From contig NZ_CP106855.1 in assembly GCF_002209355.2 (NCBI RefSeq), positions 1,984,001 through 2,048,000 on the forward strand: a stretch of 64,000 bases of DNA, read 5' to 3'. The notes beneath the pieces are model-generated. The model saw only the letters and a program-made list of their open reading frames with translations, did not search any database and was not told where the DNA came from. Below are positions 1-64,000 of the stretch, piece after piece; positions within the stretch are counted from its first letter, which is position 1; each line of letters begins with the position of its first letter. The position numbers and the translations under genes are program-made. The DNA comes from Bdellovibrio sp. SKB1291214 (GTDB taxonomy: Bacteria > Bdellovibrionota > Bdellovibrionia > Bdellovibrionales > Bdellovibrionaceae).

Positions 1-94
1 TGTGAAAATTGTATTTAATAAAGAAGATTTGAAAGGCTACGAAGATAAGCTGATTTCCGGCATGTCCACAGAAGTCTCCGTTAGAATTCACTAA
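1..94 (+). CDS. C-terminal end of a probable HlyD/EmrA-type efflux adaptor (partial)
   Basis: The window opens inside a reading frame whose TAA overlaps the ATG of the next gene (TAATG), so the two are translationally coupled. The visible 30 residues end in Gly-Met-Ser followed by a short beta-like tail (EVSVRIH), as at the C-terminus of HlyD/EmrA periplasmic adaptors. Such adaptors connect an inner-membrane DHA2 exporter to an outer-membrane TolC channel. The call rests mostly on the coupling to an EmrB-like exporter; the fragment alone is too short to prove the family. Confidence 0.5.
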   Translation, partial: VKIVFNKEDLKGYEDKLISGMSTEVSVRIH

Positions 95-1668
95 TGTCTG
101 CCGACGTCGCTCATGGTTCAAGCGCTGAACCCAAGATGACATTCAAAGCCTGGCTTGCCGTATTCGGTGCGGTGCTGGGCGCTTTCATGGCGATCCTCGA
201 TATTCAAATCACCAATGCCTCGATCCGCGATATCACTGGTGGGTTGGGCGCAACTTTAGAGGAAGGCTCTTGGATTTCGACTTCTTACTTAGTTGCCGAA
301 ATCGTAATCATCCCGATCAGTGGTTGGTTGACTCGAGTGTTCTCGCTGCGCACATATCTTACGTGGACGTCTGTGCTGTTTTTGATTTTTTCAGTGGCCT
401 GCGGTCTTGCGTGGAATTTAGAATCCATGATCGTTTTCCGTGCACTTCAAGGTGCAACGGGCGGTGCCCTGATTCCCCTGGCGTTTCAAGTTATTTTAAG
501 AATGCCTCCATCCAAACGTAACATCGGTATGGCGATGTTCGCGATCACGGCGACTTTTGCTCCAGCGATCGGTCCGACAGTGGGAGGGTATCTCACGCAA
601 ATGTTCCATTGGTCCGTCGTGTTTTACATGAATTTGATCCCTGGGATCTTTTTGATGATTGCCATTTACTTTGGTATCGACAAAGCTCCCAAGCAATTGG
701 AACTTTTAAAACAAGTAGATCGTTGGGGTATCCTGACGATGGCCATTGGTTTGTCTTCCCTGACGATTTTTTTGGAAGAGGGCGAGCGTAAAGACTGGTT
801 TAATTCCACCACGATTATCTGGTTAGGTATTTTCGCTGTCGTTTTCTTAGTGGCGTTTTTGATAATCGAGCTTAGGATTAAAAATCCATTTATTAATTTG
901 CGCCTCTTGCTGCAAAAAAACTTTGGGTTTGGTTGTCTGGTTAATTTTGTAGTGGGTCTTGCCATGTATGGGGCTCTTTACCTCTTGCCTTTGTATCTGG
1001 CGACAATTCAAGGTTACAACTCGGTGGATATCGGGCGCACGATGATGTGGGCGGGGATTCCACAGCTTTTGATTTTACCATTCGTCCCTAAAATCTTGGC
1101 CCGCGTTGATGCCAGATGGTTGGCTTTTATCGGTATTAATATTTTCGGCATCAGCTGCTTGATGAACAGCCATATGACGGCCGACGTGGGATATGATCAA
1201 TTAATGTGGTCACAGATCGTGCGCGCCATGGGGCAACCATTATTGATGATTCCACTTTCGACTATTACTACCGGTCTGGTGGCGGCTCAAGATGTGGGAT
1301 CTGCTTCGGGACTTTTCAATATGCTTCGCAACCTGGGCGGCTCTGTGGGAATTGCGCTATTGGGTACGATGATGAGTCATCGCGAAAAATTTCACTCTGC
1401 GATGCTTACTGAAGGCGTCAGCCTTTTTCATAAAAACACGCAACAACGTATTTCCGATCTCGAGCATTTATTCATGAGTGGCGGAGCCGATGTCGTGACT
1501 GCTCATCAAAAAGCAATTGCGTATCTTGATATGTTAGTTCGCAAACAAGCCAACCTGCTTAGCTTCAATGACTGCTTTAAGACAGTTGCAATAGCTTTGA
1601 TCGCAAGCTCAGTTTTGATTCTTCTTTGCGATAAAGTGAAGGGCGGCGGTGGCGGTGAAGCTCACTAA
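94..1668 (+). CDS. DHA2-family multidrug exporter (EmrB/QacA type)
   Basis: A 524-residue inner-membrane protein with about 14 hydrophobic segments, the size and layout of DHA2 major facilitator drug:proton antiporters such as EmrB. The first membrane segment (FMAILDIQITNASI) matches the conserved 'LD.TIVN.A' motif C-like region at the start of DHA2 proteins, and the region around residue 115 (FRALQGATGGALIPLA) matches the R-x-x-Q-G-x-G-G/A-A motif. The C-terminus is a Lys/Gly-rich cytoplasmic tail. It overlaps the upstream adaptor end by one base, so both are likely made together as an EmrAB-like pump. Substrate cannot be read from the sequence. Confidence 0.9.
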   Translation: MSADVAHGSSAEPKMTFKAWLAVFGAVLGAFMAILDIQITNASIRDITGGLGATLEEGSWISTSYLVAEIVIIPISGWLTRVFSLRTYLTWTSVLFLIFSVACGLAWNLESMIVFRALQGATGGALIPLAFQVILRMPPSKRNIGMAMFAITATFAPAIGPTVGGYLTQMFHWSVVFYMNLIPGIFLMIAIYFGIDKAPKQLELLKQVDRWGILTMAIGLSSLTIFLEEGERKDWFNSTTIIWLGIFAVVFLVAFLIIELRIKNPFINLRLLLQKNFGFGCLVNFVVGLAMYGALYLLPLYLATIQGYNSVDIGRTMMWAGIPQLLILPFVPKILARVDARWLAFIGINIFGISCLMNSHMTADVGYDQLMWSQIVRAMGQPLLMIPLSTITTGLVAAQDVGSASGLFNMLRNLGGSVGIALLGTMMSHREKFHSAMLTEGVSLFHKNTQQRISDLEHLFMSGGADVVTAHQKAIAYLDMLVRKQANLLSFNDCFKTVAIALIASSVLILLCDKVKGGGGGEAH

Positions 1669-1787
1669 GGCCTTTTAACAATGAGCTTTAGATTTTTAAC
1701 AACGTTACTGGTTCTAAATTAGGCATCCTGAAACGTCGAAAGTATCCTAGGCATAAATTCATAATTTATCGCTTTGGGAGCAATGTC

Positions 1788-2351
1788 ATGAGTCGCGTAT
1801 CGTGCGTTTTGTTAACGTCTAAAAATTCATCTCGTTTAAGTGTGCTTCAAACCGCACTAGAGGTTCTCAATATTCCCTTTGAGGAAATGATCACAGTCGT
1901 GGGGAACCATAACGAATCCCTCGCTTATGATCTGCGTGATTTACCCTTGAAAGTCGTCCTCAATCTGGATCTTGTGGCAGATATTCATACGCTGATCCGC
2001 ACGGGGCTCTCTCCTTTAAGAAAATACTATGATGGCGTTTTTGTCTGCTTTGCAGATCATCCTGATTTAGACGTGAATGTGATGATCGAAATGATCAAAC
2101 AGTTCGATCTGCATGAGGGGAAAAAGATTGTCCACTTAAAGCTTCATGAATGTGGCAAAGATCCCATCTTGGTGCCTCGGGAGTTTATTCCAGAAATTCT
2201 GCAGCATGAAGATGGCGATTTCGATTGCTCTTATCTGATGCAGCAATATCCGGCCCGTCTTGCGGCTTTGGAAATGCCTCGTCTGAAACCGTTGCCAGAA
2301 ATTCAGGCAGCGGATGACTTCTCGATGATTATGGTAGCACAACATGGGTAA
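1788..2351 (+). CDS. Divergent MocA-like nucleotidyltransferase domain protein
   Basis: A 187-residue cytoplasmic protein. The middle (VVLNLDLVADIHTLIRTGL, then FVCFADHPDLD) follows the MocA/MobA-like NTP-transferase pattern in which a 'GDQP' aspartate binds metal, and GKDPILVPREFIPEIL matches the 'GHPVLF...FPELL' element. MocA enzymes add CMP to molybdenum cofactor for xanthine dehydrogenase-type enzymes. The glycine-rich NTP loop (LAAG..S.RMG) at the N-terminus is replaced by LLTSKNSSRLS, so catalysis is doubtful. A GGGAG Shine-Dalgarno lies 7 bases before the ATG. It overlaps the next, XdhC-like, gene by 8 bases. Family placement is by eye. Confidence 0.6.
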   Translation: MSRVSCVLLTSKNSSRLSVLQTALEVLNIPFEEMITVVGNHNESLAYDLRDLPLKVVLNLDLVADIHTLIRTGLSPLRKYYDGVFVCFADHPDLDVNVMIEMIKQFDLHEGKKIVHLKLHECGKDPILVPREFIPEILQHEDGDFDCSYLMQQYPARLAALEMPRLKPLPEIQAADDFSMIMVAQHG

Positions 2352-3015
2352 TAGTTCTTTTGAAAATGACACTTTCGGTTTTGTTCCGGCAACTCGCGAA
2401 GAAATTCTGCAAGTTGAGATACCGGCGAAATATGCAGCGACGGCCCGGGTCTTAGCTGCATCTTACGGTTGGAGTTTGCATGTCAGTGAAACCCTGGAGG
2501 ACGATGATATTCAGTTTGCCGATGTTCTTATTCAAATGGCTGACGAGGTTTCCAGAAAACGACATACTCGTTTGCAGAGCTTGCGCGAATCTAAAGAGAT
2601 CGGCGTACCGTGGGTGGAGCAACCGTTGCTTAAAACAAAACGCTGCCTCTTGATGGGCCGAACGCCGGTGACTGAGAGTCTAGAGCGACACTTAATGCTT
2701 TTAAATTTCAGCAGTCGTATCGAAGAGGACTATGACCGTCTTGCATTTTCCTCCCATGACATTGTCATTGTCTCTGGGACCTCGCCCCGTGATCTGGATT
2801 TAGTGGCAAATGCTCTTTTTGCTCGCTGTTCTCACGTGGCAATGGTTTGTGATCAAGAGAAAGCCTTAAAGGTTATAAAACATTTAAATCGCTCTTCTGA
2901 AAAAATAGGCTATCAGCCATTGTATGTGCCTGCAGGGATGGATATTCGTGCCACTAATCCGGATGAGATCGCTTTAAGCATTGTTGTCGAATTGCTGTTC
3001 CGGGGAACTCTTTAA
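2344..3015 (+). CDS. XdhC/CoxF-like protein (Rossmann C-terminal domain)
   Basis: A 223-residue protein whose C-terminus (YVPAGMDIRATNPDEIALSI) matches the XdhC_C signature 'PIGLDIGA.TPEEIAlSI.AE'. XdhC family proteins bind and insert molybdenum cofactor into xanthine dehydrogenase or CO dehydrogenase. The first 90 residues look unlike the usual XdhC/CoxI N-terminal domain, and the expected Rossmann GxG is only MGRTPVTE, so it is a degenerate member. The start overlaps the end of the MocA-like gene by 8 bases, the same pairing seen in molybdoenzyme maturation operons. No molybdoenzyme gene lies in the window. Confidence 0.6.
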   Translation: MGNSSFENDTFGFVPATREEILQVEIPAKYAATARVLAASYGWSLHVSETLEDDDIQFADVLIQMADEVSRKRHTRLQSLRESKEIGVPWVEQPLLKTKRCLLMGRTPVTESLERHLMLLNFSSRIEEDYDRLAFSSHDIVIVSGTSPRDLDLVANALFARCSHVAMVCDQEKALKVIKHLNRSSEKIGYQPLYVPAGMDIRATNPDEIALSIVVELLFRGTL

Positions 3016-3050
3016 ATCAAAACAGCACAAATCACTTAAAAGAAGAATTT

Positions 3051-3656
3051 ATGAAAGTTCATTTTTTGTCTTTTTGTCTTTTGGCGGGGATAGCATGCGC
3101 ACCGTTTGCCGTTGCATTTGCCGCTGATAGTTCTCAAGAGGTATATGATTCTCTTCATCGAACAGGGCCGAACCGACTCGAGGGCAAAGACGCTGTTGAG
3201 ATTCAAGCCGAAGTGGTGAAAGTGAATAAGAAAACCCGTGAAGTGACTTTTAAAACCGAGAGTGGTGATAACGTGACGGTGAAAGCTGGCGATGAGATTC
3301 GCAATTTCAACCAGATCAAAAAGGGTGACACATTGAATGTTCGCTATATGGAATCTTTGATTTTAGAACTGAAAAGAAAAAATAAAGAACCAAACGGTAT
3401 TGTTTCCAGCACTGATATTGTGCGGGCGGCTCCAGGGCAAAAACCGAGCGGAATGGTGGTGGATCATTTCTCGGCGATTGGGACTATTACTAAAGTTGAT
3501 AAAGAATCCCAATCCGTCACGGTGAAAGGACCGCGTCGGACAGTGACCCTCCACGTGAAGGATCAAAGTATTTTAGACGAGCTTAAAAAGGGTGACCAGA
3601 TCGAGGCAAAATACACGGAAGCTTTGGCTGTTTCATTTGAGAATATTAAACGTTAG
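3051..3656 (+). CDS. Exported protein with two tandem beta-rich domains
   Basis: 201 residues starting with a clear signal peptide (hydrophobic core LLAGIACAPFAVAF, cleavage after AFAA). The mature part is an internal duplication: residues about 50-105 (EIQAEVVKVNKKTREVTF ... IKKGDTLNVRYMESL) and about 135-198 (IGTITKVDKESQSVTV ... LKKGDQIEAKYTEAL) align over their length, each a short beta domain ending in a KKGD-x-x-x-x-x-Y turn. This resembles OB-like or 'preprotein YajC-like' beta folds but no named family is recognised. It follows the XdhC-like gene by 35 bases and could share its transcript; a terminator follows. Confidence 0.8.
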   Translation: MKVHFLSFCLLAGIACAPFAVAFAADSSQEVYDSLHRTGPNRLEGKDAVEIQAEVVKVNKKTREVTFKTESGDNVTVKAGDEIRNFNQIKKGDTLNVRYMESLILELKRKNKEPNGIVSSTDIVRAAPGQKPSGMVVDHFSAIGTITKVDKESQSVTVKGPRRTVTLHVKDQSILDELKKGDQIEAKYTEALAVSFENIKR

Positions 3657-3674
3657 ATTTTCTTTACACAAAAG

Positions 3675-3703
3675 AACCGCCAGTGGATCGACTGGCGGTT
3701 TTA
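3675..3703 (+). terminator. Rho-independent terminator
   Basis: A perfect AACCGCCAG/CTGGCGGTT stem with an 8-base loop followed by TTTA, 18 bases after the stop of the duplicated-domain protein gene. It closes the rightward operon that begins at 1788. Confidence 0.85.
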
Positions 3704-3725
3704 TATATTCAAAATCACCGAGGGA

Positions 3726-4124
3726 TTATCTGCCTAAAGTCCCTGAAGGATTTGGCGTCCCTGGAGATACTGGAACCCCACTGCCTGGAATTTGATTTGT
3801 GTTGGGCATATTATTTGAGCCCGGAGAAGAGTTTGTATTCCAGTTACTATTGCTTGGATTTGAGTCGCTGTTTTGCGAGTCACGCATGGTATTCGAAGGC
3901 GGGTTTGGCGCATTCGCAGTTCCGGTCATGGGATTTGTTGACATAGAACTGGGTGGCACAGTGTTCGGAGATACAGTGTTGGGCGATCCTGTGTTTGGTG
4001 TGGCTGTATTGGGATTAGCCATTTGCTGCTGTTGTTGAGTTCGATAGGGATCATTCGCATTGTATTGAGCCCAGGCACCGTTGGCGATCACTGACATTGC
4101 AAAAATAAGTGAAAGTGTTTTCAT
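3726..4124 (-). CDS. Exported Asn/Pro/Thr/Ser-rich low-complexity protein
   Basis: 132 residues with a signal peptide (MKTLSLIFAMSVIANGAWA, cleavage before QYN). The mature chain has almost no hydrophobic residues and is built from near-repeats of the type NTxTPNTxSPNTxxPN, after a run of five glutamines. It is probably an unstructured, surface or periplasmic spacer protein. No domain is recognised. The ATG has an AAGGAG ribosome-binding site 7 bases upstream. It lies downstream of the BON-domain gene on the same strand. Confidence 0.75.
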   Translation of the reverse strand: MKTLSLIFAMSVIANGAWAQYNANDPYRTQQQQQMANPNTATPNTGSPNTVSPNTVPPSSMSTNPMTGTANAPNPPSNTMRDSQNSDSNPSNSNWNTNSSPGSNNMPNTNQIPGSGVPVSPGTPNPSGTLGR

Positions 4125-4143
4125 AATTATCTCCTTAATAACG

Positions 4144-4172
4144 AAGGTCCCGCCTTTGGGGCGAGACCTTTT
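4144..4172. terminator. Hairpin between two leftward genes
   Basis: An imperfect inverted repeat (AAGGTCCCGCC / GGGCGAGACCTT) between the BON-domain gene and the Asn/Pro-rich gene. The T-rich flank is on the plus-strand side (CTTTTATTTA), so as a terminator of the leftward BON gene it is weak; it might instead act as a processing or attenuation site. Confidence 0.4.
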
Positions 4173-4181
4173 ATTTAGAAA

Positions 4182-5270
4182 TTAGTGATTTGGATTCTGT
4201 GTCGTACCTGTTCCCGCGCTAGTGCTGGAGCTGGTGCTTTGACTAGCGCTTCCGCGCTTTCCCGCAGAACCGCCTTTCGCAGACGCACTTTGCTCAGAAG
4301 AATCCGATTCTTTATCTGTTTGAGAAGACCAATCATGAGTTGATTCTCTTTGAACGCGGATATTGTTTGTGACGTCTTTTACCGAAGAAACACGTTCCGC
4401 CAAATCTTCAGCCATGTGTTTCATACGACGTTCACTTACTGAACCGGATAAAGTGACTTCACCATTTTTTACTTCGACTTCGATGTCATTAGCATCGATT
4501 TCGGAATGGCGAGTGAGCATATCACAAACGTCTTCTTTAATACGGTCGTCAGAGCGAGTGTAAGATTTAGGACCGCGACCCTCAAAGGACGTACCACGTG
4601 ACGATTCAGTGCGACCATAGCTGCGGGAGTTAGCACCAGAGCCATAGTTGCTTTCTTGGAAGCGGTCCCCGCGGCCTGAGTAAGATTGTGAACCACTGTA
4701 ATCGCGGTCTGAATAGTTTTGGCTGCTATAATCGCCGCGCGAGCTGCCATAGCTTGGTGACGAATCGGATTCTCTGTCTTCGTTGAAGCGAGAACTTTCA
4801 TAGTTGCGACCATAACCGCCACTCGAGCTACTACCACGTCCTGTGTTGCTGCTGAAATAACCGCCATTTCTTCCGTAGCGATCCTGGTCCATATGCTCCT
4901 CACGGTCGCGCATATTGAAATCACGGCTTGTGTTGCGACCGGAATCATAGTCACTTGTCGCTTGCCAGTTATTGGCATAACGATCTTCATTCATCTGACC
5001 ATAGCGTTCGGAACCATAACGGTTGTCGTTTCTGTTTCCACGACCTTGCGAGCGATGTGTACCGCCTTCATAATCCCAATCACGACGCGGGCTAGAAGTT
5101 GAACCGCCTTCCATGTTATAGTCACGAGCGTTTTCGTCTTCGTTATAACTAGAAAAGTTGCTATTGCGATTGCCATCGCCGCGGCCCCATGAAGATTCAT
5201 TTCGGGAAGAATAAGAACCTTGGGATGAATAGGGACGACGATTTTCATTTCTGTTGGATCTGTTTTGCAT
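4182..5270 (-). CDS. BON-domain protein with long Ser/Gly/Arg/Tyr low-complexity N-terminus
   Basis: 362 residues from the ATG at 5268-5270, chosen over an upstream in-frame start because AAGGAG lies 8 bases before it. Residues about 1-240 are low complexity: RGD, RNY, SSY, GSYSS and DRDYS units rich in Ser, Gly, Arg, Tyr and Asp. Residues about 241-309 form one BON domain (DVCDMLTRHSEIDANDIEV, then GEVTLSGSV and the conserved AE..A..V..V..V.N.I). The tail is Ser/Thr/Ala-rich. BON domains bind phospholipid or glycan surfaces and occur in osmotic-stress proteins such as OsmY, but there is no signal peptide here. Role inferred: stress-related. The ribosome-binding site sits in a hairpin (next entry). 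Confidence 0.85.
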   Translation of the reverse strand: MQNRSNRNENRRPYSSQGSYSSRNESSWGRGDGNRNSNFSSYNEDENARDYNMEGGSTSSPRRDWDYEGGTHRSQGRGNRNDNRYGSERYGQMNEDRYANNWQATSDYDSGRNTSRDFNMRDREEHMDQDRYGRNGGYFSSNTGRGSSSSGGYGRNYESSRFNEDRESDSSPSYGSSRGDYSSQNYSDRDYSGSQSYSGRGDRFQESNYGSGANSRSYGRTESSRGTSFEGRGPKSYTRSDDRIKEDVCDMLTRHSEIDANDIEVEVKNGEVTLSGSVSERRMKHMAEDLAERVSSVKDVTNNIRVQRESTHDWSSQTDKESDSSEQSASAKGGSAGKRGSASQSTSSSTSAGTGTTQNPNH

Positions 5271-5273
5271 AAA

Positions 5274-5293
5274 TACTCCTTTTAGTTGGAGTA
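5274..5293 (-). promoter_or_regulatory. Hairpin that sequesters the ribosome-binding site of the BON-domain gene
   Basis: In the mRNA, UACUCC pairs perfectly with GGAGUA across an 8-base A-rich loop. The 3' arm contains the GGAG ribosome-binding site 4-9 bases before the AUG. This is the geometry of simple RNA thermometers, where a weak 6-bp stem opens on warming. Function is an inference from pairing only. Confidence 0.4.
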
Positions 5294-5380
5294 AATACGA
5301 TCCTCCTGAAGAATCAGGCTGCCAATCTAGATTCCACAAAAACAGGCATTAATCAAACCGATGTGAAGAAATCGCAAATG

Positions 5381-6472
5381 CTATCTGGCAGTAATGCTGC
5401 GTATCCAAGGCTGGCGTAATTTTCCTCTACCAATATCAAGACGGATTTTGCTACGTAGCTGTAATTGTTCGTAATGCTCGTTCGAAACCTGAATGTCTAA
5501 TGGAAGTTCAAAATCTTTGTTAGGAACGTCAGGAGCAAGTTGCAGATGGTAAGTGATGTAGTGATTGCCGCGTCGGCGACGATGCATTTGGGTATAATGA
5601 CCCTCTATGGTGGCATCGATATAGTACGGATAAGAGCGATCTAGGTTGATGTTTATATCCGAGAAAATAGCAATGCCACCCGTGGGTAAACACAAAGCCA
5701 AAACTAAAATACTTTCTACTATAATCCTGTGACCCCGAGAGGAACCTTTGAATAAAAATAAAATCAAACTCACTAAACAGATAGATAATATCCCAGTACA
5801 TAGCAACGCTGTTTTGGCCATGGCATTGGCGTCCAAATAAATATCTTCATGAAGATTGATCCACTGAAGAAAACTAACCAACGTGTATCCAGCAAGACCC
5901 CAGATGAACGATTCGGTGATGACTGCTTTGATAAAAAAGGGGTCAAAGTCGCGAGGCTGATTCTTCAATTCTTCAAGGGATCTTGTGAGTGTGGCAAAAA
6001 CTTTGGCACTTTCAATATCGCTGCGTGTATCTCCAGGAAAGTGCGCGCGGATAAAATTGCCATCACAACTGATGTGCTTACAGCCACTATTAAATAGCTC
6101 CATAACCCATTGACGAGTTTCACGGTCTTGTTGAATTTTCCGCATGAATGAAGTGCTATCGCAAGCGATATAGACCAAGTTATCAAAGGGTAAATCCTGT
6201 GTTTGAATTTCCTCTGCGAGTCCCCAGCTTTTGAAAAAACGGTCCCAGCGGGATTCCCTTGTCAGTTTAAACACGGTCGGGCATTTAAATTCGCGGTTCC
6301 AAGTCGTATTTAGGATGGTTCCGTTTTTGCTGCTCACCACAACGGAAAAGACTTCAATACCTTCGTGCGTAATCGTATTTTCTGTGCCCAATCGGACACG
6401 AAAACTTCTGCCACTATAGCGAATTGCAAAAGCTATTGAACTAAAAAGAATTTTTAGAATCAGCCACATCAA
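5381..6472 (-). CDS. Membrane protein of unknown function
   Basis: 363 residues. A hydrophobic N-terminal segment (MMWLILKILFSSIAFAI) is followed by about 170 soluble residues, then a cluster of three membrane spans between about 185 and 275 (LAGYTLVSFLQWI; ALLCTGILSICLVSLILFLF; IIVESILVLALCLPTGGIAIF). The last 90 residues form a soluble beta-rich domain (YYIDATIEGHYTQMHRRRRGNHYITYHL). No family is recognised. It is transcribed divergently from the amidohydrolase lipoprotein gene, with 123 bases between the starts. Confidence 0.75.
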   Translation of the reverse strand: MMWLILKILFSSIAFAIRYSGRSFRVRLGTENTITHEGIEVFSVVVSSKNGTILNTTWNREFKCPTVFKLTRESRWDRFFKSWGLAEEIQTQDLPFDNLVYIACDSTSFMRKIQQDRETRQWVMELFNSGCKHISCDGNFIRAHFPGDTRSDIESAKVFATLTRSLEELKNQPRDFDPFFIKAVITESFIWGLAGYTLVSFLQWINLHEDIYLDANAMAKTALLCTGILSICLVSLILFLFKGSSRGHRIIVESILVLALCLPTGGIAIFSDININLDRSYPYYIDATIEGHYTQMHRRRRGNHYITYHLQLAPDVPNKDFELPLDIQVSNEHYEQLQLRSKIRLDIGRGKLRQPWIRSITAR

Positions 6473-6541
6473 TAAATTGTATGCTGTTTCCTCAGAAGTA
6501 CGAACTAAATAATTGTCTTTTAAAACATTCGTCCGCAGTCG

Positions 6542-6570
6542 TTCAGGTCTGAGGCGTCTTCTTTTATAAT
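6542..6570 (+). promoter_or_regulatory. Sigma-70-like promoter for the amidohydrolase gene
   Basis: A perfect TATAAT (6565-6570) lies 17 bases after TTCAGG, a weak -35 match, and 26 bases before the ATG at 6596, which itself has a GGAAAGGGG-type ribosome-binding site. Read by eye. Confidence 0.5.
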
Positions 6571-6595
6571 CACTTTTGTAGGAAAGGGGTGCTTT

Positions 6596-7927
6596 ATGCG
6601 CTGGAAGATTTTACTAGTTTTGGGAGCGATTCTTTTTGGGGCGTGCACTCATAAAAATGTGGCAAGTTCTTTATCAGGAGATGACCTAATAATTCTTAAA
6701 GGAGCTCGTCTGATAGATGGTCTCGGAGCGCCAGCTCGAGACAACGTCAATATCATCCTTCGTCATGATCGCATCCTTGCAATTCAAGATGCAATGGAGC
6801 CGGTGCCTGAAAAGGCTAAAGTGCTAGAACTTCAGGGTAAAACCATCATACCTGCATTGATGTCCTCACATGTGCACTTGGGTATGACAAATGGAGTGGA
6901 GGCTGGCTCCCGCCAAGTCACCGAGGAAAACGACTTACGTCAGCTCTATAAATTCTCAAAATATGGCGTAGCGGGTGTTTTGTCGTTGGGAACAGATTTG
7001 GATTTTATTTATAAAATTCGCGAAAACAGTCAAAGAGTCGACAGTACTTTGCCCTTGGTTTTGACAGCGGGAAGGGGATTTGGCGTTCCCGGTGGAGCAC
7101 CACCCGCGACCATGGGAATCGATCAAGTCTACCGCCCTAAAAACGCGGCAGAAGCAAAAAAGCAAGTGGCAGAGCTTGCATCTAAAAAACCCAACGTAAT
7201 TAAAATCTGGGTGGACGACTTTGATCACTCCATGAAAAAGAAAATGGAGCCCGAAATTTATCGCGCGATTATTCAGGAAGCCCATGCACATAAGATTCCG
7301 GTCGCAGCCCACGTTTATTATTTAGCTGACGCTAAATTATTGGCCCAGGAGGGGGTCGATATATTTGCCCACAGTGTGCGTGATCAGGCCGTTGATATGG
7401 AGCTGATCTCATTAATGAAGCTTCATAATACAGCATATATTCCGACGCTGGCTTTAGATGATGCTTTTTTCGTCTATGCCGAAAAGCCCTCGTGGATGCG
7501 TGAAAGTTTCTTCCAAGGTGCTTTGGACCCAGGTGTGGAGCAATGGCTTCAAAAAAGTTACAAACCAAAGTCTTCGTCGCGCGATGATTTAAAGATGGCG
7601 CAACAAAATGCTATGGCCCTGTTTAAATCAGGAATTGTGATTGGTCTGGGAACAGATTCGGGAGCCAATCAAATGCGCATTCAAGGTTTTGCCGAACACA
7701 GAGAGCTGCAATTGCTTGTCGAGGCGGGCTTCACTCCCTTAGAAGCCATTCGTATCGGGACCGTTAATAACGCGAATATCATGGGCATTGCCAAAGACTA
7801 TGCGGGGATTGCACCCAATATGAAAGCGAATCTTTTGGTGCTGGATGCAGACCCTTCGGAAGACATCACGAACACTCAAAAGATTCACTCGGTCATAATA
7901 AACGGAAAACTTATCGAAAGACGTTAA
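6596..7927 (+). CDS. Amidohydrolase-family lipoprotein (imidazolonepropionase/prolidase-like)
   Basis: 443 residues with a lipoprotein signal (GAILFGACTHK, Cys about 17). The mature part is a metal-dependent amidohydrolase: HVHLG metal pair near residue 93, the Lys of NVIKIW as probable carboxylated ligand, His of VAAHVYYL, His of DIFAHSV and the catalytic Asp of GLGTDSG near residue 347. The fold matches secreted imidazolonepropionase-like/Xaa-Pro dipeptidase enzymes, which hydrolyse cyclic amides or dipeptides. Outer-membrane or periplasmic anchoring suggests peptide scavenging. Its 3' end overlaps the convergent gltS by 17 bases. Confidence 0.88.
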   Translation: MRWKILLVLGAILFGACTHKNVASSLSGDDLIILKGARLIDGLGAPARDNVNIILRHDRILAIQDAMEPVPEKAKVLELQGKTIIPALMSSHVHLGMTNGVEAGSRQVTEENDLRQLYKFSKYGVAGVLSLGTDLDFIYKIRENSQRVDSTLPLVLTAGRGFGVPGGAPPATMGIDQVYRPKNAAEAKKQVAELASKKPNVIKIWVDDFDHSMKKKMEPEIYRAIIQEAHAHKIPVAAHVYYLADAKLLAQEGVDIFAHSVRDQAVDMELISLMKLHNTAYIPTLALDDAFFVYAEKPSWMRESFFQGALDPGVEQWLQKSYKPKSSSRDDLKMAQQNAMALFKSGIVIGLGTDSGANQMRIQGFAEHRELQLLVEAGFTPLEAIRIGTVNNANIMGIAKDYAGIAPNMKANLLVLDADPSEDITNTQKIHSVIINGKLIERR

Positions 7928-9092
7928 GGCAGAAGGTAATTGCTGCCGCATTGATAAAATCAATGAAGCAAGATCCCACCAAAGGCACGACTAAAAAAGC
8001 CTTTGGTGCTGGCCCGTACTTCTGATTCAGTGAATACATATTGGCCATCGCGTTGGCTGTTGTGCCCATCATAAACCCTGTGTATCCAGCCGCCATCACG
8101 GCGCCTTCGTAGTCTTTGCCACCTACCCAAAACACGGGTCCAATGGCTGTCACGACAACCAATAGCGTCTGTACAAACAGGAAAGCTAAGATTGGTAATG
8201 CAGCATTTTTTAGCTCTTCCAGTCTTAAGCTCATGATGGCCATCGCAATGAACAGGGTGAGTGCCACTGTGCCGATCTCTTCAATCCAGTCAAATTTGAT
8301 TTTAAAAAGCGAAGTATTGTCTTCAATATTTCTAAAGATCGCAGCCACGATCATGGAACCAATATACATTGGCAAAGTAATTCCTAACGAATTAATCCAG
8401 CCGCTCAGCGCTGTCCCAAGACCCATTATTAAACACAACGCTAAAATATGTAAAAGAAGGTCACGTCCGATAAATGATTTCAACCAATTGGACTCATCCA
8501 CATGCACGTGACCGCGATAGTTGTGATCTTTCAAAGTCTTTTTGTGAATTAAATAAGTCGCGAGGGGAGCACCAGCTAGGCCGCCCAATAAGATCCCACC
8601 CATGGCGGTTGTCAGACCGATGATGGATGCGTTCTCTACACCCACTGTTTCAAAGGAAGGTGCAAAAGCCAAAGCTGTTCCTGGTCCGCCAGTCAGAGCG
8701 ACGGGACCTGTCAATACTCCCATCAAAGGATGTAAATCCATCAATTTCGCTAAACCAATCCCCGCAATAATTTGTACGATAAGCCCGGCAATGGCTAACA
8801 AAAGAAAATAGATAACTGCGCGTCCACCTTGCTTCAACAATTTATAAGAGGCAGCATAGCCCACCGAGGCAAAGAACGCGATCATCAACGTCGGTTCGAA
8901 AGCTTTATCAAACTCGAACACCATCAAGTCTTGAGCTTTTAAAAACGAGATCACCACGGCAACTAACAACCCACCCATTACTGGCGAAGGAAGGTTGTAT
9001 TTATCAATGAAATGAAACTTGCTTTTAAGATAGCGTCCAAAATAAACAACAAGTGCGGCAATAGCGACGGTTTGAATAGATGTAAAACTCAT
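7911..9092 (-). CDS. gltS: Sodium/glutamate symporter GltS
   Basis: 393 residues, close to the 401 of E. coli GltS, with the two inverted five-helix halves expected for the ESS family. Diagnostic stretches include PSPVMGGLLVA near residue 36, the loop ALTGGPGTA near 133 and GFMMGTTANAMANM near 343. It imports glutamate with sodium across the inner membrane, fitting an organism that lives on amino acids. It is transcribed divergently from the metal-efflux operon and converges with the amidohydrolase gene. Confidence 0.92.
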   Translation of the reverse strand: MSFTSIQTVAIAALVVYFGRYLKSKFHFIDKYNLPSPVMGGLLVAVVISFLKAQDLMVFEFDKAFEPTLMIAFFASVGYAASYKLLKQGGRAVIYFLLLAIAGLIVQIIAGIGLAKLMDLHPLMGVLTGPVALTGGPGTALAFAPSFETVGVENASIIGLTTAMGGILLGGLAGAPLATYLIHKKTLKDHNYRGHVHVDESNWLKSFIGRDLLLHILALCLIMGLGTALSGWINSLGITLPMYIGSMIVAAIFRNIEDNTSLFKIKFDWIEEIGTVALTLFIAMAIMSLRLEELKNAALPILAFLFVQTLLVVVTAIGPVFWVGGKDYEGAVMAAGYTGFMMGTTANAMANMYSLNQKYGPAPKAFLVVPLVGSCFIDFINAAAITFCLNVFR

Positions 9093-9132
9093 ATAGAAAG
9101 GCTAATCTCTGGATGAGACCCTGTCCAGCACC

Positions 9133-9146
9133 CTGATGCGCATCAG
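9133..9146. promoter_or_regulatory. Perfect palindrome, candidate operator of the metal-efflux operon
   Basis: CTGATGCGCATCAG is a perfect 14-base palindrome in the 92-base divergent gap between gltS and the first gene of the CzcICBA-like operon, 39 bases before that gene's ATG. Perfect symmetry at this place suggests a dimeric repressor or metal sensor site. The regulator is unknown and none is encoded next to it. Confidence 0.45.
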
Positions 9147-9184
9147 CTTGTTTATTGATAGAATTGATCATAAGGTTTTTTTCC

Positions 9185-9523
9185 ATGAAAAGAGTTCGAA
9201 GCCTGTATATCTGTGCTCTGGTGTTTTCCTTGCTGCTGGTGGCGGTAGGGAACTTCCTATCTTTTCATTCAGATATAGCCCATTCCGATGGCTCTGAAAT
9301 TTCCCATCAAGTGAATTCACCAGATAATCATGAAAGCGAACATCCCGACGCGGACCCTTGTGATTCTGGATATTGTCACTTAGGCCACTGTGCTAAGTTG
9401 GTCTTTACAGTTGCGTTCGTTCCCAATATTCAACTTGAAAATCAAAGCACCTACTTTCCCAAGATCCAAGCGATGACAGAGCTGGTATTGGATGGACCGT
9501 ATCAGCCGCCCAAGCTTGTTTAA
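9185..9523 (+). CDS. Small His/Cys-rich exported protein (CzcI-like)
   Basis: 112 residues from the ATG at 9185; a TTG 30 bases upstream is in frame but less likely. A signal-anchor (LYICALVFSLLLVAVGNFL) is followed by a metal-ligand-rich segment with at least seven His plus Asp, Glu and three Cys (CDSGYCHLGHC). Small proteins of this kind, CzcI in Cupriavidus and relatives, head cobalt-zinc-cadmium efflux operons. Position as first gene of an outer-membrane/adaptor/RND operon supports a role in periplasmic metal binding or regulation. Sequence similarity to CzcI itself is only in style. Confidence 0.7.
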   Translation: MKRVRSLYICALVFSLLLVAVGNFLSFHSDIAHSDGSEISHQVNSPDNHESEHPDADPCDSGYCHLGHCAKLVFTVAFVPNIQLENQSTYFPKIQAMTELVLDGPYQPPKLV

Positions 9524-9577
9524 AGCTATCGACGTCTAACTAAAAAAATAAATCTATTTGAAAAGTAAGGGACTGTT

Positions 9578-10816
9578 ATGTCTTTGCTACACCTATGCAT
9601 GCTCGCTTGTTTCGCCCTGGCGGTGAGAGAAGCCCAAGCGGAAGTTCGTTGTGAAAAAGTTAATAATTATAAAGATGTGGTCGAGTGCGCAGAAAAGCAC
9701 TCGCCCGAAGTACAAAAAGCGGAAAGCACATGGGCCGAAAAGTCGGCCCGAGTGGAATCCGCAACCCAGCTCACAAATCCAGATTTGTCATTACAATCTG
9801 TATCCGGATCATTGGATTCAGAGCGCAAGACAGAAACCGATGTGGCTCTAACATTCCCGATAGAACTGGGAGGAAAACGTTCTGCGCGAAAACAGCTGGC
9901 CAGTGTCGAGGCAGCACGTGCTCAGTCGGACATTTACCGTGCGAAATCAGAAGTTCGCAGGGAAGTTTATTTGAAGCTTTTACGTCTCAGACACATTCAA
10001 CAAGAAATCGAATTAGTAGACGAATCCATCGAAACTTTTACGAAACTTGTGAAGCAGTACGAGGGACGCCCGGCCCGGTCTCCTGAACAGGATGTATCTC
10101 TTACGGTATTTAAGATTGCTAAGAGTGAGTATGGTTTTAAGCGCTCTGAATATGAACAGGAACTGGCTGCTGTGGAGATGTATTTCCAGGTGACGACCGG
10201 TCTGAATTTAGACTCTTTGAAAAAGGTATCCATGCCAGAGATAAAATCCTGGCCGGTCTCGGCTTCTCCAAATGGAGACTTAAAAAAATCACCGCTGGCA
10301 GCAGCCTATGAATTTGACGTTCAATCGGCGCGAGGTGCATGGGACGGGGAAAAAGCAGATTCTTGGCCGACAGTGAATATCGGTCCGTCCGCAAAATTCA
10401 CGAATGAATCTGGAAGGGAGCTGCAACAATGGGGTTTTAACCTCAGCATGCCGATCCCCTTATTTAATGCCAACGGGGCGGGGCGGGCCGCGGCGCAAGC
10501 GTCTGTGCAATCTTCCGAAAGAAAACAAGAGTTGGCATTAAAGCAATTGGAAGCTGACCGAAAGTTATTCAGCAATCTTTATAACAAGGCCGTTCTATCT
10601 TTAAAGGACTCTCCCAGCAGCACTTCCCTTGAGGGAAAACACAAGAAAATTGAAAGCTTGTTTTTTAAAGGCTTAGTTCCCAGTTCTTTGGTAATCGAAT
10701 CCCACCGTTCTTTGGTGGAGTTTGAAAAAACACGGAACAGCCACGAGCTTAAAGCTTTAAATTCGCTTTTTAATATTCAGATGATTGCTGGTGAAACCAT
10801 CGGGGTAAGCTTATGA
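9578..10816 (+). CDS. Outer-membrane efflux protein of the TolC/CzcC family
   Basis: 412 residues with a signal peptide ending at AQAE. The mature protein shows the duplicated outer-membrane efflux protein pattern: a first half with long heptad helices (SPEVQKAESTWAEKSARVES, then NPDLSLQS) and DVALTFPIELGGKRSARK, repeated in the second half as WGFNLSMPIPLFNANG. This matches CzcC/CusC channels that trimerise and span outer membrane and periplasm. An AAGGG ribosome-binding site precedes the ATG. Its TGA overlaps the next ATG (ATGA). Confidence 0.9.
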   Translation: MSLLHLCMLACFALAVREAQAEVRCEKVNNYKDVVECAEKHSPEVQKAESTWAEKSARVESATQLTNPDLSLQSVSGSLDSERKTETDVALTFPIELGGKRSARKQLASVEAARAQSDIYRAKSEVRREVYLKLLRLRHIQQEIELVDESIETFTKLVKQYEGRPARSPEQDVSLTVFKIAKSEYGFKRSEYEQELAAVEMYFQVTTGLNLDSLKKVSMPEIKSWPVSASPNGDLKKSPLAAAYEFDVQSARGAWDGEKADSWPTVNIGPSAKFTNESGRELQQWGFNLSMPIPLFNANGAGRAAAQASVQSSERKQELALKQLEADRKLFSNLYNKAVLSLKDSPSSTSLEGKHKKIESLFFKGLVPSSLVIESHRSLVEFEKTRNSHELKALNSLFNIQMIAGETIGVSL

Positions 10817-11256
10817 AGCTTTTTAAATTATTGATACTTTTGCTTGCTGTTATCTTTTCTATGCCCCCTATGAACTTAAAAGCGATGGCATCGCAGTCCC
10901 ACCTTCACTCGGATCAGAAAGAAAACCACGGTGATCACGGTGATGAGGGCTTCAAACTGTCTGCGGAAGCGGTTAAAAATTTTGGGATAACAACTCTGCG
11001 TCTTGTGAAGTCTGGTCCGTGGACTGTTCCGACTTCGGCCGTATTGTATTCTGCCGAGGAAGTGAACTTGTATCGCCTCAGAAACGGTTTTTTTAAAAGA
11101 ATAGATTTTACCACGGAAAAGCGAAGTCCCGCGGAGCTTCTCGTTCGTTCCAAGGATTTGAAAGATCATGACGAAGTCGTCGTTCAAGGGGTGGGCTTTC
11201 TAAGGACGGCCGAGCTTATGGCAACCGGTGGTGCTCCTGAAGGACACAGCCATTAA
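10813..11256 (+). CDS. Miniature CzcB/CusB-like periplasmic adaptor
   Basis: 147 residues: signal peptide, a His/Asp-rich linker (HLHSDQKENHGDHGDEG), then a short strand (LSAEAVKNFGI) and the membrane-proximal domain of heavy-metal adaptors (WTVPTSAVLYS, VNLYRLRNGFFKRIDF, DEVVVQGVGFLRTAEL) and a His-rich C-terminus. Ordinary CzcB/CusB are about 400-520 residues; the barrel-sandwich (lipoyl) domain, alpha-hairpin and most of the beta-barrel are absent, with no frameshift seen and tight coupling on both sides (ATGA start; 9 bases to the pump gene). It may dock on the pump without forming a full periplasmic tube. Confidence 0.8.
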   Translation: MKLFKLLILLLAVIFSMPPMNLKAMASQSHLHSDQKENHGDHGDEGFKLSAEAVKNFGITTLRLVKSGPWTVPTSAVLYSAEEVNLYRLRNGFFKRIDFTTEKRSPAELLVRSKDLKDHDEVVVQGVGFLRTAELMATGGAPEGHSH

Positions 11257-11265
11257 GGAATATTT

Positions 11266-14200
11266 ATGATCAATAAGATAATTCATTTTTCTGTGTACAA
11301 CCGTTCTATCGTGTTACTGTTTACTTTGATCCTTGGGTTCGCAGGAGTCCAAGCGTTTCAAAGTCTACCGATTGATGCGGTACCCGATATCACCAACAAT
11401 CAAGTGCAAATTAATACGACCATCGATGGTCTTGCGCCCGAGGAAATTGAACGCTCGATTACTTTTCCCATCGAATCATCGATGCGCGGTCTTGCGGGTG
11501 TTTTAGAAGTTCGTTCGATCACACGCTTTGGCCTATCACAAGTGACAGTGGTGTTTAGGGATTCGGTCGAGATCTATCGCGCGCGCCAAATGGTTTCTGA
11601 ACGTCTGCAGGGTGTTCTGCCAGACATTCCCAAAGGGGCAGAGGCAAAGCTGGGCCCTATATCGACTGGATTGGGAGAGATCTTCCAATACACTCTGGAT
11701 TTTAAAAAAGCTGCAGCCAATTCTGATGAACGCTTAAAGCAGATGATGGAAATTAAATCCATCCAAGACTGGTTTGTAAAACCCCGTTTACTGACTGTCG
11801 AAGGAATTGCAGAAATCAATACCACGGGTGGATTTGAAAAACAGTTCCACGTACAACCTAATATTCAAAAGATGGCCTCTTATGGAATCCATTTCGAAGA
11901 AATTGTTCAGGCGTTGGAAAAGGTGAACCGAAATGTGGGTGGAGGATATATCGCCCAAACAGCTGAGCAGTTTTTGGTACAAGGTGTGGGCCTATTTAAG
12001 TCGGCCCGGGATATCGAACAAGTCTCTGTAAAGCAGCTTGATTCCTTTCGAGTGGTACGGATCGGCGACATCGCCAAAGTTAAACTTGGTAAAGAGCTAA
12101 GAACTGGAGCCGCCACGCATAACGGTCAGGAAACTTTGCTGGGAACAGCCATGATGTTGCTCGGGGAAAATAGTCGGACCGTGGCAACACGAGTTAAGGA
12201 CAAGGTCGACGAAATTTCTAAGACATTGCCCGACGATATTGAAATGAAAGTGGTTTATAACCGCTCGGATTTGGTGAATGCGACCTTGGGAACTGTCGAG
12301 CATAATCTTTTGATGGGGGCCACACTGGTTATTATCGTGTTGTTCTTATTGATTGGAAATATCAGAGCGGCGGTTATCACGGCCATCACAATTCCATTAT
12401 CGTTACTAGCCACATTTCTTGTTATGAAGCCATTGGGTATTTCAGGTAACTTGATGAGCCTAGGTGCCCTTGATTTTGGTATTATCGTGGATGGGACCGT
12501 GATCCTCATCGATAACTGTGTCCGTTATGTTCAAAATCAACGCAAACTATTAGGTCGTAAGCTGACCCAGCAGGAAATCCAAAAGGCGGTTTATGAGGCG
12601 GCGGTCGAAGTGCGTGTCGCAGCGGGCTTTGGGGAACTGATCGTGATTGTCGTATTCCTTCCGATCTTTGCCTTAACTGGGATCGAGGGAAAAATGTTTG
12701 CTCCCATGGCAGCGACTTTTGCAATCGCAGTGGCATCCGCACTGATTTTGTCATTCACGACGGCTCCGGCATTGGCTTCTCTAATTCTGCAGGGTGATGC
12801 TGCTGAAAAAGAGCCAAAATTCATGCAGTGGCTTCGCAATGCTTATCAACCTGTCTTCGAGTTTACTTTTAAGCATCGTAAAGCCACCATTGCATCGTCT
12901 GTGATGGCCGTGGTGTTTGGTGCGATATTGTTTATGACCCGAGGCGCGGAGTTTTTACCCCAACTCAGTGAAGGCTCTTTTGCCTTTCATATGATTCGTC
13001 CCGTGAATTTAAGTCTAGATCAGTCGATTGCTTTTCAACTTAAAGCAGACAATATCGTAAAAGCCTTTCCTGAGGTGAAGGATGTTTTTTCGCGTATCGG
13101 AACAAGCGAGGTTGCAACCGATCCCATGGGCGTTAATATCTCTGACACTTATATCATGTTGAAAGATCGCTCCGAATGGCCGAAATCAAATAAAGGTCAA
13201 CGTCACACCTACGAATCCTTGGTAAATGCATTGGTCGAAAATCTTGAAAAAGAATTGCCAGGACAAAACTATCTGGCATCACAACCCATCCAAATGCGTT
13301 TTAATGAATTGTTAGAAGGAACCCGCGCTGATGTGTCGGTAAAAGTTTTTGGTCCTGATTTGCAAAAAAATATGAATATTGCAAAACAGATTCAAGGCAT
13401 CGTTACTGAAATTTCTGGAGCAGGAGACGTCGAAGTCGATTTAGCAGGCACAAGCCCCGTATTAAAAATCGAACCTATCGAGAACCAAATCAGGCGATAT
13501 GGAGCAAACACCTCTGATGTTTTAAATACGATTTCTATAGCGCTGGGTGGGCAAGAAAGTGGATATCTTTTCGAAAACGAAAGAAAATTTCCGATCGTCG
13601 TTCGCCTGGATGATAAAGATCGCTCTGACTTAAACACTGTCAGAAATTTGCCGGTTGGATTAGGCGGTAACACCACAACACCCCTTTCGAATTTAGCCAC
13701 GGCGAAATTTTCCGAAACCTTTGGGTCCATCAGTCGCGAGGATTCGAATCGGCGATCTGCTGTTTTAATCAACCTGCGCGGTCGCGATACCGAAAGTTTT
13801 GTGAATGAAGCCCAAAAAACGGTCGAAGAAAAAATTAAGCTGCCTCAAGGTTATTACTTGCAGTGGGGGGGGAATTTTAAAAATCTTCAGGAAGCACGCA
13901 ATAGATTATTGGTTCTAACACCGATTGCTTTGGTATTGGTGCTCTTAATGATCTATGCGGCCTTTAGAAGTGTGGGACAAACAGCCCTGATATTCTGCTG
14001 CATTCCGTTTGCTTTAGTCGGTGGCGTGATTGGTTTGATCGCAAACGGCCTGCCTTTCAGTATTTCAGCTGGCGTGGGTTTTATCGCGTTGTCAGGTATT
14101 GCAGTCCTAAATGGGGTGGTTTTGGTCAATTACTTTAATCATCTCAAACAACAGGGAAAAACGGGAAAAGACTTGGTTTTGACGGGGACTTTAATTCGCC

Positions 14201-14406
14201 TAAGACCCGTCTTAATGACGGCCTTGGTTGCAATATTTGGCTTTTTGCCAATGATGTTATCGACGGGGATCGGTGCTGAAGTTCAAAGACCTTTGGCTTC
14301 GGTCGTCATTGGAGGGATTGTCTCGTCAACAATTTTGACCCTGATTGTGTTGCCAAGTCTGTATTCAATCTTTGAGAACAAGTTCTCTGGCAGAGTCGCA
14401 CACTAA
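11266..14406 (+). CDS. Heavy-metal RND efflux pump, CzcA family
   Basis: 1046 residues, the size of CzcA/CusA trimeric inner-membrane pumps, with the two RND repeats (N-terminal TM1 followed by a porter domain, second half from about residue 540). The transmembrane-4 signature near residue 403, DFGIIVDGTVILIDN, is the HME1/2 type (DFG..VDG) typical of cobalt, zinc, cadmium or nickel pumps, not the copper/silver CusA type. An AAGGA ribosome-binding site lies 8 bases before the ATG. It is the last gene of the operon and is followed by a terminator. It exports divalent metals using proton flow. Confidence 0.92.
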   Translation: MINKIIHFSVYNRSIVLLFTLILGFAGVQAFQSLPIDAVPDITNNQVQINTTIDGLAPEEIERSITFPIESSMRGLAGVLEVRSITRFGLSQVTVVFRDSVEIYRARQMVSERLQGVLPDIPKGAEAKLGPISTGLGEIFQYTLDFKKAAANSDERLKQMMEIKSIQDWFVKPRLLTVEGIAEINTTGGFEKQFHVQPNIQKMASYGIHFEEIVQALEKVNRNVGGGYIAQTAEQFLVQGVGLFKSARDIEQVSVKQLDSFRVVRIGDIAKVKLGKELRTGAATHNGQETLLGTAMMLLGENSRTVATRVKDKVDEISKTLPDDIEMKVVYNRSDLVNATLGTVEHNLLMGATLVIIVLFLLIGNIRAAVITAITIPLSLLATFLVMKPLGISGNLMSLGALDFGIIVDGTVILIDNCVRYVQNQRKLLGRKLTQQEIQKAVYEAAVEVRVAAGFGELIVIVVFLPIFALTGIEGKMFAPMAATFAIAVASALILSFTTAPALASLILQGDAAEKEPKFMQWLRNAYQPVFEFTFKHRKATIASSVMAVVFGAILFMTRGAEFLPQLSEGSFAFHMIRPVNLSLDQSIAFQLKADNIVKAFPEVKDVFSRIGTSEVATDPMGVNISDTYIMLKDRSEWPKSNKGQRHTYESLVNALVENLEKELPGQNYLASQPIQMRFNELLEGTRADVSVKVFGPDLQKNMNIAKQIQGIVTEISGAGDVEVDLAGTSPVLKIEPIENQIRRYGANTSDVLNTISIALGGQESGYLFENERKFPIVVRLDDKDRSDLNTVRNLPVGLGGNTTTPLSNLATAKFSETFGSISREDSNRRSAVLINLRGRDTESFVNEAQKTVEEKIKLPQGYYLQWGGNFKNLQEARNRLLVLTPIALVLVLLMIYAAFRSVGQTALIFCCIPFALVGGVIGLIANGLPFSISAGVGFIALSGIAVLNGVVLVNYFNHLKQQGKTGKDLVLTGTLIRLRPVLMTALVAIFGFLPMMLSTGIGAEVQRPLASVVIGGIVSSTILTLIVLPSLYSIFENKFSGRVAH

Positions 14407-14409
14407 CAC

Positions 14410-14446
14410 AAAAAAGGGAGCAGTCCGAAAAGCTGCTCCCTTTTTT
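14410..14446. terminator. Bidirectional rho-independent terminator
   Basis: GGGAGCAG/CTGCTCCC stem with a 9-base loop, preceded by six A and followed by six T. It lies between the convergent CzcA-like pump gene and the outer-membrane barrel gene and can serve both. Confidence 0.9.
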
Positions 14447-14448
14447 AA

Positions 14449-15240
14449 TTACCAAAGTTTTGATTCAATCGAAAGGTACGCGAAAACGCCAGTGACGTGC
14501 TCATCAGCGGAAGGGCCAGCCCCCAGTATCGCTGCAATACCCGGAACGATTTCAGTTTCTTTGCCAGCTTGAAAAGATGTTCTAAAGCCTGGAACCACAT
14601 AGTAAGTTGAACCATTGAGCTTCATTCCAGCGTCATCAATTGTGTCCATGCTGTTGAAAACGAATTCACACAAGAAGTTTAATTTTTCATTGATATCGTA
14701 TACGACACTTGTGCCAAAGTTGTAGCCGAACAGGTTCGCTGTATCGTCGTTACTATTTTTTGCGCTTGGAACATACGTGAAGCCTGCGTTCCAGTGATTC
14801 GTCCACTTTTCATTTACGATAATTGAAACAGAGTGGTTGAATTGAAAACCCGGAGTTCCCATGCCAAAACCTTTTTTATAATCTCCTGTTGGCGTGATCA
14901 ATGAAAAGCGCGGAGCCATCGCGATATGGTCGTTGTTGATCAGTTGATAGCGATAATTCAAAAGAATATCACCTAAGCCCGTTTCGTCAGTGGCCCCGAA
15001 TTTTGCAACCGGAATAACATACGAAAATTGGTGTGTTTCATTTCCCATTGGCAGTTCATTGGTGAAAGTATAGTTCCAGTCATCAGCGGGGCCAGTGTAT
15101 TGAAAACCGTTGATAAACTGAACCACTCCAGCCTCTTGGTTATAGGCTTCTTCCATTAAAAAAGAGTTGTCCTTGATTTTTGCCTGGGACGTTGCCGAGA
15201 TTAAAAGTACTGCAGTGGCTAAAAGTCTTTTTAGATTCAC
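14449..15240 (-). CDS. Outer-membrane beta-barrel protein, transporter-like
   Basis: 263 residues with a signal peptide (LLATAVLLISATSQA). The mature chain alternates strands and turns (NELPMGNETHQFSYVIPV, GLGDILLNYRYQL, MAPRFSLITPTGDYKKGFG) and ends in an aromatic residue (IESKLW), as outer-membrane barrels do. The pattern resembles the 'MetA-pathway of phenol degradation' barrel family. It lies between two efflux systems, converging on the metal pump; whether it is their channel is unknown. Confidence 0.75.
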   Translation of the reverse strand: MNLKRLLATAVLLISATSQAKIKDNSFLMEEAYNQEAGVVQFINGFQYTGPADDWNYTFTNELPMGNETHQFSYVIPVAKFGATDETGLGDILLNYRYQLINNDHIAMAPRFSLITPTGDYKKGFGMGTPGFQFNHSVSIIVNEKWTNHWNAGFTYVPSAKNSNDDTANLFGYNFGTSVVYDINEKLNFLCEFVFNSMDTIDDAGMKLNGSTYYVVPGFRTSFQAGKETEIVPGIAAILGAGPSADEHVTGVFAYLSIESKLW

Positions 15241-15318
15241 GAAAAATCTCCCTGTTTTTTGTAGTCCTAATAATTTTGGGGAGAACTATTTCACGAGTCA
15301 AGCTGCTGATTTGCACAA

Positions 15319-15345
15319 AAAAAGCCCGGTCGACGCCGGGCTTTT
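15319..15345 (-). terminator. Rho-independent terminator of the orphan RND pump
   Basis: On the minus strand AGCCCGG pairs with CCGGGCT around a 6-base loop, followed by seven T, immediately after the stop of the RND gene at 15350. Confidence 0.88.
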
Positions 15346-15349
15346 CATT

Positions 15350-18300
15350 TTAGACTTCAGATTTATCTTCACCAAAGATCTTATGGTATTTCGCCATAAA
15401 CCAAACAGAGAAGCGATGGACGTATAAGTGAAGCGCCGGGATCACATAAAGCGTCAACAAAGTGGAGCTGATGGTACCACCGATGACGACGATACCAAGG
15501 CTGGTACGTGATTTAGAAGCCTCATTCAAACCGATTGCAACCGGAATCATACCTGCAATCAACGCCAAAGAAGTCATGATGATCGGACGAAGACGGGTGA
15601 AGCCCGCGTGCACTAAAGCATCAGTCGGAGTTTTACCTTCTTTTTGTTGTTCCATTGTGGAGTCGATCAACAAGATCGAGTTCTTCGTCGCTAGACCCAT
15701 CAACATCACGCAACCGATCATCGAGAACAAGTCAAAGCTTGAACGCGTAATGAATAGGCTGAGGAATGCTCCGCAGGCAGCAAGTGGAATCACGGCCATG
15801 ATCGTCACTGGAGTGATGAAAGAGCCGTAGAGACTGGCAAGAACCAAGTAAATGAACATCACACCCAGGCCCATAGACACCAAGATGTTTTGCATAAGTT
15901 CAGCGAAACGTTCCGCCTCACCGACGAAGCTGAATGTCACACCTGGAGGTGGTTTCAATTCACCTTTGGTCAAAGCCGTAATTTCTGCCATCGCACCACC
16001 GATACCTTTACCACCTGGAGTGATGTCGGCAGAAAGCTGGATGTAACGATTGCGGTTTTCGCGCAAGATTTGTGAAGGACCTTGAGATTCTTTGATTTCC
16101 GCCACGTTTGAAAGTGGAACCAGGCGGCCATTCAAGTTTGGAACTTTGAAATGAGTGTACTCTTTACGAAGATCACGTTGATCTGGCTGCAAACGCACAC
16201 GCACATCATAACTCACACCATTTTCACGATAGATCGCCGGAGTAAGACCTTCGATCAAAGTACGAAGCTCATTACCAATGCTTGTCAAAGTCACACCGGA
16301 CATTCTTGCGATGTCAGGCTTCATTTTAACTTGGAATTCAGGCTTACCCACACGGAAGGAAGTATCCGGCTGGGACAAGCTTGGATTTGCTTTTAATTTT
16401 TCCAATACTTTATTCGAGTATTCGATCAACGCGTTCATATCTTGGCCAACGATGTTCAAGTTGAACTGACGGCTGTTTTGTTGGCCAGGATTGTCTGTCA
16501 CGATAATGTTATACTTCGTAAGCAAGTCCTTGTACTCCGTACGAAGAACATCCTTCATTTGCGTCGTGTTTTTCTTACGCTGCTTAGAAGGCACCAAGCG
16601 GATGTACAGATTTCCTTTATGCGCTTCTGAGTTCGATGAACCGATTTGAGTCAGAACGTCTTCGATTTCGGGATATTTTTTAAGGCGGCCTTCAAGCTCT
16701 GTCGCCACAGCATCTGTACCGTCTAAGCTCGCCCCTGGAGGCAGTTCAAACATCACAAAGAACTCACCATTGTCTTGAGGTGGTAAGAACGTGAATGGAA
16801 CTTGGCCCGCAATAAAGATCGAGAAGATAAAGATACCAATTGAAGAAGCGATTGTTTTCAATGGGTGAGCCAGGGCCCACTTCAATGAAGACACATATTT
16901 TTCTTCCAAACGAGACTGGAAACGGTCAAAGGCTTTCAATGCTTTCTTGTTCCAGATACCGAATTTCGAAGTCGGCTCGGCGTGAGAATGCTCACCCGCC
17001 ACATAGGCAGATAAAGCAGGGGCCACGAACAAACCGTCAAACAAAGATACGATCATCGCAAAACAGATCGTTAAACCAAACTGTTTAAAGAACTGACCAA
17101 CGATACCTTCCAAGTTACCAATCGGACCAAATACGGCAAGGATCGTCAATGTAGTCGCAATTACGGCCAAGGTTACTTCTTCAGTACCCACAACAGCGGC
17201 TTTTTTAGGGGACATGCCGGCTTCCAATTTACGGAAAATATTTTCCCGCACAACGATGGCGTCATCCACCAAAAGACCCACAACCAAAGACATCGCAAGC
17301 AAGGACATGATGTTGATCGAGAATCCAAAGATCCCCATCACGATACACGCACCCAGCAGGGAGTTCGGCAGGGCAAAGCCCGTAATCAAAGTTGACTTCA
17401 TGGAACCCAAGAAGAAGTAAACCACGATGATTGTTAAAATCACACCGAACAAGATGGATTCGTAAACGTCATAAACGTTATCACGGATTTTCTTAGAAGT
17501 ATCTTGAGTGATCTTCATCGAAGCTTGAATCCCTTGATCTTTCAGCTGTTGATTGATCTTAGTGACTTTTGCACGAATATCATCAGCAACTTTCACGGAG
17601 TTCGCACCGGATTGGCGGTACACGGCAAAGTTCACAGATTTCTTGCCATTCAAACGAGTGCGAGTTGTCTCGTCTTGAAGGGTGTCCTTAATCTGACCTA
17701 ACGTCGCGATAGAGACCGGGTGATACACATCCGCCAGGCGCAGAACTGTGTTGCCGATTTCATTGATGGATTGATACTGAGCAATTGTACGGAAGGAATA
17801 TTGAGTTTTGCCTTCGTCGATTTTACCAGCAGGAACGTTACGACCACCAGAAATCAAAGCGCTGTTGATGCTTGTGGCAGAAACGTCTGCCGCATTCAAT
17901 TTGTTGTAATCGAGGCTTACGTGGATTTCACGTTTGCGACCACCCAGGATTTCAACCTGACCCACTTGTTGAACTTGTTCGAACTGTGGAGAGATGACCT
18001 CTTTAGCCAAGTCGTAAAGTTTACCGTCCTCCATATCCGAAAGTAGAGTGATGTACATGATGGGAGCGTCTGAAGGGGAGACCTTACGAATAACGGGTTG
18101 ATCGATATCATCAGGAAGCTCACGCAAAACGTTTTGAACTTTGGCGCGGACTTCTTGTTCTGCAAAGTTCAGGTTTGTTTTCAAGGAAAACTCAACCATC
18201 ACCACAGAAACCGAGTCCATGTTTTGCGAAGAAACTTTTTGCACACCTGAGATGGTGGCAAGTTCATCTTCCAATACTTTGGAAACTTCTGTTTCAATTT

Positions 18301-18472
18301 CTTGAGGACCGGCACCACCGTAAGTTGTTTGTACAACAACCGTCGGGAAGGTGACGTCTGGAAACAAATCAATAGGGAGGGCCTTTAAGGACATCACACC
18401 CAAAGTCAGCATTAGAATAACAATTGATAAGATAAAGACAGGTTGGCGAACCGAAAGTTTAGCTGGTGACAT
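15350..18472 (-). CDS. RND efflux pump of the hydrophobe/amphiphile (AcrB/MexB-like) type
   Basis: 1040 residues. Hallmarks: TM1 followed by LPIDLFPDVTFPTVVV, the proton-relay pair in TM4 (GLLVDDAIVVREN near residue 405, Asp-Asp), and the second-half TM with GLATKNSILLID. These place it in the HAE1-like RND group that exports drugs, dyes or lipids. Neither adaptor nor TolC gene is adjacent, so it must borrow partners or act alone. A 7-bp inverted repeat lies directly before its start, and no clear ribosome-binding site is visible there. A strong terminator follows. Confidence 0.9.
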   Translation of the reverse strand: MSPAKLSVRQPVFILSIVILMLTLGVMSLKALPIDLFPDVTFPTVVVQTTYGGAGPQEIETEVSKVLEDELATISGVQKVSSQNMDSVSVVMVEFSLKTNLNFAEQEVRAKVQNVLRELPDDIDQPVIRKVSPSDAPIMYITLLSDMEDGKLYDLAKEVISPQFEQVQQVGQVEILGGRKREIHVSLDYNKLNAADVSATSINSALISGGRNVPAGKIDEGKTQYSFRTIAQYQSINEIGNTVLRLADVYHPVSIATLGQIKDTLQDETTRTRLNGKKSVNFAVYRQSGANSVKVADDIRAKVTKINQQLKDQGIQASMKITQDTSKKIRDNVYDVYESILFGVILTIIVVYFFLGSMKSTLITGFALPNSLLGACIVMGIFGFSINIMSLLAMSLVVGLLVDDAIVVRENIFRKLEAGMSPKKAAVVGTEEVTLAVIATTLTILAVFGPIGNLEGIVGQFFKQFGLTICFAMIVSLFDGLFVAPALSAYVAGEHSHAEPTSKFGIWNKKALKAFDRFQSRLEEKYVSSLKWALAHPLKTIASSIGIFIFSIFIAGQVPFTFLPPQDNGEFFVMFELPPGASLDGTDAVATELEGRLKKYPEIEDVLTQIGSSNSEAHKGNLYIRLVPSKQRKKNTTQMKDVLRTEYKDLLTKYNIIVTDNPGQQNSRQFNLNIVGQDMNALIEYSNKVLEKLKANPSLSQPDTSFRVGKPEFQVKMKPDIARMSGVTLTSIGNELRTLIEGLTPAIYRENGVSYDVRVRLQPDQRDLRKEYTHFKVPNLNGRLVPLSNVAEIKESQGPSQILRENRNRYIQLSADITPGGKGIGGAMAEITALTKGELKPPPGVTFSFVGEAERFAELMQNILVSMGLGVMFIYLVLASLYGSFITPVTIMAVIPLAACGAFLSLFITRSSFDLFSMIGCVMLMGLATKNSILLIDSTMEQQKEGKTPTDALVHAGFTRLRPIIMTSLALIAGMIPVAIGLNEASKSRTSLGIVVIGGTISSTLLTLYVIPALHLYVHRFSVWFMAKYHKIFGEDKSEV

Positions 18473-18474
18473 AG

Positions 18475-18499
18475 TGGGCGGAAATTATCAGACCGCCCA
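18475..18499. promoter_or_regulatory. Inverted repeat abutting the start of the RND pump gene
   Basis: TGGGCGG and CCGCCCA (perfect 7-base arms, 11-base spacer) end two bases upstream of the pump's ATG. It could be an operator for a TetR/MarR-type repressor or an RNA hairpin that blocks initiation. No purine-rich ribosome-binding site is seen between it and the ATG. Confidence 0.4.
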
Positions 18500-18609
18500 T
18501 AAAAGACAACAAAATCTAAATTTATATTACGAAGTACTTGGTGCTTACTTATTGAGATTCTTGAGCTTTTGCTTAGTATTGATCCGCAAACGCTCTAACA
18601 ATCCATCTA

Positions 18610-19761
18610 TTAGCGCTTTTGACAAAGGCCTTGGCGAACTTTATCCGGAGTGAAGTTATAGATCATAACGCCACCGTCTTTAAGTAATCCCGATTTTAAT
18701 TGGTCTAAGTACAAGGGACGACCACCCATTTCATCGGCATAGCCAAGTTTAGCTGATTCAAATGTACCCTGAACACCTAAGCAGCCGGCAGTATAAGTGT
18801 AAGGATTCCATCCGTGAAGCAGAACACCACGGCCGGTAATGTCCTTATTGCCTGGTTCAAGTCCAAGTAATTCGATTCCGTCTTTGATATTCCCATTGCG
18901 AGGAGGGTCATATCGGCGAGTCACAATGGCTCCGTTTGGAGTTTTTTGAGAACCCCCTCCGGCCCCAAAACCACCCACTCCGCGGGAAACAGGGATGGGA
19001 TTTTTATCCAAAACCTGAGCGACCTGACCTTGGGAGTTAAAGAAATACATTTTCCCCGTCATCCCACCATCTGCAAAGTCATTGAAAATGAAAGTATCGG
19101 CAGTCACTTTACCTGCCGCTTTATTTTTCTTGAAAGAGTCCAGCGCCATTTGCAGACCGCATTTGAAAGTTGGATTATTTTTCACGGATTCTGGAAGGTC
19201 CGTGCAGGCGTTTTGTTGTCCAGAGAGGGTGCGATTTGTATTCGTTACCAAAGCTGTCGACGCAGCCGCAGCAGAAGTTTTTGGATCTGAGATATCTGCG
19301 GGTTGAGTCACAAGGGATTTAGGTTTATCTCCCAACCCAAAAAGATTCAAAAACCAATCAAAGAAATTAAATTTACTCGATTGATAGACAGGCGTATCAT
19401 ATTGCAGAGTGCAAGTTCCCGCCGTTACGCAATTTTGATCTGCAGAATTTAAAGAAGATTTATTAAGAACTAGATCACCACTCGATGCCAATCCCTTGAG
19501 GGTCGTAGCGTCTGGTGACGAATCAGTATTCTTAATAGATTGAACTTCATACAAAGAGTCATTGGAAATTGTTTTAAAGCCGGACTCGGTTGTGGAGTCA
19601 GTCTGATTCGGATTAAAAAACGTACTCTTAGTTCCCACTGATTTGACAGAGATTTGGGAGCCTTTAGAAATAGCCCCCAAAGGTTGAACCGCACGGTAAG
19701 TGGTTTGCGCAAAAGCTTGTGCATTCAACAAAATAAGGAATGTGAAAATGATGGATTTCAT
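18610..19761 (-). CDS. Exported L,D-transpeptidase-like protein (YkuD_2-type)
   Basis: 383 residues with a signal peptide (IIFTFLILLNAQAFA). Residues about 20-190 are a Ser/Thr-rich region with a helical insert. The C-terminal domain from about 210 fits the murein L,D-transpeptidase catalytic family: FIFNDFADGG, VSRGVGGFG, KTPNGAIVTRR, then LHGWNP and the nucleophile motif TAGCLGV (Cys 327, His of HG). Such enzymes cleave or form meso-DAP peptide links in peptidoglycan in the periplasm; predatory bdellovibrios use several on prey wall. Acting on self or prey wall cannot be told from sequence. Confidence 0.8.
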   Translation of the reverse strand: MKSIIFTFLILLNAQAFAQTTYRAVQPLGAISKGSQISVKSVGTKSTFFNPNQTDSTTESGFKTISNDSLYEVQSIKNTDSSPDATTLKGLASSGDLVLNKSSLNSADQNCVTAGTCTLQYDTPVYQSSKFNFFDWFLNLFGLGDKPKSLVTQPADISDPKTSAAAASTALVTNTNRTLSGQQNACTDLPESVKNNPTFKCGLQMALDSFKKNKAAGKVTADTFIFNDFADGGMTGKMYFFNSQGQVAQVLDKNPIPVSRGVGGFGAGGGSQKTPNGAIVTRRYDPPRNGNIKDGIELLGLEPGNKDITGRGVLLHGWNPYTYTAGCLGVQGTFESAKLGYADEMGGRPLYLDQLKSGLLKDGGVMIYNFTPDKVRQGLCQKR

Positions 19762-19889
19762 AGGCTTTTCTTCCTTTATCTCTCAATCATCTTTCGGTTT
19801 ATTCAGAGTGTTCCTTTAGAAACTAAGGTTTAAGCTGGACTTACGTATGAATCCAAAACAGGACCTGGATGAGGGGCCCTTAAAACAAC

Positions 19890-19921
19890 AAGAGCTTAGC
19901 CGGTTGTGGCTAAGCTCTTTA
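19890..19921 (-). terminator. Rho-independent terminator of the REC-kinase-REC gene
   Basis: A perfect 11-bp stem (AGAGCTTAGCC/GGCTAAGCTCT) with a 6-base loop, 30 bases after the stop at 19951, followed on the minus strand by TGTTGTTTTAA. Confidence 0.8.
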
Positions 19922-19950
19922 GAATTGATAATTTACGGGGCATTTGAATG

Positions 19951-21522
19951 CTATTGCAAGTCCAAGACATCTTGGATTTTTCCAAGAAGTTCTTTGCGTC
20001 GAGCAGGTTTTGTTAAAACGCCATCACAACCTGCATCCATGCACTTTTGACCTTCTTCCTTCATAGCGTGGGCGGTCAGCGCGATAATAGGTTTTGTGAA
20101 TCCTGCGGCACGAATACGGCGGACAGTTTCGTAACCATCCATGATCGGCATTTGAATATCCATTAAAATCAAATCAGGATCTTCATCTTCCATCATTTCG
20201 ATGGCCTCCATACCGTTCGCAGCCTGCAAAATTTCAGAGTGCGTGTTGCGCATGTAGCGGTCGATTAATAAGCGATTGTCACTAACGTCATCGACCACAA
20301 GGATTCTGGCTCCTTTAAGATCGACATCTTTACTTAATGCTTCCGCACGTTGTTCGATCGTTGCGGTCGTGCCTTGGGCTTTTTCCAAAAGCAATGACAC
20401 CTCAAAGAATGAACCCTCCCCAGGAACCGAAGAGATTAACTTCAAATCGCCCCCCATAGAGCGTGCAAGTTCGCGAGAGATTACAAGTCCCAGGCCGGTG
20501 CCACCGAAACGTTTGCGAGTGGAGACGTCCGCTTGACTGAAAGGCTGGAACAATTTTTTAGCTTCTTCTTCAGAAATCCCGATACCCGTATCGCGGATTT
20601 CAAAAATCACGCGGTCATGATGATTTCTATCCGGTTGAACTGAGCAATGAACTTTCACAGAGCCTTGGGCTGTGAACTTGATGGCATTTCCAATCAAATT
20701 CAAAAGAACCTGCTTAATGCGTTCGACGTCAGAGTTATAATAGAGTCCCGAGCGATGGTTCGATTCGATCTCCAATGCAATCCCTTTGTCCGTTGCTCTG
20801 TGGCTCATTGTCGAGGACAGATCTTTTAACAGATCATCAAAGTTGAAAGCGGACTTCATAAAATGCAATTGATTCGCTTCGATTTTTGAAAGATCCAAAA
20901 TATCGTCGATCAAACGCAGGAGTAATTCACCATTTCTGCGAATAGCAGCAAGGGAATCTTGCTTTTCTTCTTCGCCCAGATCCTCTTGCACGAGGACGTC
21001 AGAAAAACCTAAAACGGAAGCCAGGGGAGTGCGGATTTCATGGGACATGTTTGCTAAGAACTGACTTTTTGAAAGATTAGCCTGTTCTGCACGTTTACGC
21101 AGGAACTCAACCTCGTCCATTTTCGCTTTCAAAAGTTTGTTCTGACGATCCAAAGAGATGAATGTTTGAACTTTGGAACGCACGATATAGGGATCCAATG
21201 GTTTAAACATCAAATCCACGGCGCCACTTTCATAACCTTTGAAAATGATGTTTTGGTCTTGCTGTTGAGCCGTTACGAAAATGATTGGCAAGTGGCGAGT
21301 CTTTTGAATACCACGAATGAATTGAGCCAGCTCAAAGCCGCTCATCTCTGGCATTTGCACATCTAAAAGGGCTAACGCGAAATCATGATCAAGCAACAGA
21401 GACAGAGCCTGCTCTGGCTTATTCGCTGTGATCAATTCAATGTCGTCAGCCTTGATCAACTCGCTCAGTGCAAAGATATTATCGGGATTGTCATCCACTA
21501 TAAGAATCTTCGTTTTGTCCAC
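19951..21522 (-). CDS. Soluble REC-histidine kinase-REC hybrid
   Basis: 523 residues with no membrane span. Order: receiver domain 1-120 (acidic pair D10/D11, phospho-acceptor D54, Lys of FKPLD), short coiled coil, HisKA (FLANMSHEIRTPL, His near 162), HATPase_c (NLIGNAIKF N-box, DTGIGIS G1, GGTGLGL G2) to about 385, second receiver about 405-520 (LILMDIQMP). The start is GTG with AAGGGG 6 bases upstream. It lies 121 bases downstream of cheR and the large hybrid kinase, suggesting a phosphorelay node fed through its N-terminal receiver. It needs an HPt partner; one is encoded at the right edge of the window but linkage is speculative. Confidence 0.92.
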   Translation of the reverse strand: MDKTKILIVDDNPDNIFALSELIKADDIELITANKPEQALSLLLDHDFALALLDVQMPEMSGFELAQFIRGIQKTRHLPIIFVTAQQQDQNIIFKGYESGAVDLMFKPLDPYIVRSKVQTFISLDRQNKLLKAKMDEVEFLRKRAEQANLSKSQFLANMSHEIRTPLASVLGFSDVLVQEDLGEEEKQDSLAAIRRNGELLLRLIDDILDLSKIEANQLHFMKSAFNFDDLLKDLSSTMSHRATDKGIALEIESNHRSGLYYNSDVERIKQVLLNLIGNAIKFTAQGSVKVHCSVQPDRNHHDRVIFEIRDTGIGISEEEAKKLFQPFSQADVSTRKRFGGTGLGLVISRELARSMGGDLKLISSVPGEGSFFEVSLLLEKAQGTTATIEQRAEALSKDVDLKGARILVVDDVSDNRLLIDRYMRNTHSEILQAANGMEAIEMMEDEDPDLILMDIQMPIMDGYETVRRIRAAGFTKPIIALTAHAMKEEGQKCMDAGCDGVLTKPARRKELLGKIQDVLDLQ

Positions 21523-21643
21523 AAATCCCCTTCACTTTGAATTCTGCCCTTTGGCACTTACTTCCAAAGCTCGTATGTTGAATATTTAACAACCAACTTT
21601 AGTTTGTTATCTAGCATTTTATTGTTACTAAAATGCAATCTAA

Positions 21644-22483
21644 TCATCCCCTATGAGTGGCGTGCTGGAGGCGCGCCTTCTGATAGATTTTGTTTTCCTT
21701 ATCGAGTTCATTAAACGCTTCCGCGCAAGCGGAGAATCGAATGGACTCTTTGCTTCCCAATCCCAGGAAAGCACGGGGTGCGAGCGAATCAAGAAACAGT
21801 TTGAAGACTCTCTCTTGAAGCTCGCGTGTAAAATAGATCAAAACGTTCCGACATAAAATCAAGTGAGCCTCTACGAAGCCCTCGCCCGTGGCCAGGTTGT
21901 GTTCTGAAAACACAACCCGTTCACGCAGTTCGGGAATCATCCGTGCACGATTATAGTTCACGGTGTAGTAGTCTGAAGGCGATTTCAATCCGCCAGACTC
22001 CACGTAGTTCTTAGTGAACACGCGGATACTTTCCAAATCATAGACACCGTCCCGAGCTTTTTTAAGAGCAATGGGATTGATGTCCGTTGCATAGATCGTG
22101 CTTCTTTCAAGCAAGCCCTCTTCATGCAACAAAATTTGCAAACTATAAACTTCCTCTCCCGTGCTGCAGCCTGCGATCCAAATATTTAAATTCGGATAGG
22201 TGCTCAGCACAGGCACTACATGAGTACGCAGTGCTTTAAAGAAGCTGGGATCACGAAACATCTCACTGGTATTAACCGTGAAAAGCGGCATGATCTTTTT
22301 AAAAAACTCTTCATCATTCAGAAGGCGAGCCAAAAGGTCTGCCTCTGTCGGGATATTGTATTTACCTAACATGACCTCAATACGTCGGGTCACAGACGCT
22401 TCTGTGTATTTTCTGAAGTCAAAACCATACTTCAAAAAAATACCTTCCAGCAGCAAGTGACGTTGGACGTTTTCAACCGTCAT
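21644..22483 (-). CDS. cheR: CheR-type protein-glutamate methyltransferase
   Basis: 279 residues from the ATG at 22481-22483; a GTG at 22504 would extend it by seven residues into the kinase gene. Shows the CheR helical N-domain (RKYTEASVTRRIEVML), NTSEMFRDPSFF, the SAM-binding loop WIAGCSTGEEVYSL and LCRNVLIYF. CheR methylates receptor glutamates or, in kinase operons, unknown targets. It follows the hybrid kinase stop by one base (TAAAATG), so it is coupled to it. No CheB or receptor gene is adjacent. 121 bases downstream of it contain a GCATTTTA/TAAAATGC inverted repeat (21613-21635) but no good T-run. Confidence 0.92.
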   Translation of the reverse strand: MTVENVQRHLLLEGIFLKYGFDFRKYTEASVTRRIEVMLGKYNIPTEADLLARLLNDEEFFKKIMPLFTVNTSEMFRDPSFFKALRTHVVPVLSTYPNLNIWIAGCSTGEEVYSLQILLHEEGLLERSTIYATDINPIALKKARDGVYDLESIRVFTKNYVESGGLKSPSDYYTVNYNRARMIPELRERVVFSEHNLATGEGFVEAHLILCRNVLIYFTRELQERVFKLFLDSLAPRAFLGLGSKESIRFSACAEAFNELDKENKIYQKARLQHATHRG

Positions 22484-22484
22484 T

Positions 22485-25400
22485 TTAGAAAACATCCCTT
22501 TCACGCAACCAAACTCTCAAGACAGAAAACAAGTTCCCAATATTGATAGGTTTGGAGAGGTAATCATTCGCTCCGGCTGAGAGGGCTTTTTCATGATCGC
22601 CCTTCATCGCTTTAGCAGTTAAGGCGATGATCGGAGTCTCTGTATGATCTTGCAGGCTACGGATGCGCTCCATCGACTCAAAACCATCCATACGTGGCAT
22701 CATCAAGTCCATCAAGATAGCGTCGTAAGTACAGTCTTTTTGAGCCATCTCTAACGCTTCCTGACCGTCACGAGCGGCATCGACTTTAAAGCCTTTGCTT
22801 TCCAGAACGTGAGTCAGGGCAAAGATGTTTCTCATGTCATCGTCCACAATCAAAAGCTTACGTCCATCGAAGTGATCGTTTTCACCTTGAAGGCCTGATA
22901 GCATTTGTTGTTGCTGCATCGGCAAGGTATCGGATACTCGGTGCAAGAAAAGACTGACTTCATCCAAAAGTCTTTCTGGAGAACGGGCACCCTTCAGAAT
23001 AATACTTTCCGAGTATTTGCGCAGATATTCTTCTTCGCGCTTGCTGACCTGTTTCGCTGTATAGACGATCACCGGTGGAATCGGGTGATCCAGCTTGTGC
23101 AGTTTTTCAAGGAAGTCATTTCCTGTCATATCCGGCAATGAAAGGTCCAAGACCAGGCAATCGAATGTTTTTGATAAAACTTCTTTTAAAGCCTCTTCTC
23201 CGGTTTCCACTGAAGTTAATTCAACATCCGGTCCCTGAAGAAGTGCGGCGATGGCTTCACGTTGAACTTTGTTGTCTTCGACAATCAAAAGTTTTTTCGT
23301 GGATTCCGCAGCGATGTTTTTAAGTTGTTCAACGGCGCTATGGATTTGATCCATAGTCACGGGTTTTCCAAGGTAACCCATGGCACCCATACGCAACGTT
23401 TGCTGAGGATAATCCAGCGCTGAAATCATATGAACAGGGACGTGGCGAAGCTGTGGAATCTTTTTCAATGTTTCCAAAACTCCAAACCCACTGACACCTG
23501 GAAGTTTGATGTCCAGCATGATGGCTGTCGGAGTGAAGCGCTCTAGCAATTGCAGTGCGGTCTCACCAGAAGTCACTTGAATAGGCATAAACTCGTGATC
23601 GCGAGCGGCTTGAGCAACTAGCCCACTGAATCTTTCATCATCTTCAACGATTAACAATGTGCGCTTGTCACCGTGAATAGTTTTAAGAATATTCTCGACT
23701 TCGTCTGCTGCTGGGGGACGGACTTCTTGTTGGAAGCCTGTGCCTTTAGAGATATTGATGTCGATACTCGATTTTGCCGCAGGAACAATTTCGCTTGGTA
23801 AAACGATCGGCAGACGGATTGTAAATTCACTGCCTTTGCCCTCTTCAGAGTGCACAACAATGTGGCCACCCAAAAGCTCTGCCAATTCTTTAGAGATGGT
23901 TAAACCCAATCCAGTTCCGCCGTATTTGCGACTGATTTGGTTATTACCCTGTTCAAATGCTTCAAAGATTGTCGCACGCTGCTCGGGATTAATACCAATA
24001 CCGGTGTCCTTCACAGAGATGTCAATCATGCCATTTTTGAAGTTATGGCCTTTGATTTCCACGGAACCAGTTTCCGTGAATTTCACAGCATTCGACATAA
24101 AGTTACGCAGGATTTGACCAAGACGTTGTCCATCTGTTTCCAAAATAAGATCTTCGGCATCGCGGTCTAGACTTACACGAATATCCAAACCTTTTTTCTC
24201 GGCTTGAGGTTTGAACGTCGATAGCAACTGTTCTGTCATGCTCTTTAATGAAAAGCGTTCAGAACGAATCACTAGTTTACGAGCTTCGATTTTAGAGAGA
24301 TCCAAAATATCGTTGATCAAATTTAGCAAGTCATTGCCGGCATCGTAAATTGTGCCCGCAAAGTTTTTCTGTTGTTCTGAAAGATTGCCCTCTTTGTTTT
24401 CACGCAGGAGGGTAGACAGAATCAGCAAGCTATTCAATGGCGTACGAAGTTCGTGGGACATCTTTGCCAAGAAATCTGATTTGTACTGATTGATTTTTTC
24501 AAGCTCGTTATTACGAGTGTTCACAACGTCTTGCTGCTTTTCTAGCATGCGAGCTTGTTCTTCCAGGTCCTCGTTTGCGGAACGCAGCTCTTCTTGTTGT
24601 GTTTGCAACTCTTGAGCTTGCAACTGAGTCGTATCTAAAAGATTTTCCAAGTGTCCACGGCTTTCAGAAGAGGCAAGTCCCGTAGCAACGAGTTCAGAAC
24701 ATTGTTCTAAGAAATTGAGCTGATGCTCGGTAAGTTTATCAAAAAGCGCTAATTCCATAACGCCCACGGGCTTACCTAAACTTATTAGGGGTACAAGTAC
24801 CAGTGTCGTTGGTTGAGATTTTCCTAAGCTTGAACCGATCCAGAAGTAGTTTTCTGGAAGGTTGTTGATCTCGACAATTTCTGTTTTGTTGTATGCTTCA
24901 CCCACCAGACCAACATTCAAAGGAACTTGCGTAAGGGGAGCGGTGAGCAGTGTATCCGTGACACGAGCATAGTGTGCACAGCTTTCCAAGCTGTCGCCGC
25001 GGTGAACGTACATCGTAGCTGCAGGGATATGAAGCTCATCACTGATGAAAGATAACAATTTTTTAGACAACGTGGCCGCATCAAAGTCTTGAGCAACAAG
25101 CTGTGATAGTTGGGCGATACGATTTTTCAAAGCAAGTTCACGTTCGCGGGCTTGAGCTTCAATGTTCAAAATGACTTGGCGACGACGGATAATATAGTAA
25201 GCAATCGCAGCCAGGATGACATTGAGCAAACCTGAGCCAATTAATGACATCAATACGTAAATTTGGGATTTTTCCGCATCGTCTCGGCGCATGTCCAATA
25301 GACGGCGCTCTTCGGTGCGCATTTGCACCACGACGCCGCGGGCCTGATCCATCAGAACTTTACCTTCGTTCAATGTACCTTTGCGGCTTAAGGGACCTGC

Positions 25401-25802
25401 GACTTGGAATTTTTCAATATTTTCTTCTAAGACCTCAAAGCGAGATTTCAGAATTGTTTGCAAGGATTTTAGATGTCCCAGCTGAGTTGAATTATCTTTC
25501 ACAAGTTCTTGCAGGCGCGCAATGGCTGCGTTGGAAGACGAGATGCCTGCATAGTAAGGTTCAAGATATTCTTTGTTACCCGTTAACAGATATCCGCGCA
25601 TGCCCGTTTCAGCATCTTTGGCGTAAGAAATCACGCTTTCAATTTCGATGACTACTTGGTTGGAATGAAGAACTCGTTCAGCATCAGCTTTTTGATTGCG
25701 GAATGCTGTGTACAAAAATAGGGAATTCAAAACCATCACTGCGATGACGGACAAGAACACCGAATTCAAACCAGTTACGCTACGATTCGTGAATGTTTTC
25801 AT
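22485..25802 (-). CDS. CHASE3-GAF hybrid histidine kinase with three receiver domains
   Basis: 1105 residues. Membrane span about 13-33, CHASE3 sensor domain to about 175 (DAETGMRGYLLTGN, EYLEPYY), second span about 182-204, GAF domain about 240-385, coiled coil, HisKA with MSHELRTPL near 450, HATPase_c (DTGIGI, GGTGLGL) to about 680, then three receivers: about 715-830 (IMLDIKLPG), 843-955 (LVLDLSLPD) and 985-1100 (ILMDLMMPR). It senses a periplasmic signal through CHASE3. It starts an operon with cheR one base downstream and the REC-kinase-REC gene beyond. Confidence 0.94.
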   Translation of the reverse strand: MKTFTNRSVTGLNSVFLSVIAVMVLNSLFLYTAFRNQKADAERVLHSNQVVIEIESVISYAKDAETGMRGYLLTGNKEYLEPYYAGISSSNAAIARLQELVKDNSTQLGHLKSLQTILKSRFEVLEENIEKFQVAGPLSRKGTLNEGKVLMDQARGVVVQMRTEERRLLDMRRDDAEKSQIYVLMSLIGSGLLNVILAAIAYYIIRRRQVILNIEAQARERELALKNRIAQLSQLVAQDFDAATLSKKLLSFISDELHIPAATMYVHRGDSLESCAHYARVTDTLLTAPLTQVPLNVGLVGEAYNKTEIVEINNLPENYFWIGSSLGKSQPTTLVLVPLISLGKPVGVMELALFDKLTEHQLNFLEQCSELVATGLASSESRGHLENLLDTTQLQAQELQTQQEELRSANEDLEEQARMLEKQQDVVNTRNNELEKINQYKSDFLAKMSHELRTPLNSLLILSTLLRENKEGNLSEQQKNFAGTIYDAGNDLLNLINDILDLSKIEARKLVIRSERFSLKSMTEQLLSTFKPQAEKKGLDIRVSLDRDAEDLILETDGQRLGQILRNFMSNAVKFTETGSVEIKGHNFKNGMIDISVKDTGIGINPEQRATIFEAFEQGNNQISRKYGGTGLGLTISKELAELLGGHIVVHSEEGKGSEFTIRLPIVLPSEIVPAAKSSIDINISKGTGFQQEVRPPAADEVENILKTIHGDKRTLLIVEDDERFSGLVAQAARDHEFMPIQVTSGETALQLLERFTPTAIMLDIKLPGVSGFGVLETLKKIPQLRHVPVHMISALDYPQQTLRMGAMGYLGKPVTMDQIHSAVEQLKNIAAESTKKLLIVEDNKVQREAIAALLQGPDVELTSVETGEEALKEVLSKTFDCLVLDLSLPDMTGNDFLEKLHKLDHPIPPVIVYTAKQVSKREEEYLRKYSESIILKGARSPERLLDEVSLFLHRVSDTLPMQQQQMLSGLQGENDHFDGRKLLIVDDDMRNIFALTHVLESKGFKVDAARDGQEALEMAQKDCTYDAILMDLMMPRMDGFESMERIRSLQDHTETPIIALTAKAMKGDHEKALSAGANDYLSKPINIGNLFSVLRVWLRERDVF

Positions 25803-25997
25803 ACAGGCTTTGTAGCTAACTCAACTGTAATCAACAACCCTCTGCCGTGGGTTTCCACGAATAACTTCTTCAATAACGCGACGTGATATAGAGTTGTAAA
25901 AGAGTCTTTACATCATTATACGAAACCGAGTTTACTTTTGAAGAAATCGCAACATCGGACCTGTCAGATAGGCAAGATTTTCAAGGATCTTAAGAGC

Positions 25998-26034
25998 TTG
26001 CGCGACGTGGGGTGTATCCAAAAACATCGCGCAA
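25998..26034. repeat. 11-bp inverted repeat downstream of the Ig-like protein gene
   Basis: TTGCGCGACGT pairs with ACATCGCGCAA (one wobble) across 15 bases, starting 16 bases after the stop of the leftward gene at 26050. No T-run follows, so it is at best a weak terminator or mRNA-end stem. The rest of the 247-base gap to the kinase gene shows nothing else. Confidence 0.45.
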
Positions 26035-26049
26035 TGACTCCAAGAAATC

Positions 26050-26472
26050 CTAGTAATTGTAGCACCAGCCACTCAGGTTGACGTTGATGTCCGATCTGCC
26101 GACCAGATCAAAACGCAGGGAACCACTCCATGATCCCACTTTTTTAGGAGCAAATTTGACTGTTGCTCGACAAGACTGCCCCGGCCACAAAACTCCGCCG
26201 CAGTTTTCTGTGTGGCTAAAATATTTTCCCCAGGTATCAATATCATTTATATAAAAGGGATAGTTGCCATCATTTCGCAAACGGAACCGTGCAGACTCAC
26301 TCTTATTTTTCTTAACCCAACCGAAGTTGTAGTTATAGGTTTCAAGCACGGTAACCGAGTCCTCAGTAATTGAAACTACGGCCTCTTCCGAATTTTCAAA
26401 AGCATCCATTTCTTGTGCAAAAACGGGAACAGTTAGAAATAGAGATGCCGCTAATAACAAATGCGCTTTCAC
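26050..26472 (-). CDS. Exported single-domain Ig-like (ASH/DUF1573-type) protein
   Basis: 140 residues with a signal peptide (LLLAASLFLTVPVFA). Residues about 45-138 form one beta-sandwich domain of the 'choice-of-anchor D'/ASPM-SPD-2-Hydin style: FRLRNDGNYPFYI, then the diagnostic LWPGQSCRATVKFAPKKVGSWSG and a last strand ending CYNY. Such domains bind proteins or carbohydrate. Strong AAGGAGG ribosome-binding site. Function unknown. Confidence 0.75.
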   Translation of the reverse strand: MKAHLLLAASLFLTVPVFAQEMDAFENSEEAVVSITEDSVTVLETYNYNFGWVKKNKSESARFRLRNDGNYPFYINDIDTWGKYFSHTENCGGVLWPGQSCRATVKFAPKKVGSWSGSLRFDLVGRSDINVNLSGWCYNY

Positions 26473-26570
26473 GGGAACCTCCTTTTTTCTTAATCATGAT
26501 CAGGGGATTCTTAGGGAGCAAAATGTAATTTCACGAACTCGACGAGACGTCGTCATAACGTGAAAATAAA

Positions 26571-26600
26571 AAAAGCCGCTGACAGGTCATCAGCGGCTTT
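26571..26600 (-). terminator. Rho-independent terminator
   Basis: 11-bp perfect stem AAAGCCGCTGA/TCAGCGGCTTT with a 7-base loop, followed on the minus strand by seven T. It ends the leftward gene whose stop is at 26639. Confidence 0.9.
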
Positions 26601-26638
26601 GGGCCAGAACATTTTAAATTCTGAATCTGAGAAAACTA

Positions 26639-27154
26639 CTATTGAATTTTGCCAGTAACTTGGAAGTGCAAGCCAACAGTTGTTGCATCAGCGCCACATT
26701 GAGCAGCAGCATCTGTTGCGGGAACGTAGATAGCTGCGCGACCGTGAAGATATTTGTAGTTGTTCAATTTCAATGAAGCATCAAGGAATGCTTTACCGTT
26801 AGCGCATGCAGAAGTGCCTTCTACTGCGTAAGCACGTGAATCAACAAGCGCCGCTGTTTTAGCTGCGTTGTCAGCGAATACTAGAGCAGAGTACTTACAA
26901 ACAGAACCTTCTTCAGAGAAAGTACCTTTGATCAATAGATTATCCAAAGAGTAGTCTGTTGTAGCAGTTTGCAATTGAACGTTCCAAGCTGCGAAGTCTG
27001 CAGGAATAGTTTGTGTTTGAGTGTTGCCATCATCACAAACATACGCTGTGAATTTAGACATCCAACGCTCACCTGGAAGAGTAAGGTCTTCGTTTGGCGC
27101 TGCGAAAGCTGAAGAAAGAGACAAAGTAGCTAGTAAAACTAGAACTGATTTCAT
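26639..27154 (-). CDS. Exported protein of unknown function with leader-controlled translation
   Basis: 171 residues with a signal peptide (LVLLATLSLSSAFA). Four cysteines (VCDDG, SVCKY, SACANG, AQCGA) could form two disulfides. The rest is beta-rich with no recognised domain. Codon use is even and strongly translated-looking, and a terminator follows. A GGAGG ribosome-binding site 8 bases before the ATG can be paired with an upstream complementary segment (next entry). Confidence 0.75.
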   Translation of the reverse strand: MKSVLVLLATLSLSSAFAAPNEDLTLPGERWMSKFTAYVCDDGNTQTQTIPADFAAWNVQLQTATTDYSLDNLLIKGTFSEEGSVCKYSALVFADNAAKTAALVDSRAYAVEGTSACANGKAFLDASLKLNNYKYLHGRAAIYVPATDAAAQCGADATTVGLHFQVTGKIQ

Positions 27155-27160
27155 GTGATA

Positions 27161-27212
27161 TCCTCCATTTGGATTTATTAATCGTGAAGCTGTTCTAAAA
27201 CTTCAAATGGAG
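27161..27212 (-). promoter_or_regulatory. 5' leader with an anti-Shine-Dalgarno segment
   Basis: In the mRNA, CUCCAUUUG (27204-27212) is perfectly complementary to CAAAUGGAG (27163-27171), which contains the ribosome-binding site; 32 bases separate the arms. Pairing would block initiation, so the leader may be a thermosensor or ligand-dependent switch. Pairing is visible; regulation is inferred. Confidence 0.4.
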
Positions 27213-27270
27213 ACGGGTCAAGCAGACCACGCAAATTCACCTTTTGGTTTTCATTTAACATTTACAAAAG

Positions 27271-27876
27271 TTAATTAAGGACACGAACTGCAGTGACGTG
27301 CATCAGCTCGCATGCACCAGCACCTGTGTCGTCACGAGACAGAGAACTTTTCCATTCGCCACCATCTTTTCCGCTGACCATGACAAGACTGCCTTGTAGT
27401 TCTATTAAATTTCCTTCACGCAAACCGAGTACGACATCTTTTATCACTTTGTTTGCAGGGATGATGTGAACGTTGGCACTGTGGTGCATGATTTCATTTT
27501 CAGGGATCGGAGGGTTTCTCCACCTGACATGATAATAGCGCAAGGACTGTCCGATACTAAGTTCGTTCAAAACTTTCGAGTCAGACATCGGCCCCCAACC
27601 CAACGCAAGATCGATCGGTGAGACTGCAGCACCTGGATCCAGCCAGTACCTGTTTGTGGAAAGCACTCGCGCGCGAATCTTATACCGGGCTAATGGCTCA
27701 ACCACACCTGTGTCAATTTTGATGGGCTTACGTTCGTTTTCTGAAAGTTCAGTTTGCTCTGGGGCTTCAGGAATTAAAACTCCATCAGGAACCGAAATGG
27801 GGCGACCTTTCCAATATAAAAGGGCTGCCAACGTAATGGCACCGAGTGTGAATGTCTTCCGGTTCAGTTGAAGCAT
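27271..27876 (-). CDS. Membrane-anchored periplasmic protein of unknown function
   Basis: 201 residues. A single N-terminal hydrophobic anchor (TFTLGAITLAALLYW) precedes a soluble domain that starts with a Pro/Glu linker and contains KIRARVLSTNRYW, SPIDLALGWGPMSD and a C-terminal HVTAVRVLN. The pattern (RVLS..RY......SP.DLA.GWG.M) recurs in uncharacterised proteobacterial proteins that carry a small OB-like domain; I do not know a function. Transcribed divergently from the cysteine hydrolase gene, 96 bases apart. Confidence 0.75.
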   Translation of the reverse strand: MLQLNRKTFTLGAITLAALLYWKGRPISVPDGVLIPEAPEQTELSENERKPIKIDTGVVEPLARYKIRARVLSTNRYWLDPGAAVSPIDLALGWGPMSDSKVLNELSIGQSLRYYHVRWRNPPIPENEIMHHSANVHIIPANKVIKDVVLGLREGNLIELQGSLVMVSGKDGGEWKSSLSRDDTGAGACELMHVTAVRVLN

Positions 27877-27972
27877 TTCTTATTCTCGAATGAAAAGGTG
27901 AGCTAAGCAAGTCTTTGTGCTGGATGCGACTTGGGAGTGGTCTAATGGACCAGGATGAGATATTGTTGAGGA

Positions 27973-28497
27973 ATGAATTTGAATACGGCTCTTGTCATTG
28001 TCGATGTCCAAGCAAATATGTTTGCACCCGAAAACTGTATACATGGTGCAGATGAGCTTTTGGAAAACCTTCAAAAGCTTTTGTACTTATCGCGTGCATC
28101 GAACACACAAGTGATCTTCATTCAAAATAATGGGAAACCTGGTGATCCAGATGAAGAACGGACGGAGGGCTGGTTGATCCATCCTGAACTTTCCATCGAA
28201 AATGGCGATCTGATTGTTCAAAAGAAACTGGCAGATCCCTTTACGGAAACAGAACTTCATAGTGTGCTTAAGAAAAAAGGCATTCAAAAGTTGATCATCG
28301 CGGGCTTGCAATCAGAGTTCTGTATTGAGGCCACCTGCCGTAAGGCTGCCGATCTTGGTTATGGAGTAACCCTGGTGAGTGATACACACAGCACCTATGC
28401 GTCCAATGGTGAAACGGCCGAGCAAATCAAAGATCGTGTGAATAAATCCTTAAAAGACATCGTTACGTTGTGGCGTGTTTCGGATCTGGAACTTTAG
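27973..28497 (+). CDS. Isochorismatase-family cysteine hydrolase
   Basis: 174 residues, a single cytoplasmic domain. The triad is visible: D11 in ALVIVDVQ, K84/K85 in IVQKKL and nucleophile C117 in GLQSEFCIEATCR. The family hydrolyses amides such as nicotinamide or N-carbamoyl compounds; this subgroup's substrate is unknown. Its stop overlaps the convergent pseudouridine synthase gene by 4 bases, with no terminator between. Confidence 0.88.
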   Translation: MNLNTALVIVDVQANMFAPENCIHGADELLENLQKLLYLSRASNTQVIFIQNNGKPGDPDEERTEGWLIHPELSIENGDLIVQKKLADPFTETELHSVLKKKGIQKLIIAGLQSEFCIEATCRKAADLGYGVTLVSDTHSTYASNGETAEQIKDRVNKSLKDIVTLWRVSDLEL

Positions 28498-29195
28498 TAT
28501 TCAAAATCGATCAAGGTTTTAAAGTACCCCGGAACACGAGCTTTAAAGCTGATTCGTTTCTTGGTGTGCGGATGATTGATCTCAAGCTCCGCAGAATGCA
28601 AATACAAATTTTTAAACGGTGAAGTGGGGCGACCATATTTGGTATCTCCCACGATCGCGTGACCTTGTTCAGATAAATGCACGCGAATCTGATTCTTTTT
28701 ACCCGTCAGTAAATTGATTTTTAAAAGACTAAACTTATCTGTTTCTTTTAAAACTGTGTATTCAGTGATCGCAAGCTTGCCTTTATCGGCATCTTGACTT
28801 GAGTGAACTACATAGTCTTCATCCTCACTTAAATAGCTCTGGATTGTGCCGGACTTTTTATCCAGTTTCCCATGGACGATGGCATAGTACGTTTTATTAA
28901 AAGACTTCCAATTATCTTTCAGCCAATTCATGACTTCTTCAGTTTTCGCAAAAACTAAAACACCTGAAGTCGCTTGGTCTAAGCGGTGAACAACATAAAC
29001 CATTTTGTTCGAGCGGGGATTGCCCTTGCGGACCCACTGATTTAACAGACCGTGAACAGTATTTTCCCGCTCCCATTTTGCTGCCACCGTTAAAATCCCA
29101 GGGGACTTGTTGCCGACGATAATATCCATATCGTCGTGCAAGATTTCAAAACCTTTGGGCTGGTATTTTTTAGGGATTTTATTAGAAGATGACAT
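28494..29195 (-). CDS. RluA-family pseudouridine synthase
   Basis: 233 residues. The catalytic signature HRLDQATSG carries Asp 73, and KKNQIRVHL, GDTKYG and LYLHSAELEI are the usual RluA elements. There is no N-terminal S4 domain, as in RluA and unlike RluC/RluD. It isomerises uridines in rRNA or tRNA; the exact target cannot be assigned. Confidence 0.9.
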   Translation of the reverse strand: MSSSNKIPKKYQPKGFEILHDDMDIIVGNKSPGILTVAAKWERENTVHGLLNQWVRKGNPRSNKMVYVVHRLDQATSGVLVFAKTEEVMNWLKDNWKSFNKTYYAIVHGKLDKKSGTIQSYLSEDEDYVVHSSQDADKGKLAITEYTVLKETDKFSLLKINLLTGKKNQIRVHLSEQGHAIVGDTKYGRPTSPFKNLYLHSAELEINHPHTKKRISFKARVPGYFKTLIDFEY

Positions 29196-29261
29196 GGCTC
29201 CTTGGTAGCAGGTCTTACCCCAAGGAGCAAACTTTCCCTTTAAGGAACAAGGAAAACCAGT

Positions 29262-29591
29262 CTATTCGTGGGCAAAGTCAGAGATCACGCGAAATTTTTC
29301 CCAATCGCGGAGTTGAGTGGCGTCAGAATGGATCACGTCAGTAATGCGACCTCCTCCTCCGACAGCAGTTAGAAAATTTCCAGTTTTAGTTTGAATGCCA
29401 TATTCAATAATGGGTTGTCCTGAGTTTGAGTCAATCAAAGTGAACTTTTCCCACGAACCGATTTTGGTTGCATCCGTGTGAATCACGTCGGTCACACGTC
29501 CACCACCACCTACGCCTGTCACATAATTTCCGGTATAGGTTTGGATGGCGCAAGTGATGGGGACATTACCTGCAAGGGCCTGAGACGTCAT
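29262..29591 (-). CDS. Two-repeat fascin-like protein with damaged N-terminus
   Basis: 109 residues from the first ATG. Two about 43-residue repeats (AIQTYTGNYVTGVGGGG..TDVIHTDATKIGSWEKF and GIQTKTGNFLTAVGGGG..TDVIHSDATQLRDWEKF) match the beta-trefoil/fascin-like pattern seen in secreted carbohydrate-binding proteins. In-frame codons just before the ATG (KQLTLLT after an in-frame TAA at 29613-29615) together with MTSQALA resemble the tail of a signal peptide, but its start is missing and no ribosome-binding site is seen. It may be an N-terminally truncated pseudogene or use an unseen start. Two repeats are one short of a full trefoil. Confidence 0.6.
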   Translation of the reverse strand: MTSQALAGNVPITCAIQTYTGNYVTGVGGGGRVTDVIHTDATKIGSWEKFTLIDSNSGQPIIEYGIQTKTGNFLTAVGGGGRITDVIHSDATQLRDWEKFRVISDFAHE

Positions 29592-29709
29592 AGTAAGTAA
29601 AGTCAGCTGTTTTTATCTGAAACTTGTTGGCGATAAGACTCAAAGGAATTCACAGGACATGCGCTCTGGCAGGGGAGTTCCGTGCTTGCCAGCAGCGCTC
29701 TGTAACGGA

Positions 29710-32544
29710 TCAAAGTGTCAGTTTTGTACCTACATACATTTCAACATCATCTTTGTCTGGATCTGTTTCATGAATATAACGAAGACCCCAGCTTAAAGGT
29801 AAAAAGCGGAAGAATTTCGAATCCAAGATCACCTCCGCGCCGGAACTCTTTAAGTTGTAATCAACATTCAGCGCTGTGTATTTCGTATTATCCACAAAGA
29901 GATTTGCGTAAACACGATTTACATAAATCCAAAGACCGGCATTCCAGTCAGGATATGCAATCGGGAACATGTAGTTTGCACTGACCTTAGCAAAGCGGTC
30001 TGACGTTTTATACTCAAAACCTCGAGAGTAAACATACCCTGTCGGATTTATAATTGGAGCCGGGAACAGGTAACGGTTCATGCCTTCCGCATTTTCTTGG
30101 CCGCTGAATGAAAGCAAGATGCTATTGTTTTTAAAAATACCAGGCGTCGTAAAATCGATGTGGCCATAAGTGCGATAAGAACCAGCTGCTGACTCGTCAC
30201 CCATGGCATCGGCGTCTTCATACGTCGCGGAAACAGCAACACTCCAAGGGGAAAGAATCGAGCGGTGGTAAGCTTCCTTTGCATAAGCAAATTGGAAACT
30301 GACAGTTTGATCAACATACTGAGAAGTTCCAGCCCCCGGAACGCCCACTTCGTCGATGCGGTAAGTTTCAGTGCGAAGGATTTTTGCCGAGTACTGTAAG
30401 GCTGCCAGACCAGAGTACATGTGATGTTTAAACATATAAGGCAAAAGAATGCCCACTCCGTAAGAACCCTCTCTCCAAGTGAGTTCTTGCTCGGGATTTG
30501 TGTTCATCACATCGGTGCTGCGGTTTCTGATGTCACCCAAAAGGCTGATTACGGGCCAATAGCGTTTGAAATCAATTTCTAATGCCGTGTAAGGAACGTT
30601 TTCTTCGCCATCGGTCCCTGCGGCGATGGTCGCTCCAAAGTCACGAAGGTAATTATCGGTTGAAACCGAAGCACTCACACCGCGTCCCAACAGGAAGCTC
30701 CAGCTATGCGGAGTAAAGGCGCGGGCATCAAAGCCGCTATAGTCGTCTTCTTTATATTCACCAGAGTTTTTAGTGTAGTAACTTCCTTGGTCAGAAATTT
30801 TGACTGGTGGGAACTTATTAAAGGCATCACTTGGCGAGTCGCTTAAGTATTTAAAGTCGGCCAGCTCGGTTTTAGCCAAAGGTTTACAATCCTTTAGTGA
30901 AGCCTTTTGAATACGGTTTCCGTAGGGGAATTGCTCGGAGTAATAAATATCAGAGCCGCCAAATGTTGGCGCATAAGCCGCCATTTTGCTTTGGGTACAC
31001 TGAACCAATTCTTGGGAGTGGGTGTTTAGCTTCATGATCTCAACGGCACCTTTGTATTCTGCTTCAAACAGAATTTCGCCTTGGCCGTTAGCATGAAGGG
31101 AGAACAAGTTATTACGAGATGCCGGCAATAACGTTGTGATTTTGTCAGAACCAAAGTTTGCAATGATCAATGAGCGATAACCAGAGTTATCAAGCGCGAA
31201 AGCTGCAACCTTATCCTTATCAAAAGCCACCGCCTCGACCAGATTCAATCCTGGCAATTTTAAATTGCGCAAGCGTTTACCAGATAGATCGAACTCAACG
31301 AGCTGCCAAGTTTGATCTTGCATATATTCAGCAGCGATCACAGTTTTTCCATCGGGGCTGAAGTGCGGATTATAAACGCGTAAATCTGAAGTGATATATT
31401 TGTGGGAGCCTTTTTTTAAATCCACCAGGACTAAGTCAGAATACCCTTCAAAGCCAAAACGAGGATGAGGAAGGAGGTCCGCATAAATAGCGTGCTCGTT
31501 GGAATAATCCAGACGCCCCAAATCTCCAGCATAAGGGACTTCTGCTACTTTTTCTGTTTCAGTACCCGAAGTCTTATAGAGAGCCGGCAAAGTATTTAGA
31601 TCGTAGCGGACGAAGTAAATATCATTTCCGATTTGTTTTGGATCTGTGGAAACAGAGAACTCCGTTTTCTGCAGACCTGGGAACTGATCCTTTGCCCAAG
31701 CCTTACGAAGTTCGTCGAATGACTCATAATAGAATTTTCTAAACGATGTGCCGCCGGAAAGTTCTTTGAATGCGTTTTCAAATCTCCACGGATGTGGACC
31801 GCGGCTATTTTGTTCATTTATTTTATTCCAGAAATCATCACCGTATTTTTGAGCAGCACGGGAAATTAAGATGTAACCATAAACATACTGATTCACTAAG
31901 CTGTCTTGATAAGTACCACTGATAAATTGATCGTAGGTCGGGGTGGCGCGACCCATGAGCAATGCTTTTAAGCGCGCCATAAAGCGCGGTGATCTGCCGC
32001 GACCCGCATCGGTGAATTTAGTTTCAGCCCAAACCGCATCGCCTTCCTTCATCCAGGATTTGTTCACTAGGGCGTCGGCCAAGGCAATACCCATGTCCCC
32101 CAGGAAAAAGTTAAACCACTTTACCGAATTATCGCTGAAGGCATCATATTGCTGAACGTGACGGTATTCGTGGATCGAAAGCGTCTGGTACCATTCAGTT
32201 CCCCCTACGATCGGGGAGTATACTTGCGAACCGTACCATTCGGTGCGACGCGGGCCTACAGTCACAAACCCGTTCGGCTGAGCCATTTTGTCACGGATGA
32301 TCAATGTTACTTTTTTAGGATGTTTAATTCCGTAAGTAAGACCAACAACCTCAGAATAATGTTCGATCAAATTCGCCACATACACGGCGCGATTTTTAAA
32401 AGTCTCGGGATAAATGACTTTTACAAATTTGTTTTCGATGGTCTTCCACTGGGTGGAGGAGGGGCTTTGATCGATGATCGATACCTGCGCTTGCGCCACG
32501 ATCGACGTCATTAATAGAGCTAACACTAAGCTGAAAATCCGCAT
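29710..32544 (-). CDS. Exported gluzincin-like peptidase / TolB-like propeller / outer-membrane barrel fusion
   Basis: 944 residues from the ATG at 32542-32544, preferred because GAGG lies 6 bases upstream; an in-frame start 42 bases earlier lacks one. Signal peptide ends at VAQAQ. Residues about 35-250 resemble a MA-clan metallopeptidase: HEYRH (H125, E126, H129) and WMKEGDAVWAE, supplying a third glutamate ligand. About 290-600 has TolB/WD40-like blades (HPRFGFEGYSDLVLVDLKKG, NPHFSPDGKTVIAAE). About 620-944 looks like an outer-membrane barrel with a Tyr/Phe-rich strand pattern ending VGTKLTL. It may be a surface-exposed protease or a docking protein. No partner gene is adjacent. Confidence 0.75.
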   Translation of the reverse strand: MRIFSLVLALLMTSIVAQAQVSIIDQSPSSTQWKTIENKFVKVIYPETFKNRAVYVANLIEHYSEVVGLTYGIKHPKKVTLIIRDKMAQPNGFVTVGPRRTEWYGSQVYSPIVGGTEWYQTLSIHEYRHVQQYDAFSDNSVKWFNFFLGDMGIALADALVNKSWMKEGDAVWAETKFTDAGRGRSPRFMARLKALLMGRATPTYDQFISGTYQDSLVNQYVYGYILISRAAQKYGDDFWNKINEQNSRGPHPWRFENAFKELSGGTSFRKFYYESFDELRKAWAKDQFPGLQKTEFSVSTDPKQIGNDIYFVRYDLNTLPALYKTSGTETEKVAEVPYAGDLGRLDYSNEHAIYADLLPHPRFGFEGYSDLVLVDLKKGSHKYITSDLRVYNPHFSPDGKTVIAAEYMQDQTWQLVEFDLSGKRLRNLKLPGLNLVEAVAFDKDKVAAFALDNSGYRSLIIANFGSDKITTLLPASRNNLFSLHANGQGEILFEAEYKGAVEIMKLNTHSQELVQCTQSKMAAYAPTFGGSDIYYSEQFPYGNRIQKASLKDCKPLAKTELADFKYLSDSPSDAFNKFPPVKISDQGSYYTKNSGEYKEDDYSGFDARAFTPHSWSFLLGRGVSASVSTDNYLRDFGATIAAGTDGEENVPYTALEIDFKRYWPVISLLGDIRNRSTDVMNTNPEQELTWREGSYGVGILLPYMFKHHMYSGLAALQYSAKILRTETYRIDEVGVPGAGTSQYVDQTVSFQFAYAKEAYHRSILSPWSVAVSATYEDADAMGDESAAGSYRTYGHIDFTTPGIFKNNSILLSFSGQENAEGMNRYLFPAPIINPTGYVYSRGFEYKTSDRFAKVSANYMFPIAYPDWNAGLWIYVNRVYANLFVDNTKYTALNVDYNLKSSGAEVILDSKFFRFLPLSWGLRYIHETDPDKDDVEMYVGTKLTL

Positions 32545-32721
32545 TTTTTCCTCTAAGAATATTATTACTTTAGGAGACCGATTCACTATATTTTGTTGGT
32601 CTTAAACGGCAATGAAAAAGCCCCAAAGCTGCGAGGTGTAAAGGTATTAGACGATTTGGATTCGCCTTTGTAAAAAGGGATGACCACAGATTTGACGAAC
32701 ACGAGATTCGGTGAAAAATCC

Positions 32722-32748
32722 ATGACCCCCGGTTATATTCCGGGTCAT
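32722..32748. promoter_or_regulatory. Inverted repeat upstream of the polysaccharide deacetylase gene
   Basis: ATGACCC and GGGTCAT are perfect 7-base arms around a 13-base centre that contains TTATATT, a possible -10 element. It ends 16 bases before the ATG, whose ribosome-binding site is TGGAGG. A dimeric regulator site overlapping the promoter is a reasonable guess. Confidence 0.45.
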
Positions 32749-32764
32749 AAAAAATGGAGGCATT

Positions 32765-33616
32765 ATGAAGCGTTTCGTAGCCATGTCTTTGGCAGTTCTG
32801 TCGTTCAACTCTGCATTCGCCCAGTCAGAAGGCGAAGTCTCTAAGCTTGGCCCCGTACCCTCCAACGAAGAATTGATCCAAATGCAAGAGCTGCAAACCC
32901 AGTCCTTCAAAAACCCATTAACAGACGCTCTTACGTGGGGAAGTTGCACCTATGCGATTCGTGTTCCCGATAAGGTGACTCGTGGTACGATCGCTTTAAC
33001 ATTTGATGATGGTCCAAATCCACAAACGACACCGATTATTTTAGATGTCCTTAAAAAACATGACGCTAAAGCGGTCTTCTTTGTTTTAGGTGGCAAGATC
33101 GCGGGGAATGAAAATTTGATCCGTCGTATTCTTAAAGAAGGTCACCATATTGCCAATCACTCTTACAACCATCCTAACTTTCACACTTTGTCGGACGTGA
33201 ATGCTAAAAATCAGATTTATCAAACAGATAAATTGCTAAGACAGTTCACAACACCTAAGTTTTTGCGTTACCCCTATGGAAATTCAACGTGCGCAGCGAA
33301 TGAGTATGCGGAGTCCATTGGTTATAATATCGTAGGTTGGAATATCGATACGTGTGATTGGGCGTTCGCTAACACCGGAACGGTTTCTGAGAAATCTAAT
33401 AAAACTTGCCAAGCTCCAGCAAGTCTTCGTTCTGACTATGCAGGCTATGTGAATCACGTTGTCAGCCAAACCAATGGTGGCGTTTTATTAATGCACGATA
33501 TTCATATGAACACGGCAAAAAGCTTGGATCGTTTGATGACGAAACTTGAACAACAAGGCTATCGATTCGTTGATCTAGCTGATAAAAATATCTTTCCACA
33601 TCTAAACGCGAACTGA
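32765..33616 (+). CDS. Exported polysaccharide deacetylase (NodB domain)
   Basis: 283 residues, signal peptide ending at SAFAQ. All five carbohydrate esterase 4 motifs are visible: TFDDGP, HSYNHP (HxxxH metal ligands), RYPYG, DTCDW and LLMHD. CE4 enzymes remove N-acetyl groups from peptidoglycan GlcNAc or chitin. Bdellovibrio uses such enzymes to deacetylate prey wall so that its lysozyme-like enzyme attacks only prey; the same role here is an inference. Stand-alone gene with a bidirectional terminator after it. Confidence 0.92.
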   Translation: MKRFVAMSLAVLSFNSAFAQSEGEVSKLGPVPSNEELIQMQELQTQSFKNPLTDALTWGSCTYAIRVPDKVTRGTIALTFDDGPNPQTTPIILDVLKKHDAKAVFFVLGGKIAGNENLIRRILKEGHHIANHSYNHPNFHTLSDVNAKNQIYQTDKLLRQFTTPKFLRYPYGNSTCAANEYAESIGYNIVGWNIDTCDWAFANTGTVSEKSNKTCQAPASLRSDYAGYVNHVVSQTNGGVLLMHDIHMNTAKSLDRLMTKLEQQGYRFVDLADKNIFPHLNAN

Positions 33617-33622
33617 TCGCAA

Positions 33623-33651
33623 AAGGGAGTACGAAAGTGCTCCCTTTTTTT
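33623..33651. terminator. Bidirectional terminator
   Basis: GGGAGTAC/GTGCTCCC stem with a GAAA tetraloop, flanked by A-run and seven T, between the convergent deacetylase and giant lipoprotein genes. Confidence 0.88.
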
Positions 33652-36600
33652 ATGGTTTCAGCGGAGTGACTAAGATACGACGCTTATAAGCGTCTTGCAT
33701 CAATAAGCCCAGTGGGGTGACTTTCAGATAGAAAGCCTTACCGCGATTTCCGGGTTTAGTGCCTGGCAGATCCAATCCCGTGACAGGAATGCTTTCGAAA
33801 GTTTTCGTGGTGTCATTGGCGGCGTAGACTTCAGTGACACCGGTATTCACATCGTTCGCTAAGAAATAGTTCCAACCTGTGGCATTGTCATGAACTGCAT
33901 CAATCCACGTTTTTCCGGTTGGATAATTCGTGAATGTTGTCAGATCATGAACTAGATATGCTTTCGGAGATGACGAACTTGATTTAGCCGTGATTTGCAC
34001 GACACGGTTCTCGTCATAGACTAATAATTCACCAGAGCTGTCCTCTTGCATACCGTAGATTCTTGAAAATCCAACGCCTAGTGCTGTCGCACCGTCCGTG
34101 AAAGATGTGGAAGAAGGGGTACCCGATTTACCTGCAATTGCAACAATCGAATCTGTTCCTGCGGGCGTCGTTGCTTTATAGATAGCAAGATTAGAGGTAA
34201 AAGTATTGTTTGAGTAACTTGCGAAATACATGCTGTTATCCGCCATGAAGGTTGCCGTTGAACCCCAGTCCCATAATGCGATCGTATTATAATCAAAAGG
34301 AGTGCCCAATGTCGGTGCCGTGCCAGATGTACCGGTATGAAGTCCTACGTAGGTGCTGAGGTCGGCATTTGCTCCGTCAGGCCACGCGGCAGGGGATAAA
34401 GCCTGTCCCTCCCATTTATAACCCGAAGTACTTCCAGTATTCATCAGTATGCGTGATCCCGTTGGATCGACTAACAGTGCACCATAAGAATTCAATACAG
34501 TATTGATGACGCTTGGATAAGCTGTATCTATCTGTGAAATAAAGGGACTTCCCGGGGTTGTCGTCGTATCGATTTTCATGCGACGCAGGTGCCGTAAACC
34601 GCGAGTATATAGATAATTATTTACAGGGTCATAAGCCAGGCCCGAAATAGATGTGAAGCCGACCAATGAGACATCGGTGCCGTTACCATAGGTCAGGAAT
34701 GGTGTACCGCCGATTTTATTTGCAGTGAAACCAGAATTGTATTTTATCTCGAACAACTCATTTGTTTCTCTTGATACGACATATACCGAGCTATTAGATG
34801 AGCCCATGATCCCTTGAAATTCAGTGATTTTGAATGATGATAGCGAGACGCTTGAACCACCATAATTTCCTGTTGCTGTATCCACAAAACTGACCACGTT
34901 ACCACTGCGAGCATTCAACATACAGAAGTACTTACTTGTATCATTGCCGACATACATCACTCGTGAACAAAGATTCGAAACACTTGCTGAAGTGCTGGAA
35001 ACCAACCATTTCGATGTCGTCGTATCGTACGTCATCTCGAAGCGGTTGGAAGACGTCGTACCAGTACGGTGGTAAATATAAACTTTCGTGCGGTCAGGCA
35101 TAGGTGCGATCCAGCCATTGTAATCACCGCTCTGACATGGCAAAGGAATGGTATCGCCAGCAGCTCCCACACTTGGCGTGGAATTGGTGCAATCAGTTCC
35201 GGAACCTATGATCAATTTTGGCGTGCTCGAAATTGTGTTCAAGTCTAATTCGTAGTAAGCTTTAGGTCTAATGAGACCTGAGTGATAAGACGGGAAGTAA
35301 TAATAGCCAGATTTCAAATATGCATCATATGAAGGATTTGAGATCTGTGTTCTCTCGTCTCCGTTAAGTTGCGAAACAACCCGGTTCCAAACGATACTCT
35401 TATCACTGATTTTAATTCGTGTGATCGTCGAGCACGGTGGAGAGACAATTGTCATTTCACCATTTGTGATATCAATAATTCGCGGAATGGTAAATTGCGC
35501 AACCGTTGCGGTAGGGCAGCCTGCGACACTCATACTTCCTAACCATTCACTGGCGATACCTGTTTGACGGTCGATTTTCATGATGGCGTGACGAAGCTTA
35601 GAACCAGAGTACATATTTGAATTTGAATCAGCAAAGATCCCATTCCAAGAAGACATATCCACAGCGCTCAAATGCACGCCATATTCAAGGTTACCCGGAT
35701 CGCCGGCTAAGATTTGCCAAGTCGAGTTTTGAATCGCGGAAAGAGCCGTCGTAATGATACCGCCCTCTGTTTTACAAGCGACCAACACACGTATTGGGGT
35801 GGTTGATGAAATTGTCTGGCCCGTTGAAGTTGTCGCTGGAATAGTCCAATTGTAAGTGCCAGACGCAGCCAACGACACCATCGTGCTGTCAACAATCGTA
35901 TGATAAGACCGACCATCGTCAATCGTGTATTGGATACTTGAAATGGGTGGACTTGCCAAATTGATGCTCACATCAGAACTTGTACAGTTCCAAGTGATGG
36001 GCATGACATTGCCAGGAACATAGGTTCCTGAACCTGATGGCGACGTGACCTTAATCACCGGAGGCGTGCCCAGTTCGAGCTTCAGAGTATAGGATTTGGT
36101 CAACGACATGATGCCGGCATTATTTTTTATCTGAGCATAGACAGTATGGTTACCAGGGGATGAGCTTAAAGCATAACTCATACCCGAGGCAGAAAAAGGA
36201 ATCCAACCCACACCGTTATCAGTATTAACATCAAAGTCAGTTTCAGAAAAACGCATGTACGAAGTGACCGATGTCGATGCCGTTACACTTAAGGCGGCAT
36301 TGACAGAGGAAATACCGACGATGGTTGCACCGTCTGCCAAAGTGAATGTGTCGATCACGGGACGTTCAGACTCTACGATCAAATCTTTCGTGATAGTTCT
36401 TTGATTTGTCGCCGAGTCTGTTGTTACCACACGCAGTCTGGCATTTTTTGTCGTAGCAGGTGTCGTCCAAGTGTAAGTGTAAGTTTGATTTGACACGCTA
36501 TTCGCGGGCAAGGCTTGAGTACTTAGAGTCGACCACGTGACCCCTGCATCCTCGCTATATTGCAGAACTGTGTTTTGTGAGGTGGATGTATGAATATCCG

Positions 36601-38497
36601 TCACTCTCCAGGAAACGGTTGTCGCTGTGCTCACCCGAACATCTGTGGTTGGTGCAACCCATGTCACGGTCGGCGGAGTGACATCTAAAATAACACTTAA
36701 GCTTCCAGAAGTTGCAGAAACATTGTTCGCAGTGTCTTTTGCCCACACATAAATCGTGTGAGTCGTTTCACCCGTGATCGTGTGAGTGTAAGTCGTTGCT
36801 GTGTTGCACGCGACCCACGAAGTATTTCCTGCAGCGGGTGCCCCCGCACTTTCAGTGAACAGTATGTATGATGTGTCGGTACAATTAGGAACCGTGAATG
36901 TCACTTGTGTGTTGTTAGTAATCGCCGCAGATGTCAGCGTCGGGGACGGAGCATTAGGTGGGGTATTATCGTATACAAACGGCAATCCTGTAGTAGCATT
37001 CGAGTTACCGGCATTGTCTTCGGCATAAAGTCTCATGTAACCGGATGCTGTCGGCGTGTATCCCGTGTAAGGAGATGTAGCCGCCGTTAAAGTGGCAACA
37101 TCCGTGTAAGTAATATCATCTGCAGAGTATTGAAGTTTTACTAACGCTATTCCTGCTAAGGAGTCAGTAGCTGAGAAAGTCAGGCTCATCGCTGTTGATC
37201 CTGCGATGACTGTAGGTACTCCCGTCAGGCTTAACGTGGGTGCTGTCGTATCATATTTTACAGTGACCGATGTCGGCGTCGCCGAGATATTGCCAGCAGA
37301 ATCTTTTGACCAAAGATAAATGGTTTTTATCCCGTCAGACATAGACATGGCATAGTTTTCTGACTGGGTTGTATTCGTTGAGCAAGTTCGATTGAAATCG
37401 GAGGCCGCAACACCCGCAGAAGTTGCGCTTTCAGAAATGGCGAAAGTCGAGAACGTATCACAGTTCACTAAAGAGGCGCCCGTGTCGATAGCAAGTGCCG
37501 CAGTGATAGAATTTGTAACAGCATTTGATGTCAAACTCAGGGCAGGTGCGATGGCTGGAAAAGTATTTTGAACAGTAACAGTGTACGCCTTATCTAAAAC
37601 TGCAAGTGACGTATCGATGTTTCCAGAGCCATCGTTGGTACCGATTTTTAGACCGACGATATTTGCGCCCTGAGAATTTTTTGTCGGAGTAAACGTATAA
37701 GTCGCATTCGTACCCACGTGTGTTCCATTTAAAGTCCACTCATAAGCTGCGCTATAGCTTCCATACCAGTGAGCAGCTGTCACCGTGTGAGTTGCAGAAC
37801 TCATCTCTGGATAGGAGGCAGGTGACGTCAAATTTGCGATATAAGGTGGCACCATCGATACTAAGTCAGAAATATCAGTCAAGCCCAAACCCGCGACAAC
37901 TTGAGCACGTTGAGTCGCGCCACTTCCAGCAACCAAGGCGTCGTAAACTTCGCTCATCGATTCTGAGGTGCTCGCACCCGGCGCTGCCTCGATACTTGCG
38001 ATCAATGCATCGATTTGACCTGCACCTAAGTCTGGAAGTTTTCTAATGCCGCCCAGCTGAACATATGGAGCTAATCCTACGATGCTTGTCGTATACGACA
38101 CCGTTTGATTGGTCATACCAGTCACAGGACGAGTCAGCTGTTTACCGCAAGCTTCGACTTTCAAAAAAAGATTTGAAGATGGCGCCGTCTTGAAAAAGTT
38201 TGTAAATTTGAATGAGTAATCAGATTCAAGCGAAGTACTTGCCCAAGGAGTTTCATCAACGGAACCATCGGGATTCAACTGATGGACCGTGACGATCTTA
38301 GTGCCAGCAGCACACGCAGCCGACGAAGTGATTCCGGGCATTTGTACTTTACCACTTAGAACATCGCCGTGTTCGGACCAGATACTTAAATCGATACTGC
38401 AAGCAGTTTGAAACAATAGGGAACCGATACCCAGAAAACGAATGATCTGAGCAAGTCTTGTTTTGAGATTAAGACTGCAATTACCGGTTACGTGCAT
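33650..38497 (-). CDS. Giant surface lipoprotein with tandem Ig-like domains and NHL-like propeller
   Basis: 1615 residues. The signal ends in a lipobox (GSLLFQTACS, Cys 33). Residues about 300-900 hold tandem bacterial Ig-like domains, each opening with D-x-T-x-P-P (TTAPTLSL, NTPPNAPS, VTPPTVTW) and containing AEDNAGN, AKDTANN or SKDSAGN turns. The C-terminal half about 950-1615 is Ser/Thr-rich with NHL-type blades (VAIAGKSGTPSSTSFTDG...FSRIYGMQEDSSGELLVYD) forming a propeller. Such modular lipoproteins act as adhesins or ligand-binding stalks on the cell surface. No ribosome-binding site is obvious before the ATG. The gene stands alone. Confidence 0.85.
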   Translation of the reverse strand: MHVTGNCSLNLKTRLAQIIRFLGIGSLLFQTACSIDLSIWSEHGDVLSGKVQMPGITSSAACAAGTKIVTVHQLNPDGSVDETPWASTSLESDYSFKFTNFFKTAPSSNLFLKVEACGKQLTRPVTGMTNQTVSYTTSIVGLAPYVQLGGIRKLPDLGAGQIDALIASIEAAPGASTSESMSEVYDALVAGSGATQRAQVVAGLGLTDISDLVSMVPPYIANLTSPASYPEMSSATHTVTAAHWYGSYSAAYEWTLNGTHVGTNATYTFTPTKNSQGANIVGLKIGTNDGSGNIDTSLAVLDKAYTVTVQNTFPAIAPALSLTSNAVTNSITAALAIDTGASLVNCDTFSTFAISESATSAGVAASDFNRTCSTNTTQSENYAMSMSDGIKTIYLWSKDSAGNISATPTSVTVKYDTTAPTLSLTGVPTVIAGSTAMSLTFSATDSLAGIALVKLQYSADDITYTDVATLTAATSPYTGYTPTASGYMRLYAEDNAGNSNATTGLPFVYDNTPPNAPSPTLTSAAITNNTQVTFTVPNCTDTSYILFTESAGAPAAGNTSWVACNTATTYTHTITGETTHTIYVWAKDTANNVSATSGSLSVILDVTPPTVTWVAPTTDVRVSTATTVSWRVTDIHTSTSQNTVLQYSEDAGVTWSTLSTQALPANSVSNQTYTYTWTTPATTKNARLRVVTTDSATNQRTITKDLIVESERPVIDTFTLADGATIVGISSVNAALSVTASTSVTSYMRFSETDFDVNTDNGVGWIPFSASGMSYALSSSPGNHTVYAQIKNNAGIMSLTKSYTLKLELGTPPVIKVTSPSGSGTYVPGNVMPITWNCTSSDVSINLASPPISSIQYTIDDGRSYHTIVDSTMVSLAASGTYNWTIPATTSTGQTISSTTPIRVLVACKTEGGIITTALSAIQNSTWQILAGDPGNLEYGVHLSAVDMSSWNGIFADSNSNMYSGSKLRHAIMKIDRQTGIASEWLGSMSVAGCPTATVAQFTIPRIIDITNGEMTIVSPPCSTITRIKISDKSIVWNRVVSQLNGDERTQISNPSYDAYLKSGYYYFPSYHSGLIRPKAYYELDLNTISSTPKLIIGSGTDCTNSTPSVGAAGDTIPLPCQSGDYNGWIAPMPDRTKVYIYHRTGTTSSNRFEMTYDTTTSKWLVSSTSASVSNLCSRVMYVGNDTSKYFCMLNARSGNVVSFVDTATGNYGGSSVSLSSFKITEFQGIMGSSNSSVYVVSRETNELFEIKYNSGFTANKIGGTPFLTYGNGTDVSLVGFTSISGLAYDPVNNYLYTRGLRHLRRMKIDTTTTPGSPFISQIDTAYPSVINTVLNSYGALLVDPTGSRILMNTGSTSGYKWEGQALSPAAWPDGANADLSTYVGLHTGTSGTAPTLGTPFDYNTIALWDWGSTATFMADNSMYFASYSNNTFTSNLAIYKATTPAGTDSIVAIAGKSGTPSSTSFTDGATALGVGFSRIYGMQEDSSGELLVYDENRVVQITAKSSSSSPKAYLVHDLTTFTNYPTGKTWIDAVHDNATGWNYFLANDVNTGVTEVYAANDTTKTFESIPVTGLDLPGTKPGNRGKAFYLKVTPLGLLMQDAYKRRILVTPLKP

Positions 38498-38630
38498 AGG
38501 TAACTATTCGGCAAATATGAATATTCGCTGAATAACGTGGAGTGGGATTCATCAAAAAATATTGATGTATGACCCCAAATCACATTCTGGAGTGGGTTTC
38601 GGAGGGATACTCATTTAGGATTTCGAAGCA

Positions 38631-38667
38631 AAATGTCTCTGGAAAATCTCATTTACCAGAGACATTT
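38631..38667 (-). terminator. Hairpin terminator of the hemerythrin gene
   Basis: A perfect 12-bp stem (AAATGTCTCTGG/CCAGAGACATTT) 13 bases beyond the stop of the leftward gene at 38681, followed on the minus strand by TGCTTCG. The T-run is formed by the stem's own end, so it is moderate. Confidence 0.65.
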
Positions 38668-38680
38668 CTCATATTCCTGT

Positions 38681-39184
38681 TTACAGGTTGAGCGATCGTT
38701 CAGAAGGTGAATCGGTATCCCCTTGTGCATCAAGCTCACCTTGAAGTTGCAGGTATTGCATTCCTAAATCCACACGTTCTTCGAGTGGAATGTCGTGCTT
38801 AAATTCGGGAAGCATTTCTTCTTCTTCCTCTTCGATATGATGTTCAACCAGCTCCGCCAGGACCTTTACTTTTGCCATGAACATATCGCGATCGGTGGTG
38901 CGTTTTAATTCTTCGCACAACTGATCCGCCAGAGCGTGTTCCACATCGCCCTCAAGGCCCTCGACGGTATGATCTTCCTCTTTCATTTTTATATACAAGG
39001 TTTGTTCCTCAGGTTTGGCGTGAGCGATCAAAGCTGGTGCAAATTTTTCGAATGCGGCTTTTTTCACTCGAAAATCAGCGTCGTCACTTTTCATAATCTC
39101 GATGAGCTGTTTTAAAAGGATGTGGTCATTTAGGATCAGTTGGACGATGTCTTCCGGGTTCGATTGAATTTTGCGTACTGCCAT
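38681..39184 (-). CDS. Hemerythrin HHE-domain protein
   Basis: 167 residues. Helical bundle with the HHE iron ligands: LNDHILLKQL, LIAHAKPEEQ and ELVEHHIEEEEEEMLPEF. HHE proteins bind a di-iron centre and are linked to oxygen, nitric oxide or oxidative stress handling in the cytoplasm. A strong AAGGAGG ribosome-binding site precedes the start. It begins a block of stress-like genes that runs to about 48 kb. Confidence 0.88.
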   Translation of the reverse strand: MAVRKIQSNPEDIVQLILNDHILLKQLIEIMKSDDADFRVKKAAFEKFAPALIAHAKPEEQTLYIKMKEEDHTVEGLEGDVEHALADQLCEELKRTTDRDMFMAKVKVLAELVEHHIEEEEEEMLPEFKHDIPLEERVDLGMQYLQLQGELDAQGDTDSPSERSLNL

Positions 39185-39386
39185 CTTGGCCTCCTTATCA
39201 ATTGTTCAACAGACATCCTTTATTCTCAGTCAAAAAAGGAGCCGGTGTGTTTTAAAAATCTTCCCTCTAGGAAAATACAAATTTTTCGCTCAAACCATCG
39301 GCTGGGTTTTGCTATGTATTCGCACACCGGTCCTTCTCCTGAAAAAAAGTTCACTTATAGTCACAGTCAGATAAGGGAGGTGCCTC

Positions 39387-39548
39387 ATGGCTACCAATAA
39401 ATCGAATCAAAAAAGTTCGAAAACTAAACAAAGTGCTCAAGGTCGTACTGGTTCCAGTAAATCTCAAAGTGGCAGAAGCGGTTCTTCTGGATCTTCTTCT
39501 CGCTCGTCATCAAGAAATCAATCTTCGTCAATGGAAGATGATGAATAG
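39387..39548 (+). CDS. Small Ser/Lys/Arg-rich basic protein
   Basis: A 53-residue frame with an excellent AGGGAGG ribosome-binding site 5 bases before the ATG and a terminator 9 bases after the stop. Composition is almost only Ser, Lys, Arg, Gln, Gly and Asn (SGRSGSSGSSSRSSS), with an acidic end (MEDDE). It is disordered and basic, like small stress or nucleic-acid-binding proteins. No family recognised. The upstream 202-base gap to the hemerythrin gene holds both promoters presumably but no convincing motif. Confidence 0.75.
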   Translation: MATNKSNQKSSKTKQSAQGRTGSSKSQSGRSGSSGSSSRSSSRNQSSSMEDDE

Positions 39549-39557
39549 GTTTAAGCG

Positions 39558-39589
39558 AAAAGGGGCATCGCAATTCGGCGCCCCTTTTA
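39558..39589 (+). terminator. Rho-independent terminator
   Basis: AAAAGGGGC pairs with GCCCCTTTT around a 13-base loop, ending just 18 bases before the next GTG start. It either separates the two small genes or attenuates transcription into the second. Confidence 0.75.
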
Positions 39590-39607
39590 CTTTAGTAAGG
39601 AGGATTT

Positions 39608-39808
39608 GTGAGAACAAGAAATATTATATTAGCGGCAGCGGGCGCAGTTGCTGTGGGATACGTGATCAACAGAATCCTGCAATCTCGACGCGATACACCC
39701 GTTTTTACAGATGAACAAAAAGACGATAAAGAAGTCGACACGTATATTGACGACTCGTTCCCCGCAAGCGATCCTCCGTCTTGGTCACCGGGCGGAAGTT
39801 TCCACTAA
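39608..39808 (+). CDS. Small membrane-anchored protein with SFPASDPPSW motif
   Basis: 66 residues from a GTG with AAGGAGG 6 bases upstream. One N-terminal membrane segment (IILAAAGAVAVGYVI), a charged linker, then the motif DDSFPASDPPSWSPG, which recurs at the C-terminus of many small uncharacterised bacterial proteins, often near stress genes. Function unknown. Its stop overlaps the convergent siderophore-interacting gene by 4 bases. Confidence 0.8.
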   Translation: MRTRNIILAAAGAVAVGYVINRILQSRRDTPVFTDEQKDDKEVDTYIDDSFPASDPPSWSPGGSFH

Positions 39809-40599
39809 TTGTTTTTTTCAGCGTGCCAATAGCCTGTCGCCTTAATCCACTCTTCGCGTCCGCCGCGTATCGTGATTAGTAAGTCTTTGATTTGCATGGC
39901 ACAGGATTTTTCTAAGGCAACCCACGCAAAGTAATCGCCACTAAACACTGGAAGACTTGAAACCTTGTGTTTCAGTTCTTCCACTTGTCCTGCAGGTCTA
40001 CCATTGCGATAAATCCAGTGAATTTCCACTTTGCCGTTGTGTTCAAGGTCTATTTTTTGTGACGCATCTTCAGTTTCAATCACAACGATCGATAGAGAAT
40101 CTTTGGGAAGTTCCTTTAGGCGACGAGCAAAAGAGGGAATCGCAGATTCATCGCCAATCATCAAATACCAATCGAAGTTGTAAGGTACAACGCGAGACCC
40201 GCGCGGGCCTCCGATTGTCAGAGTCTGTCCTATTTGTGCGTTTTGCGCCCACTGCGATCCGGGGCCGTCTCCGTGCAAGACAAATTCAATATCGAGCTCG
40301 CGGGCAGAGTTATCATAGCGAACTGGAGTATAATCCCGCATGATTGGTTTGCGCCCACCTTCGGGTGTTGTGGGGCCATTCGGACCCATCACTGGCATTA
40401 CAGGTTTGTCTTCGCCAGGATAGGGAAAGAAAGCTTTAATATGGTCATCAGGTGAAAGCGATATAAAATCGCTCAGCTCGTCACCAGTAAATGTAATTCG
40501 TTTAATACGCGAAGTAACTTGCTCCATACTTTTAATTGTAAGAATGCGAGTCTTCACCTGATGCATAACGGTTTTAATTTCTCTGTCTTTTGGCTCCAT
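39805..40599 (-). CDS. Siderophore-interacting flavoprotein (ViuB/SIP family)
   Basis: 264 residues. The FAD-binding beta-barrel shows VTSRIKRITFTGDEL and the RxYT flavin motif MRDYTPVRYD; the C-terminal NAD-like domain ends KATGYWHAEK as in SIP proteins. These cytoplasmic reductases release iron from ferric siderophores using NAD(P)H and FAD. No siderophore uptake genes are nearby. Confidence 0.9.
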   Translation of the reverse strand: MEPKDREIKTVMHQVKTRILTIKSMEQVTSRIKRITFTGDELSDFISLSPDDHIKAFFPYPGEDKPVMPVMGPNGPTTPEGGRKPIMRDYTPVRYDNSARELDIEFVLHGDGPGSQWAQNAQIGQTLTIGGPRGSRVVPYNFDWYLMIGDESAIPSFARRLKELPKDSLSIVVIETEDASQKIDLEHNGKVEIHWIYRNGRPAGQVEELKHKVSSLPVFSGDYFAWVALEKSCAMQIKDLLITIRGGREEWIKATGYWHAEKNN

Positions 40600-40697
40600 A
40601 GTTTCTCCATCCCCAACTTAAGAAAGAGATAACTATTTCACAAGTTGAACCGTCAAAAGACAGACAACAGAAACCGAAATGAAAAATATTGCTGGGG

Positions 40698-40718
40698 CTA
40701 ATTAAGTTTCTTAATTAG
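40698..40718. repeat. A/T-rich palindrome at the stop of the small Cys-rich gene
   Basis: CTAATTAAG and CTTAATTAG are perfect 9-base arms with a 3-base centre, covering the TAA of the leftward gene at 40711. It may be a regulator site or a mRNA-end stem; no T-run follows. Confidence 0.5.
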
Positions 40719-40908
40719 GTTTCTTACGCGAGCACAGATATTCCGCGTTGGGCTCATCTTTGCGACAGGTATTTTCAACTTCATCCCAACAGCCGCGTTT
40801 TTCTATGCAGCGATCCTTGGCCAGAAAATCTTTCATGAAGAAGATAAAGCCAACTGCGCACAACAATATTAATACAACTATGATGTCGTTAGATCGTCTC
40901 TTTTTGAT
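40711..40908 (-). CDS. Small Cys-rich single-span membrane protein with apparent AUC start
   Basis: A 65-residue frame on the minus strand: charged start (KKRRSND), one hydrophobic helix (IIVVLILLCAVGFIFFM), then a soluble tail with four Cys (DRCIEKRGCW, ENTCRKDE, EYLCSRKKPN). It looks like a complete small protein, but no ATG, GTG or TTG sits at the natural beginning. The codon 7 bases after AGGAG is ATC. An ATG 3 bases after AGGAG, in another frame, stops after 7 codons; a one-base slip in the AAAAA that follows would also join it to this frame. A sigma-28-like promoter lies upstream. Function unknown. Confidence 0.6.
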   Translation of the reverse strand: MKKRRSNDIIVVLILLCAVGFIFFMKDFLAKDRCIEKRGCWDEVENTCRKDEPNAEYLCSRKKPN

Positions 40909-40954
40909 ACATCAACTCCTGGAAAAAACGTACAATGAGAGCAATGTACCTATC

Positions 40955-40981
40955 TTATCGGCTAGGTCATAAATAAGTTGA
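40955..40981 (-). promoter_or_regulatory. Sigma-28 (FliA)-like promoter
   Basis: On the minus strand TCAA, 15 bases, GCCGATAA matches the flagellar/chemotaxis sigma-28 consensus (TCAA or TAAA, N15, GCCGATAA). The expected start site would give a leader of about 40 bases before the small Cys-rich gene. It is the only such full match I noticed outside coding sequence. Confidence 0.6.
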
Positions 40982-41101
40982 TGCTCTCTGGAGCAGATTC
41001 AGTATTAATTTGTTCCCGTTTTTATGAAACTTATTTTTTCCAACAGTTGTTAAAGAGCGAACAATCCAGGATTGCTAAAACATCCAACATCGGATGAATA
41101 T

Positions 41102-42515
41102 CTATTCTGCCTTCCCTGTAAGTTTTGAAAGAGTGGTCAAGATATCTCCAACATGATGGGACGCCTGAGAGATTCGTTCAGACATCTCAGAAACCACTTG
41201 TGCAACCTTGGCATTTTCCTGGGATGTCTGATCGATTCTTCCAAATGCCAGACTGATTTGTTGAATGGACGAGGATTGCTGATGAGAGGATTTGGATATC
41301 TCGGCATTGATGCTAGAAACTTTTTTCACAGATTCCAAAACCTCGCCCATGAACTGCTCGCTTTCTTTTGCAATCCGCGAGCCTTCGATAATCTGTGAGC
41401 GATTTTCCTCGATCATGGAGGCAATGTCTCGGGCAGAACCGGCACTTCTTTGCGAAAGCTCACGGACGGCATCCGCGACGACGGCAAAGCCTTTGCCAAG
41501 TTCTCCAGCACGAGCCGCTTCGACGGATGCATTCAATGCCAATAGATTTGTTTGAAAAGCAATATCATCGATCGCTTGAATGATGTCTCCCATTTTTGCA
41601 GCGGAGGCTTCAAGGTTTTGCATCGACTGAATCAAGTGACGGGTGGCTTCAGAACTTTTAATGGAAGCCTGCAACGTCTTTTCTGAAACTTCGGCAGCAC
41701 TGATCGCAGCATCGGACGTGACTTTGAAGGCATTCGTGATGTCTTCCAAAGAGGCGGCGGTTTCCTCTAAGGACGCCGCGGATTCCGTAGCACCGGAAGC
41801 TAATTTTGTACTGGTTTCCGTTAAGGCTTTGCTGGATTCATCCAACTCGCCACCGGTTTGTTGAACGCCCCGGGCGATTTCTGAAATGCGTGTCCCTAAT
41901 TTTCTTATAATCACGGCGCCCAGTACAATACAAAGAAGCGCGCCTAGGACCGCGGTGATTAAGTTGATCGTTCTTAAGTTTGATCCCGAGTTATGAACCG
42001 TACCTGCATCCCGTTCAATTAAGTCTCCCAGTTTTTCCATTTCCGCTTCTAAAATCTTAAAGGCTTTTTCAAAGTCAGGAGTTTCGAGATTGCAGCATCA
42101 AATCCTTCGGTATTTGCCAGCATCACGATCGTTTCTGATTGTTCGATGTAGGATTGCATAGCAGGCATCACACCTGACAAAGCTGATTTGGTTTCCGTTT
42201 GCAGATCGAGGGCGCTCAGTTTTCCAATATAGTTTTTAAAGTTAGCAGACATTTCTTTAACTTCGGTCTGAGATTCCTCAAGACCCGCTTTGTCGCCGGT
42301 TTTTGCAGATAACAAAGCTCCCCGTGCCACGGCACGAAGACCATCATGCATCATATCTGCCAACGTCATGTAACGAACTGCTGGCAGCTGTGTCATAGCG
42401 ACGTTATCGAAGTTTTTCATAAGAGTTGAGGAGTTTAAGAATGATAAAAACCTCACGGAAACCAGGACGACAATAAATCCTAAAACCAAAGCCACATCTG
42501 TCGTTTCAGAGTCAT
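41102..42515 (-). pseudogene. Methyl-accepting chemotaxis protein with two frameshifts
   Basis: Start ATG at 42513-42515 with GGAGG 5 bases upstream (MTLKRQ). A missing base near 42495 would restore the membrane segment ALVLGFIVVLVSV; a second missing base near 42095, in an A run, would join ...DAAISK to [17 protein letters not shown]. Between them the frames give a four-helix-bundle ligand domain, second span ([19 protein letters not shown]) and a full signalling domain with the hairpin-tip core [24 protein letters not shown] split as usual. Intact it would be about 470 residues. Two separate one-base losses suggest a pseudogene or homopolymer-type sequencing errors. Confidence 0.8.
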
Positions 42516-42545
42516 GACTCCTCCGCTGACTAATTTATGCTTAAT

Positions 42546-43571
42546 TTATTTTGAGGGGGCAAATAGCTGATCGACCAGTCCAGCGACAGTGCCAGTCCAC
42601 ATTTCGCCACTCCCGGTTCCGCACCACAAGGAAAGGCACTGAGGCGACTCTGCAGCCGCGGACGCATTCCTAAGATCGCGGGTGAATTTATTTTGCGCCG
42701 GGAATGGAAGAATCGCCGACGGATTGTCGTCCATGCTTTGCATAAAGGGATTTATAATTCCTCGAGCCAGACGTCCTGAAAAAGCGCGGGTTGTTTTTGT
42801 CTTTCGGTCGGGCTGCAAAACGGCGTTTTTGTAAGCGGGGTTTGTGCCAGCTTCTTCGGTCGCCAGAAAGGCAGTTCCCATTTGAACAGCAGTGGCTCCG
42901 TTACTTAAGGCAAGTTTGATGTCGGTGGAATTCATAATTCCGCCGGCGGCAACCAGGGGTGTTTTGATTTTTTTATGACATTCAATAAGTAAAGGTAACA
43001 TCGGAATTTCAGGATCTTGCTCAACTGGGCTAAAAAGTCCGCGATGTCCACCAGCCTCGATTCCTTGAAGCGTGATGGCATCGACGTCGTTTTCTTTCAA
43101 TTCCAAAGCTTCGTCTAAACTTGTTGCCGTACCAATGAGTTTTATTCCCTCTGACTTCGCAGCCCGGGTGTATTCTTTCGGCAGCACTCCAAAGACAAAG
43201 CTAAAAAATTCGGGTTTAAGTTTAAGAACCATTTCAAATTGCTGATCAAAGTCTTCTTCGTAAGGTGGGGTGAGTACCGGAACTGGCAGACCAAAACTTT
43301 GCCGAAACGGGGCCATCGCCGTTGTTGCATTTTGCGCTTGAACTTCCGTCACCACAGGTTGGGGGTGTGGAATAAAAAGATTTATGGCGATTGGTTTTGC
43401 GGTGAGCGAGCGAACTTTTTCGGTTATTTCTTTGATAGCAGAGGGACTTGAATACGCGGCGCCGATCGATCCTAAAGCGCCGGCGTTTGAGGCGGCCGCA
43501 ATAAGCTCGGCGCTGGAAGGGCCTCCAGCCATCGGAGCCACAATCAGTGGCCTTTCAAATAAACCAAACAT
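42546..43571 (-). CDS. Nitronate monooxygenase family flavoenzyme
   Basis: 341 residues from the ATG at 43569-43571, which has GAGGT 5 bases upstream; an earlier in-frame start lacks a site. FMN TIM-barrel of the 2-nitropropane dioxygenase/enoyl-reductase II type: PLIVAPMAGGPSS at the start, LQGIEAGGHRG near residue 185, AAGGIMNS and GATAVQMGTAFLATEE for phosphate binding. It oxidises nitronates such as propionate-3-nitronate or related substrates. Confidence 0.9.
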   Translation of the reverse strand: MFGLFERPLIVAPMAGGPSSAELIAAASNAGALGSIGAAYSSPSAIKEITEKVRSLTAKPIAINLFIPHPQPVVTEVQAQNATTAMAPFRQSFGLPVPVLTPPYEEDFDQQFEMVLKLKPEFFSFVFGVLPKEYTRAAKSEGIKLIGTATSLDEALELKENDVDAITLQGIEAGGHRGLFSPVEQDPEIPMLPLLIECHKKIKTPLVAAGGIMNSTDIKLALSNGATAVQMGTAFLATEEAGTNPAYKNAVLQPDRKTKTTRAFSGRLARGIINPFMQSMDDNPSAILPFPAQNKFTRDLRNASAAAESPQCLSLWCGTGSGEMWTGTVAGLVDQLFAPSK

Positions 43572-43616
43572 AAGCACCTCAATTAAAAATTGAAGCACTT
43601 ATGTTTTAGCTTGTCA

Positions 43617-44072
43617 CTAATAGTGGCGCATATTGCGGTAATCTCTATCCATATCTCTATCCTCTTCAAATCGCATGTTTCGATGCGCATCCCGAGGTTC
43701 CCGATTTTCATCCCGTGAAAATCTATAGTTTCGGTCCTCATGATGACGACTTCTGTCGTCAAACTGTTGACGATAATCGTAACCATAGTCTTCATCTATA
43801 TATTGGGTTCGGGGAGAATAGTTTGAGTCGTAATCTCGTTGTTGAGTGCGATAACTTCCTCGGTCTTCTGCATAATGTGATGAGCGTTCGTTTCGTTGCG
43901 GTTGTTGTTGTTGTTGTCTGTAGTTTTGGTTTTGGTTTTGACTTTCATTCTGACGAGAGAACCCATGACTGAAACCATAGCGACCTTGATTATAGTCACT
44001 GTATCCCTGGTCGTAACCTTGGCCATAACTATGACCATAATTTTGCATTCGATGTTGTCTTCGAGTGTTCAT
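43617..44072 (-). CDS. Gln/Asn/Arg/Tyr/Asp-rich low-complexity protein
   Basis: 151 residues from the ATG at 44070-44072, chosen because AAGGAG lies 7 bases upstream. The chain begins basic (MNTRRQHRMQ), continues with Tyr/Gly/Gln repeats (SYGQGYDQGYSDYNQGRYG), a poly-Gln patch and ends in Arg/Asp-rich YR/DR units. No signal peptide or domain. Composition is prion-like, similar in style to the N-terminus of the BON protein at 4182-5270, and such chains can phase-separate or coat nucleic acid. Real expression is supported by the ribosome-binding site; function unknown. Confidence 0.7.
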   Translation of the reverse strand: MNTRRQHRMQNYGHSYGQGYDQGYSDYNQGRYGFSHGFSRQNESQNQNQNYRQQQQQPQRNERSSHYAEDRGSYRTQQRDYDSNYSPRTQYIDEDYGYDYRQQFDDRSRHHEDRNYRFSRDENREPRDAHRNMRFEEDRDMDRDYRNMRHY

Positions 44073-44335
44073 ACCGTGCTCCTTTCCGTGAGGTTCGGTG
44101 ACAATCGACAAGCAGTAGAAATCTTGGCAGCCTTATAATCTCTCTTAACCCGAAAAATGAAAGACCAGAGAAGGCAGAGTTTTAATGCAAAGCTGGAAGA
44201 GTTTTGTTTTATTGGCCACATAATTAGGACTTCCGTAAGCGAGTTTAGTTGTAGTTCATCAACATGGCTCCCTTTCTGATTCGAGAAAGCTCATTATAAA
44301 CGAGAGATTTTTTATTAACCAAAGGAGGGACGCTT

Positions 44336-45148
44336 ATGGCAGAAAAAGAAAAATTTGAGAAAAAACTAGCGGTGGTGACAGGCGCATCCAGCGGCATCGG
44401 TTATTACTTAGCCCATGAATTTGCTAAGAATGGATATGACTTGGTTATCGTTGCAGAGGATGCGGGGATTCACACTGCTGCGGATGCCTTCAGAGAACAT
44501 GGAAATTTAGTCCACGTCGTTCAAGCGGACCTGACGGAGCCACAAGGGATTGAAGCAACTTATCAAAAAATTCTCTCCATCAACTGTCCCGTTGAGTCCA
44601 TCGCTTTAAACGCCGGTATCGGTGTTGGTGGTGCGACCTTTGATAAGACGTCATTAAATCAAGAAATCAAAATGTTAAAACTCAATGTGATTTCAACGGT
44701 CCATCTGGCGAAATTAGTTCTCAGAGACATGCTTGCCAAAGGCCACGGACGAATTCTATTCACATCGTCGGTCGCAGCTATTATGCCGGGTCCTTACGAA
44801 GCCGTGTATTCCGGTACTAAAGCGTTTATCCAATTTTTTGCGGAAGCTCTGCGCGCAGAAAATATCGATAAGGGAATTACCGTGACAGCCTTGCTGCCAG
44901 GTCCGACGGAAACAAACTTTTTCGCCCGCGCGGGAATGGAAGATACAAAAGTAGGGCAATCCAAAAAAGATGACGCACAAGAAGTGGCGGAAATGGGCTT
45001 TAAAGCCTTGATGGAAGGTAAAGACATGGTTGTCGCCGGATCATTCATGAACAAGGTTCAAACAACTATGGCTAAGATGATGCCGCAATCGATTGCTGCG
45101 AAGATGCATGGAAATATGTCCAAACCGAATTCGCCTGATAAAAGATAA
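44336..45148 (+). CDS. Short-chain dehydrogenase/reductase
   Basis: 270 residues. Classical SDR signature: TGASSGIG cofactor loop, NAGIG, catalytic Ser in FTSSVAAI and YSGTK (Tyr-xxx-Lys). Reduces or oxidises an alcohol/carbonyl with NAD(P)H in the cytoplasm; substrate unknown. It has one of the strongest ribosome-binding sites in the window (AAAGGAGGG). The 223-base gap upstream, shared with the divergent low-complexity gene, shows no clear promoter to me. Confidence 0.92.
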   Translation: MAEKEKFEKKLAVVTGASSGIGYYLAHEFAKNGYDLVIVAEDAGIHTAADAFREHGNLVHVVQADLTEPQGIEATYQKILSINCPVESIALNAGIGVGGATFDKTSLNQEIKMLKLNVISTVHLAKLVLRDMLAKGHGRILFTSSVAAIMPGPYEAVYSGTKAFIQFFAEALRAENIDKGITVTALLPGPTETNFFARAGMEDTKVGQSKKDDAQEVAEMGFKALMEGKDMVVAGSFMNKVQTTMAKMMPQSIAAKMHGNMSKPNSPDKR

Positions 45149-45170
45149 GTAAAAAGCACTGTCCTTAAAA

Positions 45171-45207
45171 AAAAGACGAGGTACCTTAAAAAAGGACCTC
45201 GTCTTTT
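45171..45207. terminator. Bidirectional terminator
   Basis: A 12-bp stem AAAAGACGAGGT/ACCTCGTCTTTT with a 13-base loop, flanked by A-rich and T-rich sequence, between the convergent SDR and small basic protein genes. Confidence 0.85.
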
Positions 45208-45209
45208 AT

Positions 45210-45428
45210 TTAGTGTTTAGTAGTACGTTTAGAAGCCGTTTTTTTCTTAGCACCCGAAGTCGTACTGGCTTTTTTACCTTTGGCACCGCCGGTTTTTTTG
45301 TTCACCGTAGCCCAGCCAATTCTTGCGGCTGCTTTGGCTGTTTTACCCTGTTTCTTTTCGCTGTCTTCAATATGTTCAGCCATTCTTTTTTGTTTTGGCG
45401 AATAGCTCTCTTTCGATCCTCTAGGCAT
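45210..45428 (-). CDS. Small Lys-rich basic protein (MPRGSK family)
   Basis: 72 residues. The N-terminal half MPRGSKESYSPKQKRMAEHI ... ARIGWATVNKKTGG belongs to a widespread family of short basic proteins, sometimes labelled plasmid stabilisation-like, usually found with stress genes. The C-terminal half is a Lys/Ala/Thr tail (KKTASKRTTK) like histone-type DNA-binding tails. Strong AGGAGG ribosome-binding site. A DNA-binding role is an inference. Confidence 0.8.
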   Translation of the reverse strand: MPRGSKESYSPKQKRMAEHIEDSEKKQGKTAKAAARIGWATVNKKTGGAKGKKASTTSGAKKKTASKRTTKH

Positions 45429-45578
45429 AAATACCTCCTGGTAACTTTATTTGAAATCCAGTTTCAGTTTTTATCCATAGCGCTGTGCGGTCCTGTGTAA
45501 ACTATCAAAACCACTCAAGTTGCCGATCATGTCCGAAAATGGCCACTTATTCTTAAACGAGTATGCTATGGTAGCTCC

Positions 45579-47024
45579 ATGAAGCGAGACGATATTTATT
45601 ATGAAGCGATGAAAGCCAGGGACCCTCGGTTCGATGGCAAATTCTTTGTGGGAGTGAAAACCACAGGAATCTATTGTCGCCCCATATGTCCTGCTAAGCC
45701 CAAACGTGAGAATATTGAATTCTTCCCAAACTCCCACCAAGCAGAAGCCGCAGGTTACAGACCTTGTCTGCGCTGCCGTCCTGAAAGCGCCCCTCAATCG
45801 CCCGCATGGATTGGAAAGTCAGCGACAGTTCAGCGCGCCATGAAGGTTTTAAATTCTCAATACACGTTAGATTTCGATGAAGACCGTTTTGCCGAAAAAT
45901 TTGGTATAACAGCCCGACACCTGCGCCGTCTGTTCGTCGAGGAAATTGGGAAAACGCCCAAACAGTTAGCATTTGAAAATCGTTTAAACTTAGCCCGCAA
46001 GCTGATAGTTGAAACGAATCTAACAATAGCTGACGCCGCCTTCGCAGCGGGCTTTAGTTCAGTTCGCCGTTTCAATGATGCTTTTAAAAACCGTTTTAAA
46101 AAAGCACCTCGTGATATTCGTAAAGCTCAGGTTTCCAAAAGCGAAGGCTTAAAAATTGCTTTGCCCTATCGGCCTCCTTTGGATTTCGACGGTCTGATGC
46201 AGTCCTATCGCAATCATAGTGTCGGAAAACTCGAGTGGTTCACAGGGGATTCAATGACCCGAGTGGTGTCTTCTGGCAAGGACGTGGGTTACGTCACGAT
46301 CAGTAATGACAGGGAGCGGTCGTCCTTGATAGTTGAAATTGATTTTCCAGATACGACTCAAATTCAAGCGATCATCCATCGCGTGCGAGGAATGTTTGAT
46401 CTGGATTCTGATCCGGTCATCATCGCAAACTCTTTGGAAACCGATAAAGATATCAAAAAAATGTTGAAGCTTCATCCGGGGATTCGCTTGCCATCAGGAT
46501 GGGATCCCTTTGAACTAGCAATTGGAGCAATCCTTGGCCAACTTGTCAGTGTCGAATTTGGAAAACAACTCTTGCATGGTCTGATCGAGATTGCGGGCAC
46601 GGATTCGGGCCTTGAACGGCAAGGGCATAGGATTAAGCTATTTCCGACGCCAGAACAGATTTTAAATGCAGACCTGACGAATTTAAAAACCACAGGAATT
46701 CGCAAACAAACTCTGAAAGAGTTTTCCAAAGCCATTCTTGAGGGCCGAGTCTCCCTGGAAGCGACTCAGGACGTTGATCAGTTTTTAAAAGCCATCCTTG
46801 CAATTAAGGGTATCGGACCGTGGACGGCTCACTATATCGCTTTAAAATCATTGCGAAGCACGGATACCTTTCCCGCGAGTGACTTGATTTTAAACAGAGC
46901 TCTTGCGCATCATCCCCCAGAGGTTATAGAAAAAATGCGCCCCTGGCGAGGTTACGTGGCAGCCCTTTTTTGGCGAAGCTATTCTGATAACCTCAGTAAG
47001 AAAAAGAAAAGGAAGTCCCCATGA
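45579..47024 (+). CDS. Ada N-domain / AraC regulator / AlkA glycosylase fusion
   Basis: 481 residues in three parts: Ada-type zinc domain with C33, C37, C63 and C66 (C33 being the methylphosphotriester acceptor in TTGIYCRPICPA), AraC helix-turn-helix about 80-180, and an AlkA-type DNA glycosylase with the helix-hairpin-helix LAIKGIGPWTAHYI and catalytic Asp of FPASDLIL. It senses DNA methylation damage, activates transcription and removes alkylated bases. Unlike E. coli Ada, its own C-terminal methyltransferase is absent; ogt follows with a 4-base overlap. Confidence 0.92.
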   Translation: MKRDDIYYEAMKARDPRFDGKFFVGVKTTGIYCRPICPAKPKRENIEFFPNSHQAEAAGYRPCLRCRPESAPQSPAWIGKSATVQRAMKVLNSQYTLDFDEDRFAEKFGITARHLRRLFVEEIGKTPKQLAFENRLNLARKLIVETNLTIADAAFAAGFSSVRRFNDAFKNRFKKAPRDIRKAQVSKSEGLKIALPYRPPLDFDGLMQSYRNHSVGKLEWFTGDSMTRVVSSGKDVGYVTISNDRERSSLIVEIDFPDTTQIQAIIHRVRGMFDLDSDPVIIANSLETDKDIKKMLKLHPGIRLPSGWDPFELAIGAILGQLVSVEFGKQLLHGLIEIAGTDSGLERQGHRIKLFPTPEQILNADLTNLKTTGIRKQTLKEFSKAILEGRVSLEATQDVDQFLKAILAIKGIGPWTAHYIALKSLRSTDTFPASDLILNRALAHHPPEVIEKMRPWRGYVAALFWRSYSDNLSKKKKRKSP

Positions 47025-47491
47025 TAATTGTTCAAAGAAAGTTTCAAACAAAAGTGGGACCTCTTTTTTTAGTGGCTTCAGAAATGGGACTCCGGGGCCT
47101 GCTATGGAAAGAGCAGAAGGACGTTCCCTATATCGTGGGAACTGCCGCGATGGAAAATATTTTGGATCAAACACAAGTTCAGGTCAGCGAATATTTAAAA
47201 GGGGAGCGCAAGACTTTCTCCATATCTCTGGACGTTGAGGGAACAGAATTCCAAAAGCGCGTCTGGGCGGAACTTGCTAAAATCCCTTACGGAAAGACGC
47301 AATCTTATAAGGATATCGCCACGGCACTAAAAGACGCAAACGCCTGTCGCGCCGTCGGAACTGCCAATGGCAGAAATCCGGTGAGTATCATCGTTCCTTG
47401 TCATCGTGTGATTGCGGCCAGCGGAAAGTTAGCCGGTTATGCGGGTGGGATTGAGGTAAAAAAGATGCTTTTGGAAATAGAAGGTCTTTAA
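47021..47491 (+). CDS. ogt: Methylated-DNA-protein-cysteine methyltransferase
   Basis: 156 residues. Active-site motif IVPCHRVI with the suicidal acceptor Cys, the helix-turn-helix recognition region (PYGKTQSYKDIATAL) and RAVGTANGRNP before it. It repairs O6-methylguanine by transferring the methyl group to Cys. Start overlaps the stop of the Ada-AlkA gene (ATGA), so the pair is coregulated as an adaptive response. Confidence 0.94.
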   Translation: MIIVQRKFQTKVGPLFLVASEMGLRGLLWKEQKDVPYIVGTAAMENILDQTQVQVSEYLKGERKTFSISLDVEGTEFQKRVWAELAKIPYGKTQSYKDIATALKDANACRAVGTANGRNPVSIIVPCHRVIAASGKLAGYAGGIEVKKMLLEIEGL

Positions 47492-47591
47492 GTAGTCGTG
47501 CAGATGTGACTCTACTTTAATATGACTCCAAAAGGTGGGGGTGGGGCCCAAAGACCTTGCCACTCGCATTCAATTCTTTCATCATATTTGC

Positions 47592-48074
47592 ATGAATCAA
47601 AAAACGAATGGCGATGCGATCGAAATCTTTCTCGAGGGACCAATCAGCGAGAAAACAGAACTATTTGATGTGAAAGTTCAGAATTTTAAACATATCAAAT
47701 TGAACATGGCCAAGGTGACTTTTATCAATTCCATTGGTGTGAAAAATTGGATTTCATGGACAGTTCGTTTTTCACTTGGCACCAAACTTATAATGGAAGA
47801 GTGCCCTTACGTTATCGTTAATCAAGTTAATATCGTTCACGGTTTTGTTCCAAAGGGAACAATCATCACTTCTTTTTATGCGCCCTTCTTGTGTGAGTCC
47901 TGCGCTCATGAATTGACGATGAAACTAGAAAACGATGTTCACTATAAATATGCTGCGAACCAACTTCCTCATGAAGTGCATTTGCCGGAACTGGTTTGCA
48001 CAAAGTGCGGCAGTCCCATGGAGCCTGATTTCATGGTAGATAAGATTTTCGGTTTCCTAAAAGAAAAAGCCTAA
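47592..48074 (+). CDS. STAS-like protein with C-terminal zinc ribbon
   Basis: 160 residues from the ATG at 47592 (a GTG 57 bases earlier is in frame). The N-terminal 90 residues fit a STAS-like fold (AIEIFLEGPISEKTELFDV, then VTFINSIGVKNWISW). The C-terminal half contains two CxxC pairs (LCESCAHEL and LVCTKCGSP) about 40 residues apart, a likely zinc site. STAS domains serve as switch modules in anti-sigma antagonists; the phosphorylatable Ser could be in FINSIG. No ribosome-binding site is obvious. Function inferred only. Confidence 0.65.
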   Translation: MNQKTNGDAIEIFLEGPISEKTELFDVKVQNFKHIKLNMAKVTFINSIGVKNWISWTVRFSLGTKLIMEECPYVIVNQVNIVHGFVPKGTIITSFYAPFLCESCAHELTMKLENDVHYKYAANQLPHEVHLPELVCTKCGSPMEPDFMVDKIFGFLKEKA

Positions 48075-48080
48075 GAAACA

Positions 48081-49349
48081 TTAAAGAAGATATTTTTGTA
48101 AAACACCTTGTATAGGTTGTTTCTGCAAGGGCGTAAAGCCTTTGTCCGTGGCAGAGGTGTCTTCATCAACCAAGACTTGCCACATTCCAAAACCCGTCAT
48201 CCATGGCCATTGAGGTGCCCAGTACGCTTTTAAGAAAGCCTCCCAAGCCGCAGCTTGATGCAAAAGATTAAGCTTTCCTTTGTTACTTTCATAAGCAGCT
48301 GGTTCTAAGAAACAATTCTCTGTACTGCTGTAACCCACTTCTTGAATAAAGGCCGGCTTTTCAGATCCCAAAGCCAGGGCAATTTCAGTAAGAACCGTAT
48401 CAAGCTGTGAAGCATGGGATTGCGGGCGAGACTCCAATTGACGAACCAGTGTTACATAATCGCTCGAGAATTTTTCATTTTGACTGGCAAGTGCGCGGTA
48501 ATAATCAAACCCGATAACGTCCAAAGAGTTCCAAAGTGCCTGCAGGTCTTGTTGATGTTTTTGATTTACAGGCTTGGTGAAAGTTTCGGTCATATAGAAC
48601 TTCCACTGTTCAATTTCGCCACCAACGATTTTTTGCCCACCGATTTCCACATATTGATCCGTGTAGTTGATGCCGTAAGTGATCTTAGTGCGACTGCCTA
48701 AAATCTCGCGAGCTTTACCAATCATCTCCACCCATTTTGCGGGGAAGCCTAAACGCCATGAAGGTTCACGGTCACCTAACCCTGACGTCATCGAATTCAT
48801 CTCGGCACCGATGGAATACATTTCTGCTTCTGCTTTGGCGGCAAGTTTTAAATATCGCTCGTGGTATTTAAAGTAACTCGCAAACCAAGCATTAGGATTT
48901 TTTGGTTTGATATTGCCATGCCACCAATAGATTTTTTTATTTTCCACGTAAGGGAATTCACCTTTGGGTCCCACCACCAATAAAATCGGGCGGAAAGACA
49001 CTGTCAGTCCCAGCGACTTTGCGTAGGCGACAGTTTGTAAAACCAATTTTTCTTCCATCGCCTGTTCATTAACGGGAACAGCGGGGCGGATATCAGAGCT
49101 GACTCCCGTGATCATATGCGCGCGGAAATTCAAAATGACAGAAGTAAATCCCAAGTCCTTGGCAGATTGTAAAATGCGACGAACGCGTTCACCTTGGGGT
49201 GAGGAATCAACAGTGAATCCCCAAGATTGATAAGTCATCAAATGAAGGGCGGCCGTAGGTTTTGCCTGAGCCCAACCATATGCAGACAGGAAAACGGTGA
49301 TAAACACCATTAATACTGAACGCAACATCGCGGGGATAACAAACTTCAT
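48081..49349 (-). CDS. Exported glycoside hydrolase-like TIM-barrel protein (GH113-like)
   Basis: 422 residues from the ATG at 49347-49349, giving a good signal peptide (SVLMVFITVFLSAYGWAQA). Barrel elements match GH113-like glycosidases: LGFTSVILNFRAHM, SFRPILLV, YSIGAEMNSM with a candidate acid/base Glu, DVIGFDYYRAL and FIQEVGYSS with a candidate nucleophile Glu. GH113 enzymes cleave beta-mannan. The substrate here is unknown; it could act on host or prey glycan. It ends 7 bases from the convergent STAS-like gene without a visible terminator. Confidence 0.7.
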   Translation of the reverse strand: MKFVIPAMLRSVLMVFITVFLSAYGWAQAKPTAALHLMTYQSWGFTVDSSPQGERVRRILQSAKDLGFTSVILNFRAHMITGVSSDIRPAVPVNEQAMEEKLVLQTVAYAKSLGLTVSFRPILLVVGPKGEFPYVENKKIYWWHGNIKPKNPNAWFASYFKYHERYLKLAAKAEAEMYSIGAEMNSMTSGLGDREPSWRLGFPAKWVEMIGKAREILGSRTKITYGINYTDQYVEIGGQKIVGGEIEQWKFYMTETFTKPVNQKHQQDLQALWNSLDVIGFDYYRALASQNEKFSSDYVTLVRQLESRPQSHASQLDTVLTEIALALGSEKPAFIQEVGYSSTENCFLEPAAYESNKGKLNLLHQAAAWEAFLKAYWAPQWPWMTGFGMWQVLVDEDTSATDKGFTPLQKQPIQGVLQKYLL

Positions 49350-49404
49350 AACAATGAAGTAATAGAGCACTCCCACCGGGTCAATTTAAGCTCCGTTACT
49401 CACC

Positions 49405-49425
49405 GCAGAACCTTTGCAGTTCTGC
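49405..49425 (-). terminator. Hairpin downstream of the binding-protein gene
   Basis: GCAGAAC/GTTCTGC stem with a 7-base loop, 7 bases after the stop at 49432. No T-run, so a weak terminator at most. Confidence 0.35.
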
Positions 49426-49431
49426 ACAACG

Positions 49432-50295
49432 TCAACGTTGCCAGTACTTTTTCAACATCGCTTTGCGAGGGCCTTCTAAGCGTTGGCGATCCTCTTCACT
49501 CAGCCAGCGATCCACACCATGACGGATGCTTGTCAGTAACTCCGGACTTTGCTGGATAAGGGTATTCACTTCAGCGACAATATTCTTACCCCAATCATCA
49601 CGAGGACAGGCAACGACGACATTCACAAAGTTGTTATTGTCGGTTAAGGGGAGGTAAATCACCTTGTCCTTGGATTTTAACAGTTCATTGTAATAAACAG
49701 CTTCGAAGGGGTATCCCAAAGTGTAATCGATGCGATCACTGTGCAACATCTGATGCACTTTCAAGCTGGTACTAATGGTGATAATTTTATTATTTTTCTT
49801 ATAATGATTTTTCTCAAGGACGGGGTCGATGCCCTCGCCGTAAAGTCGTCCTACTCCTAATTTCCAATGGGCTTTTTTGTCTAAAAATTTTTGCAAAGAA
49901 TAGGGCTCGAGTTGTTGAACTTCCTTAAGCTTACTTTGCTTCATTAAAATCCCATTGGCAGGAATAACAAACACGGGCTTCGAAAAATAAAACAGTTTGT
50001 GCCATTCAGGAGTATCGAGCCATCCGGCATTGCATGCATGAGTTTTCTTTTCAGCTTCTATCAGGACTCGATGAACGGTACTTTCTATCGAGACATGCTG
50101 AAATTTGGAAAGCTTTTCGGTAACCAGCTTCTGAGTGATGTCCAATACCCCAGTACCTTGAAAGGGACCCGACATGACAAAAATCGGGGGATCATCCCAT
50201 CTCATCCAAGTAATCGTGTTTGCGTCTTTGGCTTGAGCTCCGACCTGGGTGGTTAAGATTTGGAAAAGGGCGATAACTAAAAAAGACCATTTCAT
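49432..50295 (-). CDS. Periplasmic solute-binding-like protein (SBP family 3 type)
   Basis: 287 residues with a signal peptide (LVIALFQILTTQVGAQA). Bilobed binding-protein layout: early ITWMRWDDPPIFV, HACNAGWLDTPEW, GRLYGEG and HSDRIDYTLGYPFEAVYY. It resembles stand-alone family-3 binding proteins found without ABC permease genes, as here. Ligand unknown; a signalling or scavenging role is possible. Confidence 0.75.
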   Translation of the reverse strand: MKWSFLVIALFQILTTQVGAQAKDANTITWMRWDDPPIFVMSGPFQGTGVLDITQKLVTEKLSKFQHVSIESTVHRVLIEAEKKTHACNAGWLDTPEWHKLFYFSKPVFVIPANGILMKQSKLKEVQQLEPYSLQKFLDKKAHWKLGVGRLYGEGIDPVLEKNHYKKNNKIITISTSLKVHQMLHSDRIDYTLGYPFEAVYYNELLKSKDKVIYLPLTDNNNFVNVVVACPRDDWGKNIVAEVNTLIQQSPELLTSIRHGVDRWLSEEDRQRLEGPRKAMLKKYWQR

Positions 50296-50421
50296 ACTAG
50301 TTGATTTCCCAGTATTGGAAAGAATTGTCCACTTACAACAGAGTCACTGAGGACAAGGGTAAAGTCTAATAAAACCTGTCAAAATAAATTATTTGAAGTT
50401 TATCGTAGGGCTGCCGAAAGA

Positions 50422-51036
50422 ATGGATATGAAAAATATAAACCTGTTCTTATGTATATTCGTGCTAATGGGCTGTACCAAAGAAGACCTTTTTCCTTCGA
50501 CAAGTTTAGAGGGTGGGACTTGGATAACAGGTTGTTCGTATTCTGGCACCTCATCGATTTATGGGATTAATACTGCAAGGTTTGCTGGGGGAAGCTTCTA
50601 TCAAAGTGCTACGGCTTACGGGGCAGGATGCACAAGCGGTATCGCAAAAATGGAAATCACGGGCACGTATTCGATTGGCAGTAAGCTTGCCACATCAGGC
50701 TCGGTTGAATTGGATTTAAAAGTTGCGACCTTAACTCTAACGCCTTTGAATTCAACTCTAGTGAGCAATTATAACAACCTCACTTATTGTGGTTATTCTG
50801 ACTGGGCCATTGGGGTGGCGAAAGATGTCGCAGGTCGAACTTGTGATGGATCGACCCAAGCTGCTGTCGGCGAAATGATTTACGATATTTATAACATCAA
50901 CCAGTACAGTATTCCGGAATTCAACATTGTTCAGGGAAATTTGAGCTTTGGCTATAACCATAGCTCTCATGACGGAAAGACGCCTGCAAAGCGCCCAGAA
51001 GCGACAAACGGCAACTTTAGCTATTCTCGAAACTAA
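50422..51036 (+). CDS. Lipoprotein of unknown function
   Basis: 204 residues with a lipobox (IFVLMGCTKE). An internal ATG six bases on is an alternative start. The mature protein is beta-rich with six Cys after the lipid-anchored one (ITGCSYSG, GAGCTSG, LTYCGYS, GRTCDGS) and a motif MEITGTYSIG, reminiscent of calycin-like or avidin-like barrel strands. No family recognised. Preceded by a 126-base gap with nothing clear. Confidence 0.75.
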   Translation: MDMKNINLFLCIFVLMGCTKEDLFPSTSLEGGTWITGCSYSGTSSIYGINTARFAGGSFYQSATAYGAGCTSGIAKMEITGTYSIGSKLATSGSVELDLKVATLTLTPLNSTLVSNYNNLTYCGYSDWAIGVAKDVAGRTCDGSTQAAVGEMIYDIYNINQYSIPEFNIVQGNLSFGYNHSSHDGKTPAKRPEATNGNFSYSRN

Positions 51037-51120
51037 AGTCCTAAAGCGCGTTTGAATACTTAATATCCCGTGACAACGACTCCAAGAATCGGGAGAGAAT
51101 AACTAGGCGAGGACTGTTTA

Positions 51121-51501
51121 GTGAAATTCTTATTTGGGGCTTTAGCCATGTTGTTTATCGTTGGGTGTGGTTCTAAAAAGCCCAGCGATCGTTATATTAT
51201 CAATTCCATCAAAAACGCCGAATTAGACAACTCAAAATCAATCTCTCGAAATGAGTTTAAAATGTACTTCCAAGGCCGTTATTCCCAGATCGATGCGGGG
51301 GATATGGGACGTTTGCCAGCTAAAAAGCTTTGTCCCGCGATCTTCGCACCGAAGATATGCGAAGGCGCCGACACGAATAAGGACGGACTCATCACAATAG
51401 ACGAGCTTTTTGCCCGGTTGGATAAGGAATTCGACCGAGTGAACGTGGATAAGAAGCCTGACCTGTCCTACAAGGAATTCCATCAGGCATTGTTGCCATA
51501 A
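51121..51501 (+). CDS. EF-hand-containing lipoprotein
   Basis: 126 residues from a GTG with GAGG upstream. Lipobox MLFIVGCGSK. Near residue 82 is a canonical EF-hand loop (DTNKDGLITIDEL) and a second, degenerate one near 110 (NVDKKPDLSYKEF); an earlier segment EFKMYFQGRY..IDAGDM may be a further vestige. It probably binds calcium in the periplasm or on the surface. Confidence 0.8.
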   Translation: MKFLFGALAMLFIVGCGSKKPSDRYIINSIKNAELDNSKSISRNEFKMYFQGRYSQIDAGDMGRLPAKKLCPAIFAPKICEGADTNKDGLITIDELFARLDKEFDRVNVDKKPDLSYKEFHQALLP

Positions 51502-51643
51502 TTACTCACTGTCAGCTGCTTTTGGGGCCCTAAATAACAACTTCTTGCGCTTTTACTCAAACTTTCTTAAGAATGCGCCAGACGCTGAAGCATATCTTGC
51601 TTGCACGTCGCCTCCATCGGAGTCGTTTAAAAGAAAGTAGTTT

Positions 51644-52891
51644 ATGCCCTTCGTTTCATTCTTATTAGTTACTGTTTTCGCTTTTAATGTCTTTGCCGCT
51701 GATATCCCTGATTTTTTAAAAAATCCATTTGCTGCGACAATCACCTCAACTCTTGTGATGCCTGAAAGCAATTCTTCCTTCGTCAGAAGTTCTGTGACGA
51801 TTTTGCCTTCTCGTAAATCAACTCCCCTGATGGAGCGCGTGGCAAATTTCAACTATAACTATCGTTTGCGTTCTGATAACACGGCTCCTCTAGTTTTCAT
51901 CATCCCAGGAACGGGTGGTACGGCGGAATCGGCGGCAGCTTTAGTCCTGGCAGAACAGCTGTTTAAAACAGGCTATCATGTTGTAACGGTGGATAATCCG
52001 TTTTCATGGAAGTTTTCCGTAGCAGGCAGCAAAACGGGGCTTCCTGGTTATACTCCGCGCGATGCTGCTGATCTGTATAAGGCCTTTGCAAAAGTTTCCA
52101 AAGAGCTTCGTGTAAATAACGGCATCACGCCTCGTAGCTATTCACTTGTCGGTTACTCATTGGGTGGACTGCAAAGTTTGTTCGTAAAAAAACAAGACGA
52201 CCAAGCTCGTTTGTTTAACTTTAAAAAGGTGTTGGTGATCAATCCTCCTGCGAATTTGCTTTATGCCGTTCAAAAATTGGATCGCTTAGCATCTTTGGAG
52301 CAATCACTTTCTTTTAATCAAAAGCAAAACATCTCTTTCAAAGTGACTCGCGTGACGGACTTGGTAACGGGTGGCAAAATCAATCTTAAAAATCCCCTTG
52401 AGATTGATCGCGTATTTAAAGAGGAAGCTTTCAGCAATCTTGAAATGCAATATCTGATTGGCAGCGAGTTCCGCAACAGCTTAGGTGATTTGGTTTTCGC
52501 CTCTCAACAAGTGAAAGATCTTGGTATCTTAAAAAGCCCGGCCACTAAGTACAAACGCAATGCTCGCAACGCCGAGGCGGCTGCCGTCAGCTTTGCTCGT
52601 TACTTGAATGAGTTCCTGCTTCCAAGTGTGAGACAAAGTGAAGGTGCTTCTTACTCTGTTCAACAAATGAATCATGATGCCAGCATTTTCCAATTCGCTG
52701 ATTATATCCGCGATAACGAAAGCTTGTACTTTATCGACAGCGCTGATGATTTGTTTTCTAAGTCGGAAGACATCGCCTGGATGAAGTCTCAATTCGGTTC
52801 TCGCGGTTTGGTTTTGCCGATCGGTGGTCATTGCGGATTCTTTCAGTTGCCAGCATTCCAACAGCGTTTGAATCAGATTTTCAAATTCTAA
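51644..52891 (+). CDS. Exported alpha/beta hydrolase
   Basis: 415 residues, signal peptide ending VFAAD. Oxyanion region FIIPGTGGT, nucleophile elbow GYSLGG (Ser in VGYSLGGLQ), acid probably in DSADDLF and the catalytic His of IGGHCGFF near the C-terminus. A long lid insert lies between. Acts in periplasm or outside, perhaps as esterase or lipase. A 142-base gap upstream shows no clear signal. Confidence 0.82.
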   Translation: MPFVSFLLVTVFAFNVFAADIPDFLKNPFAATITSTLVMPESNSSFVRSSVTILPSRKSTPLMERVANFNYNYRLRSDNTAPLVFIIPGTGGTAESAAALVLAEQLFKTGYHVVTVDNPFSWKFSVAGSKTGLPGYTPRDAADLYKAFAKVSKELRVNNGITPRSYSLVGYSLGGLQSLFVKKQDDQARLFNFKKVLVINPPANLLYAVQKLDRLASLEQSLSFNQKQNISFKVTRVTDLVTGGKINLKNPLEIDRVFKEEAFSNLEMQYLIGSEFRNSLGDLVFASQQVKDLGILKSPATKYKRNARNAEAAAVSFARYLNEFLLPSVRQSEGASYSVQQMNHDASIFQFADYIRDNESLYFIDSADDLFSKSEDIAWMKSQFGSRGLVLPIGGHCGFFQLPAFQQRLNQIFKF

Positions 52892-52914
52892 AAATTGAAG
52901 TCATTCCTGAAGTC

Positions 52915-52947
52915 TAGGTGAATATCTCATTCTGAGATGTTCACCTA
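52915..52947. repeat. Long hairpin downstream of the hydrolase gene
   Basis: A 15-bp stem (TAGGTGAATATCTCA/TGAGATGTTCACCTA, one wobble) with a 3-base loop, 24 bases after the hydrolase stop. No T-run follows, so it could be a mRNA-stabilising stem, a weak terminator or a palindromic operator. The rest of the 233-base gap to the next gene shows nothing clear. Confidence 0.5.
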
Positions 52948-53124
52948 ATAGACATCGTCATTCGTGCAGTGAAACACCTTTAAGTGACTGTAATCGAAGA
53001 GTTTTTCCCTTTAAAATCATAAGTTTCGTTTAAAAACCAATACAATCGCCTCCGCTCAGAGTGGATATGATTCGTTCCACCAGGCACGGCCCTTGCTTTT
53101 ACTATTCATTACGTGGGGGGCCAT

Positions 53125-54207
53125 GTGAGAAAACTGGTACTTATTGTTTCAGCCTTGCTGATGATTGTGGGATTTCAGAACTGTGCTGAACAAAGTTACA
53201 ACTTTGCTCAGCAAGACGCCAATAACAGTGCAGGGGTTACTCCTGAGACTGAATCTAAATCACAAAGCTTTGCTTCGTCGTCGACTGCGAAATCTATTGA
53301 TATGGTATGGGTTATCGATAACTCCGTATCCATGGTTCAAAACGTGAATCGCGTGAAAGCAAACTTTAAAGCTTTCGTTGAAGCTCTTGATAGCAAAATT
53401 GATATCCGTGTGGCTTTGATTTCACAGGCTGACGCTGTCAGCATCAATACTAATATCAGACTTGCTGACTTTACTTCGTCCGGTCACCAAGTGAATTTCA
53501 TGGTGCACAGTTATAATCCAATGCTTTTAGCAGCGATTTCAACATGCCCATCGAATCCATCAGGTGATGCCTTGTGTGTGGCTGCAAAATCTAACAGCAA
53601 GTACAATGGTGCCTATGGTTCATTGAATTCTTTCTTTAGAAAAGACTCTCAAAAAGTGTTCGTGTTCGTAACTGACGACGACTCTTCCGCATTCAACGGC
53701 AATACGTCCATTCAGTTCGCGAACTCTTCAGTGACGAACGGCTATGATAATATTAAAAAATCATCCTTGATCGAAAATGAAGACTATATCACTCCTGCGA
53801 CATTCCAGGGTCGCATGGCTAAGGCCTTTGGTAGCGCGACGGCCGTTAAGTCTTTTGGTTTCACTGCTTACGATAAAAACACAAGTCCATGTCTTGCTCG
53901 CCCAAGCACTCAATACCAATCCTTGATCAAAACGTTGGGTGGTGCGAATTTCAATATCTGTAACACAGACTGGAGTTCTTCATTCGCGACTCTTAAATCT
54001 CGTGTTGTGGATTTCGCGAAAAATACTTACCAAGTTAATGACAGCACTTTCTTGGGTATCGAGTACGTAGAATTGAATGGTATGAAATTGACTAAGGACA
54101 AGGATTACACAGTTAGTGGTAACACTGTGACTCTGGATTCTTCTCTTCTAGAAAAAGTTGGGAACTATTCTGTTATCATTCACTATGTGGGTGGTATCGT
54201 AAAATAG
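53125..54207 (+). CDS. VWA-domain lipoprotein
   Basis: 360 residues from the GTG at 53125, which keeps the G-rich ribosome-binding site in front. Signal ends in MIVGFQNCAE, a lipobox of the FQNC type common in bdellovibrios. Residues about 55-240 are a von Willebrand A domain with the MIDAS motif WVIDNSVSM and TDDDSS. The C-terminal 60 residues are a beta domain. VWA domains bind ligands through metal; likely a surface adhesion or sensing protein. Confidence 0.82.
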   Translation: MRKLVLIVSALLMIVGFQNCAEQSYNFAQQDANNSAGVTPETESKSQSFASSSTAKSIDMVWVIDNSVSMVQNVNRVKANFKAFVEALDSKIDIRVALISQADAVSINTNIRLADFTSSGHQVNFMVHSYNPMLLAAISTCPSNPSGDALCVAAKSNSKYNGAYGSLNSFFRKDSQKVFVFVTDDDSSAFNGNTSIQFANSSVTNGYDNIKKSSLIENEDYITPATFQGRMAKAFGSATAVKSFGFTAYDKNTSPCLARPSTQYQSLIKTLGGANFNICNTDWSSSFATLKSRVVDFAKNTYQVNDSTFLGIEYVELNGMKLTKDKDYTVSGNTVTLDSSLLEKVGNYSVIIHYVGGIVK

Positions 54208-54234
54208 TCTGACGGAATTAAAATTCAAACAAAG

Positions 54235-54267
54235 AAAAACCGGAAGCTTGTTGGCTTCCGGTTTTTT
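54235..54267. terminator. Bidirectional terminator
   Basis: AAACCGGAAGC/GCTTCCGGTTT stem with a 6-base loop, flanked by A-run and six T, between the convergent VWA lipoprotein and DUF3011 genes. Confidence 0.9.
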
Positions 54268-54302
54268 ATTTTTGAAACACCGTTTGAAACTACAAATGTG
54301 TC

Positions 54303-54773
54303 CTAGAATCTTTCGATTGCGAATACACCGCGGCAACCTTTGTCTACCCAAATGTGACTGCCAGCAAGACCGAAGTTTCTGTTTTGCTCGCAACGAGTGT
54401 TGGAACGTTGTTTTGCAAGGTAAAAGTTACGGATGCCGTATGGATCAACATAGCAAGTATTGTAGCGGTTTCCTTGGGATTCACACGTCACGTATTCAAT
54501 ACGAGGAGCACCGTGTCCTGGGCCACCGTGACCGGGGCCACCTGGGTTACCATGTCCCGGATTTCCTGGGTAGCCGGGGCGATTTGGGCCGTTGTTACCA
54601 CCACGACGATCATCGTCACGGCGATCATCGCGACGTCCATCATCTCTGCGATCATCAAATCCTGGGCGACGGGGAGCAGCGATTTCTTCGCTTTCAGAGT
54701 AATCCAATTCATAAGCGTGGGAAATTTGCGCGAAAGCACAGAGAGCAATTACAGATAGAATCATTCTTTTCAT
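54303..54773 (-). CDS. Exported DUF3011-domain protein with Arg/Asp and Gly/Pro/His repeats
   Basis: 156 residues from the ATG at 54771-54773 (AAGGA 9 bases upstream); an upstream in-frame extension has no signal. Signal peptide ends SHAYE. Residues about 30-60 are RDD/DDRR repeats, about 65-100 PGHGNPGG-type repeats, and the C-terminal domain YVTCESQGNRY..C...NFYLAKQRSNTRCEQ...WVDKGCRGVFAI fits DUF3011, which has paired cysteines. Function unknown; possibly matrix or wall-associated. Confidence 0.82.
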   Translation of the reverse strand: MKRMILSVIALCAFAQISHAYELDYSESEEIAAPRRPGFDDRRDDGRRDDRRDDDRRGGNNGPNRPGYPGNPGHGNPGGPGHGGPGHGAPRIEYVTCESQGNRYNTCYVDPYGIRNFYLAKQRSNTRCEQNRNFGLAGSHIWVDKGCRGVFAIERF

Positions 54774-54917
54774 TGAGTTGTCCTTTGTTAGTGGTGTCTT
54801 TCTGACGAATTCGTCGTTGCTAAAATCCTTTAAGCGAAGACCGTACCAACGAGTCCGGGGCCAGAAGGAACCATTTAGTTTGTCAGGCAAAAGAAATCAG
54901 AACTATACTTAGGTGGC

Positions 54918-55430
54918 ATGAGCATCTTTAAAAATTTATTTGCGATGATGGTTTTATTGGGAGCGATATTGTTCGCTTTCTTTTTCAAATTGAATCTGCC
55001 GTTCTCTGGGAATCAAAAAATAGAAAGCTTTGAATATGGCAAACGCACCAAAGAGGAATCCTTGCTAGCTTTTAAATGCTTTGGCTTCACCAACAAGTGC
55101 GAACTTGAAAAAATTGGTCTGACCCTGGTGATGTCTTTTGATGGCGCCAGAATTAAAAAACCAAATCCTAATTTCTTAAATATCAGCGGGTGGGGAGATC
55201 GCGACGGCTGGAGTATGATCATGCACTACTTCGGTCATCGCGAACTGGCTGTCATTGACCGCCAAGGAAAAGAAATCGCAAAATTCCGCCAGCTTCTTTG
55301 GAACACCAGTGGATATTCTGATTTCAGCCAAACCATCGCCTTTGATTTAGCCGCTAAAAAACTTTACGTCTCCAACAGCAATATCGGCTTTCACTCGGCT
55401 TTAGAAAAAGCCTACGTCGTTCCTTTTTGA
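54918..55430 (+). CDS. Membrane-anchored protein of unknown function
   Basis: 170 residues. One N-terminal anchor (LFAMMVLLGAILFAFFF), then a soluble beta-rich domain (LVMSFDGARI, MIMHYFGHRELAVID, IAFDLAAKKLYVSN) that reads like one or two propeller blades. No family recognised. It lies 144 bases after the DUF3011 gene, divergent from it. Confidence 0.7.
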   Translation: MSIFKNLFAMMVLLGAILFAFFFKLNLPFSGNQKIESFEYGKRTKEESLLAFKCFGFTNKCELEKIGLTLVMSFDGARIKKPNPNFLNISGWGDRDGWSMIMHYFGHRELAVIDRQGKEIAKFRQLLWNTSGYSDFSQTIAFDLAAKKLYVSNSNIGFHSALEKAYVVPF

Positions 55431-55520
55431 TCTTCGTAAAGCGTGATCAGCTCGGAAATTCTGACATAAAACATAGGATTTTAGCGTATTCTTTGTGGCA
55501 GCATGGTTTCGAGGTGCCAA

Positions 55521-56450
55521 ATGAAAGTAGTTACAATCACGCCCAATCCTGCTCTCGATATAAACGGCGTTGTTGACGCCATGAAGCCTGACGAAAAAGC
55601 TTATGTTCATGATGAACAAAGAGCACCCGGGGGTAATGCTATTAATGTCGCTCGAATTTTAAATCGATTTCAAGTGCCGGTAGTGGCATCGGGATTCCTG
55701 GGTGGCGCAACCGGAGATGAAGTCTTGAATTTGCTGAAACTTGAAAAAATCCCCGTTGATTTTACCAGGGTTAAGCAGTCCACCAGAATCAACGTCACGG
55801 TTTCGAATAGACAGAATCATCGGCAAACTCGCTTGAGCTTTGCCGGGCCGCAAATTTCCTCAGCTGAAAAAGAGAAGTTGATCAGAATTTTTAAATCCTA
55901 CCGAAGCGCTAAAATCCTGGTTGTCGGAGGGTCATTGCCCCCGGGTTATAAAGTATCGGATTTGAAAAAGCTCATTACAACCGCCCAGAAAAGAAATGTC
56001 AGAGTGGTGGTCGATTGCCCTGGAACAACCTTTACCGATCTAAAGGTAAAAAATATTCTTTTGATCAAACCCAATCTTGAAGAATTTCAGCAGATGACTG
56101 GCACCAAGGTGAAAACTATTAAGGCGGTCCAAGCAAAAGCCCAAGCTTTGCTAAAAAATTGTGAATATGTTTGTGTGTCTTCGGTCGAAGGAGGAGCCTT
56201 GCTAGTCACGAAAGCAGCAAGTTTTTTTGGAAAGATTCCTGCCGTAAAAATCCGCTCTACAGTGGGTGCAGGAGATTCGATGGTTGCTTGCATGGTCGCG
56301 CAGTTAGCTCAGGGAAATTCCTCTGCAGAAGAGATTCTTCGTTGGGGGCTTGCAGCTTCAGCTGCCACATTAATTGAACCGGGAACTCGTTTAGGGCAGG
56401 CCTCGATAATTAGAGGTCTTTATGAAAAAACAAAAGTTCGCGCCCTTTAG
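55521..56450 (+). CDS. PfkB-type hexose-phosphate kinase (1-phosphofructokinase/Pfk-2 like)
   Basis: 309 residues from the ATG at 55521, chosen because GAGG lies 8 bases before it. Ribokinase fold: ITPNPALDINGVVD at the start, GGNAINVARIL, and the ATP/anion-hole motif STVGAGDSMVACMV with the catalytic Asp. The family includes E. coli Pfk-2, FruK and LacC, which phosphorylate fructose-6-P, fructose-1-P or tagatose-6-P. Which one cannot be told; no sugar transport genes are near. Confidence 0.88.
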   Translation: MKVVTITPNPALDINGVVDAMKPDEKAYVHDEQRAPGGNAINVARILNRFQVPVVASGFLGGATGDEVLNLLKLEKIPVDFTRVKQSTRINVTVSNRQNHRQTRLSFAGPQISSAEKEKLIRIFKSYRSAKILVVGGSLPPGYKVSDLKKLITTAQKRNVRVVVDCPGTTFTDLKVKNILLIKPNLEEFQQMTGTKVKTIKAVQAKAQALLKNCEYVCVSSVEGGALLVTKAASFFGKIPAVKIRSTVGAGDSMVACMVAQLAQGNSSAEEILRWGLAASAATLIEPGTRLGQASIIRGLYEKTKVRAL

Positions 56451-56550
56451 CCAACCTTTCGTTTGTGAATATACATGGAGCGTTATCTTTCATCCTTGGG
56501 ACTTGCTCGTAATTTAAAGCTCTACCAGCATATTCTCTAGAGGAGAATTT

Positions 56551-57921
56551 ATGTCTGATTTTTGGGATGAGTTTGCAGGGAAACTTAAAGGCGCCTATGA
56601 GGAAGCAGAAAAGAAACGCAAATCTGATTTTGCGATGATTAAAAATCTTCCCGGTGTGATTGCGTATATCAAGGATCTTGAAGGCGAAGAACTGCTTTTG
56701 CTTTTAGATCAAGCTCGTAAAATTAAAAAACGAAAAAATCCCAAGTTTCCTGAGATCAACGGTGACTTTTATAACACCTATGATCTTTTATCCGAAGATG
56801 AAAAGGCGGTGATCACTAAGGTTCGCAGCTTCATGCAATCCGAAGTAGCGCCCATAGTTGATGAATACTGGATGAAGGGGGAATTCCCTTTTCAAATCAT
56901 TGAAAAATTTAAAACTCTGAATATCTGTGGTCTGACTTACGATAAATCTTTCGGTGGCCAGCAAAAATCAAACTTACTTGAGGGAATGATCGGACAAGAA
57001 ATTGCGAGAGTCGATGTCTCCACATGCACGTTCTTTGGTGTTCACAGTGGTTTAGCGATGAATTCCATTTACATGTGCGGCTCTGACGAACAGAAACGTC
57101 AGTTCCTGCCAGCCATGATTAAGATGGAAAAGATAGGAGCTTTCGCACTCACAGAACCTGAAGTGGGATCTGCGGCGTCCATGGGTTTAAAAACAACCTG
57201 CAAGCGCAGTGGCGATCACTGGACGATCCGTGGTGAAAAGAAATGGATCGGGAACGCCACGTTTGCAGATCACATCATTGTGTGGGCTAAGGATGTTGAC
57301 GACAATCAAGTGAAAGGTTTTATCGTTGACCGTAATACCCCAGGTCTTGAAACAGAAAAAATTGAAGACAAGATGGCTTTAAGAATAGTTCAAAATGCGG
57401 TCATTCGTCTGAAAGATGTTAAAGTTCCCGAAGAGCGTCGTTTGCAAAATGCCAATTCTTTTAAAGACACCGCAAAAGTTTTGAAAGCAACTCGTGCAGG
57501 CGTGGCATGGCAGGCTGTGGGTTGCGCAAGGGGAGCCTATGAATACACTTTAAAGTATACAATGGATCGTCGTCAGTTCGGCCGTCCTATCTCAGGTTTC
57601 CAAATGACCCAAGATTTGCTCTCCCAAATGTTATCTCAATTAACAGCGATGCAGACTATGGTATCACGTTTAAGTCAGTTGCAGGATGAGGGACGCTTGG
57701 CTGATGAGCAAGCCTCCCTCGCTAAAGTATTCTGTACTGTGGGCTGTCGAACGATTACCAGTATGTCTCGAGAGCTTATGGGAGCGAACGGGATTTTGAT
57801 TTCCAATAAGGTTGCGCGGTTCCTGGGTGACGCTGAAGCGTTGTACTCTTACGAGGGAACAAAGCAGATCAACAGCTTAGTCGTGGGTCGTGCCATCACT
57901 GGGCAAAGTGCATTCACTTGA
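56551..57921 (+). CDS. Acyl-CoA dehydrogenase (glutaryl-CoA dehydrogenase-like)
   Basis: 456 residues, longer than usual because of a charged, helical N-terminal extension of about 80 residues. Core motifs: FALTEPEVGSAAS flavin contact, RGEKKWIGNATFADHIIVWAKD, RRQFGRPISGFQ and the catalytic Glu in SYEGTKQINSLVVGRAITG. The pattern around these matches the glutaryl-CoA dehydrogenase branch. Oxidises acyl-CoA using FAD in fatty or amino acid breakdown. Strong ribosome-binding site AGAGGAG. Confidence 0.88.
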   Translation: MSDFWDEFAGKLKGAYEEAEKKRKSDFAMIKNLPGVIAYIKDLEGEELLLLLDQARKIKKRKNPKFPEINGDFYNTYDLLSEDEKAVITKVRSFMQSEVAPIVDEYWMKGEFPFQIIEKFKTLNICGLTYDKSFGGQQKSNLLEGMIGQEIARVDVSTCTFFGVHSGLAMNSIYMCGSDEQKRQFLPAMIKMEKIGAFALTEPEVGSAASMGLKTTCKRSGDHWTIRGEKKWIGNATFADHIIVWAKDVDDNQVKGFIVDRNTPGLETEKIEDKMALRIVQNAVIRLKDVKVPEERRLQNANSFKDTAKVLKATRAGVAWQAVGCARGAYEYTLKYTMDRRQFGRPISGFQMTQDLLSQMLSQLTAMQTMVSRLSQLQDEGRLADEQASLAKVFCTVGCRTITSMSRELMGANGILISNKVARFLGDAEALYSYEGTKQINSLVVGRAITGQSAFT

Positions 57922-57926
57922 TTTCT

Positions 57927-57955
57927 TGAAAGCCCCGCTAGTCGGGGCTTTCCTC
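57927..57955 (+). terminator. Rho-independent terminator
   Basis: GAAAGCCCCG/CGGGGCTTTC stem with a 5-base loop, 6 bases after the acyl-CoA dehydrogenase stop. Confidence 0.85.
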
Positions 57956-58017
57956 TAGTTGCCCCTAAACTTTCATCCTTAATTCTTACAGCTGTTTATA
58001 AAACCAACCTCTAGATC

Positions 58018-58040
58018 TAGTGGCGATTGCCACTATTTTT
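58018..58040 (+). terminator. Second terminator hairpin in the leader of the M15-like gene
   Basis: TAGTGGC/GCCACTA stem with a GATT loop and TTTTT directly after. It lies 62 bases beyond the first terminator and 69 before the next ATG, so it may attenuate that gene or act as a fail-safe. Confidence 0.6.
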
Positions 58041-58108
58041 CCAAAATTACACGTTCGCAAGGCACCCTTCTGTTGTTGCACAAATCATCCGCAACACTGT
58101 GAGGGTCA

Positions 58109-58867
58109 ATGACTAAAAAATTCGTATTAAGCCTAATGATGATCTCCACCGTTGGTCTTGTTTCCGTTTCTTGTTCTAGAGCCGAAGGTGATCCTGAGTT
58201 TACTGAACAGTCTTTCAACTCAAACGGAGACTCGCAAACTTCCACTGCAGATTCTAACGACACGGTCCAATCTGATTCCGAAGACATTGTCGAACATATT
58301 CATGAAGAGTTCGGGACGATTAACACCGACATTCAAGCATTGGGTTGTGTGAAAGCTTCCACCAAACAAGAAAATTCCGTCAACTTGGGACTTGATAAGA
58401 AAGATGAGTTCTTAGCGAAGTGCGCAGCACAAACTAATAATTCGGCATGGTGCTCTCAATTGGTGCGCCCGAACCCAAGCAGCTATAACACCTTTTCTTG
58501 CACTTATGGTTCGGATCAAGAACATGTTTTAGTTCATCCCGATGAATCCACTTGGAAATATCCAATCGAAGCAGTGAAGGTGATTAAAGACCTTCAAGCC
58601 AAAGGCATTTCTGTAGCGATGATCTATAACTGGTGGAGACCAGAGCCGTACAACAAAAATGTAGGTGGCGCAGCAGGCAGACATCCCTTCGGTACTTCTG
58701 TTGATGTTCGCTTTTCCAGTAATTCGCAAGCAAACATAGCTTTTAAAGAGCTTTGCAAAATGCGCAAAAACGGTCGTATCCGCGCGATCGGTCACTATGG
58801 CAGCTCATCCCTTCACATCGGCGTGGGCGATAAGACGGCAAACACGTGGGGCAAATACTGTAACTAA
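58109..58867 (+). CDS. Lipoprotein with M15-like peptidase domain
   Basis: 252 residues. Lipobox VGLVSVSCSRA, then a Ser/Asp-rich linker to about 60. The C-terminal domain shows M15 zinc ligands in order: GRHPFGTSVDVRF (His and Asp, as in SxHxxGxAxD) and LHIGVG (His). The preceding IYNWWRPEPYN fits the substrate-groove segment. M15 enzymes are D,D- or L,D-peptidases that trim peptidoglycan peptides, acting here from the outer membrane or, if released, on prey wall. Standalone gene between terminators. Confidence 0.78.
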   Translation: MTKKFVLSLMMISTVGLVSVSCSRAEGDPEFTEQSFNSNGDSQTSTADSNDTVQSDSEDIVEHIHEEFGTINTDIQALGCVKASTKQENSVNLGLDKKDEFLAKCAAQTNNSAWCSQLVRPNPSSYNTFSCTYGSDQEHVLVHPDESTWKYPIEAVKVIKDLQAKGISVAMIYNWWRPEPYNKNVGGAAGRHPFGTSVDVRFSSNSQANIAFKELCKMRKNGRIRAIGHYGSSSLHIGVGDKTANTWGKYCN

Positions 58868-58871
58868 CGAT

Positions 58872-58902
58872 AAAAAAGGGCGCCCCGTAGGCGCCTTTTT
58901 TA
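58872..58902. terminator. Bidirectional terminator
   Basis: GGCGCC/GGCGCC stem extended by A-U pairs with a CCGTA loop, between the M15-like gene and the convergent small exported protein gene. Confidence 0.85.
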
Positions 58903-58909
58903 TTTGAAA

Positions 58910-59131
58910 TTAATTTCCTTCAAGTTTTTTTTCAGCATCATCCAGTTGCTTTTGACGTTCCTGGGAAGCTTTGTCCAAATCTCTTTTTACATCCTTCGGT
59001 GCATTGGCATAGTTCTGCAAAGTTTTATCAAAAGTTGGAGCAGGTTTTTTTACAGGCTTCGCATTCTGGTTATCCTCCGCAAACGAGTTAAATCCCAACA
59101 ATATAATCGCTGTCGCAAGAATAGTTTTCAC
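58910..59131 (-). CDS. Small exported charged helical protein
   Basis: 73 residues from a GTG with AGGAGG 7 bases upstream. Signal peptide ends FNSFAE. The mature part is Lys/Asp/Gln-rich with heptad-like helix (DKASQERQKQLDDAEKKLEGN), a probable coiled coil. No family recognised. Confidence 0.75.
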   Translation of the reverse strand: MKTILATAIILLGFNSFAEDNQNAKPVKKPAPTFDKTLQNYANAPKDVKRDLDKASQERQKQLDDAEKKLEGN

Positions 59132-59202
59132 GTCTGAACCTCCTGGTGTTTTAAAAGATGTTAAGGGTTGATTCTATCATTGGGTATCAATAAGATGCCC
59201 GC

Positions 59203-60435
59203 ATGGAACATCTTCCGGCTTTCTTGACCTTGGTAATCGTTATCTCTGTAGCTCGTTTTTTTGGAATGATTTTCCGTAAGCTCGGGCAGCCTTCGGTCAT
59301 GGGAGAGGTCCTAGGTGGTATCGTGCTGGGCCCTTCCGTCATCGGTTATTTTTTTCCCGGGTTCACAGAAACGGTTTTTCATCCTGAGTCCATGGTTTTT
59401 CTAAAGCATGTCGCAGAAATCGGTATTACCTTTTATCTGTTTGTGATGGGACTTGAGATTGACCTTCCAAGACTTCGTCATTCTGCCAAGTCGGCAGTCC
59501 TTATTTCTCAGGTAAGTATCTTGTTCCCATTTGCATTGGGCCTTTTATTGGCATGGCAGATTTTTGACCAGTATGCACCGGCAGGAATTGGTCACTTAGA
59601 ATTTTCATTGTTCATTGGCGTATCACTTTCAATTACAGCTTTTCCAGTTCTTGCTCGAATCCTGGCAGACTCCAGATTTCATAAAACTTCGCTGGGGGAT
59701 TTGGCCTTAACATGTGCCGCGATTGATGACATCACGGCGTGGTGTCTGGTTGCGGTTGTAACAGGATTGTTAAAATCCTCGATGGGTGGGGCAGGGCTCA
59801 CAATTGTTCTAACAGCAGCCTATGTTTTGGTGATGTTATTCGTGGTGCGCCCCCTGATCGGAAAGATCATCCCGCGCATCGAAAAATCGGCGGAGCGTTT
59901 ACCTCAAGCCGCTTTAGCAATCGTGGTGCTGGGAGCTTTAGGTTCTGCGACAATTACGCATCTTATAGGAATTCATGCTTTCTTTGGGGCCTTCCTGTTT
60001 GGAGCCGTTATTCCTCACAACAGTTTGATTGCAAAAGATGTTACAGATCGACTGCAGGATTTTGTGGCGATTTTATTTTTACCCGCATTTTTTGCACTAA
60101 CGGGGGTGAAAACTCAAGTGGGATTACTTGCGAGCGGTGAACATTGGGTGCTTTGCTTAATAATTATTTCCCTTGCGATCCTCGGTAAATTCGGTGGTGC
60201 TTTTGCCGCCGCAAAAATTTCTGGAAACTCCACGAAAGATTCAACGATACTGGGACTTTTGATGAATACCCGCGGTCTGGTTGAGTTGATTGTTTTAAAT
60301 ATCGGTCTTTCCGTTGGAGTTTTGACACCGACCCTGTTTACAATGTTGGTGATTATGGCTCTCGTGACAACATTTATGACAGGTCCATTGCTTAAGTGGG
60401 TGGACTCAAAGCCTACTGTGGGATCTTCTTTTTAA
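59203..60435 (+). CDS. CPA2-family cation:proton antiporter (Kef-like)
   Basis: 410 residues with about 12-13 membrane spans. Typical CPA2 motifs: GQPSVMGEVLGGIVLGPS near residue 30, ITAFPVLARILAD, and the ion-binding core TCAAIDDITAW with two adjacent Asp. It lacks the C-terminal TrkA-N domain of KefB/KefC, so it is a bare sodium or potassium/proton exchanger for pH or ion homeostasis. Its last 23 bases overlap a small gene on the other strand. Confidence 0.9.
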   Translation: MEHLPAFLTLVIVISVARFFGMIFRKLGQPSVMGEVLGGIVLGPSVIGYFFPGFTETVFHPESMVFLKHVAEIGITFYLFVMGLEIDLPRLRHSAKSAVLISQVSILFPFALGLLLAWQIFDQYAPAGIGHLEFSLFIGVSLSITAFPVLARILADSRFHKTSLGDLALTCAAIDDITAWCLVAVVTGLLKSSMGGAGLTIVLTAAYVLVMLFVVRPLIGKIIPRIEKSAERLPQAALAIVVLGALGSATITHLIGIHAFFGAFLFGAVIPHNSLIAKDVTDRLQDFVAILFLPAFFALTGVKTQVGLLASGEHWVLCLIIISLAILGKFGGAFAAAKISGNSTKDSTILGLLMNTRGLVELIVLNIGLSVGVLTPTLFTMLVIMALVTTFMTGPLLKWVDSKPTVGSSF

Positions 60436-60586
60436 CGGCTTTCATTATTTTTTGTTTGGATGTGTGGGATGTTGCGATCTCTGAAAACCCACCTTCTTTT
60501 TGTGCTTTTTTAATTTTGTCTTTGCGATAACGGGACAGCTTTCCGGATTCTTTTTTTGCTTCTGATTTCGATTGTGCAGTTGCCAT
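60413..60586 (-). CDS. Small Lys-rich basic protein
   Basis: A 57-residue frame with a very strong AAAGGAGAT ribosome-binding site 5 bases before the ATG. Sequence starts MATAQSKSEAKKESGKLS and continues RYRKDKIKKAQKEG, ending KAVKKKIPQ; about one third is Lys or Arg, with no hydrophobic stretch. It resembles other small basic proteins in this window (39387, 45210) in size and signals. Antisense overlap with the antiporter gene end is 23 bases. Function unknown; DNA/RNA binding is plausible. Confidence 0.7.
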   Translation of the reverse strand: MATAQSKSEAKKESGKLSRYRKDKIKKAQKEGGFSEIATSHTSKQKIMKAVKKKIPQ

Positions 60587-60709
60587 ACGATCTCCTTTAA
60601 ATAGAATACCTTAAAGTCCCACATTTTTTATCGAACCGTAAACGCCGTGAGTAAGTTTATGTTAAAACAAATTCGTCCCTATCAGTTTATGTAGTATTAT
60701 TAATTGCTG

Positions 60710-61198
60710 ATGGAAAATGAACTTAAGAACCTTTATTGGATCGAAGACCTTTTGTTGCCAGGTTATGACTGTGCACCAAAGCATGGCGGTATGGCCTATT
60801 ACGTCGACATGAAGCTTGTAATGATTTTGGTGGAGCGTAAAGGTCTTTACGAACACAAAGGGGTTTCTTATCCATTTGAGCTTTGGAATGGAGCCATTTT
60901 TCCCGTTGAGAAAAAGGCTCAGAACGCGTTTTTTCTTAAGTACCTGTTTTTAGAAAATCATCCCGCGAACAAAGACTGGCTGTATATTCCCGCAGAGTCC
61001 GAGGACTTTGAAGACCAAGTAAAGCAGATGATTCGTGAGGTAAATAAACCAAATCCTTTATTAGGCCTTACCGTAAAATTCGACGGTCCCAAAGTCGACG
61101 GGGCTAGGGCACCCGCGAAAAAGAAGGCCGCCAAAAAGGTTCGCGCCACCAAAAAGAGCGAAAACGCCTATTTTCTTTCTATAGCTAAAAAGAAATGA
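60710..61198 (+). CDS. Unknown cytoplasmic protein with Lys/Ala-rich tail
   Basis: 162 residues from the ATG at 60710 (a TTG two codons earlier also fits). A compact N-terminal domain of about 120 residues (LYWIEDLLLPGYDCAPKHGGMAYY, VERKGLYEHKG, FPVEKKAQNAFFLKYL) resembles small YjbR/TfoX-like folds only loosely. The tail about 130-162 is KKKAAKKVRATKK-type, as in histone H1-like proteins, pointing to nucleic acid contact. No ribosome-binding site is visible. Confidence 0.7.
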   Translation: MENELKNLYWIEDLLLPGYDCAPKHGGMAYYVDMKLVMILVERKGLYEHKGVSYPFELWNGAIFPVEKKAQNAFFLKYLFLENHPANKDWLYIPAESEDFEDQVKQMIREVNKPNPLLGLTVKFDGPKVDGARAPAKKKAAKKVRATKKSENAYFLSIAKKK

Positions 61199-61234
61199 GG
61201 ATAGCTTGATTCAGTTGGGTATTTTGGTGCCTAA

Positions 61235-61255
61235 CAACTCTTTCAAGAAGAGTTG
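61235..61255 (+). terminator. Hairpin downstream of the Lys-tail protein gene
   Basis: CAACTCTT/AAGAGTTG stem (8 bp) with a 5-base loop, 37 bases after the stop. No T-run, so weak. Confidence 0.35.
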
Positions 61256-61336
61256 AAGAGTCAAGCCAAGGTCCAAGAATGAGAAGCGTCACAGAAATCT
61301 CGCAGATTCCATGAGAAATAGCATACACTTAACGGA

Positions 61337-62128
61337 ATGGTAAAATTCCCCAAAATTTTAAAACGGACAACCTGCTTCTTGCTCACTCTGGGCTTGGCTT
61401 TGCCGTGTTTTGCGGAAAATAAATCAGAATACAACGCCGTAGACAGCATCGATGGTTGGGATAATTTTAAAAGTGCTGCGACAACCGATGGTAAGTATTT
61501 TCTAATCGGTGGTGCTGCCTTAACGGGTGCGTTGCTTTTGACTCGCGATAATTTCAGCGATCAGTTTCAAGCCGACCTTGCGAAAAATAAACCACTGGGT
61601 TCGACATCAAATTTTGGTGATTTGATGGGTAAGCAAATTCCCAATTTTATTTATGCAGGTGCCATGGCCACGACGGGATTTTTCAATAACGACAGCGACG
61701 CCATCAGAAACGCCTCAGGCATGATGTACGCGACGGTGTATGCGGGCCTGACCACGACTGTTTTAAAAAAGATGGTCAAAGAGGAGCGCCCCAATAAATC
61801 GGAAGTCCACGATTCTTTTCCCTCGGCTCATACTGCTTCAGCCTTTGCATTTGCTTCTTATGTTGGTTGCCGCCATTCATTGCCTTGGGGCATCGCTGCC
61901 TATTCGTTAGCGACTTTTGTGGGTGTCAGCCGCATGAATGATAATGCTCATTATCTGCACGACGTGGTAGCGGGCGCTGCAATTGGTGGAGCATTTGGGC
62001 TTGGAACCTGCCAAGCAGAGAACAAACGCATCGAGGCTATCACAAAAGCTAAATCAGACGTTCAGTCTTCGTGGTATGTCGTACCCAGCGACGGCGGTCT
62101 TGTTGGTGGAATCGGAATCAGTTACTAA
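61337..62128 (+). CDS. Exported PAP2-family phosphatase
   Basis: 263 residues, signal peptide ending ALPCFAEN. PAP2 catalytic elements in order: VKEERP (K/R), FPSAHT (PSxH) and SRMNDNAHYLHD (SRxxxxxHxxxD). Several hydrophobic helices in between suggest membrane association. The family dephosphorylates lipid phosphates such as phosphatidic acid or undecaprenyl pyrophosphate, or acts on lipid A. Substrate unknown. Confidence 0.88.
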   Translation: MVKFPKILKRTTCFLLTLGLALPCFAENKSEYNAVDSIDGWDNFKSAATTDGKYFLIGGAALTGALLLTRDNFSDQFQADLAKNKPLGSTSNFGDLMGKQIPNFIYAGAMATTGFFNNDSDAIRNASGMMYATVYAGLTTTVLKKMVKEERPNKSEVHDSFPSAHTASAFAFASYVGCRHSLPWGIAAYSLATFVGVSRMNDNAHYLHDVVAGAAIGGAFGLGTCQAENKRIEAITKAKSDVQSSWYVVPSDGGLVGGIGISY

Positions 62129-62258
62129 TACTGCTGATTAGCAATTCAAAAAATGTTTATATCTCTCTGATTACTCCTTGTATGAATACAACATGCACAA
62201 AGTTGCCTGGGAACATTATTTGGCTTTTCCTATATGCAGGAAACTCAGGATGTAAGCG

Positions 62259-62990
62259 ATGCCAATTAGTCCTCAACAACAATTTTGCGCTCTGATCTTA
62301 GATGATCAGATTGATAGCACTATGGTTTTAAAGACCATGATGGAGCATCGGGGCTTCAAGTGCTATCACGCTTTAACAGCCGAGGAAGCGACCAAACGGA
62401 TCGAAGAAGTCTTACCACACCTTTTGATCGTCGATGTGACCTTAGGCCCTGAATCAAGCGGCGTTGACTGGTTGATTGAGGTTCGCAAAGGGCCCTTTAA
62501 ATTTATTCCGGCAGTGATGCTAACGGGATCTGGAGACCAAGAGACAGTTAAAAATTCTATGCAGCTTGGTATCTTGGATTATGTTATCAAACCCGCTAAT
62601 GCTTCGATCATGGATAAAAAGATCACCTCATGGCTTTCACGCCTTAAAGACAGCATTTATAACCTGGAAGCGGAGGAAGCTCCATTAGATATCGAAGCCT
62701 CTTTCGATATGCAAATTTTGGCGATCAGTGAAACTGGATTATGTGTATCGGGTGTGATCTCAAATTCCGAACCCCTGTCGTTCAATAAAGTCTCTAGTCC
62801 CTTTTTTGAAGGGATCGATGTCGCGCAACCTCAAAGAATTACTTTTCTAAATTATGAAAAAAGCCCGTCGTCATCGGGCGGCAGTCAAAATCCGATTCGA
62901 AACTTCTGCCAAGTCAGTGGTTGGACAGAACCCGATTTTAAGCGCATTCGACTTTGGATTCGCAGTAATCATCTCGGGAGGAACTTTTGA
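62259..62990 (+). CDS. Response regulator with unclassified C-terminal domain
   Basis: 243 residues. Receiver 1-130 with D15/D16, acceptor D59 in LLIVDVTLG and Lys in DYVIKP. The C-terminal part (MQILAISETGLCVSGVIS, QRITFLNYEK) has a beta pattern with a loop placed as in PilZ-like domains, but the RxxxR c-di-GMP motif is not visible. First of three coupled genes (TTGA overlap with the next). Output unknown. Confidence 0.85.
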   Translation: MPISPQQQFCALILDDQIDSTMVLKTMMEHRGFKCYHALTAEEATKRIEEVLPHLLIVDVTLGPESSGVDWLIEVRKGPFKFIPAVMLTGSGDQETVKNSMQLGILDYVIKPANASIMDKKITSWLSRLKDSIYNLEAEEAPLDIEASFDMQILAISETGLCVSGVISNSEPLSFNKVSSPFFEGIDVAQPQRITFLNYEKSPSSSGGSQNPIRNFCQVSGWTEPDFKRIRLWIRSNHLGRNF

Positions 62991-63664
62991 GCTCCGGAAA
63001 ATCTTTGGTTATTATTGTTGAAGATGCTCCTGATCAAGTGCAATTGCTTTCGGGATATTTGCGAGCACAAAGCCAAGACACTGATATTTTAAGTGCGCCG
63101 ACGGTTAAGCAAGCCATTGAGCTGATTTCTAAAACCCAACCCAAAATGGTGATCCTGGATTTGGTATTGGAAGACGGCTCGGGTGAAGAAGTTTTAAAAT
63201 ATGTCAAAGAAACGCAGCCCCAAGTTCCAGTGCTGATCGTGACCGGTGACCGCAGCGAAGAAACTCTTGCAAGACTCTTTGATGCTGGAGCTCATGACTA
63301 CATCACAAAGCCTGTCGATGATCTGATCTTTCGTTCCAAGGCAAGATCGCTTTTAAGTTCCCGATACATCTCTCCCTTAAATTTTTTAGGACGACGTGAT
63401 GGATTAGGAATGCTTCAAGTGCGTGCAGACTTAAAAGTTATTAAGCTCAATGAAACAGAAGCCGTCTTTATTTCTTCCTTTCACCTAGCACCAGGCGGAT
63501 TGTTCTTTGTGACTTTCAAGCAAGCCACGTTTCAAGTGCGGGTTCGTAACTATTCCCCGGTGCCAGGTAAAGGAACGTTTCGTATTGAATGCCAAGTCGT
63601 TCCTAAAAGCATGACCAACCCCGTGGATCTGCGCAGAGCCATCTATACGAGTAAGCTCAAATGA
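62987..63664 (+). CDS. Response regulator with related C-terminal domain
   Basis: 225 residues from a TTG with GGGAGGA 5 bases upstream. Receiver 1-120 with E12/D13, acceptor D58 in MVILDLVLE and Lys in DYITKPVDD. The C-terminal region (LQVRADLKVIKLNETEAVFIS, LAPGGLFFV, RIECQVVPKSM) matches in layout the tail of the previous regulator, so the two may be duplicates. Its TGA overlaps the HPt gene start by 4 bases (ATGA). Confidence 0.85.
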   Translation: MSSGKSLVIIVEDAPDQVQLLSGYLRAQSQDTDILSAPTVKQAIELISKTQPKMVILDLVLEDGSGEEVLKYVKETQPQVPVLIVTGDRSEETLARLFDAGAHDYITKPVDDLIFRSKARSLLSSRYISPLNFLGRRDGLGMLQVRADLKVIKLNETEAVFISSFHLAPGGLFFVTFKQATFQVRVRNYSPVPGKGTFRIECQVVPKSMTNPVDLRRAIYTSKLK

Positions 63665-64000
63665 AATCAGACATCATTGATAAAGTAGTGTGGGAGGGCC
63701 TTCGTGAGTTTGAAAAAAACGAAGAGATGCCTGGATTTTTCTTAAACCTACTTGGAGCCACGTTAACAGCTTCAAGAACTCAAATGGATGGTTTACTGAA
63801 GGCCATCGACGACAGTGAAGCAAAACGCGTTCATTATTATGCACATACATTGAAATCGAGTTGCGCCTCTTTAGGTGCCCTGAATCTTGCAAAAACGCTG
63901 GGAGAAATTGAAGCAGCAGCTTTACAAAAACCGGCTGTGATTCGCCAAGATCTTATTCCCTCGGTTCGCAGTGTGTTTGATCAATTCCTGCAAGAAATCC
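63661..64000 (+). CDS. HPt phosphotransfer protein (partial at right edge)
   Basis: At least 113 residues, running off the window. The HPt signature AHTLKSSCASLGA carries phospho-acceptor His 62, followed by the usual LGEIEAAA helix. HPt proteins relay phosphate between hybrid-kinase receivers and response regulators. Coupled to two response regulator genes (ATGA overlap), it completes a phosphorelay cassette lacking only the kinase, which could be further right or be one of the hybrid kinases at 20-26 kb. Confidence 0.88.
   Translation, partial: MKSDIIDKVVWEGLREFEKNEEMPGFFLNLLGATLTASRTQMDGLLKAIDDSEAKRVHYYAHTLKSSCASLGALNLAKTLGEIEAAALQKPAVIRQDLIPSVRSVFDQFLQEI

Follow-up and report, generated by a model that had tools for sequence, protein, structure and literature searches.

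The analysed window, 64,000 nucleotides (positions 1984001–2048000) of the single-contig Bdellovibrio sp. SKB1291214 genome, carries on its minus strand a small gene whose reading frame opens at an ATC codon at 40908–40906 (Table 1). Read from this codon (ATC AAA AAG), the frame gives IKKRRSNDIIVVLILLCAVGFIFFMKDFLAKDRCIEKRGCWDEVENTCRKDEPNAEYLCSRKKPN-stop, and two codons upstream of the ATC it is closed by an in-frame TGA. The initial annotation had described a 65-codon frame with an ATC placed 7 nt past AGGAG, and all the elements that it named are indeed present on the minus strand.

Table 1. Features of the small gene and of its leader, in window coordinates
Feature	Position	Strand	Basis
Small-protein ORF with stop, 65 codons	40908..40711	minus	sequence; dN 0.05–0.11, dS >1 against each other species
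Predicted transmembrane segment, residues 9–27	40828..40884	minus	hydrophobic stretch and AlphaFold2 model
Cys-rich mini-domain C34-x5-C40WD...C48-x10-C59	40732..40809	minus	GCWD and the last two Cys unchanged across 8 aligned relatives
Proposed AUC start codon ATC	40906..40908	minus	invariant in 4 species; ATG at the same column in other genera
Overlapping out-of-frame ATG ORF MYQKETI-stop, 7 codons; ATG 40912–40910	40889..40912	minus	ATG conserved in 4 species
Shine-Dalgarno AGGAG (40920–40916) and downstream UGAU (40914–40911) extending 16S pairing	40911..40920	minus	own 16S tail; duplex energy
Conserved U-rich tract GTTTTTTCC, 5' of the Shine-Dalgarno	40921..40929	minus	invariant in 4 species except that G011 lacks one C
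Near-invariant block, -25 to +27 around the ATC	40882..40933	minus	49/52 columns identical in 4 species
Sigma-28 (FliA)-type promoter TCAA-N15-GCCGATAA	40955..40981	minus	-35 from 40981, -10 at 40962–40955; boxes largely conserved in 4 species

From its sequence and model, the product is predicted to span the membrane once and to end in a tail rich in cysteines. This tail, which comes after a predicted membrane helix, has the arrangement C-x5-C-WD-x5-C-x10-C, and the protein has five cysteines in all: the four that had been noted in the tail (C34, C40, C48 and C59) and an additional one, C17, within the membrane segment. The AlphaFold2 model consists of a helix (residues 3–36) and a short hairpin, with a mean pLDDT of 80. 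A fold search against the PDB gave no match, the NCBIfam search returned 0 matches, and the best Pfam match, to DUF4083, scored 16.1 bits, below the cut-off of 25.4. The same Cys-rich GCWD motif occurs in S41 peptidase-like lipoproteins of related bacteria (L006, L009 and L012), at the N-terminus and after a lipobox-like segment. In these lipoproteins as in the small protein the C...GCWD...C...C motif lies directly outside the membrane anchor, whereas the small protein is a stand-alone membrane protein without a peptidase. The position of GCWD in the peptidases lends support to a periplasmic, oxidised tail in the small protein as well. As to its role, the likeliest guess is a small protein that is anchored in the membrane and partners or modulates envelope proteins.

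The promoter has -35 and -10 boxes that are properly spaced and conserved, as in members of the FliA regulon; the spacer varies in sequence across the four species, and both boxes are largely kept. Exact matches to T[A/C]AA-N15-GCCGATAA number 7 in the 3.68-Mb genome versus 2 for the reversed control, and other exact matches precede a PilZ-like and a patatin-like gene (names given by eye). Among 140 attack-phase promoters mapped by Karunker et al., 92 carry TTAAG-N16-CCGATA, and these authors proposed FliA as the attack-phase regulator of B. bacteriovorus; the promoter of the small gene closely matches this motif (PMC3627812). FliA is also reported to be essential, to drive pilus genes and to act beyond flagella (PMC5430801). 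The original sigma-28 assignment is therefore supported both by conservation in four species and by the attack-phase consensus. The accompanying suggestion that a link to motility control would be new does not stand, since most attack-phase promoters of Bdellovibrio are already reported to be under FliA control, and a sigma-28 link is thus to be expected. Transcription is predicted to start near 40948, and the small gene is probably expressed in the attack phase. No sigma-28 boxes were seen ahead of the distant, ATG-started relatives, and the FliA link thus seems to be confined to the clade of the window.

Between promoter and ATC lies a leader with several marks of a ribosome binding site. 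The 3' end of the 16S rRNA in the same genome reads ...GGATCACCTCCTTTCT, and its duplex with AGGAGUUGAU is calculated at -11.0 kcal/mol versus -7.4 kcal/mol for AGGAG alone; the extended helix reaches into the out-of-frame ATG as far as its second base. The distance from AGGAG to the ATC is 7 nt, or 6 nt in G012 and G022, which miss one T, and that to the out-of-frame ATG is correspondingly 3 nt or 2 nt. In 134 long ORFs the AGGAG-ATG spacing peaks at 5–6 nt, 7–8 nt are also in use and 2–3 nt are at background, which places the ATC within the normal range. The U-rich tract is a possible candidate site for ribosomal protein S1.

The block around the ATC marks what looks like a constrained initiation region. 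In codons 2–9, 0 of 7 degenerate codons show a synonymous change versus 33 of 42 later in the gene (Fisher p = 1.3e-4). With four sequences compared, there are too few to tell which base is needed. In a control set, similar conservation values were reached by a few well-conserved genes in the vicinity of infC and of the small-gene locus, in a list that includes probably spurious antisense frames and uses a stricter alignment in which the small gene scores 45/52; the block alone is therefore no proof of a special mechanism. RNA structure around the start is not special (z-scores of -0.13, 0.73 and 0.55), a GATGT...ACATC inverted repeat in the start region is conserved but not stable, and an Rfam search of the window found nothing.

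Close orthologues were found in three of the 100 related genomes searched, all in the same genus (protein identity 92 % in G012, 90 % in G022 and 86 % in G011), and the larger searches at order and class level added no further ones. Within the genus set, 20 of 24 genomes are without a close orthologue. Frame, ATC, Shine-Dalgarno and promoter are all retained in the three orthologues, so that the frame is neither devoid of homologues nor decayed in them. Between the window and the other three, dS ranges from 1.1 to saturation and dN from 0.05 to 0.11 (codon table), which implies strong purifying selection on the protein and, with synonymous sites near saturation, makes a chance retention of the ATC implausible. 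The infC-locus tree unites G011, G010, G000, G012 and G022 in one clade. No copy of the small gene was detected in the G010 assembly (88 % complete, 510 contigs), nor was a close orthologue of the ~1600-residue neighbour gene found in this fragmented assembly. Each of the four species that carry the small gene has that neighbour downstream of it; the upstream side differs in G011. In the window it is a 1615-residue lipoprotein-like repeat protein (33650–38497, minus strand), 59–66 % identical across the four species and fast evolving. Two paralogues of the small Cys-rich protein, both with an ATG start, occur at different loci (L101 and L111) in G020, a sister species in the genus. In the wider contig collection, the protein search confirmed no relative, and the search with start-region DNA gave 12 scattered matches, none named Bdellovibrio, which were taken as chance. 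The phage records searched gave no relative, and no second copy of the leader was found in the genome itself.

It had been asked whether relatives start with ATG at the codon in question. The answer is no for the three close orthologues, which all have ATC, and yes for relatives in other genera (L102–L106), in which ATG occupies the ATC column, as in MKKFLKWFG and MSKRKIILL. The start was thus most likely an ATG originally, and the change to ATC would date to the common ancestor of the clade. Decay of the gene after a recent loss of its ATG and a misassembly of the A5 run were both considered and rejected, as the four genomes concur although their synonymous sites have diverged nearly to saturation. 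On the same grounds, the recent start mutation that the initial annotation had listed next to AUC initiation and programmed frameshifting is refuted. Conservation of the start, ribosome binding site and promoter in three other species makes this appear a real, selected feature and not a recent mutation or annotation slip.

Translation from a natural AUC start is, at a probability of about 0.75, the best explanation of this pattern, and of the three original options it is the best supported, by the conserved ATC, the Shine-Dalgarno at 6–7 nt and the Met column of the relatives. As in conserved AUN-start genes, a codon other than AUG, GUG or UUG is kept at the start position across species (ATC in four), and a Shine-Dalgarno with extended pairing stands at normal spacing. 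There is no standard start in frame that competes with it. Initiation further inside, at TTG codon 15 or 16 or at ATG codon 25, would use a standard start codon, and the automatic ORF list did choose a 51-aa TTG-started frame; the resulting protein would be shorter, with little or no membrane helix, even though the membrane segment is kept in relatives. Moreover, the two TTG codons are TTA and ATC in G011, and Met25 has no preceding Shine-Dalgarno. Codons 10–24 vary mostly at synonymous sites, a protein-type constraint which indicates a coding frame already ahead of Met25, and an internal start is accordingly very improbable.

The out-of-frame ATG poses a more serious question. As first described, it lies 3 nt after AGGAG in another frame and opens a 7-codon peptide, and a ribosome starting there could enter the protein frame by a one-base slip on the AAAAA run, provided that the slip is in the +1 direction (or -2). 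Programmed in this way, a +1 frameshift at one of the first four codons (e.g., AAA to AAG in CAAAAAG) would yield MYQKRRSND..., the Shine-Dalgarno being so near the P-site codon that it pushes the ribosome forward as in prfB, where, in the account of PMC8710568 and work cited there, a Shine-Dalgarno near the P-site codon promotes +1 slips. The conservation of ATG and 7-codon ORF in four species and the lack of synonymous change in codons 2–9 would agree with this, and the 2–3 nt spacing resembles the prfB stimulator AGGGGGUAUCUU-UGA (PMC8710568). However, this spacing is not above background in the genus, the ATG is partly buried in the extended Shine-Dalgarno helix, and the slip site has neither an in-frame stop nor a CUU-UGA-type signal; in the prfB-like pattern a stop comes after the slippery P-site codon, and a Shine-Dalgarno-like element lies close upstream. 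Conservation also extends to codon 9, beyond the end of the 7-codon ORF, and the Met at the ATC column of relatives is left unexplained. The frameshifting option is therefore disfavoured, and we consider it unlikely; the out-of-frame ATG is probably not the productive start. A refinement of AUC initiation would keep the AUC as the true start and let the overlapping ORF act as a decoy, or encode a leader peptide, and tune expression further through competition for 30S subunits. ATC and ATG are both conserved, and two overlapping frames would account for the lack of synonymous change in codons 1–7, but the spacing makes use of the ATG weak, the last residue of the peptide changes from I in the window to N in G011, and codons 8–9 are conserved beyond the peptide; its probability is slightly lower than that of the frameshift.

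AUC initiation at the small gene has a close counterpart in infC, which encodes IF3 and served as a positive control. In 11 of 11 inspected genomes of the genus (loci L068–L072, L075, L076, L084 and L088–L090), infC starts with ATT 5–6 nt after GGAGG, so that conserved AUN initiation is already in use there. Both genes combine a conserved non-canonical AUN codon at the start position with a strong Shine-Dalgarno at normal spacing, whereas infC has AUU instead of AUC and specifies an essential factor, and the small gene a membrane protein. In E. coli, infC is part of an autoregulatory loop. To our knowledge, few bacterial genes have a conserved natural AUN start other than AUG. The papers searched contained no natural AUC start in bacteria; Myxococcus xanthus, another predatory bacterium, has a natural AUC start in dsg/infC, which encodes an IF3 homologue and not a small protein with a predicted FliA promoter.

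In S. aureus, non-canonical starts have been demonstrated by Ribo-Ret and reporters: cvfC1 (61 aa), the nearest analogue in the literature, has a conserved AUU and an extended Shine-Dalgarno, ccpN has a conserved AUA, and in poor medium non-canonical starts gave ~10 % of AUG output (PMC13009471). The small gene, with its proposed AUC start, shares with both the conserved non-canonical start and extended Shine-Dalgarno, and with cvfC1 the small size of the product, which in cvfC1 has a potential zinc-finger domain (PMC13009471). It differs from them in codon, phylum and protein family, and its start is predicted from sequence. The weak AUU start of E. coli pcnB, which encodes an unrelated protein, limits translation (Binns and Masters 2002, as cited in PMC13009471). 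Conserved non-canonical starts are thus already known as a class, and what is unusual here is the codon AUC.

Taken along the path of expression, FliA-RNA polymerase would make an mRNA with a short leader, probably in the swimming attack phase. The 30S subunit would be held by the U-rich tract together with the extended Shine-Dalgarno helix (AGGAG plus UGAU), and initiation with fMet at the AUC 6–7 nt downstream would give fMet-KKRRSNDIIVV.... The poor codon-anticodon match may keep output low, and IF3 probably affects the AUC start as it does that of infC. The protein would reside in the inner membrane with a single pass, its basic end in the cytoplasm and its four-Cys tail, probably with two disulfides, in the periplasm. 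It is tempting, if rather speculative, to see in the AUC a second, IF3-sensitive layer of control on a FliA-driven membrane protein of the attack phase, with the ATG mini-ORF as decoy or +1-frameshift entry and the output set by the translation state of a non-growing predator. A clear conserved AUC case could readily serve as a reporter of the way in which AUC initiation is permitted by IF3 and extended Shine-Dalgarno pairing, and points to a class of small genes that are misannotated or overlooked under standard rules for start codons.

Two further observations concern the flanks of the small gene. At 40698–40718, a perfect AT-rich inverted repeat, CTAATTAAG-AAA-CTTAATTAG, overlaps the stop codon and is absent from G012 and G022. 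On the other side, a methyl-accepting chemotaxis gene (41102–42520, minus strand) is broken: the intact 478–484-residue protein of G012 and G022 matches it in three frames, and the two frameshifts, both near short homopolymers, reflect either real decay or assembly indels.
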